Positions 1 through 64,000 of a DNA stretch of 64,000 nucleotides are shown one piece after another. Position 1 is the first letter of the stretch. Each line of letters starts with the position of its first letter. The stretch is taken from positions 45,994,284-46,058,283 of the forward strand of contig NC_091136.1 of assembly GCF_041381155.1 (NCBI RefSeq), given 5' to 3'. This stretch comes from Argopecten irradians (taxonomy: Eukaryota > Mollusca > Bivalvia > Pectinida > Pectinidae). The position numbers and the translations under genes were made by a program. The notes beneath the pieces were generated by a model, which did not search any database, was not told the origin of the DNA, and saw only the letters and a program-made list of their open reading frames with translations.

Positions 1-80
1 CACATCAATGTAGTTTGCATTTATGTAGTCTGAGTCGTTTCCGCCGGAGACGCTGTCAAGTGGAACTCTTGAATGGTCGT
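1..80 (-). CDS. RPTP exon 18 (partial): PTP domain continues past the window edge
   Basis: After acceptor TTTCATTCAG the phase-1 frame reads DHSRVPLDSVSGG and NDSDYINANYIDV. Together with exon 17 this makes IYPYDHSRV...SDYINANYIDV, the conserved PTP motif whose Asn and Tyr contribute to phosphotyrosine recognition. The exon is cut by the left edge. Confidence 0.9.
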
Positions 81-139
81 CTGAATGAAAGGTACAAAGC
101 ATATGATGTGTGTAATATTTATCTAACACCACGCGGAAT

Positions 140-239
140 CATTCTGATTTATCAGAGTTACTTCCCTTCGTTTCGCTCCGTCAGAATTGACGGAACTGGC
201 TAAGTGAAATGAAGGGAAGTAACTGATAGATCAGAATGA
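140..239. repeat. Short foldback (inverted repeat) element in an RPTP intron
   Basis: Arms of about 35 bp (TCATTCTGATTTATCAGAG on the left and its near reverse complement ending GATAGATCAGAATGA) flank a 30-bp loop. The size and hairpin shape suggest a small MITE-like remnant. No clear target duplication is visible. Confidence 0.55.
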
Positions 240-496
240 GTGGGATGTTTACCTTTAAGTTAGTATACAAACACGATAAAAAAACTCCGATGGTACTGAT
301 GGACAGCTTTATAAAATATAATTTCCCCTATAAACTGCGACTTAAATATTATAATAACAATAAAATTCTTAATCCTCGTTCAAGAATCTTGTTTGTTAAA
401 CATAAACTTTATAAATTTTTCATCGATTACGAAACAGAGTTATACAACGTATGCAAATCACTCTCGATGGCCCTGCTGTAAGCGCGTGAGGGATCT

Positions 497-629
497 TAGT
501 GTGGTAGGAAACCGGAGTGCCACGTGGTCGGGCAGGTGAACCCTAACCTTTTCACGTCCGTGCCGTGGATCGAACCCCAGCCGGCTAGGTGAAAGGCGAG
601 TGGCTTAACCACTACACCAACCTATCACC
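497..629 (-). mobile_element. tRNA-derived SINE, family 1
   Basis: On the minus strand the head reads GTTGGTGTAGTGGTTAAGCC (A box), followed by GGGTTCGATCC (B box), as in a tRNA promoter. The body ends in a segment matching the core of the other SINE family in this window (CCGGTTTCCTACCAC). It is not a tRNA gene, because the acceptor stem does not close. Confidence 0.7.
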
Positions 630-774
630 CAGTGATTTGTTTGTTACCATAATGTAAATCACAAACAATAACGTTACATAATTATGTAGTCTGATAGAAT
701 TATCTATTCGATATTGTTGTTGAACCATATAACGGACAGTAAACTCATATTGAGTAAAACATAAATGTATAATC

Positions 775-2147
775 AGGATACTTACAGGGACAAAAATGTA
801 GTAAGGTTGATAATGAAATATTGATAATTATTAAACAATATATGTACAAAACAAGATGTCTTTATAAATCATTGAGTATAAATGCCTTAATTAATAATAT
901 TAAGGATAATTATAATGTTCAAAAGTATAATATATCTTATCAGAGTGAAAATAGGATAAAAATGTTTGAGATGGAATGGAGAAAATGGACACCTTTACTG
1001 GATCTTAAATAATTTTTTTGATTGATTGGTGCTCCTCATAAAGATTACATATTATGTATATAGTAAACAGTTTGTTTGTCTAGCGATATGTATACTGGCC
1101 GCCCTACGGTGTGTCAAATTCATATGTCTTTATATTATGTTATAATGACAACCCTGATTTTTTGCAATAATCTATAATAATATGCTGTTCCTTCATTAAA
1201 CCAAATTATAATACACAGTGCATCCAACAACAACCCCCCCCCCCTCCCCAACCCCCCCCCCCCCTCCCTCTACTTCTTTTAACCACCCTCCCCTTCATTT
1301 TTCTTTTATTCCATCTTCTCTTTTCTTTCTATTTCTTTCTCCTACCCACAATGACTTTATTCATGTCCTGATTTTTGTTTTATTTTTATTTTGTTTATTT
1401 ATTCATTTATTTATTTTTTACTTATTTATTTACTTTTGTGCCTGACTTTTTTTTCTTTTTTTTATTTTTTTTTCTGGTGGGTGTTTTTTTTCATCAATGT
1501 TATACACATACTATGTCCAATAATGCAATGATTTATATATCCCAAAAAGTATAAAAATATCAAAAATCTACATCACTTATTTTCAATATACTAAAATAAT
1601 TATGCTTTGTATATTATATATTCTAAGTGGTCTATAACTATTTGTGTGTGAAGTTTAAACTTTGTAGGCATTTATTGGACATATTATGTTTTATTGTAAT
1701 CATGTTTCTAATGGTATATGTCTGTGTGTGAATGTGAGTGTGTGTGTGTATGTGAGATAGTTACATATTGGTGTAATTTCTATGTGAAATCCTATGTATG
1801 AAATATGTGTGTGAGTTTACGTTTTTTGGTGCATGTAATTGTGTAGATGTGGTCATCTGTTGATGTGTAGTATAGATATATACATTTTTATATATATTTC
1901 TATATAAGTCTAAGATGTTTAACAGGTGTGCATATATTTACATGCGTGTGAGTAAGAATGTGTGAGTGTAAATGGCTGTTGGATGTGTATACAAATATAA
2001 GAATAATGACTATGATATGTGTGTGTGGTTTTGAGAGTGAGTCTCTTTAGTGAGGGTATATGTGTGTGGTGTCATATATGTTTTGTCATGATATATGTCT
2101 AATGAAAACTTGAAAAATAAAAAAAATAAAAAAGGATACTTACAGGG
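775..2147 (+). mobile_element. 5'-truncated LINE with 15-bp target duplication, inserted at an RPTP splice donor
   Basis: The 15-bp AGGATACTTACAGGG occurs at 775-789 and again at 2133-2147. Between them lies a LINE 3' end: a reading frame at 821-1012 (ending FEMEWRKWTPLLDLK) resembling the extreme C terminus of L1/Tx1-like RT proteins, a low-complexity 3' UTR with C-runs and TG-rich stretches, and an A-rich tail (about 2106-2132). The clade is uncertain because the RT domain is missing. The insertion is antisense to the RPTP gene. Confidence 0.72.
1225..1500. repeat. Low-complexity C-run, CT-rich and T-rich tract in the LINE 3' UTR
   Basis: Runs of 10-13 C are followed by CT-rich and then (TTTA)-like sequence. 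It reads as LINE 3' UTR. The open frame across it (Pro-rich, then Phe/Leu-rich) is an artefact of composition. Confidence 0.8.
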
Positions 2148-2225
2148 GTAAATGGCTTTGAATCTATTCTTTGATTTGTTCTTCTCTGCGGCCGTATGAG
2201 GATGCATTGATCCAAGTGGAAATGA
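2144..2225 (-). CDS. RPTP exon 17: start of the PTP catalytic domain
   Basis: An 82-nt exon with acceptor AACTTTTCAG and donor GTAAGTATCC. It encodes SFPLGSMHPHTAAEKNKSKN and then RFKAIYP. The NKSKNRFK.I.PYD motif marks the N-terminal part of tyrosine-specific PTP domains. A LINE has inserted immediately downstream, with the donor inside its target duplication. Confidence 0.88.
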
Positions 2226-3249
2226 CTGAAAAGTTACAACTTTTATTACCTATTAATTGAATTTTCAAACATATGATTTAGGATCATACAATTTATGTTT
2301 TTAGTAATCCGTCGGCCAAATCTTGGAATATGTTCTTTACATATACATATTCAAGCTAAATGTTTTATATCATTGCTATTGTTGCTATCATGTTCTTAGC
2401 AACAGAAGCTTCCTGAGGTTATTAGAAAAAAAATATCTTACATTTTTGTTATTCAAGAAAGATGAAATAGTTTAATTGATGAATGATATTTCACATACAG
2501 CATGTTGACCTCAAATTACTGCAGGTACAAGGTCTTAATATTAGGTGACATCTGCGGTTTACAAAAATACATATGTTAAAGTCGTTGTAAACTATATGTA
2601 CATTATACATGAACTCATAACAAAGAACAAACGATACGTCAATAAATAAGTAAACAGTTAATTCATGAATTAAAAATTGCATCTAGGATCACATTATCGT
2701 CAGTATTATTACATCCTATTTTGTCAATTGGAAATAGAATACTTCTGATCATTAGAAAATATTCAACAATTTTTGATAATGCAATCTAGCTTATACCAAG
2801 AATTTCCATTGGGTTAACAATTTACTTTATCATCCCATCAAGGGACAAATGTTGTTGCTATTTGTAACCTCTCTTATGATAGGCTGATACAACGACGGAA
2901 TGATTTCATGAGTCACGCAATAAATTGTGAAGAGATAACCTTTGAATTATTAGACTGAATTATAAGTATCTACTCGAATATATTATGTATGTATGGAGCT
3001 TTAACTCAAAGCATGAGTTTATATTCATCACAAACGCTCTGGGTACATTTACTTTGGCGTGTTATTTCTCCAAACCATACACAATGATAACCAAGTTAAT
3101 CTTTAAATAATTCCCTTTACATCACGCCCTGCATTGTATTTTGGAGAGGAACATACAACACATTGTATATAGAATATTTAAAAAAACGGATATGTCTTTT
3201 CAGTATATCTAAGAAAAAATTACCTATTACTTTTTAAATGAAGGTTTAC
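2226..3249. other. RPTP intron, no recognised feature
   Basis: This stretch is AT-rich with stops in all frames. No exon, hairpin element or tandem repeat was seen. Confidence 0.6.
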
Positions 3250-3451
3250 CTCAAACTCGGCGGTGAACTTCTGTTCATCGTCTCGTGCTTTCTCGGCAAT
3301 GGCTGTCTTCAGCGTATTGATAAGGAACCCAACCGGCCCTTCATTGCAATATACATTGTCGAGGCCTTCCCGTTCTTCGGGCATATATCCATTCTGAAGG
3401 TTGATATATACTTGTCCTCCATCTACAACGGAGAGATAGTCTTTTAAGTAA
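3250..3451 (-). CDS. RPTP exon 16: membrane-proximal cytoplasmic segment leading into the PTP domain
   Basis: The reading frame gives DYLSVVDGGQVYINLQNGYM, a stretch with EGLDNVYCNEGPVGFLINTL, and ends FTAEFE before donor GTAAAC. An 'F..EF' ending directly before the first PTP exon is characteristic of RPTPs, where the helical lead-in ends in EF(E/K)-x-(I/L)P. The acceptor CTCTGAAAAG is weak, so the 5' boundary could shift. Confidence 0.72.
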
Positions 3452-3658
3452 CTTTTCAGAGAAAATTAGGTAACCGAGTTCGTGCGATCGAGTTCTTGCA
3501 ACATGAGATTAAAACGTTCTATTCTTTAAATAGCCAATGTCACCCGCGATACTGACCATTGCCTTCCTAAAGATGTACGGACCTTTATAATCAAGTATCC
3601 AGTATCGTATTATCTCGATACCCCATGTGTTACTATACCTGTTAATCGTTATATCCAC

Positions 3659-3851
3659 CTCCGTACTATGTCATAGCAAAAATGAAGAGGCGGTGGGCAA
3701 AAATAGATGAAAGATGTATTTTTGTGCTCTCCCAAACGAATCGAATTGCGGTACACTGTTGTTGTCTTATGAAGTTGACGCTGAGCGTTGCTCCCTTCAT
3801 AATCTTCATTGGTAAACATTGTAGGCTTGTGATTGGTCATTTTTTGTACTC
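3659..3851 (-). CDS. RPTP exon 15: cytoplasmic linker, boundaries uncertain
   Basis: After acceptor ACATTTCAG the frame reads GVQKMTNHKPTMFTNEDYEG, then SNAQRQLHK. The acidic NEDYEG stretch is plausible for a cytoplasmic tail. The 3' boundary is a guess: the donor at 3658 (CGGAG|GTGGAT) was chosen because it gives the phase needed by exon 16. This sequence and some flanking intron have diverged relatives at 36.6, 37.3, 57.2 and 63.8 kb. Confidence 0.45.
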
Positions 3852-4021
3852 CTGAAATGTCTTTAGATTTACAATAACATAACCCTGGGGTGGATATTAC
3901 GACATTGATAGTAGTCCCTGGCATATCGAGGATTGTATAGTTAGCGGCATTTGTAATCGCAGATGTATACGAGTAAGCTGATAATACATCATTAGAACAC
4001 TTTCCTGTAATTTACATTTAC

Positions 4022-4101
4022 CTGTATGTCTGTTTGTAAGATTTGAAGATTTTGACTGTCCGTATACTGCAGAGGGTACTGATGAATTTCCGGAAGATTT
4101 T
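4022..4101 (-). CDS. RPTP exon 14: cytoplasmic juxtamembrane linker
   Basis: An 80-nt exon with acceptor TTTTTTAACAG and donor GTAAAT. It completes the arginine codon split after the transmembrane exon and encodes a Ser-rich linker (KSSGNSSVPSAVYGQSKSS, then NLTNRHT). Entry phase 2 and exit phase 1 match the neighbours. Confidence 0.72.
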
Positions 4102-4570
4102 CTGTTAAAAAACACGTTATTAGAATTAATCAATAAAATCTGCTTTATTCAAAATCTAGTATCATAAGCTAAGCACTATCTGCCTCAGGTTATAGAATAG
4201 CTGATATGCTATGATTTAGGATGCATACTATAAATAGCATTTGATGCATGAATTGTTCTCTGTGTATTGATCTATTTTGTCAATAGTTGTCAAACACATC
4301 ACTCAAAACACTCAACAAATATAATATATCAATATCAATATATAACGATCAAATTGATATTGAATATAATGCCTACATGACTTTCGCATATCTCTGGACG
4401 TGGTAATTGCAAATCTACAATTAATACTATATGATGATCGTTCCCAATCCAAAAGTTTGTATATGTGCGTATACCGCTTATTTAACCATTATAATACAAG
4501 ACGTATATAAACAGTATTGGTGTAAAGCGCTGTAGACAATGTTGTATACACATAAGTGGCAGTTACTTAC

Positions 4571-4691
4571 CGTTTGATAACACAAACGATTACAATAACC
4601 AGCAGACTTAAGACGACCACGCCCCCTACAGCTCCTCCAGCGTATATACCTATATTACTGTCTTCGTTCTGCGACTGCGACTGTTTTTTCA
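4571..4691 (-). CDS. RPTP exon 13: transmembrane segment
   Basis: A 121-nt exon with acceptor ATTTGTAG and donor GTAAGT. A polar stretch (KKQSQSQNEDSN) leads into a glycine-rich helix of about 25 hydrophobic residues (IGIYAGGAVGGVVVLSLLVI, then VIVCVI), followed by KR. This is a classic single-pass stop-transfer. The exon ends in phase 2. Confidence 0.85.
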
Positions 4692-4879
4692 CTACAAATA
4701 AAATTATCTTCCTGTGGACTTTTTGAAATTGATCAATATTAAAACTATACTAACGTGTCTATTAAATTAATTCTAATGTTATCTATAACAAAGACATTAT
4801 TCTTACTTTTCGGTTTGTTATATGCAGTACCGAAAGGTATCAGGTGTATAACTGAAATTCGCCGTTCGACGCTAAGCTA

Positions 4880-5440
4880 TATCTACCAGGATGTGTTACT
4901 GATTTACCGTTAGACAAAGTATAAACAATACCTATGACGTCACACCGTTGCGTCCATCCTGTGAGACAAAGTCTATCACTGCCCTGATTTCTATAAACAA
5001 TACCTATGACGTCACACCGTTGGCAAGGTCCATCCTGTGAGACAAAGTCTATCACTGCCCTGTTTTCTATAAACAATACCTATGACGTCACACGTGCAAG
5101 TCCATCTGTGGACAAAGTCACTGCCCTGTTTCTTAAACATACTATGACGTCCACCGTTGTAGTCCATCGTTGACAAGTCTATCACTGCCCTGATTCTATA
5201 AACAATACCTATGACGTCACTGGCAAGTCCATCTGTTAGACAAAGTCTATCACTGCCTGATTTTAAACACTATGCGCCACGTGGCAATCCTCGTAGAAAG
5301 TTACAGCCCATTCTATAAATTCTATGACGTCACACCGTTGCAGTCCATCGTTGACCAAAGACTGGCCTGATTTCTATATACAATATCTCTGACGTCACAC
5401 CGTTGACCGGACTACTGGCCTGATTTCTATATGCAATACC
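4880..5440 (-). repeat. Irregular ~76-bp tandem array made of the end of EGF exon 12 plus its splice donor
   Basis: About seven copies, best preserved at 4890-5090, read on the minus strand as exon tail (CTCACAGGATGGAC...GGTGTGACGTCATAG), then GTATTGTTTATAGAAATCAG (donor and first intron bases), then the next exon tail. Copies translate as LTGW-QRCDV, matching the real exon end LTGWTGQRCDV. Middle copies (5090-5330) carry many small deletions. They may be decayed, or the consensus may be poor there. Confidence 0.8.
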
Positions 5441-5577
5441 TTTGACATCACACCGTTGACCAGTCCATCCCGTTAGACAAGGTGTATCACAGTCGCCTGT
5501 GTCCAGAGAACAGCGCATGTCCTCACAATTACCGCACGTCTTAGAACAGGAACTGCCAAAAGCGCCATCTATACAGC
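5440..5577 (-). CDS. RPTP exon 12: last EGF-like segment before the membrane
   Basis: A 138-nt phase-1 exon with acceptor TTTTTTAG and donor GTATTG. It encodes GCIDGAFGSSCSKTC, MRCSLDTGDCDTPC and the terminal LTGWTGQRCDVKG, which resembles the end of laminin-type EGF repeats. The last part of this exon and its donor are repeated tandemly in the following 0.55 kb. Confidence 0.83.
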
Positions 5578-6676
5578 CTAAAAAACAGAACATAGGACCA
5601 TTAGGAAATGTTGTAATATTATTGTATACATTTTAGTTGATATTCTGACAATAAAATAGAGGGATAAAAATATGTATACGTATAGCTATATTTGATATAC
5701 ATTGTTACAGTGACGCGCCAACTTTTCTCTTAACTTAATCATGTGTACTAGGAACGCATTTGTTTTGTGTAAGATGTATAGCAGGGGTTATCTCCCATTT
5801 CTGTCAAATTCGCATGGAGCTATTCTTATCGTTGTAGCAGACGTCAAGAATCATGAATGATGGTTCGCCAAAAATTGAGATAGCGGGAAACGAACAAAAA
5901 GTAAAAGAAAATAGAAAAGATATAGTGATTGCTCAAATTATTGGATTTACTCGTTCTGCCATCAGCAGGTTTTTAATGAATTTTAAAGAAAGATGGATAA
6001 TAAGCGCCTTGTAAAGAATACTACTCGTAGGTAAATATTGACCGATTCATTTACACAATTTAATCTATTCACTCCTGTTAATGTTTCAAAACGCAGAAAA
6101 GATAACATTTTGAGAGTTATTTTAGGCGGTCCGTATGTAATATATTGACGCTGTCGGCAGTTAACATGAGTGGTGGCGTGGATATGATAATTAGGGCAAT
6201 TTCTGAAAATTGGCACACCGTAATATTGTCTGAGAAGACACAAGGAATTTTAGGTAGTGAACATAAAGTGTATCTGTGGAGCCGAGGAGAAATGGCGTTC
6301 CGAGTGTTTTGAGATGAGGAGTGGTACAGGCTCACTGTGTCGTTCTGGAGTAGGCATGCTGAGGCCAATAAAAGACATTTGATCACAGACACGTATATAT
6401 AACTATTGCAACGACATTTATGTCCTGTTGTCTTGAAACATTTTCCTGGTAAACCTCCTTGACTATTCCAAAATGATAATTAACTGTCCTGCACACAAGT
6501 CGGGCAAAGCAATATAGAATAGAACTTTAAAAGTCAACAACAATTTAATATGAAAATCAATTTCAAACACTTTATTGAATACAAAAAGATATTTTTATGA
6601 TCGTTGTCAATACTGAAATACATCATCAAACTGAACTGCAAAAGCAGTTTTACATTGCTTCACGTATTGTGGTTAC
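5578..6676. other. RPTP intron, no recognised feature
   Basis: No exon-like or repeat structure was recognised. The overlapping short minus-strand frames near 6.0-6.4 kb have no domain signature. Confidence 0.5.
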
Positions 6677-6769
6677 CTAAGCACCTTTTTCCATCCTGAG
6701 TACAACTAGTGCAGTTCTCCGAACACTCTAGTTCACATCTATCCCCATATGTACCGTCAACACAACCGT
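6677..6769 (-). CDS. RPTP exon 11: EGF-like repeat
   Basis: A 93-nt phase-1 exon with acceptor TCTACAG and donor GTAACC. The peptide is GCVDGTYGDRCELEC, SENCTSCTQDGKRCLG. Confidence 0.83.
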
Positions 6770-7148
6770 CTGTAGATAAGTCAATTCAAGTGTAAATACA
6801 AGCATATAATGAGTAATTCAAGTAACCTAAGTAACCTAAATACATCTGAACACACTATGAATAAAGGTCACTAGTTATTTCCTGACCTCTCATGTAACCT
6901 GATAATGTTATTAATTTCATTGCACATTGACAGTCTGTTTATATAAATCAATACTTTTGATGTATTTCATGATTAAAAGCATTAGTACAATACAAGTACA
7001 TAGAGATACACAAATGCTGATGTTGTACTAGTTTAACACGAAAGTAACATAAACGATATTGATCAATTGTAGTTTATTGTTATACTAATGTAATCAAGGA
7101 TAGATAAGTATTCGGTAAGGTGGACGTTATGATTGGTAGAACACTGAC

Positions 7149-7247
7149 CTTTACACTCTCCACTATCTCTATCACATACATCAGTTCCACAGGTGTCCGG
7201 ACACTTTAGTTCACATCTATCTCCATGTGTACCGTCAACACATCCTT
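7149..7247 (-). CDS. RPTP exon 10: EGF-like repeat
   Basis: A 99-nt phase-1 exon with acceptor ATCAACAG and donor GTCAGT. The peptide is GCVDGTHGDRCELKC, PDTCGTDVCDRDSGECKG. It is close to exon 11 (both have CVDGT.GDRCEL), which points to a recent internal duplication. Confidence 0.85.
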
Positions 7248-7705
7248 CTGTTGATTTCAATTCCAATAAATATATACATGTGCCTTTATATATATGAGGC
7301 AAATTGAAGCCAATGCTAATATTCTTTAAAACGTTGAGACTACTAATATTAGTTTGAAATAATTTAAGTATCACAGTTTCATATCGCAAACCTGAATAAG
7401 ATATAAATACGCATTCACGGCGACGTGCAAGCTAACAAGTCATTAAAAAGCGAAGGTCTCGCGGACAACGAGACTATGGCAAATTCTCAATTAAGCTGAT
7501 TCCTTCTCTAATACTGGCGACTATATAACATGTTATGTCCATGGTTACTTTTGTGGATCATATCTTTCAAAGCAGTTTGTTGGTAGACATATTGGTAGTG
7601 GGCATATGGACAACTCTAATAATAATTTTGTTGTTTTTATGTTGAATATCAACCTCGAAAACGACGAAAATATATATACAAGGAATATTTCATTTTATAC
7701 AGTAC

Positions 7706-7795
7706 CTGAACAGTGTCCACTGAAGTTACACAGTCCTTTTAAACACGTTACGGAACAGTTGGTGCACATGGAACCATATTTGCCATCACTGCACT
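7706..7795 (-). CDS. RPTP exon 9: EGF-like repeat
   Basis: A 90-nt phase-1 exon with acceptor TTTGTAG and donor GTACTG. The peptide is ECSDGKYGSMCTNC, SVTCLKGLCNFSGHCSG. It is slightly shorter than its neighbours. Confidence 0.8.
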
Positions 7796-9673
7796 CTACA
7801 AAGAGATGATAACATATCAATAAACCTACAAAAGCTGCTCTGTATTGTAATATAGAACGCAGAAGTAATGGCTAATAAAACGATAAATGATATTCTTATA
7901 ATTGATACTTCAGATAATAATTAAGATGTATGCACCTGTATATTTAATTTACAAAGCAATCTGCATGATCATGTCGTGGTTTTAGACTAACAAGTTTTTT
8001 TTTTAACTGATAATGTGATATTTTATTTCCTTTCCTTGTTGATTAAATACATAAACAAAATCTGTAGAGAAGTTTTACAACGTAGATTGAACGACATAGT
8101 TTGTCATTAACACAAGAGTAATGTTATTTAGACAATAAACTTAAACAATTTATTATTCACAAGAAAAGCCATGTAGCCATGCTGACCCAATCGAGTGTAC
8201 TCTCACTCGCTGAAACTATAATACTATCACGTGCCCGAGATCAGACTCCACGTCCTGCTATACAGTAAACTTAATCACTTCCGGTGTCATTCCCGGTATA
8301 GTTAGCACGGTTTGTTATCTGTGTCTGGATCCATGTAATGTCCCATATATCTGATCACACATGTGACAAAGCCTACCCATTATGTCGGCGATCTCTATCT
8401 GTAGTGCTCAACTCGCTTACTTGCGCGTGCTAATAGTGAATATTCCGTTCCCGCTTTCATACAAATAACGTGATAACGAGCGCAAATATACAATAAAGCA
8501 AACAGGCCAATACTATATGACCGAGATAAATGTAGTTCAATTCAATTTGAATCATCCTTGCTAAGTACTTTTACACAAAGTCATGGGGAAATGAAACATT
8601 GTCATCACAAATAATAAATGAATTACAAAATAAAGAGAAAATTGAAGTTAACGTACGATATCTAATGTATCTTAATTGATATTTGTTGCGTTCGTATAAC
8701 TTTCAATTAAGCATTGATGTCACGATTTTTTCATTTTATCGGAGTATGAAAGAAATTTTATTTACAAACATTTGTGGGGCTCCACTGCACGGATTCACAC
8801 AGTTTACAGATAAAATTTATTTTATAACCCGATGCAATGAAAACAAAGTAAGACTAAGACAACTCTGTATGGACATACACTGGAATCACATGACTGAATC
8901 ACATGACCTTTCTGTCACCGTCACGTGATCGGACTCATCAACAAAAATGGCAATAAACTTTGAATACTCGTCGAGGTCTGAAATCGCGAAATTATGTATT
9001 CGCGAATGTGTCTTTAGAGGTGAGTCCCCGAAATTACAGTAGTGAAACCAATGCTTATAATTATTTCATCTATTTACATAGACTTCAAATGTATGTAATG
9101 AACTTGATCAAATCAAATACGTTTAACCATACAATTTTATTGATTTCCCAAAGGATTATTTGTCCAAATCAATACGCAACATTGATATTTCTATTGTGAC
9201 GTCACGATAACATCTGTCAATCAGAAAATTGGATTTAGTATGAAAACAAAGAAAAACTAATTATCTCCTGGTGAGAAAATGGAGCCATGTAAGCAGCTCC
9301 TGTTGATCAAACTTATATCCATGGAAAAACAAGTGAAGCATGACCCCTTTCAGAATCGTCCGCAACCTTCTAATACATTGTACATATCTATCAAACGTGA
9401 AAACAAAAAAATGTCATATAAAGAAATGAATAACTTAAATATTATTATCAACCCCAGAAAACTAAACAATGAGCACTGTCTAACGGTGTGGCAAGACATA
9501 TTTTAAAACAGTATGTCTGTCTATTTAAGGATGTATTCTGCTGAGGGGTCAAAAATATCTTGTAAATACATTCTTTTCTTATGACTTCTTTTGAAAGAGG
9601 GGTTATTGACAAACAAACAAATGCAATAAAATATATATGTTGGTGTGCTTGTTTTTTCTCTCAAATAAAAAAT
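7796..9673. other. RPTP intron 5' of exon 9, no recognised feature
   Basis: AT-rich intron sequence. No EGF-like cysteine pattern was found on the minus strand, so the second half of the broken exon 8 is not here. Confidence 0.55.
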
Positions 9674-12298
9674 TGGACATGACAAGGTAAACAGTAGGGC
9701 CAGCAAAGGTAGAAAAAGTAGTGACCGACCAAGGTAAAAGTTAAGTACCAACAAGGTAAAGCAGTTAGTGCCGACAAGGTAAAAAGTATTTGACAAGGTA
9801 AAAGTAAGGGCGACAAAGTTAAAAGTATGAGCCAAAATGTAAAAAAGATAGCCGACAACGTAAAAGTATTGCCGACAAGTTTAAAAGTGAGGCTGACAAG
9901 GTAAAAGTAGGGAAACCAAACTCATCCCACCCACCCACGGTAAAAGGTAAAAGTGCCGACAAGGTAAATGTAATGCCGTCAAGGTTAAAAGTAGATATCC
10001 GTACAACGTTAAAAGGAGTGCCGACAAGGTAAAAGTATAGTGCTGTACAAGGGTAAAGTTGGGCGACAATGTAAAAGTTGTGCCTACAAGGTAAAATGTA
10101 GTGCCGACAAGGTAAAAGTAGTGATGACAAGGTAAAAAAGTAGTTGCCGACAAGATAAAAGTAGTGCCCGACAAGGTGTAAAAGTTAGTGGCGACAAGGT
10201 AAAAGTAGTGCCGAGAAGGTAACAGTAGTGTTGACAAGGTTGTAGTGGCGACAGGTAAAATTGTAGTGATTTTGACAATGTAAAAGTATGTGCCGACAAG
10301 GTAAAAGTAATACAAAGGTAAAAAAGTGGCATAACAAGGTAAAAGTTAGTTTTGCCGACAATTTCACCTAAAATTAACAGTTGACAAGGTAAAAGTAGGG
10401 ATGAAAAGGTAATGACATAAACTAGTAAAGTGGCGACAAGGTAAAAGTAATATGATGTGAAAGGTAAAAGTAATGATAACAAGGTAAAAAGTAGTGATGA
10501 CACAGGTAAATCTTTAGTGACGACTAGTATCCAGAGTCAACGTATACATATGGTAAAGGTAGTCAATGACAATGTTTAACAGTAGTCCGCCGACAGCTAA
10601 CTAGTATATACCAGTAGTGATGACAATGTAAAAGTAGGGATGACAAGGTAAAAGTAGTGATGACAAGGTGACACACAAAGTAGTGATGCTACAAGGTAAA
10701 AGTAGTTACAGATTGTTGTTATTTTAGGTATATATAAAATAGTGATGCCGACAAGGTTGTATGTGAAAGTAGTATGATGACAAGGTATTTTAAAAGTAGG
10801 GATGGAAAAGGTAAATGTAGTGACAAGGTGTAAAGGTTGACAAGGAGTCCAGTATGAAATGTGTAGTGGATGGACAAGTATTGACAAGGTAAAAGTAGTG
10901 CCGACAAGGTAGTGAGACAAGGTAAAAGTAGTGATGACAAGGTTGACATGAGAAAAGGTTAATTGTAGTGATAACTGATGATAGGTAAAAGTAGTGCCGA
11001 CAAGGTAAAAGTAACGTATGACACAGGTTAAAAGTAAGTTGACAAGGTACAAAGTAGGGATGACAAGGTAAAAGTAGGTGCCGACAAGGTAACAGTAGTG
11101 CCGACAGGTAAAAGTAGTGATGACAAGGTAAAAGTAGTGCCGACAAGGTTAAAAGTAGTGATGACAAGGTAAAGTAGTGATGACAAGGTAAAAGTAGGGA
11201 TGAAAAGGTAACAGTAGTGGCGACAAGGTAAAAGTAATGCCCGACAAGGTAAAAGTAGGGATGACAAGGTAAAAGTAGTGCCGACAAGGTAAAAGTAGTG
11301 ATGACAAGGTAAAAGTAGTGCCGACAAGGTAAAAGTAGTGCCTACAAGGTAAAAGTATTGATGACAAGGTAACAGTAGTGGCGACAAGGTAAAAGTAGGG
11401 ATGACAAGGTAAAAGTAGTGATGACAAGGTAAAAGTGGGGATGACAAGGTAACAGTAGTGGCGACAAGGTAAACAGTAGTGATGACAAGGTAAAAGTAGT
11501 GATGACAAGGTAAAAGTAGTGATGACAAGGTAAAAGTAGTGGCGACAAGGTAAAAGTAGTGATGACAAGGTAAAAGTAGTGATGACAAGGTAAAAGTAGT
11601 GCCGAAAAGGTAAAAGTAGTGCCGACAAGGTAAAAGTAGTGATGATGACAAGGTAAAAGTAGGGATGACAAGGTAACGTAGGGCCGACAAGGTAAAAAGT
11701 AGTGATGACAAGGTAAAAGTAGTGATGACAAGGTAAAAGTGGGGATGACAAGGTGAAAGTAGGGATGACAAGGTAAAAGTAGTGATGACAAGGTAAACGT
11801 AGGACCGACAATGTAAAAGTAGTGATGACAAGGTAAAAGTGGGGATGACAAGGTAAAAGTAGTGATGACAAGATAAAAGTAGTGGCGACAAGGTAAACGT
11901 AGTGATGACAAGGTAAACGTAGGGCCGACAAGGTAAAAGTAGTGATGACAAGGTTAAAAGTGGGGATGACAAGGTAAAAGTAGTGATGACAAGGTAAAAG
12001 TAGGGATGACAAGGTATGAGTAGTGATGACAAGGTAAAAGTAGTGATGACAAGGTAAAAGTAGGGATGACAAGGTAAAAGTAGTGATGACAAGGTAAAAG
12101 TAGGGCCGACAAGGTGAAAGTAGTGCCGACAAGGTAAAAGTAGTGCTGACAAGGTAAAAGTAGTGATGACAAGGTAAAAGTAGTGCCGACAAGGTAAAAG
12201 TAGTGCCGACAAGGAAAAAGTATGGCCGACAAGGTAAAAGTAGTGCCGACAAGGTAAAAGTAGTGCCGACAAGGTAAAAGTAGTGCCGGTAAAAGTAC
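9674..12298. repeat. 20-bp minisatellite (about 130 copies) inside EGF exon 8
   Basis: The unit on the plus strand is AAGGTAAAAGTAGTGATGAC, with GTGCCGAC as the other common variant. From 11.1 to 12.3 kb the units are nearly uniform. From 9.7 to 11.0 kb they are irregular with many indels. On the minus strand the unit (GGCACTACTTTTACCTTGTC) matches the interrupted exon sequence GGTACTTTTACCGGCAC at the right border, so the array seems to have grown from exon sequence. Three units make 60 nt, so each frame can stay open as a 20-residue periodic peptide. Confidence 0.95.
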
Positions 12299-12319
12299 CA
12301 TAGTGACCATCGTGACACT
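12286..12319 (-). pseudogene. RPTP exon 8: EGF-like exon cut short by a 20-bp minisatellite
   Basis: After acceptor AATTACAG the phase-1 frame reads ECHDGHYGTFTG, the start of an EGF-like repeat, and then runs directly into the 20-bp array. The remaining EGF cysteines are not found on the far side of the array near 9.67 kb. The frame stays open into the repeats for several hundred codons, but the predicted peptide is repetitive and hydrophobic and does not continue the EGF pattern. Because the exon is flanked by phase-1 introns, skipping it would keep the rest of the receptor in frame. Confidence 0.7.
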
Positions 12320-12510
12320 CTGTAATTGTAATATTATTACGCAAATTAAAAATAAATAATTTTGAATAATCGAGACCAACATTGACTACGACCATCTTGA
12401 AACATTGATACAATTAGCAGAACTAGCATGCAATTGATACAAAGTGACAATTGATAAAAGTGATAATACAAACCTACAATAAAACCTACATAAAAAACTA
12501 AAATACTCAC

Positions 12511-12606
12511 TCAGACAATGTCCATAATCCTTCTCACATACATTATTTGTGCAGGTTTCTGAGCAACTGGATCCACATTTGTATCCGTAAAAGCCATCTT
12601 GGCAGG
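12511..12606 (-). CDS. RPTP exon 7: EGF-like repeat
   Basis: A 96-nt phase-1 exon with acceptor TTTCAG and consensus donor GTGAGT. The peptide is CQDGFYGYKCGSSC, SETCTNNVCEKDYGHCL, with six well-placed cysteines. Confidence 0.85.
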   Translation of the reverse strand, partial: PAKMAFTDTNVDPVAQKPAQIMYVRRIMDIV

Positions 12607-13147
12607 CTGAAAGAATACGATAGCTTTTTTTTTTTACATGATTCCGTGTGCTTGGACTAATTTTTTGTTCTCCCATAAGTTAACATATTTCAAGTTACCT
12701 CAGGCTTTTCGTTAACACTAGAGTTATAAAGCAATAAGTAGTACAACAATGTATAAATAATTTAATTCAAATGTATTGTTTTAAACTTATTGTGTTTTAG
12801 ATATAATTCATAGAAATAGGTAAAATTTAATCTATCATCTTTCGATTCATTTGATAAATGTTATTCATGCAGAGCTCATGGTTTCATACAATCCATCGAA
12901 AAATACCACAAACAATAACCTATTTATGTTTCGGGGATTGAAAAATGAAAAGTTAACAGCAAATATGCGGGGGGCCGTATGTTTAGGAAATGATAGAATG
13001 GGAGAAGGGATATATGTCACTGTCACTTTTATATTATGCATTAACCCTAGTAGCAATAAAATAAATAACATCTAATAGAAAGTCGCTATAAAATTGTTTT
13101 TTTAGCAAAGTATGTCAGTTCACTGTACAACCGACTAAAATAATGAC

Positions 13148-13246
13148 CATTACAATCTCTACTCGTCCTATCACACGTATCAGTACTACAGGTAGATGGG
13201 CATTTGGATGAACAATCTGTATGGCCGTAAAATCCAACTCGACAGG
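13148..13246 (-). CDS. RPTP exon 6: EGF-like repeat with a weak donor
   Basis: A 99-nt exon after acceptor ATTTCAG. The peptide is CRVGFYGHTDCSSKC, then PSTCSTDTCDRTSRDCNG. At the position that keeps the 99-nt length and phase 1 the donor reads AATG|GTCATT, which is far from consensus. The exon may therefore be skipped often or spliced inefficiently. Its 5' half and acceptor are duplicated at 13.32-13.44 kb. Confidence 0.75.
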
Positions 13247-13441
13247 CTGAAATAATATTCATTTAAAAGACAAATTTCTTATTGCTTTAAATGAATAAAT
13301 AAAACAAATATTTATTATCTTCATTTGGATGAACAATCTGTATGGCCGTAAAATTCGACTCGACAGGCTGATATAATATTCATTTAAAAGACAAATTTCT
13401 AATTGCTTTAAATGAATAAATAAAACAAATCTTTATTATCT
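13199..13441 (-). repeat. Direct duplication of half an EGF exon and its acceptor (~121 bp)
   Basis: 13199-13320 and 13320-13441 are almost identical, with two or three substitutions. Each holds the first half of exon 6 (CRVGFYGHTDCSSK, or CRVEFYGHTDCSS in the copy) and the upstream intron with its acceptor. The second copy lacks the exon's 3' half and donor, so it is probably a non-functional partial exon, though it presents an extra acceptor upstream of exon 6. Confidence 0.85.
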
Positions 13442-13938
13442 TTTTTAATCTGGAAATCCCATAGCACAACATGTATCCCTAAACACTATCCATGCAGTCT
13501 GAAAACCAGTATGATTTCGTTTGAATACAATCAATTTTGAGACGACATCCTAAATATTCTAATTTCATAATATTGTTTAGAAATAAACAGGGTGATATCC
13601 TTTATAAATTTGGCTGTACTTCTATCAGTATTTACGATGATTGTAACAGTGAATTAAACCCAAAAGACTCGTTATCATAATTATGTATCAGCTTCACATA
13701 AAACTGGACAATAGTGATTGTTTCAAACTACTTCTTCAATTTCTAACGTGGAGTATTATAGAATAAAACAACATCCGCTTTGGTATCATGGTATTTTTTA
13801 TCTTTGTGGTAGTTTTACCGCGACAAAGCAGGTATATTTTTATCATTGAAGCATTCGAAAAAACGTACAATAAGACAGTAAGTCAAAACAACATTAACAG
13901 TTTGGGAATCAGCAAACAGAAAAGTATTATTATCTTAC

Positions 13939-14037
13939 CGTCACAATTTCCATAAGAGTTACACGGACCAGCACAATTGTCCGGACAAGGTCTACAGACC
14001 GATTCTCCATATATCTTATATGTGTTGGTACCACAGT
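13939..14037 (-). CDS. RPTP exon 5: EGF-like repeat
   Basis: A 99-nt phase-1 exon with acceptor TTCAAAG and donor GTAAGA. It encodes CGTNTYKIYGESVCRPC, PDNCAGPCNSYGNC. The AAAG acceptor lacks a long pyrimidine tract, but frame and cysteine pattern fit both neighbours. Confidence 0.78.
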
Positions 14038-14229
14038 CTTTGAATCAAGACAAACATAAACAAAATATTAGTTTATTGAGCATCGGTAGACAATATACAT
14101 GTATATATTATTATTATACTTTATAATGTTCAGAAATATATATCTTCTTGCCTTGCATGTATTTAGCAGTAGACATTATATATAAATCATAATACATACA
14201 CAAGTACTGTAACAATTAAATGTACGTAC

Positions 14230-14328
14230 ATAAACAGTCACCATATGTAGGGTCACAAAGGCCACCCGGACAATTAGGAGAACAGGTTTGATCACAGTTT
14301 CCATTTCCGTATGTCCCCACTTCACATC
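14230..14328 (-). CDS. RPTP exon 4: EGF-like repeat
   Basis: A 99-nt phase-1 exon with acceptor TTACAG and donor GTACGT. The peptide has GTYGNGNCDQTC, NCPGGLCD and YGDC, with the cysteine spacing of MEGF/laminin-type EGF repeats (C..GTYG..C...C...C....C......C). Confidence 0.82.
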
Positions 14329-15792
14329 CTGTAACACATGAATAGTGGCGTCTGCTGTAGTCTACTTAATATGTAATCATGGCATGATATAAGACAATGA
14401 GTATCCGTAGGACGAATAATTATATACATCGTACTAACAAATGGTTATTGATTGAAATGCGTGTAGTTATGTTGTAAATACATTATATCATCAGTCACTA
14501 ATGTATGGAACAAGTATAACATGTATAACGATTAATTTCAACATCGTTAGATTTTTTAATAAACAAAACTTTACGAAATGTGGAGCAAAACAATATATAT
14601 GATATACAAGAAAAGAACAGGTGATTGCTATATGCTTTTGAAATATTATATTATATTTAGAAATGCGATCTTTTAATTAATTTGATCCTAGTTTAATGTC
14701 AGAATTGGTCATTCTCCAAAGGCCTGTCTATTTCACTTTGATTTGTTTACTAACAATAACCAACACGGTACTAATACATGATCGTCCAAAAAAATCATAA
14801 TAAGGCGTCATTTTATTTGTATGTTTTGTGCCAATCATTAGCAAGGTTTCGCACCAATATAAATCGTTATTACCTTCCTTCTAGTAATACTGTATTTAAG
14901 TGAAAAGCAAACATATTGTACCACATTATGGATACAGCCAAGCGTTTCTCTTTCAGGATTTCAGAAAACCATTTTCATGCGTGGATTGTAAATTTACACC
15001 TTACATTTACACTAAAATCTTAGTAAAGCTGTTTGGTATTTTATTTTATTGGTACGCCAATAAAAATCGTTTGATTATCATTGAGAAGACTAGATTATAT
15101 TTGAATGACAGTTTCTGTTATTAAGCAGATCATAAATGATCTATTAACTGTTTAACCAACTACACCAAACTACAATAAAACCTCGGTGTTAATTAAATCA
15201 ATTGTCATTACCCTTATTTGTATTGGCTTCCGAGATACTGATGGCATACTGAAACTGGAGATAATCTTAGATTTGTTTTTAAAAAAATAAGTTCATACAA
15301 ATTTTCATGTCTCAATGTCATTATTTTTATTGTTTTATTGAGACTACAAAAGATCCCAACTGCAAATTTTATTCATTTTAAGTTGATGACGTCGTCTTTC
15401 TGTCTGCGTAATCGTCAGTTCACGGACCCCGTATTGAATCCCATTTTAGTTTAAGAAGTATCGAGAAAATGCGTTGAAATGCGACCCTGTAAAATGTGGG
15501 TGTGATGTGTGGTTTTACAAAAAATGGTCAGTTTTAATGATTTCTTTATCATATGTACTAATATAGACACGATCAAAAGCAAGAAAATACTGGATAATAT
15601 ACACTGAATTATCATTCATAACATACAATTTAACGATACAATGACTGTAAAACAGCAGATGAATGGACGAACATATCAATCAGGCGCACGAACTTAACGT
15701 CATCGGTTTCTCAAATTAAGCACCTGTGCGAAATCGATCGGCGAAAACGTCAATAATCACTTTTTGTTGCATTTTCTTGAACTCCACTAAAA
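14329..15792. other. RPTP intron, no recognised feature
   Basis: AT-rich, with a short open frame at 14900-15124 that has no recognisable motif. Nothing else was seen. Confidence 0.5.
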
Positions 15793-15992
15793 CATGACAA
15801 ATAGTTCTTTTTTATGTAAGGCCGTGCCAGGGTTGTTGGTGGAAGAAAGCCGAAGTACCCGGTTAAAAAACAGTCAGTACCTGGCAACTGCCCCACATGG
15901 AATTCGATCTCGCGACCCAGAGGTGGAGGGCTTGTGGTAATATGTCGAGACATCTTAACCACTCGGCCACCGCGGCTCGATCATGACAAATA
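15793..15992 (-). mobile_element. tRNA-derived SINE, family 2, with 11-bp target duplication
   Basis: CATGACAAATA occurs at 15793-15803 and 15982-15992. The SINE lies between, minus strand: head CGCGGTGGCCGAGTGGTTAA (A box) and a B-box-like segment at about 15898-15910, then the core with CTTTCTTCCACCAAC. The 3' end is shorter than in the full copies at 24.8 and 26.5 kb. Confidence 0.85.
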
Positions 15993-16073
15993 ACAATGTT
16001 ATTATGTTTACTAGTGGTTTAACGAACATGCAGATTTATGGAAATGCACTTAAACTCTTAAATCAAACATTTA

Positions 16074-18056
16074 AACAAGAGGCCCATGGGCCTTAACGGT
16101 CACCTGATATCAGATACAGAATGAAACAAAGACATGCATATAAGCACTATATATTTGCCCATCAGGCCCTTGAAGTCAGTCAGTGATTTTTTTAAATTTG
16201 ACTTTTTAATCTATGAAGATTATTTGGTTACATCAAATCTGTGAATTCAGAAAGTAAGATTATGTTATCCATTTTGACCCCTTTTGGCCCCACCCCTCTG
16301 GCCCCTGGGGGTCGGCCAGGACCAATTTGGATATGATGTTAAATGCTATCTCAGGCTAATAATTCTAACCCAGATTGACTAATTTCCTATGAAAACTAAG
16401 CAAATAATGTTCCTAAATGTGTTTTTCCTATATAAACTAGTAAATTTGACCCCCTCCCCAGGGGAAAATCTGAGATCCCAGGGCCATGAAATTCACAATT
16501 TTTTGTAAAGGGCCTTAAGACCTTCTAATCTATCAAGAGTATATGGTTTCATCAAATCTGTGAAATTCAAAAAGAAGATTTTTGAAATTACCATTTTGAC
16601 CCCTTTTGGCTCCGCCCCTCTGGCCCCCTGGGGGTCGGCCATGACCAATATGGATATGATGTTTAAAATGCTATTTCAGACTAATAATTCTAACCCAGTT
16701 TGACTAATTTCCTATGAAAAATAGGCAAATAGTGTTCATAAATGTGTTTTTCCTATATAAATAAAGTAAACTTGACCCCCCCACCAGAAGGGAAACATGA
16801 GACCCCAGGGTAAATATTATTCACAATTTTTGTAAAGGACTTTAAGACCTTTCCATCTATGTAGAGTATTTTATTCTACCAGTTCCAGAATTTCAGAAGA
16901 AGATTTTTTGAAGTTTTAGCCTATTTGACCCGTTTTGGCCCCGCCCCTAAGGCCCCTGGGGATCAGTCATGGAAATTTGGTAATAAGATTCAATGGCCAT
17001 CACATAGGGATAATTCTGACTACAATTGACTAATTTCCTATTATAATAGACTAAATATTGCTCAAAAATGTGTTTTCCCTATATAAACTACAGTAAACTT
17101 AACCCCCTCCCCAGGGGACAACCTGAGACCCAAGGGTCATATAATTCTCAATTTTCATAAAACACCTTAAGACCTGTCCATCTATGAAAAGTATTTGATT
17201 CTACCATTTCCAGTATTTAAGAAGAAGATTTTTGAAGTTTTAGCCTATTTGCCCCTTTTGGCCCCGCCCCTCTGCCCCGAGAGGGTTGACCAGGACCAAT
17301 ATAGACATAATAATATTAAAATGTTATCTCAGGCTAATAATTCTAAACAAGTTTGACTCATTTCCTATGAAAATTGAGCAAAAAATGCTCGTAAATGTGT
17401 TTTCCCTATATAAACTATAGTAAACTTGACCCCCCTCCCCCAGGGGGAAACGTGAGACCCCAGGGTCATATAATTCACATTTTTCATAAAACACCTCAAG
17501 ACCTTTCCATCTATGAAGAGTATGTGATTCTATCATTTCCAGAATTTCAGAAGAAGATTTTTGAAGTTATAGCCTATTTGACCCCTTTTGACCCCGCCCC
17601 TAAGGCCCCTGGGGGTCAGTCATGGAAAATTGGTTAATAGGATTCAATGGCCATCTCATACTGATAATTCTGACAATATTTGACTCATTTCCTATTCCAA
17701 ATGATCAAATAATACTCAAAAATGTGTTTTCCCTATATAAAACTATAGTGAACTTAACCCCCTCCCCAGGGGGAAACCTGAGACCCCAGGGTCATATAAT
17801 TCACAATTTTTGTAAAGGACCTTAGGACCTTTCTATCTATGAAGAGTATTTAATTCCATCACATCTGTGAGTGGAGAAGAAGATTTTTGAAATTTTAGTC
17901 AATTTTTACCCTTTTTGGCCCCTCCCATAGCTCCCTGGGGGGTGGGGACCATATAATTCACAATTTTGATTGGCCTTATGCCTTAGAAGGTTTGTGCAAA
18001 ATTTCATTGAAATTGCTTCAGCGGTTTTGGAGAAACAGTTTAAAAAATATTATCCC
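16074..18056 (+). mobile_element. Non-autonomous element with ~325-bp internal tandem repeats (pearl/Helentron-like)
   Basis: It starts AAACAAGAGGCCCATGGGCC, a 5' end shared with elements at 51.96, 53.63 and 63.39 kb. Five to six copies of a roughly 325-bp unit follow (landmark TTTGACCCCTTTTGGCC at about 16.28, 16.60, 16.93, 17.25, 17.58 and 17.91 kb). The 3' end carries GCTTCAGCGGTTTTGGAGAA. Bivalve pearl/CvE-type elements, thought to be non-autonomous Helitron/Helentron relatives, have the same plan of short ends around tandem core repeats. Family assignment is inference. It lies in an RPTP intron and overlaps no exon. Confidence 0.75.
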
Positions 18057-18143
18057 CATTACGTTCAGACGATGACATTATAACATTGAGTATGTGCATT
18101 GGTATCAATTGGAACGTCCCATATATGCAATATATAACCTTAC

Positions 18144-18389
18144 CATAAACTTGTACTTCACACAGTTCCAGATAGGCATAGTCGCTATACCAGTCATATT
18201 TCTTCTCCCCTGTTCTATTGTTGTATAGCGTCACATACTGTGCCGTGCCTTTACATCCTGGGAGATTTACATGACTTAGAATTCCGTCCACCTCCTGTGA
18301 GCTATCTCCAAAACATCTATCTTCATGATGCCTCTCTGTTGTATTAGAGAGATACACCTCGTATCCGGCAAATCTATTTCTCCACCCAC
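18144..18389 (-). CDS. RPTP exon 3: C-terminal part of the FTP domain
   Basis: Acceptor TAATTCCAG and donor GTAAGG bound 246 nt. The joined reading frame continues from exon 2 through GWRNRFAGYEVYLSN to ELCEVQVYG, the conserved end of FTP domains. The joined codon at the junction makes a serine between the two tryptophans. Exon length, phase 1 and domain completion agree. Confidence 0.85.
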
Positions 18390-21204
18390 CTGGAATTAGA
18401 GGAAAATGTTGTGATTTTGATCGCCAAACTCCTTCCTAACGGACGCATCTTATCACTGAAACAGTTGGAATTAAAATGCCATTTTAATGTGATTATTTGA
18501 ATTCTGGAAGATGCGTTGTTCGAAACTGGTCAACACTTTAGATTACTCCCTGTACCTCTATACTAAAGATATTCCACCGCCGACAGAGCATAACGATATT
18601 CGTCATTTGAACAATAGCTGAAGTTTAATCGTGTGTGTATATATAGGTCTAATAAACACAAAATACACATCAAATAATTGTTGTTGTTTTTTGTATATGC
18701 GCAATCAGTACGTTATTTTATATATTGTTAATATTTTCATATTAAAGTAAAATAATACACTTTTTCATGGTGGTAATGTTGTAAAGAAAGTACACTTTTG
18801 TAACTGAAGAAAAATCATTATTCGTCTGCTCCAGTTTGATAGAGATAAAATACCATTCGTCAGCGTTGTAGCATCTTTAAAACAAAAATGATATTTTAAC
18901 AGTTTTCACGGATATCAGAAAATCGTTAAATATCATTAATATTTATAACCAAATTTGTATTCTTGTTTTCTCATAGCTAAACGAGAATAAATATGCATAA
19001 TTGGCATTAAATTTTACCATCACCATGTATGACATAGCTATGCTAACAAATTGTGCGGTATAAAACCAATCAAAACATTGGATTACGTAAAATGCGCTTT
19101 AGATTCAAAATTTACTATAATATAGTCGATTTCTATAGCGATAATTTTAATTAAAACAAAACAAAAAAACATCAAAGACTTATTTCACACTCTGCGACAA
19201 GACGTATGTATTTGTTTAACTGTTAATCGGCCATGAAAATCTGCACTCGTTTTATAAGATTACTTAACATACATGCACTTCTCAACGAAAAATTTGAAGG
19301 GTAAAAATGTATTAGAAAAGAAAGGCTGGTAGAAGAACGGAAAATAATCTGCGAATGCAAACAAATACTAAATGCACTATTAGATAAAGAAGCTTTTCAA
19401 GAAACAATATATGAATTATAGTGTCAATATTTCCGACTTCTATGGATGACAACATTCGCGTCATTGTTAAATGTCTACAAATTTGTAAACCTTGTGCTTT
19501 ATTGGTGCGAAAAAATACTTTATCACATAACTGGTCCGTTCAATCGTATCCTACTGTCATGTCATGACTATCGTAAGACACATGTGTAATAATATCACTG
19601 TGGACACAGGTAATAATGGCGTCATAATCAAAATTTGACGCCAAACAATTGTCTTGGTAGACGGCAACGTCGAATTCCAGCCTGGATTTGTCACTGTTAT
19701 ATAAAAACGAGAATTAAAGAATATATATACTAGTGATGAGATAATAAATGTAATCTTAAACTCGTCAAAAATTTGATATGCCAATCGTTTAAAAGCTCGT
19801 GGCATATTAAATTATTGAACTCATTTGATAAATGTCTTATTATATAGCCATGTAAGATCATCTATTTCAAATATCTAAACCATGCACTAACATAAATCTA
19901 ACCAAATAATCTCCATGATTATATAAACAATATTGCAAAGCTTTTGGCATCGTCAGTCAGTTCGTCGAATTTGTCCAGCACCTCTGGACAAACGTTTCGA
20001 CTGTTGGTCGATAAGCAGGAATAGTTGTATACTGTTAGTATTACATAAAACTCCAATTTTCAGTCATAATGATTTAATTGATACTATCCAAGGGTTCAGT
20101 GTGCCATAACGCGTAATTTGAGCAGTACATTTATATAGCTATTATTCTTAAAAGGCTTGGAAGCCCTCAAGGTAAGCCCAGATAATGTTTAAGGTAATCC
20201 ACAAAACGTTGAAAAGACATTAGCCTGGAATTCCAACTGTTGATGATACTGTAGCATTGCATGCAAGCGAATTCCCTGCCTGGTCTCAACTCAGGTACGG
20301 TCATGATTGTTTTAGTATATAGAACTAAATGAAAGCTATAGCATATGTAAGATGATTTTTAGTATCCCAACAGAAAATTAGCAATGGCCAAAAAACTTAA
20401 ATGTAATACTGTACATAATAACTTGTAATAGTTTGACATGTAGATTAATGATCCATTAAAATGAAGACAAAATTTTAAAAAAAAACAATGAATTATAAAT
20501 TAAAATTACTGGTGGCTGATCTCTCATTTAAAAAAAGAAATATGATAAATCATTTATCACATAGGTAATATAGGGATCTGTAAAATCAGACTGCAACCTG
20601 GTACATATTGATGTCACAAAGCTTTTTTTTATATTTTCTAGAATGAAATATAAGGTTTAATGGTAAAAATGTATGCATTATCTTTCACCCGAATGAAAAT
20701 ATCACTATATATTTATTATGGCCTGAATACCTGTTTTGAAATATCAAATCAAAAATGAATTATTATTATTATTCTTACTTTTTTTTCGTTTTTAATGTTG
20801 TTGCATAAATATGGTGCATTCGATTTTCTCGTGCTATTTTACTCAATATTAGTAAGCGGAAAATCGTACAAAAATGTAATAAATAGAATATGCCTTATTT
20901 CTTGATGAATAAAATTTACTGTTATATTTCATATCGTGAGATGGAAATTTTGGTATTTTTCGTATTTTTCGTACGTTTGGAATTATCAAATCTCCATCCC
21001 ACTCACTAAAATATAACTGTTATTACAGAAATTGAGACTATCCTCTATTTATGTAAGTATAACGGTGTTTTTGTATAAATACCCACAATAATAGAAAGTA
21101 AACATAGAAATTGAAATAGTCTTAACAAGTAATTAATAATAATACCCAACAGAGTTTAGCTTTGTTTAAAAAACAGGATTAACAAACAAACATTAAAAAC
21201 TTAC
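18390..21204. other. RPTP intron between the two FTP exons, no recognised feature
   Basis: AT-rich intron without tandem repeats, SINE boxes or exon-like frames that I could recognise. Confidence 0.55.
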
Positions 21205-21447
21205 TCCACCCTGTTTCCCCTTCATCTCTGTAGTATATCTCGATGTTGTCTATAGTGACTTGTTTCTGTAGGTCCACTCGCCACCATGCCTCTGACTGAC
21301 CCGCAGCCTGATGTGCACATGAGTTCTGGCCCAAACGTTGATTTGTATTTCCATCAACAGCATTCTCAGATTTGTGTTCGATTGGAGAATGGTCATTTAA
21401 TCTGTAGTTACTGCTTTGAGCTGTTGGTTTGTTAAGAGAAAGTATTT
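21205..21447 (-). CDS. RPTP exon 2: N-terminal two thirds of the FTP (fucolectin) domain
   Basis: The acceptor CTTGTTTCAG and donor GTAAGT bound 243 nt in phase 1. The translation contains LNKPTAQSSNY, ENAVDGN, SCAHQ and AWWRVDLQKQVTIDNIEIYYR. This is the signature of eel-fucolectin/tachylectin-4/pentraxin-1 domains (the 'A-V-D-G-N ... WW-V-D-L ... I' pattern). In fucolectins this fold binds fucose and Ca2+. Sugar binding here is inference only. Confidence 0.85.
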
Positions 21448-22949
21448 CTGAAACAAGCATATATTAAACACTTTACATGACTCTCTATAGAAATGTAAAT
21501 AAAGTAATTTCGACTGTTTGCATATGAAACTTTGCCTAAAACTTCGCCTCTGACCTCGGGAAACAGTTCATGGCGTTGGTCCCAACACCTCGGTAAGGCA
21601 TGAAGCAAGCATGGAAGGAGCTACAACTATCTTCATGGACTAGTTTATTGCAACATTAATGATGGAAATTCTCAACTTGTTTCCTTCGTATGAAGTATTA
21701 CGCGTTTAAATATAAACATTTCTTGGCTAAATCTGAGGTCAACATGTATAACAGAGGACAAATCTGTTGCCCGAGGCCAGAATCAGCCTTAAAATACCTT
21801 TTTCTGTTTTGTTTTTATCAACATACTATCGTTCGGTGTACTATCAAATAGAGTCTAATTGTTAATTCACAAATAAATGAATCCGTCCTTTGTAATTTTT
21901 ATTTCAAAACTTAATTGGCTGCATTTATTTCATTGGCTATCATATATGATAATTATACATATGCAATGCAGGATAATATTTGGTAGTTATATAAATGATT
22001 AAAGGCACGACAAAACATTTGTAGAGATTTCGGTCAACATGGTTAATGTTAAACTCTCGGGCCGAACTGTTGCCTGAGGCCAAAACTATGGATGGAAGAT
22101 GGATGGATGGATAATGTCGCTAAATGTTCAATTCATCAGAACACATTATTCTAAACAATAATATGTTTATTATCAATAACCGGTACATGTAATCCATATA
22201 AGGAAAACCTATAGAATGACACGGTGTTGGAAGTCACAAACTGCTGGACGGTGCGATAAGATAAGCCATCCTTGTCTGTCACCTCTTCTTATATACAACA
22301 TCTATTTTGGATCCAATAGTTAAAAAAATCTTCGCAAAGATTATAACGTATTATCGTAATGTATTAAACAAAACGTTACTTATTTTTTGAACACGGTTTA
22401 AGTAATGAACACAAATATACTGATTATACAAATAAATGTACTGATATACCGCAGTGTGTTATTCTCCGGCAAAGTTCATACTATATCTGTACGTTTAGCG
22501 GTTACTCAAAAATCCAGTTAAGAACGTATTTGATATTATGTAAAACTGCAGATGTTATTTAACATTGTGTTTAGAGAACACCAACATATGGCCTAGCTAC
22601 ATAGCTATTTTAACCAAAGCTTTTTAGTACAGGACACCCAGAAACTTCCTATCACTATTGTCTAACATTTAAGTGAGCCAGCTATACGAACAGGACCAAA
22701 TTCCATGAACATTTCTTAATTTTAAGATTATTTAGGAGTTTTCTGTAATTCATTGCTATGACGAATGTTAAGTTAAGGAATTCCTTAAAGTTAAGGAATG
22801 TTCATACCATCAGAAGATTGGCTTGTTCATAAGAACAAATCATTTTGTGCAAAAATATATCAAATAATTCTGTACATTGACTAGATTGTTTGATAGTTAT
22901 TTTCTCTAGCAGTATTATGATTGGGACATCTCGTGACAGAACAAATTAA
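21448..22949. other. Left part of RPTP intron 1, diffuse repeats only
   Basis: Two loosely similar segments (about 21737-21785 and 22033-22090, sharing GGTCAACATG and GAGGCCA) and a short GATGGATG run near 22085 are the only structures noticed. Confidence 0.4.
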
Positions 22950-24819
22950 TTGCAACGATACATGTACCCTCTCAGACGAGATATACAACGACATATGTAT
23001 CCTCTCAGACGAGATATACAACGACATATGTATCCTCTCAGACGAGATATGCAAAAAATGTCCTTCTCAGACGAGATATACAACGATGCATGAACCCTCT
23101 CAGACGAGATATACAACGAAACATGTACCCTCTCAGACGGGATATACAACGAAACATGTACCCTCTCAGACGAGATATACAACGACACATGTACCCTCTA
23201 AGACGGGATATATAACGAATCATGTACCCTCTCAGACAAGATATACAACGACACATGCACCCTCTCAGACGAGATATACAACGACACACGTACCCTCTAA
23301 GACGAGATATACAACGACACACGTACCCTCTCAGACGAGATATACAAGGATACATGTACCCTCTCAGACGAGATATACAACGACACACGTACCGTCTCAT
23401 ATGGGATATACAACGACACACGTACCCTCTCAAAAGGGATATACAAGGATACATGTACCCTCTCAGACGAGATATACAACGACATATACACCCTCTCAGA
23501 CGAGATATACAACGACACATGCACCCTCTAAGACGAGATATACAACGACATATTTACCCTCTCAGATGGGATATAAAACGACACCTGTACCCTCTCAGAC
23601 GAGATATACAACGATACGTGTACCCTCTCAGACGAGATATACAACGACACATGTGCCCTCTCAGATGAGATATACAACGACACACGTACTCTCTAAGACG
23701 AGATATACAACTATAGCTGTTCCCCTCAGACGACATATACAACGACGCATGTAACCTCTCAAACGAGATATACAACGATACCTGTCCCCCTCATACGAGA
23801 TGTACAACGATACCTGTACCCCTCAGACGACATATACAACGACACATGTACCCTCTCAGACGAGATATACAGCGATAACTGTCCCCCTCAGATGACATAT
23901 ACAACGACACACGTACCCTCTAAGACGAGATATACAACTATAGCTGTTCCCCTCAGACGACATATACAACGACGCGTGTAACCTCTCAGACGAGATATAC
24001 AACGATACCTACCCCCCTCAGACGAGATATACAACGATACCTGTCCCCCTCTGACGAGATGTACAACGATACCTGCACCCCCCCCCCTCCCCTCAGACGA
24101 GATATACAACGATACGTGTCCCCCTCAGACGAGATATACAACGACATATGTACCCTCTCAGATGGGATATACAACGACACATGTACCCTCTCAGACGAGA
24201 TATACAACGACACATGTACCCTCTCAGACGAGATATACAACGACACATGTACCCTCTCAGACGAGATATACAACGACACGTGTTCCCTCTCAGACGAGAT
24301 ATACAACGACACATGTACCCTCTCAGACGAGATATACAACGACACATGCACCCTCTAAGACGAGATATACAACGATACGTGTACCCTCTCAGATGGGATA
24401 TAAAACGACACCTGTACCCTCTCAGACGAGATATACAACGATACGTGTACCCTCTCAGACGAGATATACAACGACACATGTGCCCTCTCAGATGAGATAT
24501 ACAACGACACATGTACCCTCTCAGACGAGATATACAACGATACCTGTCCCCCTCAGACGAGATGTACAACGATACCTGTACCCCTCAGACGACATATACA
24601 ACGACACACGTACCCTCTAAGACGAGATATACAACTATAGCTGTTCCCCTCAGACGACATATACAACGACGCGTGTAACCTCTCAGACGAGATATACAAC
24701 GATACCTACCCCCCTCAGACGAGATATACAACGATACCTGTCCCCCTATGACGAGATGTACAACGATACCTGCAACCCCCTCCTCAGACGAGATATACAA
24801 CGATACGTGTCCCCCTCAG

Positions 24820-25061
24820 ACGAGATGTACATTTGGTTTGTTTAGTTTTACGTCCTATTAACAGCCAGGGTCATGTAAGGACGTGCCAGGTTTGTTGGTG
24901 GAGGAAAGCCGGAGCACCCGGAGAAAAACCACCGGCCAGCGGTCAGTACCTGGCAACTGCCCCACATGGGATTCGAACTCGCATCCCAGAGGTGGAGGGC
25001 TTGTGGTAATATGTCGGGACATCTTAACCACTCGGCCACCGCGGCCCCTACGAGATATACA
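24820..25061 (-). mobile_element. Full-length family-2 SINE inside the 33-bp array
   Basis: The 218-bp SINE (24832-25049) is flanked by 12-bp copies of the array sequence (ACGAGATGTACA at 24820-24831, ACGAGATATACA at 25050-25061). Minus strand: head GCGGTGGCCGAGTGGTTAAG, B box GAGTTCGAATCCC, core CGGGTGCTCCGGCTTTCCTC, end CGTAAAACTAAACAAACC. Confidence 0.92.
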
Positions 25062-26451
25062 ACATATGTACCCTCTCAGATGGGATATACAACGACACAT
25101 GTACCCTCTCAGACGAGATATACAACGACACGTGTACCCTCTCAGACGAGATATACAACGACACATGTACACTCTCAGAGGAGATATACAACGATACCTG
25201 TCCCCCTCAGACGAGATAAACAACGATAACTGTCCTCCTCAGACGACGCATACAACGACATTTGTACCCTCTCAGACGAGATATACAACGATACCTGTCC
25301 CCTCACGCAAGATATACAACGATACCTGTCCCCCTCAGACGAGATGTACAACAATACCTGTTCCCCTCAGACGACATATACAACGACACATGTACTCTCT
25401 CAAACGAAATATACAAATATAGCTGTTCCCCTCAGACGACTTATACAACAACACATGTACCCTCTCAGACGAGATATACAGCGATAACTGTCCCCCTCAG
25501 ATGACATATACAACGACACACGTACCCTCTAAGACGAGATATACAACTATAGCTGTTCCCCTCAGACGACATATACAACGACGCATGTAACCTCTCAGAC
25601 GAGATATGCAACGATACCTACCCCCCTCAGACGAGATATACAACGATACCTGTCCCCCTCTGACGAGATGTACAACGATACCTGCAACCCCCTCCTCAGA
25701 CGAGATATACAACGATACGTGTCCCCCTCAGACGAGATATACAACATATGTACCCTCTCAGAAGGGATATACAACGACACATGTACCCTCTCAGACGAGA
25801 TATACAACGACACATGTACCCTCTCAGACGAGATATACAACGACACGTGTACCCTCTCAGACGAGATATACAACGACACATACACCCTCTCAGACGAGAT
25901 ATACAACGACACATGCACCCTCTAAGACGAGATATACAACGACATATTTACCCTCTCAGATGGGATATAAAACGACACCTGTACCCTCTCAGACGAGATA
26001 TACAACGATACGTGTACCCTCTCAGACGAGATATACAACGACACATGTGCCCTCTCAGATGAGATATACAACGACACATGTACACTCTCAGACGAGATAT
26101 ACAACGATACCTGTCCCCCTCAGACGAGATGTACAACGATACCTGTACCCCTCAGACGACATATACAACGACACATGTACCCTCTCAGACGAGATATACA
26201 GCGATACCTGTCCCCCTCAGATGACATATACAACGACACACGTACCCTCTAAGACGAGATATACAACTATAGCTGTTCCCCTCAGACGACATATACAACG
26301 ACGCGTGTAACCTCTCAGACGAGATATACAACGATACCTACCCCCCTCAGACGAGATATACAACGATACCTGTCCCCCTATGACGAGATGTACAACGATA
26401 CCTGCAACCCCCTCCTCAGACGAGATATACAACGATACGTGTCCCCCTCAG

Positions 26452-26693
26452 ACGAGATATACATTTGGTGTGTTTAGTTTTACGTCCTATTAACAGCCAG
26501 GGTCATGTAAGGACGTGCCAGGTTTGTTGGTGGAGGAAAGCCGGAGCACCCGGAGAAAAACCACCGGCCAGCGGTCAGTACCTGGCAACTGCCCCACATG
26601 GGATTCGAACTCACATCCCAGAGGTGGAGGGCTTGTGGTAATATGTCGGGACATCTTAACCACTCGGCCACCGCGGCCCCTACGAGATATACA
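26452..26693 (-). mobile_element. Second copy of the same SINE insertion, duplicated with the array
   Basis: The SINE at 26464-26681 (218 bp) has exact 12-bp ACGAGATATACA flanks at 26452-26463 and 26682-26693. It differs from the 24.8-kb copy at only a few positions and sits at the same place in the higher-order unit. It therefore arose by duplication of the array, not by a second retrotransposition. Confidence 0.92.
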
Positions 26694-27761
26694 ACATATG
26701 TACCCTCTCAGATGGGATATACAACGACACATGTACCCTCTCAGACGAGATATACAACGACACGTGTACCCTCTCAGACGAGATATACAACGACACATGT
26801 ACACTCTCAGAGGAGATATACAACGATACCTGTCCCCCTCAGACGAGATAAACAACGATAACTGTCCTCCTCAGACGACGCATACAACGACATTTGTACC
26901 CTCTCAGACGAGATATACAACGATACCTGTCCCCTCACGCAAGATGTACAACGATACCTGTCCCCCTCAGACGAGATGTACAACAATACCTGTTCCATTC
27001 AGACGACATATACAACGACACATGTACCCTCTCAAACGAAATATACAACTATAGCTGTTCCCCTCAGACGACTTATACAACAACACATGTACCGTCTCAG
27101 ATGAGATATACAACGATACCTGTCCCCTCAGACGAGATATACAACGATACCTGCCCCCCTCTGACGAGATGTACAACGTTACCTGCTCCCCCCCCCCCCT
27201 CTCCTCAGGCGAGATATACAACGATACCCGTCCCCCTCCGACGAGATATACAACGATACGTGTCCCCCTCAGACGAGATATACAGCGATATATGTACCCT
27301 CTATACCGTGATATGTAACGACACAATTATTTTCTCACGGTTAAGCCTCACAACACCTTCCCAAAGTAAGTATGTTGTATGTAATAACGTCGTTATTTCG
27401 GATACCAGGCCTAATATATGTATTGCTATATGTTTACCTTTAAGGAGCTGATATTATTTATATTTCTTCTCATATAAGTATATTACCACTAAATATAATA
27501 TGTTTGGCCTATAATCAAAGCATCACAGCTGGTATTCAAATTCTATGTACATCACTATTCAGAGTAGTACACATTTGGCTAGATCACGACTCAGCTAACC
27601 TTAGTCAATGTTTCTGATTCCGTTACAGCCCAACATTTTAACTAGTGGATATTATATCGTACAATAACGCACTTCTCGTATGTGTCTTTATTAACTTAAT
27701 TACTAGTCGTGTGGTGTAGGGAATGAGCTATACTAAAATAATATTTACTGGTAATACCCAC

Positions 27762-27828
27762 CTGAAGCCTCTATAACACCACAATAAACACTTAGTACCA
27801 CAAAGGCGACGTAAACACTTCCATCCAT
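27762..27828 (-). CDS. RPTP exon 1: start codon and signal peptide
   Basis: ATG at 27828 opens 22 codons with a hydrophobic core (VYVAFVVLSVYCGVIEAS), a typical secretory signal peptide. The exon ends TCAG before the donor GTGGGT, in phase 1. It fits the FTP exon at 21.4 kb, whose first two bases complete the split codon. No TATA box is evident upstream. The 5' UTR probably reaches about 27.9 kb. Confidence 0.75.
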
Positions 27829-28697
27829 TGGGAATAGCGCGGTTGGAGCACAACTTGCATCAGAAACAACGGTACGTCCACACCATGTTGCTCAGGGAAA
27901 TAGATAAAAATCTGTCCTCGGAAACTAAAGATATTCTTACTAAGAGACATGTACACGGAAGTAAAATGAGGGGGAGCTCAGATAACTGTGTGTAATACAC
28001 ATATACCCAAGTGGACAACAATTGTACAGTGTGTGTATATAATTACAGATTATCTAGATTATTAGGCTATTTGGCATCGAATGCAAGTACAAAATGTCGA
28101 CATATATAGATATCATTATATTATTGCATCGCCAATTAATTGCTAACGAACTAAGAAAACCATCCACATTTTGGGCCTTCTCGTGTTTAAGTATCATGTG
28201 CCTTGTGTGTACATGTATTGTAAAGATTATATTTCTGCCATGATTATTAATAAGCAAGGCTTGAAACAAGCGCTTATCCGGTTTCTAGATAAAGTACGAA
28301 GCCGTGATATTTTATTGTCTTTTGTTAAATCATGTATAGTTACCGAAGATTGTTTTCTAAAATAACGTAACATATGCTAGTATTCCCAAGCCCGACTCTA
28401 TCCGTTATAGACCAGACATTTCTTTTTGTCAAGATTCGTCGACACTTACATACCACAGACATTGTAATACACGGAGTCAGGGAGTGATCACCACATTGTT
28501 TGAAAAGACAGCTATTATTGGCAACCATTGTTAAATGATACGGTGTAATCATAGACACAAATCAATCATCGTTCGGTTACGGGTAACATATAATATAAAA
28601 CTAATGCAGGTAGTTAGCTCTTTGACACATAATCACCTTTACCTGTTTACGATTGCGGAAAAGAGGAATTTCGCGTTTGGTTTTATTAGTTTATTAA
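27829..28697. other. 5' flank of the RPTP gene
   Basis: This should hold the RPTP 5' UTR and promoter (minus strand, upstream of 27828). I see no TATA box or other clear element. Confidence 0.4.
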
Positions 28698-28760
28698 CGT
28701 CATGTTATAGGACATGCTAGGTTTAGATAACGGAAGCCCCACATAGGATTCGAACGCGCG
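28698..28760 (-). mobile_element. SINE fragment (family 2)
   Basis: A degraded match to the middle of the SINE: GGACATGCTAGGTTTAG, a gap, then CCCCACATAGGATTCGAAC containing the B box. About 60 bp, without the head. Confidence 0.65.
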
Positions 28761-30141
28761 CCGAAAATTTGATTTTGCTGTTTGATATTTTCATACTTGT
28801 TAACACAATGTACATCTGTTTATAATATAATCAATTCATAATTTAAACAGGCATATTTTTTATAAAAACCGTCACTTTAATTAGTTCCCAAGAATATTGA
28901 ATGACGGAAACTTTACCAATACTAGTAGATATTACACTATCCAAACACTCCGATGACTTTAACCCAGTGACACGTTTTCAATAAATTTTTCTATTTCCTT
29001 TGAAATCGTGTAATTCCGTACCTCCTACGTTCTATTAACAATCTTTTGACGTGTGAATAAAAGGCAAGACTACAAGAGACATCCCATATCAATACCTGTA
29101 AGTGTATCAATATGCCATTCTACAGCATACACCAACAGCCATTATATTTAAGGATTAACTTGAATATATTTTTATGTTAAGGAGATATAACACAAAAATC
29201 TCAGTGTACTCTAAATATTTACATTTTCACTGCATTCCCACAATGTAACCTTACCAAACGCTGTTGGCAGTCATATAGAGAATGAACTTCAAGCGCCTAT
29301 CATAACGTCATTATCATTGTGACGTCACAATTGTCGTCCCAGCGATCACTCAAGATGGCTGTTCAAATGTCTGTTCCATCCATGAAGATAACGAATGATT
29401 ATTAAATTATATTTACACTTGCTAGGCTTGGTCACTATACGCTAATACTAGCCGATTTTGTTTACCATAACTGCATGGTAACATTGAACTTTGAACTTGC
29501 GTAAGGAAATGTTCTGTGCAACGTATAAGGACTACTTTTTAAAAAAAAGAAACACATGGCTTTGTTTACATTTTGACGCAATATTACGTGTATATTGTTG
29601 TTTTTCATAGAATTTTGGAAAAATGTAAACAATATATACATGTTTTATATTTATATATGATTCAAACAATTTTTAAATTAACAATTGTATAAAGAAACGG
29701 AAAAATATCCCGACCGGGGCGACGTGCTTTCATTTTTGTTAAAAATGATGGGTGTCAAATGTAAACATTACCTCTGTGCCTATGTTCGTCCTACGATCGA
29801 GTCTTTGGGGTAGACGGGTGTGAGACCCTCTGATAGAGGTCAGTTATAAACATATCCTCTTGTCTTTGTTCTTTGAGTATTTAATCATGTGTATTATAAA
29901 ACATGCACCGCTAATAATCCACGTGTTGACAGTTCCGCGTCACCACAAATACATTGTATCCATCGAACACAAGTGAATTTGTTTCATCTATCGATGGCGA
30001 TATGGATCTAAGCGTAGATTATATAATCACATGGCTCCCAAGGATGTAAAACCGTCAAGTCAGACGACAATTCAAACACATTGAGCTACTTGAAAATCGG
30101 TGTTCGACAACTTCGGCAAACTCCAGTGTGTAAGCGTGCGT
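28761..30141. other. Intergenic, nothing recognised
   Basis: AT-rich sequence with no open frame, tandem repeat or inverted repeat that I could support. Confidence 0.5.
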
Positions 30142-31196
30142 CAGCTCACAGGTGTTCGTTTCTAATATAAGTATAAGTATAATACTGGGTCAAGGTCTAT
30201 AACTCGGTCAGCCATGTAACACTACCCAATTTCAGAAAAAGTATGATTATAAACAAACTGTATAAGATGTGACAATGGGAATACTTTCAACCGACAGCCA
30301 GATAACTTATCTTTAATTTGGTATATGATACAATATATATCATGCCGTATAAATGTCACTAGGTATCCAGAAACATCGGAAAACAGCCAGATTTCAACTG
30401 GTCGGACACTGTGGTGTCCTCCGATAAACACGCTAGGGCTCTAATGGGTAGTTCAAAAACCACTGCATGTCAACACTTCAGCTTCATAGGAATTAAAGTT
30501 TGGTAAAAAACAAACTTACCGGTATGTTAGTGTTTATCTATGTACCATCCATTTGCGCAATACAGCCTTTTGAAATTTCCGATTGAAAAAATGTGTGTCT
30601 CTCTAGCCGTCATGTTGATATGTGTGTAGTACATTTGTTTTCTCGGCGTTGATTGGTCAATTAATTTTCGAGAGCCAATCAACGCCGACAAAACAAATCT
30701 ATTGCACACATACTTACATGGCGGCTAGAGACATATTTTTTTTCAATCGGAAATTTCAAAGGGCTACGTGAGGCAAATGGATGGTATTTATCCAGGGATT
30801 TACTAACCGGTAAGTTTGTTTTCTACCAAACTTTCATTCTTATGACGCTGAAGTGTTGACATGCAGTGGTTTTTTGAGCTACCCATTAGAGCCCTGGCGT
30901 GTTCATCGGAGGACACCACATGTACAGTGTCCGACCAGTTGAAATCTGGCTGTTTTCCGATGTTTTTGGATACCTAGTGACATTTATACGGCATGATATA
31001 TATTTTGTTTCATATACCAAAATAAAGATAAATTATCTGGCTGTCGATTGAGAGTATTCCTATTATTATATCCTATACGGTTGGTTAATGATCATACTTT
31101 TTCAGAAATTGGGTAGTGTTATATGGCCGGCCGAGTTATAGACCTTGACCCAGTATTATACATATGCTTATATTAGAAACGAACACCTGTGGTCAG
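30142..31196. mobile_element. 1.05-kb foldback element with ~520-bp inverted arms
   Basis: The left arm 30142-30656 and right arm 30675-31196 are near reverse complements, meeting at GGCGTTGATTGG ... CCAATCAACGCC around an 18-bp centre. Outer ends read CAGCTCACAGGTGTTCG and CGAACACCTGTGGTCAGC. Arms differ by scattered substitutions and small indels. No coding capacity and no obvious target duplication were seen. It fits a foldback DNA transposon or a large palindromic MITE. Confidence 0.88.
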
Positions 31197-31378
31197 CTTC
31201 GCCTCGCTGCACAATAACGGTCACCGAGTTCACACAGTAATCGCGCCCCATAGAATATATTCTTAGAGGAATTGCTCCATACAAGCATGGTTAACATAAA
31301 AACGAAATCCAATCCCTATATAGATGCAAAATTCCTTGGGATTTCATCATAAAATTGTAACCAAATGTAAATATAGGC

Positions 31379-31552
31379 ATTGAACGTCTTTCAGTTGGCA
31401 TTCATAGGAAATATGAATGCCAACTGAACAGAGGCAAATTCGACATGAAATCGCGCTTCATGGGATTGGCCTCTGTCCAGTTGGCATTCATGTTGGCTAT
31501 GGATGCCAACTGAAAGACATTCAATACTTTAATAAACCGCGAAGCGGTTTAT
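31379..31552. repeat. Nested inverted repeats (small foldback) plus a 9-bp-arm hairpin
   Basis: Outer arms ATTGAACGTCTTTCAGTTGG (31379) and CCAACTGAAAGACATTCAAT (ending 31525) enclose two inner hairpins built from CAGTTGGCATTCAT. Just outside, ATAAACCGC-GAA-GCGGTTTAT (31532-31552) forms a perfect stem with 9-bp arms. It may be part of a MITE. Confidence 0.75.
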
Positions 31553-33782
31553 GATGAGAGTACACTCAGATTTTTGTGTTATATCTCCATAACATAAAAA
31601 ATCGATTCAAGTTAATCCTTATAATTCAAATTACTAAAGATAATCTATTCAATATTCAAAATTCATTTTGGGACTCTTTTGTCTATGAAATCATTACGCC
31701 GTCATCTCAGCCAATCAGAAGCAACGTTACAAAGGGCGACGCCATTTTTTCCTTTATGGGCTAATAAAGTAAATTTTAAAGCCAATGAAAATGCTCGTAT
31801 CAAGCAAATTTGAATTATATATATATATGGCGAGTAGTCAGCCAACCTTAACAACCAATGTCTTTACAAAGTCGTTATAGTATACCTCGATATCATCAGA
31901 ACAATTCAATAGACACAAGGCAATAGATACAAACAAACGTCATTATAGAAGACGAAGATCATTTTGTTTCCTGTGGTATGTTTATGGCCTATAGTATAAA
32001 TATAATAGTTTACCAATGTGTATATATGTATCAAAAAACCAAAAGAAGGAAGTAATCTGATGTCAAAGTTGACACTGCAAGTTAAGAACCGTAGAAAGGT
32101 GATCTAGTAAACTTATAATAAAGATCAAATTTTAAGTACCCAATGCAATTTAATATGAAAATGATTCATTTCCTAAAAAAAACTTAAACTGTTTATAATA
32201 GTGTACCAAAGTGATAGTGATTTGAACCATGGTCAAGTGTAGACGTTGTCATGGAGACGCAAACAAACATAGTGACCTACAGACGGGGGTCTCATATTGT
32301 CAGAATTATATATGAAGTCGGTTTTTAAAGGAGACACCAACGGTAACTACACCGACGCCGGTCCTGTCCTCGTGTTAATATAGGAAGGATAAAGACTCGA
32401 ATACAAATTATATTCTTATTTCGTCTTCAAAGGCAACGTGATGACGGTTGTCATGGTGATAGTGGCATCAATAGTCGTATAGTCACGTGAGTAAGGCTGA
32501 TATGAAACTTCAACAAATATGGTCATATCAATCGACAGATGCCAACAGCTAGAGTCATGTATAATCACATAGAGTCTGCAATAGTCAAGAGGTTCCAACA
32601 GAGGACAGTTGTCAAATAGATATCAATAGACATGATATCATGGCACAAGTAAATAGTAACCTTCGACAACGACTGTTTACACCTATCCATATGGAGACGA
32701 ATGAAAACCCCAATATTGATTACGTCACTGTAATGTTTCTGTCAATATAGGATCTTAAATGAGTGGTTATTTAAATGAGACTTATGAAACTAGACTTATA
32801 AGTTGTTTGAGATAAAGACAGAGTTAAGATACTTTTTATCACACAACTACACAACAAACATTTCGAAGACCTTCAACGCCACAGCAACAATCCAGTGAAG
32901 GCCGACATTTTGTCCACTGTTTACAAAATCCTGACGTCACTTTTAATGTTTCTGTCATGACGTCATAATGCATTTCATGCGAAGCACAGCCAATCAAAAT
33001 CGCTCCAAGTTATATAACACTGGTGACATAGTCAAATTCACATGTAAAGTGGTAAAAAGATTTTTTTTTTTTTGAAGATTTTGGAGGATTTTTGGTAATA
33101 TAGTGATAAATTTAACTTATACGTTTGCAACTTCGAAAATAATACTTGCCTAGTTTTTGAACGGTTGTATTACTTAATACGTAAAAAAGCATTATCGCAG
33201 CAAATGTAAAATGTTGAAGTCAATGCTATTGTGATTGTCCCCATCCTAAATGCCTTTTCATTAGTATACAGTGAAAGATTTTGATTTTTATACAGCGAAG
33301 GGTAATGTCTGTTAAGGTATTATTTGCAGACACATAATCACTTCTCTTTGTCGAAAGCACACAAACCTGAGACGTCATTAAATGTAAGGTAGCTGTCTAT
33401 CGTGGGAAAGCTCAACAACTGAATACGAATTTTGCCGTTGGAGCACATAAAACAAAAAATGAGTAATAAATTATGCAAGTCACTGCGATAACTACTGATT
33501 TATCTTCTAGATACCACAATAGTAATCTTTCCTGGTTACAATAACAATCTTGGCTGAAGTAGTTCACAATCCGTATCTATAGCAACAGTTTATGTTTGGA
33601 TGTAAGAAAACATTGCTATATTTCGATATCAAGAAAGATTTGAAGATCTCAAACATGAAATGAATTAACATGGAACACTGACACAGAATGATAAAACAAT
33701 ATTCTGTATTTGTTTATATAACCGCAATTATCACACCGTAATTACAATAAACGACACAATTCACTATAACATGTTGTGGTTT
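31553..33782. other. Intergenic, nothing recognised
   Basis: No gene, tandem repeat or hairpin element was identified. A TATATATATA run sits near 31.82 kb and a T-run near 33.06 kb. Confidence 0.45.
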
Positions 33783-33905
33783 AGGACAAGGACGTGCCAT
33801 GTTTGATAGTGGAGGAAACCCGGAGTACCTGGGAAAACACACCGACAACAACCTGCCCCACATATATGATTCCAACTCGCGGCCTAGAAGTGGGGGGCTC
33901 TTGGA
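33783..33905 (-). mobile_element. Diverged SINE fragment (family 2)
   Basis: Minus-strand match to the SINE body: GGACGTGCCATGTTTGATAG, GGAGGAAACCCGGAGTACC, CTGCCCCACAT and GGGGGGCTCTTGG. The tRNA head is missing or replaced. Confidence 0.7.
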
Positions 33906-35800
33906 AAGCATTAATGACATGTGTTACTTTAAAGTGAATAGTCGGGCAAAGGAAACCAGTCTAAATGCGTTCTTTGGCCTTCCAAAAGTCATTGCATACC
34001 ATAATGATGGTCAAGTTCTGCTTACGGTAGCCATGTTTTGTTTACTACGGAGAGTGGTGGATGTTGCGCATGCGTTAAGATTGAACTGCACTGATAGCCG
34101 GTCGGGAGGATTTTTAGGATTCCTATAATATATATCAATTTCTTCGCATACAGAGCGATTTTGATGGGAGATTTTATTTTTCTATTTCATAAGAAGTTAT
34201 ACTGGATATATTAACACCATTTTTACCGATTTTAGCCTTTATTTGCCCGACTATTCGCTTTAACTGAGTACACAAATATTATCGGTTAACGAGTTTTTTT
34301 TAAGTAAGCGATTATTCGGGTTGCTTTAACACAATTTGTAAACTTGTAAAACCATTTGTGATGTGGAAACGATATCATTCATATGTACTTAGTGTAACAT
34401 TTAAATAAAAATCAAAACGTACAAGATATGTCCTATCTGTCAAATGGCAAGGTATGGTACACTCAGTCACACCACAGCTGGTCCTTAGGCAACTTCGTCA
34501 ATGACACATGACATGCATCTCCACAATATGACAATGGCATTACCGTTTGTGAAGTCGCATCTGGTGGCTGGAGCGATATATAAGAGAAGAATAAAATAGC
34601 CTCAGAAGAAATTAAGAATTTCGCTAGATTGAGTTGCAGTATAAGAATTACTTAGGTGGATTCATGATGTGGAGATGCTGTTAAGTGGGGTTTAACGTAC
34701 CGTCACGTAATCGTTCCTCCCGGTACGAGCAATGTGTGTGTGTGGAGATGTGTATCATCATTAATTAAATTACATTCTCAGGTATTTTTGTATTACATCT
34801 CCTATATAACAATACGATCAAATTAATTATTAAACATTTCATTTCATTAGTATAACTTGATGTTTCTAGTTAGTCTGGTCCCTGCTAGTTCCATATACTA
34901 TGAATATGATACCTTTTAGCAGCATAAATCCTGTCAAAATGTAGGAATTGAATTTAAAACCCTTACATTTGTGTTCAATTGAGGAAAAGAATGTCGTCCA
35001 AGTGTCATTTAGAAAATTATGCGGATCCAAATTTTTCAATAATATTATTGTAAGTTTAGGCGTGTTTCATCAGATCAATTATATAGAACATTTCGAGAGG
35101 AGTTTAGATCTTCATCCTTTGTGGTACTGTTTTGATCGATGGTATCAATCTCAAATGGACGAAAAGTTGCTTTCAATATCCAACGTTACATTTGTATGTT
35201 TAAAGTAGTTTTACCGTGTACTTATATGCATTGCTTCAATCATCTATGCAACATATCAACATATATACACATCACTTTTCAGCTGGGTGAATAAAATATT
35301 TAAACTGTGAAAAAAATATCAAATAAGTTTAAACGATCATATCGGCTTGACAGGGAAACATTTAGATATGATATTCACATCGATCGGATGATGCAGCGGT
35401 CTTTCCGTCCCCTTTCCGTCCCCTTTCCGATGATTCCCGATTAAAGGAATAGCTCGTTATATTAGAACACGTCACCATTCTTAGAATTATTACCTTATTT
35501 ATTAACGTTTTGGCAATCGTTACCACGCAATTTTTAATACACAGCACAGTTTGTATTAACTTGTTGTGATTTAACGATATTTCAAAATATTTACTCAACA
35601 GGAATCCACCGAATATATATATATATATATGTTATGTGGTAGGGACTGATATATCAATATGGTTAGACTTACATTTCACACCTGCATACAAAAGAGGGGG
35701 CACTTATTTTGATATACAATCACTTTGATTAATACTTATAAGACGGAGCGACCTCGTGATGAATTAAAGATATCCTATTGCCAAACAAATATAGCATGCT
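33906..35800. other. Intergenic, nothing recognised
   Basis: A plus-strand open frame at 34948-35208 has no recognisable motif or splice context. A short CCCTTTCCGT repeat occurs at about 35403-35430. (TA)n occurs at 35615-35631. Confidence 0.45.
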
Positions 35801-36168
35801 CACCTAGCAACACATAGACATTTCAATACAATAACTTTAGGTCGACACTGTGATTTATTTGTAGAAATATTGGTAGACTCCCTAATACTAGTCACCTAGC
35901 AACACATAGATATTTCAATACTATAACTTTAGGTCGTTTTCGTGATTTATTTGTAGAAATATTGGTAGACTCCCTAATCCTAGTCACCTAGCAACACATA
36001 GACATTTCAATACAATAACTTTAGGTCGACACTGTGATTTATTTGTAGAAATATTGGTAGACTCCCTAATACTAGTCACCTAGCAACACATAGATATTTT
36101 AATACAATAACTTTAGGTCGTTTCGTGATTTATTTGGATCAATATTGTTAGACCCCCTAATACATATG
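35801..36168. repeat. 92-bp tandem repeat, four copies
   Basis: CACCTAGCAACACATAGA starts units at 35801, 35893, 35985 and 36077, giving an exact 92-bp period. Units 1 and 3 share GGTCGACACTGTG, while units 2 and 4 have GGTCGTTTTCGTG or close to it. The A-B-A-B pattern suggests a dimer was duplicated. Confidence 0.92.
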
Positions 36169-36474
36169 TTTCTATATAGTTAGCCTATATACACCGACAT
36201 TACATGAATCAAGACGTGTATCAGAGGTTTTACTGTCCTTATATCCACCCCTGGGATATTCCTATGCAAACCTGAAGGCTGTATAGGCGACACCAGATAA
36301 GACCACAGGGATCTGATTATTAGTTACAGATTGTATAATCTTGGAACCACCAGAGTGTCCTAAGACCATTTTAGACGTTTTAGAGGTCTAGATAAAAAAA
36401 AACAGTAAAAACATACTCTACATTATACTATATACTCTGATGGGTCCATGATTATATAATCTGTAACTATTTCT

Positions 36475-36754
36475 CAGATCTCTGTGGATGAGACAGGTTC
36501 TTTGGTCTTTTGATACACATTAAAATAATCGAATAATGGTATACTATGTGGCTTTGAAGTTGGGCGTCGCTGTCTCTGCAATCTTTGTCTTTGTAGGCTT
36601 GCGACTGATCAGTTGTTTCTCCTGAACTGCGCATGCCTTCAATTTTGTTATTAAATATTCCGAGGATGGATATAACGACAGTAATAGTAAGCCCTCAAGT
36701 ATCAAGGATGCAGAGGGACGGGATCTTTTTAGGTGTTTGCCAGTATTTTTTTTT
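36475..36754 (-). repeat. Copy A of a ~280-bp direct repeat related to RPTP exon 15 sequence
   Basis: Near-identical to 37208-37490 (one single-base indel plus T-run length). On the minus strand it resembles the RPTP linker region at 3.7-3.93 kb, sharing TATATCCA, the acceptor-like TTCAGGAG and CGCAAGCCTACAA. Confidence 0.8.
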
Positions 36755-37207
36755 CGATAATGAAAATTTATATTTGTGTCATTTTTGTGGTCTAATGTAT
36801 AATGATCTCATATTGCACAGTGTACTTGAATGTAGCCACACTGAGAACTTGCGAGACCAATTGTGGTGTATTATCAGTACTGTGAAAGATATAGATTTTG
36901 TTTTTTATCTCAATTCAATGTCAAAATATCATCTACTGCATGTTTTCTTCTTGGTGGACTATTTAACTATCATTTATCTCAAAATGAAATGGAAGACTTC
37001 AGACTAAATTCAATTATTATTGTTAACAAAAATGTTCGTACAAAGTGGTATCCATAACTGACCTTTTTTCTTTTCTTTTTATTTTTTTAGGCAAATATTT
37101 GATTGTATTAACTTCAACTGAAGTTATATGGCTTAATCTTGTGAACTCCAGAGTATTTGTATTATGTATGTTTTTGTGCTAGCCTTATATATAGACTTTT
37201 GATACGT
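36755..37207 (+). mobile_element. LINE 3' end between the two direct repeats
   Basis: The frame encodes YLCHFCGLMYNDLILHSVLE followed by C, the C-x2-C...H...C knuckle near the C terminus of many LINE RT proteins. After a frameshift near 36.95 kb it continues LLGGLFNYHLSQNEMEDFRL. A CT/T-rich 3' UTR follows. Only the last 100 or so codons remain. Confidence 0.6.
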
Positions 37208-37490
37208 CAGATCTCTGTGGATGAGACAGGTTCTTTGGTCTTTTGATACACATTAAAATAATCGAATAATGGTATACTATGTGGCTTTGAAGTTGGGCGT
37301 CGCTGTCTCTGCAATCTTTGTCTTTGTAGGCTTGCGACTGATCAGTTGTTTCTCCTGAACTGCGCATGCCTTCAATTTTGTTATTAAATATTCCGAGGAT
37401 GGATATAACGACAGTAATAGTAAGCCCTCAAGTATCAGGATGCAGAGGGACGGGATCTTTTTAGGTGTTTGCCAGTATTTTTTTTTTTTT
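37208..37490 (-). repeat. Copy B of the ~280-bp direct repeat
   Basis: Starts CAGATCTCTGTGGATGAGAC and ends at GCCAGTA plus a T-run, 733 bp after copy A. With copy A it brackets the LINE fragment. Confidence 0.8.
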
Positions 37491-38837
37491 TTTGGTTGGT
37501 AATTTAAATAGGAGATCAAACACCTTCTTTAATCAACGTATGCTAAATTCGGAAGTCTACAAACTCATATGTGTTTAGCTTTCATCTATCCATGTCTAAT
37601 AAAGTCTGAGTGTAAAGTTCGTTATCACAGTTGTATATTATGGTTGCCACTTTCATATTACTGATAACTGATTGTATCTACTATTGTATTTACTTGTGAC
37701 CAATCTTTTGCGTTACAGATTATGTTTTAAGAATTTGATCTGTATTGTGACATTGTTTTCATGTTGGTACTCGTTATAATGATAATAACATATATGCATG
37801 TAACATTTCTTTCTTTACCTCCTTGGTACCCCTGAGTAAGCATTGCGTATTTATACATCAAAAATTAACATGATATACATATGTATTGATATAATGAAAA
37901 CAACAGTGCAATTAGTGGTTCAATTAATTGGAAATTATGATTTAGTTCTTTGCATAAATACGCAAATAAATGAGGACAGCATGTAACAAATAACAAAACT
38001 CATTAGAATCTGAGTGCAGATTACCACACAATAATAAAACTCTATTAGTCGACATTACAGAAGACCTACTAAAACAGAAAACGAAATATGTTAATTCCGG
38101 AATCAAGTCATTAGGCCTTACATCCAATGGTAATTCCGACTTAAGACGGAACTACTTGACACATTAAGAGGTATCAGAATACTGGTCTTAAACAACAATC
38201 GGTTACCGGAGATGCTGACGTCACCAACTACAAAACAATGTCTAGCATACATTGTTGTTGTTCTTGATATACTGCCTTTTCATTACGAGCGTTTGGTGAA
38301 TTGTTCTAATATATCCTGTTGATAGTAACGCCGTTCATAGTGGCTACTTGTCAAGGAAACCCCCTCTTTTTAGCAGGCTATAGTATCATCAATTGTAAAT
38401 GGGCTGATAAAGGTAGGGATGAGAATTATATAACGGGAGCTATATTCTACCTATGTCTGTGCCTATTCCAGTGTCTATTTTGCATATTACAGAGTTATCT
38501 GCACTTGCGGGTAGGTATTGATTGTGACGTCATGTGTTTGCGAGCGCAACGTCATAATTTTCTGAGAAAACGACGTGAATAGACCATTTGCCGGTTTCCA
38601 ATAGGTTAGCGATTAGAGTGATCTCCCTTGAAACACAAAAGAGTTCCACCGAATAAAAAGTTGGCCTTTAGTACTATTACTCAAATAAGAAAGTGAGCTC
38701 AGTTGAATTGAAAATCAAAATGTTTTTGCTTGTATTTAGTTGTTGAGTGCTTTAAATCAAGCTGAGAGATATCTGCAAAGGCTGTCAACACATTCATTTA
38801 GCGATAAATCCAAATGTATCGTGCGCACGTGCAGCCT
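37491..38837. other. Intergenic, nothing firmly recognised
   Basis: An open frame at 38319-38582 (+) contains a Cys/Leu-rich hydrophobic stretch but no motif I recognise, so I do not call it a gene. Confidence 0.4.
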
Positions 38838-39127
38838 GTGCCGGGCATAGCGAAACGTTTTATTTATCGGATTCAGCTTATCTTTACAGTACTTAATATA
38901 TATTTTCATCTGCATTTTTATCAGATTTAATGTCACCGTTTATAAGCCTATTGTATGCTAAAATATTGAATGTTATAAGGGGCGCTTAGTCCGCTAAACT
39001 TGCCTATATTATTAGGCTTTTTAATTTTTTTGGTCTAATATATAGTCTGTATATTAGGCAAAAATAATTTTAAAAAAACTTTTGATATCGGCAGGTTTAG
39101 CGAACTAAGGAGCGCTATGCCCGGCAC
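38838..39127. mobile_element. Short inverted-repeat element with another MITE nested in it
   Basis: GTGCCGGGCATAGCG at 38838-38852 is the exact reverse complement of CGCTATGCCCGGCAC at 39113-39127. The 290-bp interval contains the 9-bp-duplication MITE described next. The arms may be a second MITE family or simply a host palindrome. Confidence 0.5.
38978..39116. mobile_element. MITE, TAGTCCGC family, short copy (121 bp)
   Basis: The element at 38987-39107 begins TAGTCCGCTAAACTTGCCTA and ends GGCAGGTTTAGCGAACTA. Flanks AGGGGCGCT (38978-38986) and AGGAGCGCT (39108-39116) are a 9-bp target duplication with one mismatch. Same ends and duplication length as the 56.4-kb copy. Confidence 0.8.
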
Positions 39128-42124
39128 ATGAAATCAAATTGACGCAGGCATATTTATATACATGTAAGTTATTAGCTTGTTCTTTATATCGACCTGGATT
39201 GATAATAAAAGTTCAACTTTAAGTATTTAACGATGTAGATTCAGAAGCGTATACAAATTTTCATGTTCATTTTAGAATTAATAGAACGTCTATTGATTAC
39301 ATTTGTTTTACCTGCATCGCAAATAGTGCCAATGAGAATTAATTGATACATACGCTAAAAGTTGTACATGTACTTCGATCACCAAAATGTCTCTAATCTG
39401 GTACAGTGTATAATTTCCCACTGATTCATTTTGATTAAACTTTAAAATTATTATTAAGTCAAGACATGCTTCTAGATACATGTAGTAATAATCTACTGTA
39501 CAAGTATGTGTGCAATTGTTTTTGCAACATTTTCCCCTCGTTGCTACTGACGATAACCGTGGTACAAGTATCTAGAATGTCAATTAAATTGCCGAGAAAT
39601 GATGTTTCACTTGTAATAATTAAACTTATGCAGATTACATTTTCAAAACGAAGTAAGTAACTTTGATCTCAAAATACCAGGAAGTTGCTAGAGAAAGGAT
39701 TAAATGCGTAACATTCATAATTTGCTGGGGAGATGTAAATGTGTTCGGCAGGTAATAAGATTTGCATCCACATTGTTTCAACCATGTGTGTGCCCCTTAG
39801 ATTGTCACTGTTTGTGTCTGGGCATCAGTATACGTTTTAAGTAAAATATCGATAAGAACTTTGATTGATAAGCTGATGATCTGAAGATAATAAAAAAATT
39901 CTAAGTTGATTTAAAGTGCTAAGTAAACTAGCAAAATAAATGTACACGAACGTTATGTCAACGTACTAAGCAAAGCGATCCTTGTTTTTACATAAACATT
40001 TTCTTCCTTATTTGTGATTTTTATCATTTGTGCATTCTTCCGTTGTTCCAATAGTAATTACACTATATATACATTATTGCACATACAGTTGCATTACTTT
40101 ATACATCCATGTACAGTTATCAATCTGCAATAGGATAAACAATGTCTATTTTATTTCATTGAAAAAAGATGTTCCACGGTAGAAGTTGATCCTGCATATC
40201 GCACGACTATGCAACTTTGCTGTCATGTAATAGATTATTCACAAATACATTGTAGATCATTTATATATTAGATGTAAAGTATATAAACACATGTATTTAG
40301 AAACCTCATATTTGACATTTATTTTCAGTCTAACGTTACTTTGAAAATGGTTACCTCTATACTAAGACGAGACGGGCCGACATCGCGAGTCGACCAATGC
40401 CTCTTTATAATTAACAATCTTTGTTTTCATATTTCCTGTATGTAGTTCATATACACTTTAACTTCGAAATATGCAGATAGGCGCCGTGTTTTTGTCTGCT
40501 ATTCAATAGTTTTTGTTCGTAGTGCTCATGTACTGGAGACTAACGTTAGCTAAGTTTTATATAAATCACCCCATTCCTTTAATTTTCAAATAATTACTGA
40601 TTTGTGTTGTATTTGTGACGTTAATAATTTGAGAAATGAAATGTCATATCTCATTATTAAAGTAAAAAAGAATCGTATTTCATAGAAGTAAGCACTTATT
40701 ATAATATAGCCGCTTCGGTAACTTGTCCGGTTGTCCCGGTTGCCGCTTAGGTGTTTGCAAAGAAAATCGCTTACGTCATTGAGAACCGCTCATAAAAATG
40801 ACGCCACAAATGTGACTGTGACAAATCTTTGTCTGAAATCACAAGTGTTTGTTTTGAAGAATTTTGAAGAGATTATTTCTGATTTTGGACATTATGAATT
40901 GGCCATGTCTTGTTAGGCCTAGCTGGCTCTGGCTAAAAACGATCGTAGACATCGTGATGCATGACTGAATAGATTAATTGCTACCATTTCACACCTTTAT
41001 TAAAGTTGGTGTAAACACAAACATAGCTACCTGCATTATACAAGGGTCTGATATGAGTCTTAAGCCCTGAGATGAAATCAAAATTGTGCTAATGGCTTGA
41101 TCTGGTGTAATTTTTGTGAGCTTTTTGACACTTTCGTTCAAATGCTGAAAATCGGGTTATGCATTCTAAAAACCGGGTCAACCCGGGGAAATCGGGTGAG
41201 TTGGCAATACTGCACAATGGATACCTAGCTGCAAGGGAACTAACTCTGCAATATGCAAAGACGGAATAGATAATTTACAGAAGTGTTTTGATTGACGATA
41301 AAATTCGGTACAAATATTGTACATTGAAATAATAGGGTCTTCGGTCTCACCTACGTTTATCAGCTGAAAAATGAATTCTGATTCTACTGCATGGTTCACT
41401 CAAAAATGATAAAAATTGCTGAAAAGATCGATATTTGTTTTTAAAACATAAGTGCCCAGTCTCCCACTGTTTCATCAAAATTATCACCCAACCTCAAGCA
41501 TTTTGGTTTCCAGATACCACTGTGCTTAATTTGCTAAGATAAGGTTGAGACACCCATTCTTAGCAGCTGGTTACACTCTAACAAATAATGATAGGGAGTC
41601 ACCACGTGACGGCACTCCGCCAATCATTTGGGGACTTTTCTGTCCGAGGTACGATAAAGCCTTACATGTATATCCATGGTGAATTCTCGTGCCCGGATAG
41701 AAATGGCAATACATACCCATGACACCTTATCATAATTGTGTCGCGACAGATTTCTGTCAGACAGTACACAGGCAATGTAAACTGCTTTTGGTTTAATATT
41801 TTCATGTTAAATGGCATTCTTTATATAATCTTCAATTTTGGAGAAAATCAATAGAATAATAAGGTAACGGGAGATGTAAACGACAAATATGAAATATTTC
41901 GTAATTGTTTTCATTGTATTAGAACCAATTAAGTACTTCCTATTAAGTATTTTCCCGTGTAAAAACTTTATGCTACTACATCATTAACAATAATATGGTG
42001 GTATTAAGTATTTATATTACACTTGTAACATCAATAGAGATCCGTGATCGACGATATCGTCATAGATCCTTACACTACTTCTTTGTTGTCTATACAAAAT
42101 GTCGCTATTGGTTTATATGGCGAG
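39128..42124. other. Intergenic, nothing recognised
   Basis: AT-rich sequence. Small open frames at 39466, 40731 and 41178 have no motifs or convincing splice context. Confidence 0.45.
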
Positions 42125-42258
42125 CCAATCCTATGGCAGGGAATTCGAGATGTCCCTAGGAGACGATGCCTATAAATATCGCATTTCGCAGCTTCCACAA
42201 TGTTGCCTCCAATCGAAGACTAACTGAATGAAAACAAAGAGTTGACACACTATTCCAG
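42125..42258 (+). promoter_or_regulatory. Candidate TATA/CCAAT promoter with a short first exon
   Basis: CCAAT at 42125 and TATAAATA at 42171-42178 are spaced as in a core promoter. A start site near 42.20 kb would give an exon ending TATTCCAG before the donor GTGAGACATG (exon end 42258). The only ATG in that exon is followed by a stop after seven codons, so it would be a 5' UTR exon. The nearest plus-strand gene is the hydrolase-like gene at 50.2 kb, but a link is speculative. Confidence 0.4.
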
Positions 42259-44424
42259 GTGAGACATGTTTTTCTAAAAATTATTATTATACATGTATAC
42301 TTGTTTAATAATTGACCCAATTCAAACCTGTGGCCAAACAGATACGTTGCTGCCCAGTACTGGATTAGCATCATTCGTTACGTTAGGGTGTTGGTATTTA
42401 CCCTCCATATATGTAATGCGACAGTAGTACCTTTGTAGCATTCATTAGCAGACAAGTGATATTGTTTTCTGCTCGAATTTCTTACTTAGAACCAGAATCA
42501 TAACGGAAGGGACTTTATGGGCCGTTTAAAAGACATGATTGTTTCTTAATCACAACATTTTAACTGGTTAGATTCACATGGTTTAAGTTTTTTTTATTTG
42601 TTTGAATGCTTGATATGTTTTTTAAATGTGAAAACACAACTTAAATAGCAAAGGTCAATAGCATTATCATTTCTCAACATTGATTTGGAATTTATCGCAG
42701 TATAGAGACATCTAACGAATTGAAAAATAGACTTTGAAATGGTCCCTGTGTTTAATTAAGCTAAGAATGAGAATTTGTTGACGTCAGTGGTTGCTTGCTA
42801 AATGATGAATTTCAAAATGGAAATGTTGGCTAAAGGATCATCACTCATAGAGGTAATATTAATACAATTTGGAACGTCAGAGATATTTAGATTCAAAATA
42901 TGAATTCAGTTAAATGAATACATAACAATTTTAGAATTTCGGGATTTTTCATCTCAGAACGCACCTCATTGCAATATGATAAGAGTTTGAGTAGATGGAC
43001 ACTTCTTTCTATCTAGAGTTATGATACGTAATTATAGACTTGGCCATACACCATAATGACCAGCTTTGATTTAATACCATTCAATTAACCTCACCAGTTT
43101 AAAAAACATTTAAAATTTATGCTAAGAGCGCTTAAAAGTTTTGTTTCGACCATTGAAATCAGATATAAATTACATATATATTGTACTTGTTTGGATTGCC
43201 ACCACACATCCATTATATAACAAATTCTTATCCATATTAATTGACTCATCTTAACGTTATAGCAATTTTCCAATCATGCTTTTCTAATATTCATGTTTCA
43301 TCAGATTGACTCTTTATAAGAGTTGATAGAATAATGATAATCAACCATTCAAATTAGATTTACATAATTTCATATATGTTTTTTTTATTGTTGTTGTAAT
43401 TTATATTTCTTTTTTCATTTGTAGCTGTCTTTTTCTGTAATTGTGTATTGGTTTTGTATGTCTTGTAATATATTTTGAAAATAATTGAAATAAAAAATAG
43501 ATAAAAAAATTGTTTCAATGCATTTACAAAAATGTAACTTATCAAACGCGTCTATTATTGTAGCTATTCGTTTTAGTTTAAATGAATATTTTTACCCCAG
43601 ATGTAGGGCGACATGATTTTAACATCCTTAACAAGCCCATTTTAAGAGAATGAAGCTGGAAGAAAACATTAAGTGACGCTAGTGAACTTATCGCCGTGTA
43701 TGTATGTTTCACTACAGCTAAGGAATTATTTTTTATAACACCAAAGTATTTTTCTCACACCACATCAGTAAGATGTTTTAACTACATATATTCAGGACAG
43801 GGAATCCTAGGTTATTTGGATAGGCAGTAAAAAGATCAGTAGTGATACACAAGTAAATGCATGTATCTCCAATTGGTAGAATTTATATCTTCCATGTCCA
43901 TGTGAATCCTTTTTAAAACATCTTAAGAATCTGTTCTGGTGAAAAGTCAAAACTTTCTGATGACTAATTTTTTTCTAATATGGATTTTTTGTAATAGGAA
44001 TCCCTATCAAAGTGTCATTTTGGACTGAAGAAGGCTCTATAGTGGCTGAATATATGTTCAATAGAAATGATTTTTGATTTTACTTGGAATTTATTTTGGC
44101 CTTTTATTTCGGATTAATAATGTACTAGTTTTATACCGTTTTTACCTCATTATGCTACCAATGTCAAAAATGTTATAAAAATAATATGGTGGTGTGCTTG
44201 ATTTTGACTTATTACAGAACATAGATGACTATTTGACGTAAATTGTGATTTCACCGGAATTTCACTTTTTGAGCATACACACGACGAACTAAGGCAATAT
44301 CTGATAAACATGAATATTTGCAAAATTGACAAAACCAATGTTCTCTTTAGAAATAATAATATCACACAGTCAACCCATTAAGTTTGTTCAGAACAACTGT
44401 ATATGTTACCACTACCCCCTAAAT
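42259..44424. other. Intergenic or intron, nothing recognised
   Basis: Strongly AT-rich. No coding or repeat structure was supported. Confidence 0.45.
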
Positions 44425-45250
44425 TTTGAAGATGAAAATACCTATTCTTAGAGATACTTACCTACTTCCTTCAAGAGTAGGGGAGCGTAATACGTACAAT
44501 GTCAGAAATAATCAAGATACACCGTCCAAAATTATAGATTATCCAATTCTTATGAATCTTTTTTTCCGTCTACTGTTAGGTTATGGAATAATTTACCAAT
44601 CGATGTCAGAGAGCAACCATCTATCAATTGTTTTAAATCTAAAATTCAACGCAACCTTGACGCATTACCTTTATTTTATATAATAGGAAACAGAAAGTTA
44701 AATGTTTTACATACAAGGTTGCGACATGCTTGTAGCGGTTTAAAATATGATTTGTTTCGAGTTAATATAATCAATGACCCATCATGTGAATGCGGAAATG
44801 AATGTGAAAATGTTGTGCATTATTTTTTAGAATGTATATTATATAGAAGACAACGTGAAATTTTATTTAACAACATTTCTCAATATTGTAATGTCACAAT
44901 TAATGTTATTCTTTGTGGTTCTCCAAACCTGTCAGACGAGCAAAACGGATATATTTTTAAATCCGTACAGACCTATATAAAAATAGTAATCGGTTCTAAG
45001 ATCGCTTAAGAATATTTCACTTCAACAAACTTAACCCCCCCCTTCCCCCCTTTTTTGTTATTCTGTTTTTCTTCCAGGCTTTTCAACTCTCCTCTTCTAA
45101 ACAAATATCTAACTCTAGAAAATCTAATTGGTTATAGTGTATATTATTGTAGATCTGTGTACTGTATACAATGTAATTCTGGGAGAAGGCGTTTCTAAGT
45201 TGAGATAACTTGTGCCTTATCCCTATTGTTATGTTGAACAATAAAAATAT
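44425..45250 (+). mobile_element. LINE 3' end (jockey/CR1-like C terminus)
   Basis: The frame reads YLLPSRVGERNTYNVRNNQD. After one frame change near 44.53 kb it continues FPSTVRLWNNLPIDVREQPS to RLRHACSGLKYDLFRVNI, then DPSCECGNECENVVHYFLEC to a stop at about 45009. 'RLWN.LP...R', 'H.RL...CS.L..DLF' and the C-x-C...H...C knuckle are standard near the C terminus of jockey/CR1-type RT proteins. A C/T-rich 3' UTR follows. The 5' part with the RT domain is absent. Confidence 0.8.
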
Positions 45251-46039
45251 GTTTAAATCGATACTTACAATAAGCGGTATATACGTATAAGCATACGGAT
45301 ATGTACGTATTGGAAGGGGAGCGATCATTCATTATTCATTAAATATTTCATATTTTCTATTTTCTTATTTTGACTATTGAATTTAAAATAAACTCATGCT
45401 ATCGTAATTTGTATGTTAGAAGTACAATACTCTTTAGCGTGTCAATAAACATCTCTGGAAGGCTACCCGCACAATCGAATACACACGATCATTGCGTGAC
45501 TGCCGTGTATTTTGTACCTATGTCACAGTGTGTTCTGTGTGGTACCTAGGTTACGGGTAGGATAATACGGTTAACGTTATAGCCTGTTTCATTGTACAAC
45601 GATTGATTAATATTATGAGATCAGAAGAGGGGAGAATTACAATGTGTTATACAACATATTTAAGTATTATTGTAAGTATCCCTATTTTACAGTTTTTGCA
45701 GTTCAAAAGAGCATAAGTTGCTATTTCTAAATCTATCATAAAATAGGGGGTCAGTGTGCTTTTTTGTCCCGATACTTTTCAGGATTTTTCGCTTAATCTT
45801 CAAATAACTTTATCTTTACTAAAATGTAAAAAAAAAAAAAAATAGGTTATGATTATCATATTCATATAGGTGAACCTAAACAATTACAGCAAAAATAATT
45901 TGACATAGCCAAAAATGGCCGTCAAATTGGTCATTTCTTGAAATTATGTATAAAAAATCCTATAAGCAATAGATTTTTTTTTGTACATATTTTCCTTGGT
46001 ACAAATTGAGACAATTAGTGTTTGCAAATCACAAAAACT
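45251..46039. other. Intergenic, nothing recognised
   Basis: An A-run (45829-45842) is the only simple-sequence feature noted. Confidence 0.45.
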
Positions 46040-48395
46040 CTTTGATTAATGTTGAAACGAGACTTCAACGAGACTGAAACCTCACCAGACACGGTTCTTT
46101 TTAATTTTCTATGGAATAGTAGCTCAGATAAAAGTTAACGATATATAGTTATCCAGAATTATACAGACTGAGGTTTAAAAATGATCCAATCTTACATCTT
46201 TTATAGATTCATTAAAAAATGACTGGATAAGAAAAAATATTTCGGTAAATGATGTATGATTCTAAAACCTAAAGTTAACACTATTTATTTGGCAAATGAT
46301 CGAAGTGAATATCTTAACAAAATTATGTCTAATTTATAAGAATGCTTACGAGAAGGATGTACAATAAGGTATGGTACAGATTAATGGAGAACCAATTAGA
46401 AGCGGAAGAACAATCTGTATTTAAGACATCAATTTTGTACAATAAAAACATTATTGTTGAGAAATAAAACCCTTTTCTTCCAGTTATGGTTTAGAAAGGG
46501 AATTATTATCATACAAGACTTGTTAAAAGTGTTCTTTCCTTACATATGAGGAATTTTGTAATATCTATGATGTAGTCAGTATCATAGACTTATATCCAGC
46601 ATTAAATGTATCTACAAAACCTAAAAATGTCAATCGAAAAATGATTGTATCACTATTTTTATGAATGTAAGCTATATCAAAACAAGCATCTGACGCTGGA
46701 ACAATATCTGAATCATCATCATCATATAAATGTTTGTAGGTAGGTTTTATAAAATTATACATTATTGTTTACATGTACCTATAATCCTTCATCTCTAGGG
46801 ATTCACATTGATACAGCTAGCAACTTACAATATGTCTGTACTATGTGCAACCTTATGAGACTTGGATTCTACATACATTTTACATACTAATCATGATATC
46901 CAACTTAATTTGAATTGTCTCTCTGTTTATATATGATTATCTTGTTTCCTTTTTTGTTATTTTAATAATATCATTAACTATTTAAGTGAGATAACTCCTT
47001 ATTGGTTCTTGATTTCAATCAATGGATTGCTAATTGTTTAAAGCACATATGGACTTTATAGCCTGTATCGTATCTCTTGTGGCGAATAGGACCAATATCA
47101 CCAAATAGACATAGTATCAAGTATATTTAGAATCATGTCATAATTTTCGGTTATTATAATTAAAATGAAAATTAAATGTTCATTTATAGAGTTACAATAC
47201 ATATGATCAATATAATATAGTTCCTCATCAAGGAGTTACCTCCCCTTATTTACATAAACCTCACCATGTATATATGTTTTATATAATTGTTTGTTTGTAC
47301 CACCAATATCAGGAGAAGCATAGATAGGCTATGCCTGATGTATAATCCTTTTGACACATAACATCTTTTTAAGATATTTGGAAATTGAAAATAGTCTTGA
47401 AATTATATTGAAAAATACGGTAACCGTGGAGTCAAAGATGTTTTCATATAGCTGCAATATTGTAGCTCAAAAGACTTTTAGACAGAAAATGGTTTTCAGA
47501 AAGGTATAGCAGGTCGGGTACGTATATTTGTTCTAGTTTTCATAGCGCTTGTCAAAAATAACACTTTTATAACTGGTCAATGGGGAACCACTTTAGATTA
47601 TGATCAAGAAACATGGAAAGACATATACAATATACCATTCATGTCTACCAATAATAATAAACTTCAGTTCCGAATTTCTCATCAGATACTATCAATTTAC
47701 ACTTATTAGAAAGGGAGACAATCACTCATTTGCTTTGGGAATGGCATGCTCTGAAATTCAGAACTTTTTAGCCAATTTTGAAAGTCTCGTAGATATTATG
47801 TTTATTCCATTTGTAATTAATAAAGAAACTCTGCTATTTGGAAAACTAGAAAATAACGGCATATATATAAAAAAATACATAATGAAATTGTTCTTTTTTT
47901 ATCAAACACTATATTTACAAAATAATATGTTTGTATGGTTCATTTAATGTGACGGCTCTTTTAAAATTTACTAAAGAATTTTACTATGTTTCAAATATAT
48001 AACTTATGGAAAACGAGAAAAACAAATTAATTAATTTACTAAATATTGGCAAAAATGGTTGAGCATGGAAAGCCCTGACAATTGATAAACCAGAATGTAT
48101 TTTTATTTTCACATGTGTCATGCTTGTTTGTAATCTCGAGCAATAATTTCATTATGTAATATTTAATGTCTGTCTATCTTTTTGCCTCCATTTCTTTTCA
48201 TTAACCCTTTTATTCAGTGGTTTTAACATGTGTATTTACGTATTATATTTATTCTTCATAACAATTCTTCATTTTACTTCACCCCTCTCTGCCTCTTTCT
48301 TTTCTAATATTTTAATCCCTTTTTCTCACTCTCCCTCTCTCTAAAATAATGTGATTACGGATGAATGAATGAATGAATGAATGAATGAATGAAAG
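46040..48395 (+). mobile_element. Decayed L1/Tx1-like LINE, 3' portion
   Basis: Stop-ridden but recognisable segments lie in order: FLWNSSSDKS ... GLKMIQSYIF near 46.1 kb (the 'F.WN......K....I..Y..GGLKM' motif after the RT domain), then at 47.58-47.95 kb YDQETWKDIYNIPFMSTNNN and KLQFRISHQILS, typical of the C-terminal region of L1/Tx1-like proteins. The end has a CT-rich 3' UTR and an (AATG)n tail at 48364-48392. Many stops and frameshifts make it an old copy. Confidence 0.65.
48364..48392. repeat. (AATG)n microsatellite, probable LINE tail
   Basis: Seven tandem copies of a 4-bp unit directly after LINE-like 3' UTR sequence. A microsatellite tail is common at LINE 3' ends. Confidence 0.8.
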
Positions 48396-48423
48396 ATAAT
48401 AATTGTGTTCTCCTATTACAATG

Positions 48424-48570
48424 AGGATGAAGGTCCGTCTATTGTCCTATACAGTTTCGTTTTACTTTTCGTTACGTGGTTTGGTGTTACCTGTGCATTT
48501 TATTTCCTCGACTACAGACCATATCCAATTAGGAACAATTCTGTTGGTACAATGATACCGGACAATGAGG
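48424..48570 (+). CDS. Candidate exon with a transmembrane segment (function unknown)
   Basis: An open frame reads EDEGPSIVLYSFVLLFVTWF, then GVTCAFYFLDYRPYPIRNNS, and ends PDNE before a fair donor, GTATGA. It has a hydrophobic helix of about 20 residues and ordinary codon composition unlike the flanks. Joined to the acceptor at 50167 it would stop after five codons (IRFRQ), so it either encodes a short separate membrane peptide or is the 5' leader of the 50.2-kb gene. I do not recognise the protein. Confidence 0.4.
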
Positions 48571-49677
48571 TATGATAACAAATATCGACTAAATGCATCA
48601 TGTTCTATTTGATTTCATGTATAAGAAAAACATACAGAATGTCGTTGAGCATATTTTGATAAAATGGTGCATTTAGATAGCTGCTTAACAGTCAAGTGTA
48701 AAATAAGCTTAATCGGCCTTGCAAAAATTTACAAAAGACACGACACTGTTTCCTACTTCATTTATCTATCAATCATTTGACAAATAACGCACGACCTGGT
48801 AATTATGATTATCAATGTATTGAATCGTTTTAAAAGTTAACATCACTTACATGTATATGCAATCAGCAAAATCCACATATTATTTAAACAAGAAGCCCAA
48901 AGTGACTTACTACATATATGTAGCACTTAAACGTAAACTACACACACATGTGGCGTAGTAGTGCTCAGCGATGTAAAATACGGTCACCAACTTCACAATT
49001 TGAACATCCGGTTTGATTGAACGTCGACTTCCTCATGCGTACTCATACATGCACTAAGCATGAATTGTGGACCTAAAACATAACTAGGTAAAATATAAAA
49101 TAATTTGTAGTGTTTGGAATGAATATTTAAACATTATAATGCTGCCCCGCCGACAAATGGTACTGTTTATCTACAGGAATAGAAAAAGATACTTACTTTA
49201 CACCATTAACATCGTTGAAAAGTTTGAGCTTTTTATTTTACCTCAAGATACAACTGTTTAAAATAATTGATTGATCCCAAAACAAATTATTTTATGTGTT
49301 TCTGTGTATAATAGATATATATATATATACACGAATTCAATTATTGCCCCAAAAAATATAAATATCCTTTATGCTCTATCGGTGGTGGAGCCGACAAAGC
49401 ATAATGGAGATTCTCTTAAAAGAAAATACAAAAGATCTATCAGAGAATGAGGGCATGTGAAACGGTCAGTTATAAACCAGATCATTTACATCGCATTTAG
49501 TTCGTTGATTTTTCGTAGATTTAAATCAGTTTGAAACTACTATATATGAATTATGGTTTGATTACCAATACTGTTACTTGCATGGACTGACGACGAGGTG
49601 AAGATCGTACATGTAAATGACACATGATTTATCCAGGTTCACTTTCATCCAACAGCACAATTGGTCATCAGTTTGTT

Positions 49678-49682
<5 letters not shown>

Positions 49683-49722
<40 letters not shown>
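49683..49722. repeat. (TA)n microsatellite
   Basis: About 20 uninterrupted TA units. Confidence 0.95.
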
Positions 49723-49725
<3 letters not shown>

Positions 49726-49743
49726 GGTAATAATGAGTGCTAC

Positions 49744-50146
49744 TAAAGGCCCACTACCTTTCCGAAACTGCTTTTAATTTTTAAAATGGGAATGTAAAAC
49801 GAGATCGATAATTTTGTAGAGTTGCAAAAGTTATTAATTTACCGTTAATACTACTCTCATCATCTTCAGAAAAAAATATAATTAAAATAAAATAAAATAT
49901 TAATTTTCATAAAGGGGGTCGTTTTATGTTTGCCGCCGTCGCCCTAAATACCGCGTGATAGTTGAATATCACTGCACCAGATCGCAAAAAATCGAAATGA
50001 TTCTTCAAAGTTATCATATATTGCGCAGGAAATCTTGCATTTGTTTGGTGTTGTTACCTCACCTTAGACCATCGATATGTATTTTCTTATGTTATAAATG
50101 TTTTTAAGAAACCTTTATATCCCATAGGAAAGGTAATGGGCCTTTA
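49744..50146. mobile_element. TA-flanked MITE, copy 1 (399 bp)
   Basis: The element at 49746-50144 starts AAGGCCCACTACCTTTCC and ends GGAAAGGTAATGGGCCTT, with TA on both sides, as expected for Tc1/mariner-type insertion. It has long subterminal similarity to the copy at 55.9 kb, in opposite orientation. It ends 22 bp before the acceptor of the hydrolase-like exon. Confidence 0.88.
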
Positions 50147-50166
50147 AACATATATTTTTATTTTCA

Positions 50167-50228
50167 GATCAGATTCCGCCAGTAAATCAAGTCCCCTATT
50201 TTTGTCTGCTTCCACTGAATATAGCCTA
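50167..50228 (+). promoter_or_regulatory. Splice acceptor and 5' UTR of the hydrolase-like gene
   Basis: TTTTTATTTTCAG ends at 50167 with a clear pyrimidine tract. The following 61 nt carry in-frame stops before the ATG at 50229, so this part is untranslated. It implies at least one upstream 5' UTR exon. Confidence 0.6.
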
Positions 50229-51734
50229 ATGGATATGAAGAAGGGATCCCCCGTCACCGTGGTTCTTGGGCTAGCTACGTTATTGTTTGGGACCGTCATT
50301 CTAATTGTGTTCTTCTGGGTTTCACAAAGAGCTATGCACCCGAGAACATTGTTCAGCATTCCAATAAGTGTGTCTTTTGACATCAAAGCAAACGAAGCAG
50401 ACGAAAATGGCCCAGGAAAAACCTACTTAAAAATCGAATGGAATCCGATAACAGCGAGAACGAATTTTCATCAGAGGGATGTGCTTTCCGCAGACAGTAG
50501 AATGGAGTCATTCGTCATTAAAGTGGACGATACGGAGGCTGTCGGGCTTTCCTTTATGAATACCACTCAAACATTTTGCACCGAGGACGATTCCTTGCCA
50601 GAATGGGTTGGTATTTTAAGACATGTTATGTTGGCAAACCAATGGCGTCAGGATACTGAAGCACACGAGTGTCAAGGAATCACGTGGAATACCAATCACA
50701 ATGGCAATCCCATTCAAATATGTATTTATGATGACCAACTAGATTACGTAACACATCTAAACAGTCGCGCCGAGGTAACTACTTGGACCAAGACGGATAA
50801 GCAAAATATCCGTATCATGTCAGATGTAATGAATGGTCCGTGCCAAAATGTCAGCCGGGTAAATAACATCACACCTAGTAAAGTTCGGAAAGTCAAAAGG
50901 GATTCTGGAGTTCCAGAAATCACGTGCGTGTTTGTTCATGGATCGGGTCAGGAAAATTCTTCTGACAACATGATAGTTCATTCAAATATGATGGGATATT
51001 GGGGAAATATACGAAATTATACTTCGAAGTGCTCCTCACATAAATTCCTTCAGCTCAACAGCATAGACCACGGCTGGGATGCGGACTCTCTTCACCAGCT
51101 GTTCTGTAGAGTTGCTGCCCCTAATGGAACCATAAGTGACACTATTATATTCACACATTCCATGGGGAACCTGTTGGTCGCGGCTGCGTTATACAGGAAT
51201 TATTGTACGTTCAATACAACCTCAAGTCGATGGTTTTCAGTGCAAGGTCCCTGGACGGGAACTGTCGTAGCCGACCTGATTTCAAATATCTGCACAAGTC
51301 CCTCATTGATTCAACAACCAGCACGGATTCTCTTTCGTATGCTAGGATGGTATTGTAAATCCTCTGAAGAGAGTGAGTTCGAATCCTACAAGACTCTGAA
51401 AACCAACTATATATCACCTACTGGCATTAGTTATGACAATCTGACAGAGGTCGGTCAGAATTACGTATCTGGAGTGATGTGTGGAACAAGCTTTTACGGA
51501 CAAGGAAGAAGCTACCAAGAAAGTCTCGCTTTTTCTTTTATAGAGTATTTCAGTTACCTTGAACATCCCAACGACGGCATGGTGTCTTTCACTTCCTGCA
51601 AACTAACGAATGTACCGTTCGGAAACAGAAGTGTCAATGCATATTACAAAGGCCCTTTCAATCACGCAGACGGCACGTGCAAAAATGGCGGGGATTCTTG
51701 TATGTGGTATCACAACATGCTTGAAAGGATTTGA
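50229..51734 (+). CDS. Type II membrane alpha/beta-hydrolase-like protein (501 aa, single coding exon)
   Basis: The ATG at 50229 (MDMKKGS) is followed by a hydrophobic segment at about residues 8-32 with no cleavage-like site, so this is a type II membrane anchor with a lumenal or extracellular body. That body has seven or more N-glycosylation sequons (such as NVS, NIT, NYT, NGT, NRS) and many cysteines. Hydrolase signs are VFVHGSG (residues 234-240, oxyanion-hole strand), THSMGN (309-314, nucleophile elbow with Ser311), HPNDGMVS (Asp449) and FNHADG (His479), an order that fits a Ser-Asp-His triad as in lipase/PGAP1-like enzymes. The substrate is unknown. An open frame starts upstream at a TTG (50202), but the first ATG is preferred. 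Stop TGA at 51732-51734. The whole reading frame is intact, so it is probably a functional gene. Confidence 0.85.
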   Translation: MDMKKGSPVTVVLGLATLLFGTVILIVFFWVSQRAMHPRTLFSIPISVSFDIKANEADENGPGKTYLKIEWNPITARTNFHQRDVLSADSRMESFVIKVDDTEAVGLSFMNTTQTFCTEDDSLPEWVGILRHVMLANQWRQDTEAHECQGITWNTNHNGNPIQICIYDDQLDYVTHLNSRAEVTTWTKTDKQNIRIMSDVMNGPCQNVSRVNNITPSKVRKVKRDSGVPEITCVFVHGSGQENSSDNMIVHSNMMGYWGNIRNYTSKCSSHKFLQLNSIDHGWDADSLHQLFCRVAAPNGTISDTIIFTHSMGNLLVAAALYRNYCTFNTTSSRWFSVQGPWTGTVVADLISNICTSPSLIQQPARILFRMLGWYCKSSEESEFESYKTLKTNYISPTGISYDNLTEVGQNYVSGVMCGTSFYGQGRSYQESLAFSFIEYFSYLEHPNDGMVSFTSCKLTNVPFGNRSVNAYYKGPFNHADGTCKNGGDSCMWYHNMLERI

Positions 51735-51828
51735 GTCGCCACCGGTATCACGTGTCAGTGACAAAAACGATATTACCTTTCACGTGACAGAATACTATAT
51801 TCTGATTGGCTACACATGTGAGTTTGAC

Positions 51829-51960
51829 CACAGGGGGCCAACTCAATGAAAATGGATATTGTCATACATTTTTTGTATTCGGTGGATTGACTGATGAATA
51901 CATATAACAGTCATGTGATTTTTTCAGAAAATACGAGATTTGAAAATCTATTAAACAAGA
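51829..51960 (+). repeat. Inverted duplication, left arm part 1
   Basis: ACAGGGGGCCAACTCAAT through GATTTGAAAATCTATTAAA is the reverse complement (about 85-90 percent by eye) of 55530-55633. It is interrupted at the TTAAA by the element that follows and resumes at 53303. Confidence 0.8.
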
Positions 51961-53302
51961 GGCCAATGGCCTCGTAGCACGATGGTCCAGTTAATTAATG
52001 TTCAGTGATTGGTTTTGACTAATATTCTTGATTATCACTCATATGCACTATTTAAACTAACAATTAATTAGGACAATTCAAATGACCACTGGTATTTAAT
52101 TGTTAGCAATGTTGGTATTAAAACAATCATAGATTTTTTTCAAGACAGATGTCATTCATCAAATGTTAAGTTATATATAGGTCAACAGTTTTATAAAAAA
52201 AATGATTTGTGCAAGAACATTTTTTTTCTGCGCAGGATTTTTGTGTGAGCGTATGCAGAAGCAGCATCTTCTTAGTGTGAATATTGTTGGGACCAATTCA
52301 AATAGCATCAACTTAACTTTATTTATTAGAAAATTTGATAAAATTCAAAATTTAACAATGCTGTTTATTCAAATTTATCAGAATATTATTATATGATAAA
52401 AAATAATGGAGGAAACTTTTTCCTGTATGATTGCTTATCGGTATCACACATGTACAACTATGTATAATCAAAGTGTTAAGTTGACTAGACTTTTAAAAGA
52501 TACCTGCTGGAGGAGGGCTTAATTTCATTATAGGTGACAAAAAGTCAAAGATGTTTGGCTGTCCTGGTTATCAGAGGTAAACTGAATTTGCTTCAATACG
52601 TTGAAATTAATTACTTATCTTTTATCTCATTTTCTTCAACACAATATAAATTTCACAATTAAGATAACAATGCACAAGTTGTATTGGCTGGGTCTCGTCA
52701 CAACAGAATGTGTACTACGGGTCAACAAATTGACATTGGCTGCTACAGTCGAGCTTTTCCCAGGGCCTTGATAACAAAATACATTAATTAACTCTCAACC
52801 ATTGTTTTTCCCTTTAACAGTTAATGTATATGTAACACATTTACACACACATATAGGCCTATAAACAGCATCTAGATGAAACTAGGGCACATGACTTGTG
52901 ACACTGTCCAGGGAATATAGATTATCCAACACAGGTAATTATGATGTCATGACACTTTGAGTAACATATTTCTTAATTGCCTTAATCTTTTCTTTAACTA
53001 TATTTCTTTTGTATGAAGTGGTACCGTCGGCCATATAATTTCCCATAATACATTGTGTTTCTCATTTAAATATTACTATAGACAAAGAAGGAATGAAAGA
53101 TGTTTTAATTCCTCAAAATACAGTTTATGTCTGTTTGTCGCCAAGTTTTATCAGTTCCGTCCTTATCTATAACTACATGTCTTTGCCAAATTTCATTGCT
53201 GTTAATGGTTTATAACTTGAGATATCCTGTTCACAAGGTGATTTTCAAAACTAGGGGGTATGCTATAAGCTACAATGGAGCTGCTACTACGCTCCATCGT
53301 GC
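51957..53302 (+). mobile_element. ~1.34-kb insertion beginning AACAAGAGGCC (pearl/Helentron-like 5' end)
   Basis: It starts AACAAGAGGCCAATGGCCTC, the same 5' end and hairpin as the 16.07- and 53.63-kb elements. The 3' border is defined by the uninterrupted copy at 55.5 kb. TAGCACGATGG near the start and CCATCGTGCTA at the end are exact inverted repeats. No protein was recognised inside. Confidence 0.65.
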
Positions 53303-53362
53303 TAAAAATCGGGATATTTACTATAAAACAGAGAAAGGGACGACAGGCGCCATATTGGAAAA
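53303..53362 (+). repeat. Inverted duplication, left arm part 2
   Basis: AAATCGGGATATTTACTATA through GACAGGCGCCATATTGG is the reverse complement of 55466-55518, continuing the arm interrupted at 51960. Confidence 0.8.
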
Positions 53363-53632
53363 CATTGTAATATTCAAATTAAAAACGTATCGGAATATCT
53401 CTGACTAAACCGATCAAATTACACTGCAGGGGAAGTCACTCTAACCGCTCTCCACTAGGACGTTGCTTTCGATGTCACAAGTCAGAAAACGCCGGTAATT
53501 TTGGATTAAAATATTGCGTTCGACTATGTAGACATCGTTTATATACTTTTGCATGGTATGTGTGTGATTATGGATTATCGGACGACTGATTCGTGACTAT
53601 GACTCTTGGAAAAAAGGTAAACCATTATGAAA

Positions 53633-55434
53633 CAAGAGGCCCAGAGGGCCTGTATCGCTCACCTGGTTTGTAATGCCAAGTTATATTCTGAATACAAGTT
53701 CACTGTTTCTTTTCTGAAGGAATTTGAATATTTACCTCTGATTTCCCTATTGGGCCCCACTCTTACTGCTCCAGGGGATCAAAGCCAAAATTTATACGAA
53801 TTCTGTTAATCCCGAGGATGCCTCTGGCCAAATTTGGTTACCATCCATGCATAACTCTAGGACAAGTAGCGATTTTTCGGATTTACCTCTATTTCCCATA
53901 TTGGGCCCCGCCATCCGCGGTGGCCGAGTGGTTAAAATGTCCCGACATATTACCACAAGCCCTCCACCTCTGGGAAGCGGGTTCGAATCCCATGTGGGGC
54001 AGTTGCCAGGTACTGACCGCTGGTCGGTAGTTTTTCTCCGGGTACTCCGGCTTTCCTCCACCAACAAACCTGGCACGTCCTTACATGACCCTGGCTGTTA
54101 ATAGGACGTAAAAATAAACAAACCAAAAAATGCCCCCAGGGGGGTCAGAGCCAAAATTTATACAAGTTCTGTTTCCCTTCCCCAAAGGATGTTTGTGGCC
54201 AAATTTGGTTACAATCAATGCAGAACTCTAGGACAGGTAGCGATTTATAGGATTTACTTCTATTTTCCCTATTGGGCCCCGCCCCTTCTTCCCAAAGGGG
54301 GTCAGAGCCAAAATTTAAACTAGTTCTGTTCCCCTTCCCCCAAGGATGTTTCTTGCCAAATTTGGTTACAATCAATCCAGAACCCTTGGACAAGTAGCGA
54401 TTTATAGGATTTACTTCTATTTCCCCTATTGGGCCCCGCCCCTCCTTCCCCCAGGGGGTCAGAGTCAAAATTTATACATGTTCTGTTCCCCTTCCCCCAA
54501 GGATGTTTCTGGCCAAATTTGGTTACAATCCATCCAGAACTCTAGGACAAGTAGCGATTTATAGGATTTACCTTTATTTCCCCTATTGGGTCCCACCCCT
54601 CCTGCCCCTGGGTGGTCAGAGTCAAAATTTATACAAGTTCTGTTCCCCTTCCCCCAAGGATGTTTCTGGCCAAATTTGGTTGCAATCCATGCAGAACTCT
54701 AGGACAAGTAGCGATTTATAGGATTTACTTCTATTACCCCTATTGGGCCCCGCCCCTCCTGTCCCAGGGGAGGGGGTCAGGGTCACCATTTATGCAAAAT
54801 CTGATCCCCTTTCCTTAAGGAAGTTTATGACCAAATTGGTTGCAATCCATGCAGAACTCTAGGACAAGTAGCGATTTATAGGATTTACCTCTATTACCCC
54901 TATTGGGCCTGCCCCTCCTGCCCCATGGGGTCATGGTCACCATTTATGCAAAATCTGATCCCATTCCTTTAAGGAAGTTTCTGGCCAAATTTGGTTGCAA
55001 TCCATGCAGAACTCTAGAGCAAGTAGCGATTTATATGATTTACCTCTATTACCCCTATTGGGCCCCGCCCCTCCTGCCCCTGGGGGGTCAGGGTCACCAT
55101 TTATGCAAAATCTGATCCCCTTCCCCTAAGGAAGTTTCTGGCCAAATTTGGTTGCAATCCATGCAGAACTCTAGGAGAAGTAGCGATTTATAGGATTTAC
55201 CTCTATTACCCCTACTGGGCCCCGCCCCTCCTGCCCCAGGGGGGGGGGTGTCAGGGTCACCATTTATGCAAATTCTGATCCCTTTTCCCTAAAAAAGTTT
55301 CTGACCAAATTTTATTAAAATCCATGCAGTACTTTCTGAAAAGTAGCGATTTAAAGGAAATGTTGACGGACGGACGACGGACGCCGCGCCATAGCAATAG
55401 CTCACCGGCCCTTCGGGCAAGGTGAGCTAAACAT
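53633..55434 (+). mobile_element. 1.8-kb non-autonomous element with ~157-bp internal repeats (pearl/Helentron-like)
   Basis: It begins AAACAAGAGGCCCAGAGGGC. About nine units of about 157 bp follow (landmark TTCTGGCCAAATTTGGTT, e.g. 54505 and 54662). It ends with the hairpin GCTCACC-GGCCCTTCGGGC-AAGGTGAGC followed by TAAA. A 3' terminal hairpin and insertion next to T/A fit Helitron/Helentron relatives. A SINE is nested at 53.92 kb. Short frames inside (such as 'LAKFGYNP') are repeat shadows. Confidence 0.82.
53916..54128 (+). mobile_element. Family-2 SINE nested in the 1.8-kb element
   Basis: Plus-strand full copy: CCGCGGTGGCCGAGTGGTTA, B box GGGTTCGAATCCC, core CGGGTACTCCGGCTTTCC, end GGACGTAAAAATAAACAAAC. 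It splits a repeat unit between GGGCCCCGCC and CCCCCAGGGG. Confidence 0.92.
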
Positions 55435-55465
55435 AACTTTAAACGAGGCGGGGGTAAAAATGCCA

Positions 55466-55633
55466 ATATGGCGACTGTCGTCCCTTTCTCTGTTTTATAG
55501 TAAATATCCCGATTTTTAAATAAATTTTCAAATCTAATGTTTTCTGAAAAAAATCACATGACGGTTATATGTATTCATCAGTCCATCCACCAAATACAAA
55601 TATCCATATTTATTGAGTTGGCCCCCTGTGAGT
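55466..55633 (-). repeat. Inverted duplication, right arm (uninterrupted)
   Basis: The reverse complement of 51829-51960 joined to 53303-53362, without the 1.34-kb insertion. It therefore shows the pre-insertion state. Confidence 0.8.
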
Positions 55634-55889
55634 TTGACAATTCGCAATGTTACCCGGGGAAGCGGACACTGAAGTGAATGCCATTATATGTAACATCGCG
55701 CTTTGATAAAGACGTCAAGACAGCAGACATGCTGTTGTGTACAGGGAAGGAAACGAAATAACAAATGTTGTTTTTCTACAAAAGATAGTTCAATAGTTCT
55801 GTACTTTAAATCCTCATGAAACTGCATGAATTACTTGTAACCAATCCCATTGCACATTTGGCAATTAAATATGTTTAAATCAAAACGTT

Positions 55890-56296
55890 TAAAGGCCCAC
55901 TACCTTTCCGGAGCAAATTTTATAGGTTTCTTAAAAACATTAATTACATAAGAAAATACATATCGATGGCCTAAGATGAGGTTACAACACCAAGCATATG
56001 CAAGATTTCCTGCGTAATATATGAAAACTGTGGTGAGATTCGTTTCGCTGTTTTGCCGTCTGGCGCAGCAGTATTCAACTACCGCGCGGTAATTAGGACG
56101 ACGGCGGGAAACATAAGACGACCCGCTTTATGAAAATTAACATTTTATTTATTTTAATTATTTTGTTCAGGAGATGATGATGGGTGTAGTATTAACGGTA
56201 AGTTAATAACTTTTGCGACTCTACACAATTATCGATCTCGTTTTACATTCCCATTTTAAAAATTAAAAGTCGTTTCGGAAAGGTAGTGGGCCTTTA
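55890..56296. mobile_element. TA-flanked MITE, copy 2 (403 bp)
   Basis: 55892-56294, AAGGCCCACTACCTTTCC to GGAAAGGTAGTGGGCCTT, with TA at 55890-55891 and 56295-56296. Same family as 49746-50144, inverted relative to it. Confidence 0.9.
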
Positions 56297-56428
56297 AAGA
56301 AATACAAGGTTCTGCGACAAGATACATGTATATGGTACTTATCATGTAATAACATGTTTCTTGGAAACGGTAGCGATGCGTGGTGTCCCTTGAAGTGTTT
56401 CTATTACGATGAAATGGAAAGGGGGTCT

Positions 56429-56701
56429 GGCTGAGAGTAGTCCGCTAAACCTGCCTATATTATTATGATTTTAAAACAAAATGACCTAATATATAATACA
56501 TAAGATCCCAATGAATAGGTATGTGTACGTTTTCCCGGGATTGCATGGACGGAGTATTAGAAACATGCCGCTGACGTAGCGTAGGCCAAATCTGTCCTAC
56601 GATTTCACGTTTTTAAGAGGTATCGCGTGCTGACTATATATTAGGCAAAATAAATAAATAAGCCTAATAAAATAGGCAGGTTTAGCGGACTAGGCTGAGA
56701 G
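56429..56701. mobile_element. MITE, TAGTCCGC family, 255 bp with perfect 9-bp target duplication
   Basis: 56438-56692 has exact terminal inverted repeats, TAGTCCGCTAAACCTGCCTA at the left end and its complement at the right. GGCTGAGAG lies at 56429-56437 and 56693-56701. A 9-bp duplication is typical of Mutator-like elements. The superfamily is inferred from that alone. Confidence 0.9.
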
Positions 56702-57065
56702 GGCACTATTGTTTCGTGAATAAAAGTGATCATCGTGCGATCGGACACCATCCCTCGACAATACTAGTGTCCTCTCAACCAGGCTATAATAGCTACCTGT
56801 CTCTGTCATGGCATGGATGAAATACTTATAAGTCATTGTGTATTTGTATTGTTGGCTAAATGAGAAGTTCATTGCAATACCCATGTGAGTGAGAATCCTT
56901 CCAGTGATGGCGGGCGACCCATTGTCACAATCACATGAGTATTTGTATGATTACACGTGAATTTATTTGTGGAAATTAGCATGGAAATGTCTTCTATCAG
57001 AAGATGACGTTATTGGTATTTATGGCGACAATTAGTACTTAGCGAGAACTGCGCGCTGACAGTAG

Positions 57066-57420
57066 TCATATTGAGAAATAAAGGTGAGTACGATAAAATG
57101 GCGCCAGAAATATGTGTTTCATCAATCTAAAAACGTCCTCGATATCCCAAGAGTTATTATCACTGTCTTTATATTCACCCTGAGCTATGTCTATATAACT
57201 GAAGACTCTGTGCACGACAACGAATGAGACAAGTAGTTTAGTCTTGCAATGTGCCTCAAAACGATCTGATAACAGTACACTTCTCTCTAACTTCATAAGA
57301 AGGTCTTAGATTGGTCACTTCATTTTCCCCCTGAAATGTCTTCAGTTTTGCAATGACACATTCCAGAAGTGGATATGACGACAGTGATAGTTACTCCTGG
57401 AAAATCAAGACTGACATGTC
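57066..57420 (-). pseudogene. RPTP-linker-related fragment
   Basis: Minus-strand sequence matches the RPTP region at 3.65-3.93 kb, including intron-like flank (ACTATCACTGTCGTCATATC) and the acceptor-like GAAGACATTTCAG. The reading frame after that acceptor stops quickly. A second frame (MKLERSVLLSDRFEAH, then VVVHRV) recurs at 63.8 kb. Either a duplicated gene fragment or a dispersed repeat. Confidence 0.55.
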
Positions 57421-58445
57421 AAAACATTTATTTTCAAATAGTTGTATTTAAGTAAAAGGGAATGTTGTATAGATCGTATTTCTATGTGCGAGTTGTCGTA
57501 TTAGTTTAATAAAAAATCATTCAATCTACAAATCTCGAAAATAGATATTGTTATTTTTCTTGTGCAAATTCAATTAAATTCATTTTAAAAATTCAAATTC
57601 GTTTTATTTATCTTTCACATTAAAAGGTATAAGAGAAAACATGTGTTCATATTGTTCAATCAAAATTTGCGGAAATATATACTTTTGAGAATATGATATC
57701 GGTTTTCGAAAATGAAAATTAATTTGATATAGTTTTGACCTAAAAGGGAACCCTGGTGTACACCTCGGGATGGCAACATTTAACCATCCCTAGCACAGGC
57801 CCCTGGGGCCTTTTGAATTTTTAAATGTATCTTACAGGTTAACTTCCATTGTACTACAAAATGCACCTGGGTTTTGTTAAATTGGTTCATGGGCAAAATT
57901 CAATGGTAGGTGGAACAGGTCTTACCTCAGAAGTACAACAATAGTCGGGGGGGGGGGGGGGAGTATTTTTATATATTGATACCAAATTTCATCGATTCTA
58001 TCACCCAGATAACTATTTTTCATATCACGATAATGTGTTCAGTAAAATGGCAACACCTACGTAATGTAGTTCATTGCGTTTTTCGAACGACTGTTTTTAT
58101 TGTAAAATTCTATACAAAGTACGTGATTGAAGCACTGAAGTTTAATTTAATAAAGATAATTTACAACCCCAAAAACACAAATTTGAATACAACGTTTAGA
58201 AAAAAAAAACATCGAGAAAAATCGCTTATACACAATTCTGTTATACAAAAAGAAAAGTATTAAGTCTCAATATAATTCACAAACTCAGCGGTCATCCATC
58301 CTGCATGTGTGATAAATGTTGCTCATTTTACTTCGAGTTGTCTCTCTTGTCACATGTCCGCTGAGAGTGCCAATGGGCTTGTTCATCTGGTGGTAAAAAG
58401 GGAGTGTAGCCGCTTTTGTCTAACGAGACTTTCCCAAACACACAG
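57421..58445. other. Intergenic, nothing recognised
   Basis: A G-run of about 14 sits at 57947-57961. An open frame at 57910-58263 lacks motifs and I do not call it. Confidence 0.45.
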
Positions 58446-58451
58446 TTTATT
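58446..58451 (-). terminator. Poly(A) signal of the mitoregulin-like gene
   Basis: AATAAA on the minus strand, 82 nt after the stop codon of the 60-codon gene. Cleavage would fall near 58.42-58.43 kb. Confidence 0.6.
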
Positions 58452-58532
58452 CATCGTTTACATTTCCATGTCTCGTACTGACTTCTGATGTAAAATGACG
58501 ATTACACAAAATCACAAACTAGAGTTATTTCA

Positions 58533-58715
58533 TCATGTAGCAGCAACATTGATTTCTTCACACGTTTTGTTGAGTTGGTTCATGAGTTTCTTTTTCTTCC
58601 ACTGTAGATAACGAAGTCTGTAAGTTTTGATTTTATATCCAACAAACACACCCAGTCCGAATGTAATGCCGGCAATAATCAGGGCATTTCTAGCGGGGAT
58701 CACGTCGCTCGCCAT
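58533..58715 (-). CDS. MTLN: Mitoregulin-like inner-mitochondrial-membrane microprotein (60 aa)
   Basis: The ORF has 60 codons from ATG 58715 (context AACATCATGG, a good initiation site) to TGA at 58533. Plan: short N terminus (MASDVIPARN), a transmembrane helix at about residues 11-27 (ALIIAGITFGLGVFVGY), then a basic helix with RYLQWKKKKLMNQL. Vertebrate mitoregulin (about 56 aa) has the same plan and a closely similar motif, G-x-x-x-G-[WY] then RRYLDWRKRRLQDKL, as I recall it. Known roles of mitoregulin are binding cardiolipin and the trifunctional protein and supporting fatty-acid oxidation and respiratory supercomplexes. Assigning them here is inference. Frame intact, with a poly(A) signal downstream. 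It diverges from the plus-strand gene at 59.65 kb. Confidence 0.78.
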   Translation of the reverse strand: MASDVIPARNALIIAGITFGLGVFVGYKIKTYRLRYLQWKKKKLMNQLNKTCEEINVAAT

Positions 58716-58747
58716 GATGTTTGTTTGGGTTACTTATTTCCTGTTGT

Positions 58748-59135
58748 ATACAAAGGGAAATAACTCTAGAATATTCACCAATCAGATAAAGATTTTTAAC
58801 GGTAATCGAACAGATCATCACTGTACTGGAATATGTTTTGTTTGTTTGTTTGTTTTTGTTTTGTTTTGTCGATTTTGTTTTCATGGGAAGGGGAGTGGTC
58901 ATTTTTCATAACAACAAATTTTGCGAAATTTCTGCTTAATATGCAATAATTAAAATACTTAATTAAAGCGAGTAGAAACCATACCTTAGGCAGAACATAC
59001 AGATATTTTTTTACATCTAATTTCATAGCGTATAAATACTCATAGATAACTTATAAAATGAGAGTGTTGCTAAGGGGTGATGCCATACGTAAGTTTGGAA
59101 GCGGCGGAAAAGATGGCGCGGTTACTTATACCTAG
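58748..59135 (-). promoter_or_regulatory. Candidate 5' UTR intron, first exon and YY1-type site of the mitoregulin-like gene
   Basis: On the minus strand a plausible acceptor (TTGTATACAACAG, ending 58748) precedes the ATG by about 33 nt. A donor TTAC|GTATGG lies at 59089. The exon in between and upstream would contain GCGCCATCTTTTCCGCCG (about 59103-59120), which resembles a YY1 site. YY1 sites just inside the first exon are common in nuclear genes for mitochondrial proteins. The start site is not defined by sequence. Confidence 0.4.
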
Positions 59136-59649
59136 AATTTAGAAAGTGCGTTAGAATAGATGTGGGTTTTTTTTATTCTTTTTCTTTTCTTTTTCTTTAA
59201 ATAATGTACAATCTCCACCAACAATACGTACTCTACCACTCCTGTCGGCAATAGTAAATACAAAAACCTGTAAATATGAGAGAATATTTTCAAGTAACCA
59301 GCAGGGTTATAGTGTCCGTATGATAGTTTTAGTGTCGCTATCAAGATGATGAGTTTCTATTTCCATGTTAATATACTTTTATCACATAATCCGCCTGATA
59401 TCCAGTGATTTCGGCAGTGTAATATTTTGCGTGTGTTACTATTATTAGTGTCCTTGCCACAACTTTAAAGTGTTTATGGGAAAATAAGTCGCTATGTCAC
59501 AGTCAACAACCGATCGAATTGATGTATTTATCAATTATGAGCTATATTAACCTACGATCTAGGTTAATATTTACAGGTAAACTCTGAGGCTGTGAAAAAT
59601 CAGTCACCGTGACGACTTATACAATACTACACCGTATATAGCCCTGGTA

Positions 59650-59730
59650 ACAGTATTTGATTGGTCAGTTCTGACGATGTCTCACGAGAGCTGTATCCCG
59701 AGAGAAGGATCCCGAGGGAATGGTTTAGAA
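59650..59730 (+). promoter_or_regulatory. Candidate 5' UTR exon of the gene at 60.2 kb
   Basis: A GA-rich segment (CCCGAGAGAAGGATCCCGAG) ends TTTAGAA before the strong donor GTAAGTATCC (exon end 59730). The matching acceptor is TTGTATTTTACAG at 60146. The transcription start is not visible. About 0.5 kb separates it from the divergent mitoregulin-like gene. Confidence 0.55.
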
Positions 59731-60146
59731 GTAAGTATCCATGTCGCTGGTTTACGCAGGTTTAATTATTCATATTTTATTATTGAAAGATTGACAAGTT
59801 TGTGCTAGGGTTTAGGTTTGGACCCAGACCTTTCTAGGATAAACGGTAAAACACCACTCTTTATGTAAGTATTACGTTCTGTTTTAACGCGGTTTATATT
59901 ATACTGTTGTACTGTTCGTTTGGCTTATTTATTTCATCCGGCATGATTCGTATAAGTCAGCAAGTATCTTATAACTCATGTTTATATGCTGCGATCCCTT
60001 CTACATATAAAATGCTACAATTCTTATAGTGATTTGTATTCTATTACTTCATTTTTATATTGGTAGATTTTAGCTGTATACCCAGTAAATATTACTTTAA
60101 CTGCACTATTGTTTTACTTCAATAAATCGTTCCTTGTATTTTACAG

Positions 60147-60283
60147 GTTGATTTGACAGTCTTGCTCCATTTAGAATAAAAATGTAAATAGGAAAAGTTC
60201 AACATATGACGTCATGGCTAAAATAGCAATAACATGGATTTTTACAGGAATCGTGTTTATCTATGGTGTTTTCATCATTAAAG
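60147..60283 (+). CDS. Signal-peptide exon of an unidentified gene (coding from 60214)
   Basis: The exon runs from acceptor TTTTACAG to donor AAAG|GTACGT. Two upstream ATGs close at once. ATG 60214 opens 23 codons with a strongly hydrophobic core (ITWIFTGIVFIYGVFII), a signal peptide or signal anchor, ending in phase 1. A phase-1 exit after a signal peptide is what the RPTP gene at 27.8 kb also has, so another modular extracellular receptor is plausible. No later exon is identified inside the window. The last 45 or so nt and the donor are the seed of the following array. Confidence 0.65.
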
Positions 60284-62990
60284 GTACGTAAGGATTACAC
60301 AGGACTCGTGTTTATCTGTAGTGTTCTCATTATTAAAGGTAAGTACGGATTATACAGGACTCGTATTTATCTGTAGTGTTCTCATCATTAAAGGTAAGTA
60401 CGGCTTATACAGGACTCGTGTTTATCTGTAGTGTTCTCATCATTAAAGGTACGTAAGGAGTGTTCTCATCGTTAAAGGTACTTAAGGATTATACTGGACT
60501 CGTGTTTATCTGTAGTGTTCTCATCATTAAAGGATTATATAGGACTCGTGTTTATCTGTAGTGTTCTCATCATTAAAGGTAAGTAAGGATTACACAGGAC
60601 TCGTGTTTATCTGTAGTGTTCTCATTATTAAAGGTAAGTAAGGATTATACTGGACTCGTGTTTATCTGTAGTGTTCTCATCATTAAAGGTACGTAAGGAT
60701 TATACAGTACTCGTGTTTATCTGAAGTGTTCTCATTATTAAATGTAAGTACGGATTATACAGGACTCGTGTTTATCTGTAGTGTTCTCATTATTAAAGGT
60801 ACGTAAGGATTACACAGGACTCGTGTTTATCTGTAGTGTTCTCATTATTAAAGGTACGTAAGGATTACACAGGACTCGTGTTTATCTGCAGTGTTCTCAT
60901 TATTAAAGGTACGTAAGGATCACACAGGACTCGTGTTTATCTGTAGTGTTCTCATCATTAAAGGTAAGTACGGATTACACAGGACTCGTGTTTATCTGTA
61001 GTGTTCTCATCATTAAAGGTAAGTACGGATTACACAGGACTCGTGTTTATCTGTAGTGTTCTCATCATTAAAGGTAAGTAAGGATTACACAGGACTCGTG
61101 TTTATCTGTAGTGTTCTCACAATTAAAGGTACGTAAGGATTATACAGGACTCGTGTTTATCTGTAATGTTCTCATTATTAAAGGTAAGTACAAATTATAC
61201 AGGACTCGTGTTTATCTGTAGTGTTCTCATTATTAAAGGTACGTAAGGATTATACAGGACTCGTGTTTATCTGTAGTGTTCTCATTATTAAAGGTAAGTA
61301 CGGATTATACAGGACTCGTGTTTATCTGTAGTGTTCTCATTATTAAAGGTAAGTAAGGATTACACAGGACTCGTGTTTATCTGTAGTGTTTCTCATTATT
61401 AAAGGATTATACAGGACTCGTGTTTATCTGTAGTGTTCTCATCATTAAAGGTAAGTAAGGATTATACATGTACAGTACAGACCGTGTTTATCTGTAGTGT
61501 TCTCATCATTAAAGGTAAGTAAGGATTACACAGGACTCGTGTTTATCTGTAGTGTTCTCATCATTAAAGGTAAGTACGGCTTATACAGGACTCGTGTTTA
61601 TCTGCAGTGTTCTCATTATTAAAGGTACGTAAGGATTATACAGGACTAGTGTTTATCTGTAGTGTTCTCATTATTAAAGGTACGTAAGGATTACACAGGA
61701 CTCGTGTTTATCTGTAGTGTTCTCATTATTAAAGGTACGTAAGGATTACACAGGACTCGTGTTTATCTGTAGTGTTCTCATCATTAAAGGATTATACAGG
61801 ACTCGTGTTTATCTGTAGCGTTCTCATCATTAAAGGATTACACAGGACTCGTGTTTATCTGCAGTGTTCTCATTATTAAAGGTACGTAAGGATTATACTG
61901 GACTCGTGTTTATCTGTAGTGTTCTCATCATTAAAGGTACGTAAGGATTACACAGGACTCGTGTTTATCTGTAGTGTTCTCATCATTAAAGGTAATCACG
62001 GATTACACAGGACTCGTGTTTATCTGAAGTGTTCTCATCATTAAAGGTAAGTAAGGATTACACAGGACTCGTGTTTATCTGTAGTGTTCTCATTATTAAA
62101 GGTACGTAAGGATTATACAGGACTCGTGTTTATCTGTAGTGTTCTCATTATTAAAGGTAAGTACAGATTATACAGGACTCGTGTTTATCTGTAGTGTTCT
62201 CATCATTAAAGGATTATACAGGACTCGTGTTTATCTGTAGTGTTCTCATTATCAAAGGTAAGTAAGAATTACACAGGACTCGTGTTTATCTGTAGTGTTC
62301 TCATTATTAAAGGTAAGTACGGATTATACAGGACTCGTGTTTATCTGTAGTGTTTTCATTATTAAAGGTAAGTAAGGATTACACAGGACTCGTGTTTATC
62401 TGTAGTGTTCTCATTATTAAAGGATTATACAGGACTCGTGTTTATCTGTAGTGTTCTCATTATTAAAGGTAAGTACGGATTATACAGGACTCGTGTTTAT
62501 CTGTAGTGTTCTCATCATTAAAGGTAAGTAAAGATTACACAGGACTCGTGTTTATCTGTAGTGTTCTCATTATTAAAGGTAAGTAAGGATTATAGAGGAC
62601 TCGTGTTTATCTGTAGTGTTCTCATCATTAAAGGTAAGTAAGGATTACACAGGACTCGTGTTTATCTGCAGTGTTCTCATTATTAAAGGTAGTAAGGTAT
62701 TATACAGATTACTCGTGTTTATCTGTAGTGTTCTCATCATTAAAGGTAAGTAAGGATTACACAGGACTCGTGTTTATCTGTAGTGTTCTCATCATTAAAG
62801 GTAAGTAAGGATTATACAGGACTCGTGTTTATCTGTAGTGTTCTCATCATTAAAGGTAAGTACGGATTATACAGGACTCGTGTTTATCTGTAGTGTTCTC
62901 ATCATTAAAGGTAAGTACGGATTATACATGTATAGTACTCGTGTTTATCTGTAGTGTTCTCATTATTAATGGTATGTACGGATTATCTAG
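60236..62990 (+). repeat. 55-bp tandem array (~50 copies) of an exon end with its 5' splice site
   Basis: Each unit reads ACAGGACTCGTGTTTATCTG, TAGTGTTCTCATCATTAAAG, then GTAAGTAAGGATT (period exactly 55 between well-aligned copies, e.g. starts at 60301, 60356, 60411). The sequence is the end of the signal-peptide exon plus donor and the first intron bases. In the exon frame every unit encodes TGLVFICSVLIIK, and common variants (CATTATT/CATCATT, TGTAGT/TGCAGT) are synonymous. Most units keep a near-consensus donor (GTAAGT or GTACGT). Six units lack it through the same 9-bp loss. Confidence 0.95.
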
Positions 62991-63019
62991 ATACCTTATA
63001 TGCTATTGTTGTTCCCCCT

Positions 63020-63395
63020 TAATTTCCCTTAAAACAGAAACGTCCTTGGGGGAAGGGGAACGGAGTTTATATCCATTTTGGCTCTGACGCCCCGTGGGCA
63101 GGAGGGGCGGGGCCCAAGAGGGGAAATAGAGGTAAATCCTTTAAATCGCTACTAGTCATAGAGCTCTGCATGGGTTGTAACCAAATTTGGCACAGAAAAA
63201 CCTCGGGGAAGGGTAAAATCTTTTAAATATTTTTTTGCTTTGACCCCATGGAGCAGAAAGAGTGAGGCCCAATAGGGGAATTAGAAGTAAATATTCAAGT
63301 TCCTTCGGAAAAGAAACAATGAATCTGTATTCAGAACATTACCTGGCATTGCAAAACAGATGAGCGATACAGACCCCCTGGGCCTCTTGTTATGC
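63020..63395 (-). mobile_element. Truncated copy of the 157-bp-repeat element
   Basis: Minus strand: begins AACAAGAGGCCCAGGGGGTC, then GTATCGCTCATCTG, and about one and a half core units (AACCAAATTTGG, GGGGCGGGGCCC on the plus strand). It lacks the 3' hairpin and abuts the 55-bp array. Confidence 0.8.
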
Positions 63396-63744
63396 TTCGT
63401 ATTCGTCATAAAAATACATATATATTGTTAAAAAGACATGTTATGTACAGAATCAATAAGCATTAAAAATACCGTGGTATATGAACAAAAAAGTATGAAT
63501 CTACGAATTTCCGTAAGAAACGGGGATTTTGAATCTGTAATTATCCAGCTAACATACGTAGATGTTCAGGTAGTTCGTGCACAAGAAAAATGACAATTGA
63601 TTTGTCTATTGTATAGACTTTTATTATACAAACTAAAAGGACAAGAAAAATCATTACCACATAGAAATACAATTTATACAACATTCCCTTTTAATGATAG
63701 TACAATTATTTGAAAATTTATGTTTTGACATACCTTCCTCAATT
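63396..63744. other. Nothing recognised
   Basis: AT-rich sequence without an exon or repeat that I could support. Confidence 0.4.
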
Positions 63745-63885
63745 GTTCAGAAGTTACTATCACTGTTACAATACACTATCCAGGCCTTCCTAAGAAGGTT
63801 AGAGAGAAGTGTACCGTTAATAGATCGTTTTGATGCACATCACAAGACTAAACTACCTGTTTCATTTGTTGTTGTGCACAGAGTC
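63745..63885 (+). pseudogene. RPTP-linker-related fragment, plus-strand copy
   Basis: CAGAAGTTACTATCACTGTT, and further on GGTTAGAGAGAAGTGTACCG, followed by GTTGTTGTGCACAGAGTC, match the 57.1-57.4-kb fragment in opposite orientation, with an internal deletion. It marks a further copy of sequence related to RPTP exon 15. Confidence 0.5.
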
Positions 63886-64000
63886 AAGGATTTGTTGTCA
63901 ATCACAAAAGAACATCTAATGTTTTATTACTTCTGTTTAAGCATCCTCGTCGAGTTCAAAAGATTCTTCCATCTATTCATTCCCACCAACAGCAATGAGT

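What the first reader, a model, noticed from the sequence alone, without database searches (positions are those of the whole stretch)
60236..62990. A tandem array of about 50 splice donors grown from a signal-peptide exon
The 55-bp unit is the 3' end of a real exon, its 5' splice site and the start of the intron. Most of the ~50 copies keep a strong U1 match (AAAG|GTAAGT), so a pre-mRNA from this gene would carry one genuine donor followed by dozens of competing ones across 2.7 kb. Between the CAG at each unit start and the donor lie exactly 36 nt (12 codons), open in the exon frame, so each unit also looks like a cassette micro-exon although its pyrimidine tract is poor. The array could act as a U1 sink, allow donor choice or recursive splicing, or be neutral satellite growth.
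Basis: partly seen in the sequence, partly recalled or inferred. Interest (0 to 1): 0.85.

Follow-up and report, generated by a model that had tools for sequence, protein, structure and literature searches.

The report
Repeat array grown from splice donor
In this animal genome the boundary where an exon ends and an intron begins has been copied about fifty times in a row inside one gene, and several other genes in the same genome show the same kind of growth at the same kind of boundary, which suggests that splice donor sites can be birthplaces of repeat arrays.

Summary
A 55-bp array (60236-62990) has 50 alignable units plus one truncated unit. It begins inside the signal-peptide exon of a plausible gene (exon 2, 60147-60283; exon 3 from 63942 in matching phase 1, opening a Ser/Thr-rich mucin; SUEL-lectin and PAN exons lie further down). 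Each unit is exon tail + donor + intron head. GTAAGT is kept in 27 of 50 units, GTACGT in 14; 6 lost the donor. The gene's own donor (GTACGT) is weaker than 26 later ones, and using any later donor meets an in-frame TAA.

The main new result: this is not a one-off. Triples of AGGTAAGT at 54-56 bp spacing occur 783 times in this genome against 36 for the reversed word, although single sites differ only 1.16-fold. Of 25 further arrays fetched, 20 had a readable 5' edge; 16 of those looked by eye to begin at the 3' end of a coding exon, and 7 of the 16 are confirmed by database match (AHR, adenosine kinase, NMD3, TBC1D15/17, SNF2-type, MED14, BLVRA).

Best explanation: a recurrent class of minisatellites born at 5' splice sites and hidden in introns. 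Micro-exons are unlikely; a U1-platform role is untested.

The parts
59635..59672 (+). Possible core promoter: TATATAG (59635) and initiator-like TCAGTTCT (59665; its A at 59667 is 32 nt after the first T of the TATA)
   Evidence: Read from sequence; motif names recalled; no transcript data
59667..59730 (+). Proposed non-coding exon 1, donor GAA|GTAAGTAT with GT at 59731
   Evidence: Donor matches 9 of 11 positions of the U1 complement, -7.5 kcal/mol; start inferred
60147..60283 (+). Exon 2: acceptor ttttacag, 5'UTR, ATG at 60214, MAKIAITWIFTGIVFIYGVFIIK, ends in phase 1
60284..60289 (+). The gene's own donor AAAG|GTACGT; an in-frame TAA follows at once
60236..60291 (+). Unit 1 (founder): exon tail plus donor; begins at GGATT, which recurs at 60292 (ninth intron base), a possible founding microhomology
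   Evidence: Read; unit table
60292..62990 (+). Tandem array of copies 2 onward, mostly 55 bp; six copies of 46-47 bp lack the donor; one truncated copy at 60459-60477
60284..63941 (+). Proposed intron 2, 3658 nt, of which 2707 nt lie in the array
   Evidence: acceptor ttattacttctgtttaag read
63942..64000 (+). Start of exon 3 in matching phase 1 (ASSSSSKDSS...), Ser/Thr-rich; runs out of the window into 27-bp coding repeats
   Evidence: Spliced reading open for 1280 aa, first stop at 67712 in extended window coordinates; SUEL_Lectin and PAN_1 matches downstream

Best explanation
The array is a minisatellite born at the 5' splice site of intron 2 of a secreted mucin-lectin gene. A first tandem duplication, probably between the GGATT in the exon (60236) and the GGATT nine bases into the intron (60292), copied exon tail, donor and intron head; slippage or unequal exchange then made about 50 copies, all lying within the intron. 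The mature mRNA is probably made by splicing from the first donor (60284) to 63941, so the array is removed and the protein is unchanged; later donors are decoys that would add a stop. It is one member of a recurrent class in this genome: tandem arrays seeded at 5' splice sites. Shown: the array, its founder in the exon, an in-phase downstream exon, an excess of donor-bearing arrays over a reversed control word, and array starts at the end of seven database-confirmed exons. Inferred: the nine further exon starts seen by eye, the founding event, splicing from the first donor, near-neutrality, and the cause of the excess.
For: Unit 1 is the end of an open exon joined in phase to exon 3. Array anatomy. 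Counts: AGGTAAGT triples at 40-70 bp period 5027+4636 against 456+497 for the reversed word; at 54-56 bp 428+355 against 16+20, with 7 distinct arrays in C1 up to 66.7 Mb against 1 control array in that stretch and 7 in the whole genome (Poisson p 1.9e-6 from the genome-wide control rate); single AGGTAAGT 52,563 against 45,462. AGGTGAGT triples 453 against 4. Edges: 16 of 20 readable other arrays look by eye to start at an exon end; seven of those exons match a named protein or domain: AHR 1.6e-7, TBC1D15/17 9.9e-7, adenosine kinase 3.2e-9, BLVRA 8.5e-4, NMD3 1.6e-6, SNF2-rel_dom 1.9e-10, Med14 RM 4.3e-4, a little under that family's curated cut-off.
Against: No RNA evidence; the gene model is mine. 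In 4 of 20 other readable arrays no exon was seen (L027, L057, L066, L074), and 5 further pieces did not reach the edge. An automatic test (acceptor-like AG with 8 or more pyrimidines of 12, open frame, 60-450 nt before the donor) does not separate array edges from background AGGTRAG sites well: 16 of 20 against 8 of 16; with 9 pyrimidines 10 of 20 against 4 of 16; with 10, 3 of 20 against 1 of 16, so the eye calls without database support are soft. Only reversed words served as controls, and single-word frequency was measured for AGGTAAGT alone. At 40-70 bp the control listing shows 12 distinct arrays in C1 up to 64.7 Mb and the donor listing 2 in 2.9 Mb, a smaller excess than the match counts suggest. 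Acceptor-word arrays are also common. Inside the array, variants in the exon-derived part are more often synonymous than expected (7 of 12 types, p 0.007-0.026) and that part varies less (2.6% against 9.2%, 43 units), a weak hint of coding constraint. Plain neutrality does not explain the donor excess.
Confidence: 0.75

Rival explanations
1. The 36-nt pieces are used as cassette micro-exons, adding 12 hydrophobic residues (GLVFICSVLIIK) each.
For: 36 nt, phase 1 at both ends, open in 47 of 50 units; modest synonymous excess and lower variation in the exon-derived part.
Against: 19 nt between a donor and the next acceptor; no pyrimidine tract; stops in units 9 and 33, insertion in 21, donor lost in 6. 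The four differences between exon and array consensus other than polymorphic site 29 are all non-synonymous. In other arrays the step from first to second donor is not a multiple of 3 in 12 of 16 (13 of 17 with the window), near the two thirds expected without selection on frame.
Confidence: 0.05
2. The array works as a U1 snRNP platform: clustered donors near the promoter of a very long gene recruit U1, raise transcription and block early polyadenylation (telescripting).
For: 41 of 50 units keep GTAAGT or GTACGT; 47 ATTAAA words (variant poly(A) signal, recalled) lie in the array, in the unit directly before the donor, so signal and U1 site are paired; the gene seems to run on for about 30 kb; donor-bearing arrays are in excess genome-wide.
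Against: Donor copies are explained by copying alone; 6 units lost the donor; the GTAAGT stretch is not less variable than the exon-derived part (7.4% against 2.6%). No expression data.
Confidence: 0.1
3. Intron gain by tandem duplication (Rogers model): an AGGT-bearing exon stretch multiplied and the copies became the intron.
For: Most units carry AG|GT; fission-yeast introns across several copies of a 24-bp AGGT repeat are reported (PMC4974935, passages seen); five Drosophila novel intron positions were attributed to tandem duplication (PMC2891723, passages seen).
Against: Here the sequence after the donor carries an in-frame TAA, and the proposed acceptor at 63941 lies 951 nt beyond the array in unrelated sequence with its own pyrimidine tract. 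Not tested for the other 25 arrays, whose 3' ends were not examined.
Confidence: 0.1
4. The excess of donor arrays reflects a few large satellites, or the control word, rather than a splice-site process.
For: Match counts are inflated by long arrays (for example C1:2890660-2897138); only reversed words were used as controls; the automatic exon test is weak.
Against: Distinct arrays differ too: 7 against 1 in the same 66.7 Mb; a second donor word gives 453 against 4; 7 of 20 edges sit at database-confirmed exons.
Confidence: 0.15
5. Assembly artefact.
For: Long arrays are hard to assemble; a near-identical 4.9-kb duplicate downstream could be an assembly duplicate.
Against: Units carry different variants, with no period in unit similarity at lags 1-19; the same anatomy recurs at other genes.
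Confidence: 0.03

Closest known systems
Minisatellites / VNTRs
   Same: Tandem units of tens of bases, about 87% alike, of the kind that grows by slippage or unequal exchange (recalled)
   Different: Begins at a 5' splice site and carries the donor in most units; recurrent at such sites in this genome
[quoted passage not shown]
   Same: Tandem copies bearing AG|GT at an exon
   Different: Here the 5' end of an intron is multiplied; the acceptor is separate; copy number is about fifty
Intron-1 tandem repeats of earthworm metallothionein genes (PMC12783039, passages seen)
   Same: Large tandem arrays of minisatellite size inside a first intron
   Different: The passages seen do not say that the unit derives from the exon end or carries the donor
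Recursive splice sites (ratchet points), recalled
   Same: AG|GTAAGT in many units; two other arrays (C3:11849738, C1:64349285) have a pyrimidine-rich stretch before AG|GT
   Different: In the window the upstream stretch is weak and the AG is AAAG; no evidence of use

Membership tests
Minisatellite | Head-to-tail units of roughly 10-100 bp | tested here: met
   55 bp x 50.0, 87% matches
Minisatellite | Copy number varies between individuals | not testable with these tools
   One assembly only
Donor-seeded array class in this genome | First unit is the 3' end of an exon with its donor | tested here: met
   Window. Others: 16 of 20 readable edges by eye, 7 of these with database match; automatic test weak
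Donor-seeded array class in this genome | More donor-bearing arrays than arrays with a reversed control word | tested here: met
   783 against 36 matches; 7 against 1 distinct arrays in C1 to 66.7 Mb; 453 against 4 for AGGTGAGT
Rogers-type intron gain | Both splice sites of the intron come from copies of the unit | tested here: not met
   Proposed acceptor 63941 lies 951 nt after the array, in other sequence; rests on my gene model
Cassette micro-exons | Introns of workable length and acceptors with pyrimidine tracts | tested here: not met
   19 nt between units; ATTACACAG; minimum intron length recalled
Cassette micro-exons | Inclusion in mRNA | not testable with these tools
   No RNA data
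Recursive splice site | Pyrimidine tract plus CAG|GTAAGT used stepwise | tested here: inconclusive
   AG|GT present in units that keep the donor; weak tract, AAAG; usage unknown
U1 platform / telescripting element | U1 binding that changes transcript output | not testable with these tools
   Only sequence complementarity computed

The most novel reading that the evidence does not exclude
In this genome 5' splice sites are hot spots for the birth of minisatellites, through some process linked to transcription or splicing, so that possibly hundreds of introns begin with tandem arrays of U1 sites; these arrays act as back-up donors or U1 platforms and give a running supply of new donors, micro-exons and introns. 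The scale is an extrapolation: 7 arrays of one word at one narrow period in 66.7 Mb would give about 90 in 846 Mb.
Probability: 0.25. Interest if true: 0.9.

Novelty: new variant of a known kind. Interest (0 to 1): 0.78.

Why it matters
If donor sites seed tandem arrays, intron growth and the supply of new splice sites have a mutational source that has been little considered. It makes open questions testable: how the spliceosome picks the first of dozens of equal or stronger donors, and whether arrays at donors arise more often or are only tolerated better. In the ten literature searches that answered (an eleventh was rejected for a word form) I saw no description of such a class in the listings; the library holds only open-licence papers, so this is not proof that none exists.

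Tried and rejected
Paralogue or pre-array copy of the exon elsewhere: a protein search of the own genome at E up to 10 gave only the two exons of this locus. RNA families: none at the gathering score. tRNAs: none with the bacterial-mode scan. Pfam at 0.01 on the 510-aa ORF 50202-51734, the 124-aa ORF 36633-37007 and a third downstream peptide: nothing. Higher-order repeat structure: mean unit identity 0.856-0.879 at lags 1-19, no period. PDB searches without a match at 0.01: L055 (looks like a glucose transporter by eye), L062 (isocitrate dehydrogenase-like by eye), L071 (UTP20-like by eye) and L070. Pfam at 0.1 gave nothing for L052, L030, L055, L062, L073 and L067, L068, L069, L071, L072 and one of two frames of L070; L051 and L065 gave weak PAS and PfkB matches and L053 a weak NMD3 match, all below the curated cut-offs; L064 hit an unrelated family at 0.027.

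Automatic exon test on array edges: weak, told under evidence against. The open-frame comparison (15 of 15 open against 4.6 expected) is biased, because I had picked the exon starts with open frames in mind, and is not used as evidence. Control edges: only 3 small pieces from two control arrays could be fetched (read); the two C8 pieces showed no clear exon by eye; in the C5 piece (L077) another frame holds a short stretch that looked to me like a cytochrome P450 motif, without a Pfam match, so a coding origin of that control array is not excluded.

Donor against acceptor: TTTTACAG triples 406 against 190 for the reversed word, but its 100 listed places hold 11 distinct arrays in C1-C4 and the start of C5, a density like that of AGGTGAGT (13 in the listed part of C1-C7). 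I therefore do not claim that acceptors are spared. The 18S search failed on the tool's side.

Slips: the script stopped on an error; one search misplaced the exon 2 end by one base, mended; one search reports no open frame for the window exon and for L073 because both stretches include 5'UTR (in the window the coding part is open).

Full report
The array. Tandem Repeats Finder reports 60243-62986, period 55, 50.0 copies, 87% matches. Splitting on the core gives 50 alignable units; reading the sequence shows one more truncated copy at 60459-60477. Homology begins at GGATT (60236) inside the exon, and GGATT returns at 60292, nine bases into the intron, which would suit a founding duplication by microhomology. 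Of the 50 units, 27 carry GTAAGT, 14 GTACGT, 3 another GT word and 6 no donor because of a 9-nt deletion. U1 duplex energies: the gene's own donor -8.0 kcal/mol, 26 of 45 scored donors -12.0 to -12.2; 1% of 3620 other GT sites in the window reach -8.0.

The gene. Exon 2 (60147-60283) has a good acceptor, an ATG at 60214 and encodes MAKIAITWIFTGIVFIYGVFIIK, ending in phase 1. At 63942 a good acceptor opens a Ser/Thr-rich frame in the same phase; the spliced reading is open for 1280 aa, with the first stop at 67712 in extended window coordinates. From about 65.3 kb to 93.2 kb runs a 27-bp repeat that reads TTTTDDNVH, beyond the window; its frame breaks repeatedly, so the gene may be mis-assembled or damaged there. 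A SUEL_Lectin match (1.3e-11) and a PAN_1 match (1.6e-6) follow at about 94-95 kb. A TATA-like and an initiator-like site lie upstream (names recalled). No RNA was available, so the model is inference.

What use of later donors would do. The frame runs AAA GGT ACG TAA from the exon into the intron, so a transcript spliced at a later donor would stop at once. Only the first donor yields the protein. Adjacent units cannot be spliced as introns (19 nt). The acceptor-like TACAG at the unit start is coding sequence in the founder. I therefore rate micro-exons unlikely. A mild synonymous excess among variants (7 of 12 types; p 0.007-0.026 by assumed transition bias; p 0.05-0.13 if the four founder changes are added) and lower variation in the exon-derived part (2.6% against 9.2% over 43 units) point the other way and are told for that reason.

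The class, counts. Triples of AGGTAAGT with period 40-70 bp: 5027+4636, reversed control 456+497. Period 54-56: 428+355 against 16+20. Single words: 26342+26221 against 22655+22807. Because long arrays inflate matches, I counted distinct arrays in the listings, which show the first 100 places: at 54-56 bp 7 donor arrays in C1 up to 66.7 Mb, against 1 control array in that stretch and 7 in the whole genome (all 36 control places were listed); Poisson p 1.9e-6 from the genome-wide control rate. At 40-70 bp the control listing holds 12 distinct arrays in C1 to 64.7 Mb and the donor listing 2 in 2.9 Mb (only plus-strand places were listed), so the excess there is smaller or unclear. AGGTGAGT at 54-56 bp: 323+130 against 2+2, 13 distinct arrays among the listed places. 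CAGGTAAGTAT: 627+69 against 1+0, 3 distinct arrays among the listed places. Acceptor word TTTTACAG: 257+149 against 153+37, 11 distinct arrays among the listed places. Single-word frequencies were measured for AGGTAAGT only.

The class, edges. I fetched pieces meant to hold the 5' edge of all 25 distinct arrays seen in the listings (pieces); these are the first in contig order, not a random sample. In 5 the piece did not reach the edge (L056, L058, L059, L060, L063). Of the other 20, 16 look by eye to begin at the end of a coding exon with acceptor, open frame and donor: L030, L051, L052, L053, L055, L061, L062, L064, L065, L067, L068, L069, L070, L071, L072, L073; in L027, L057, L066 and L074 I saw none. 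Seven exons match known proteins or domains: AHR, TBC1D15/17, adenosine kinase, BLVRA, NMD3, SNF2-related, Med14. An automatic acceptor-plus-open-frame test passed 16 of 20 edges but also 8 of 16 background AGGTRAG sites (stricter: 10 of 20 against 4 of 16; 3 of 20 against 1 of 16). The background sites may include real donors; still, the firm figure is 7 of 20, and 16 of 20 is a judgement.

Reading. The window array is one of a recurrent kind: minisatellites seeded at 5' splice sites. Tolerance (exon intact, first donor intact, extra copies hidden in the intron) explains why such arrays survive; it does not explain an excess over a control word of nearly the same frequency. A mutational bias at donors, or an advantage of spare donors, would be needed; I cannot separate these. 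The step from first to second donor is not a multiple of three in 13 of 17 loci including the window, close to the two thirds expected without selection on frame.

Literature. [quoted passage not shown] passages of PMC12783039 tell of intron-1 minisatellites in earthworm metallothionein genes; passages of PMC10225492 give 21.7% tandem repeats in one scallop genome; PMC7931591 (passages) had nothing on point. The other papers were seen only as listings.

Noticed in passing
Extended window coordinates 65276-93199 (beyond the window; L009 to the first half of L012): About 28 kb of 27-bp coding-type repeats (TTTTDDNVH) in the same gene, with repeated frame breaks; possibly partly assembly error.
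   Followed up: partly
93201-98065 and 121453-126274 in extended window coordinates: Near-identical (98.4%) copies of the SUEL-lectin and PAN exons 28.25 kb apart: recent segmental duplication or assembly duplicate.
   Followed up: partly
Window 60284-62990: 47 ATTAAA words and no AATAAA lie in the array; the ATTAAA stands directly before the donor in the unit consensus.
   Followed up: no
G000 C3:11849738-11851047 and C1:64349285-64350356: Other donor arrays whose units read like ratchet points: pyrimidine-rich stretch, AG, GTAAGT with no exon between.
   Followed up: no
G000 genome-wide: Arrays with the acceptor word TTTTACAG are about twice the reversed control; whether they start at exons was not checked.
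   Followed up: no
Window 50202-51734: Open frame of 510 aa without intron, hydrophobic stretch near its start, no Pfam match at 0.01.
   Followed up: partly
Window 53631-55358 and 63106-63391: A 157-bp tandem repeat family with an inverted relative just after the donor array.
   Followed up: no
Window 30147-31191: A 1-kb region that matches its own reverse complement at 86%.
   Followed up: no
L066 and L069 (reverse strand): Both pieces hold a similar short element (around GCCTTCAGTTTTACTATG) near a donor array.
   Followed up: no
L077 (G000 C5:36212600-36212850): A control array lies beside a stretch with a P450-like motif by eye in one frame, no Pfam match.
   Followed up: partly
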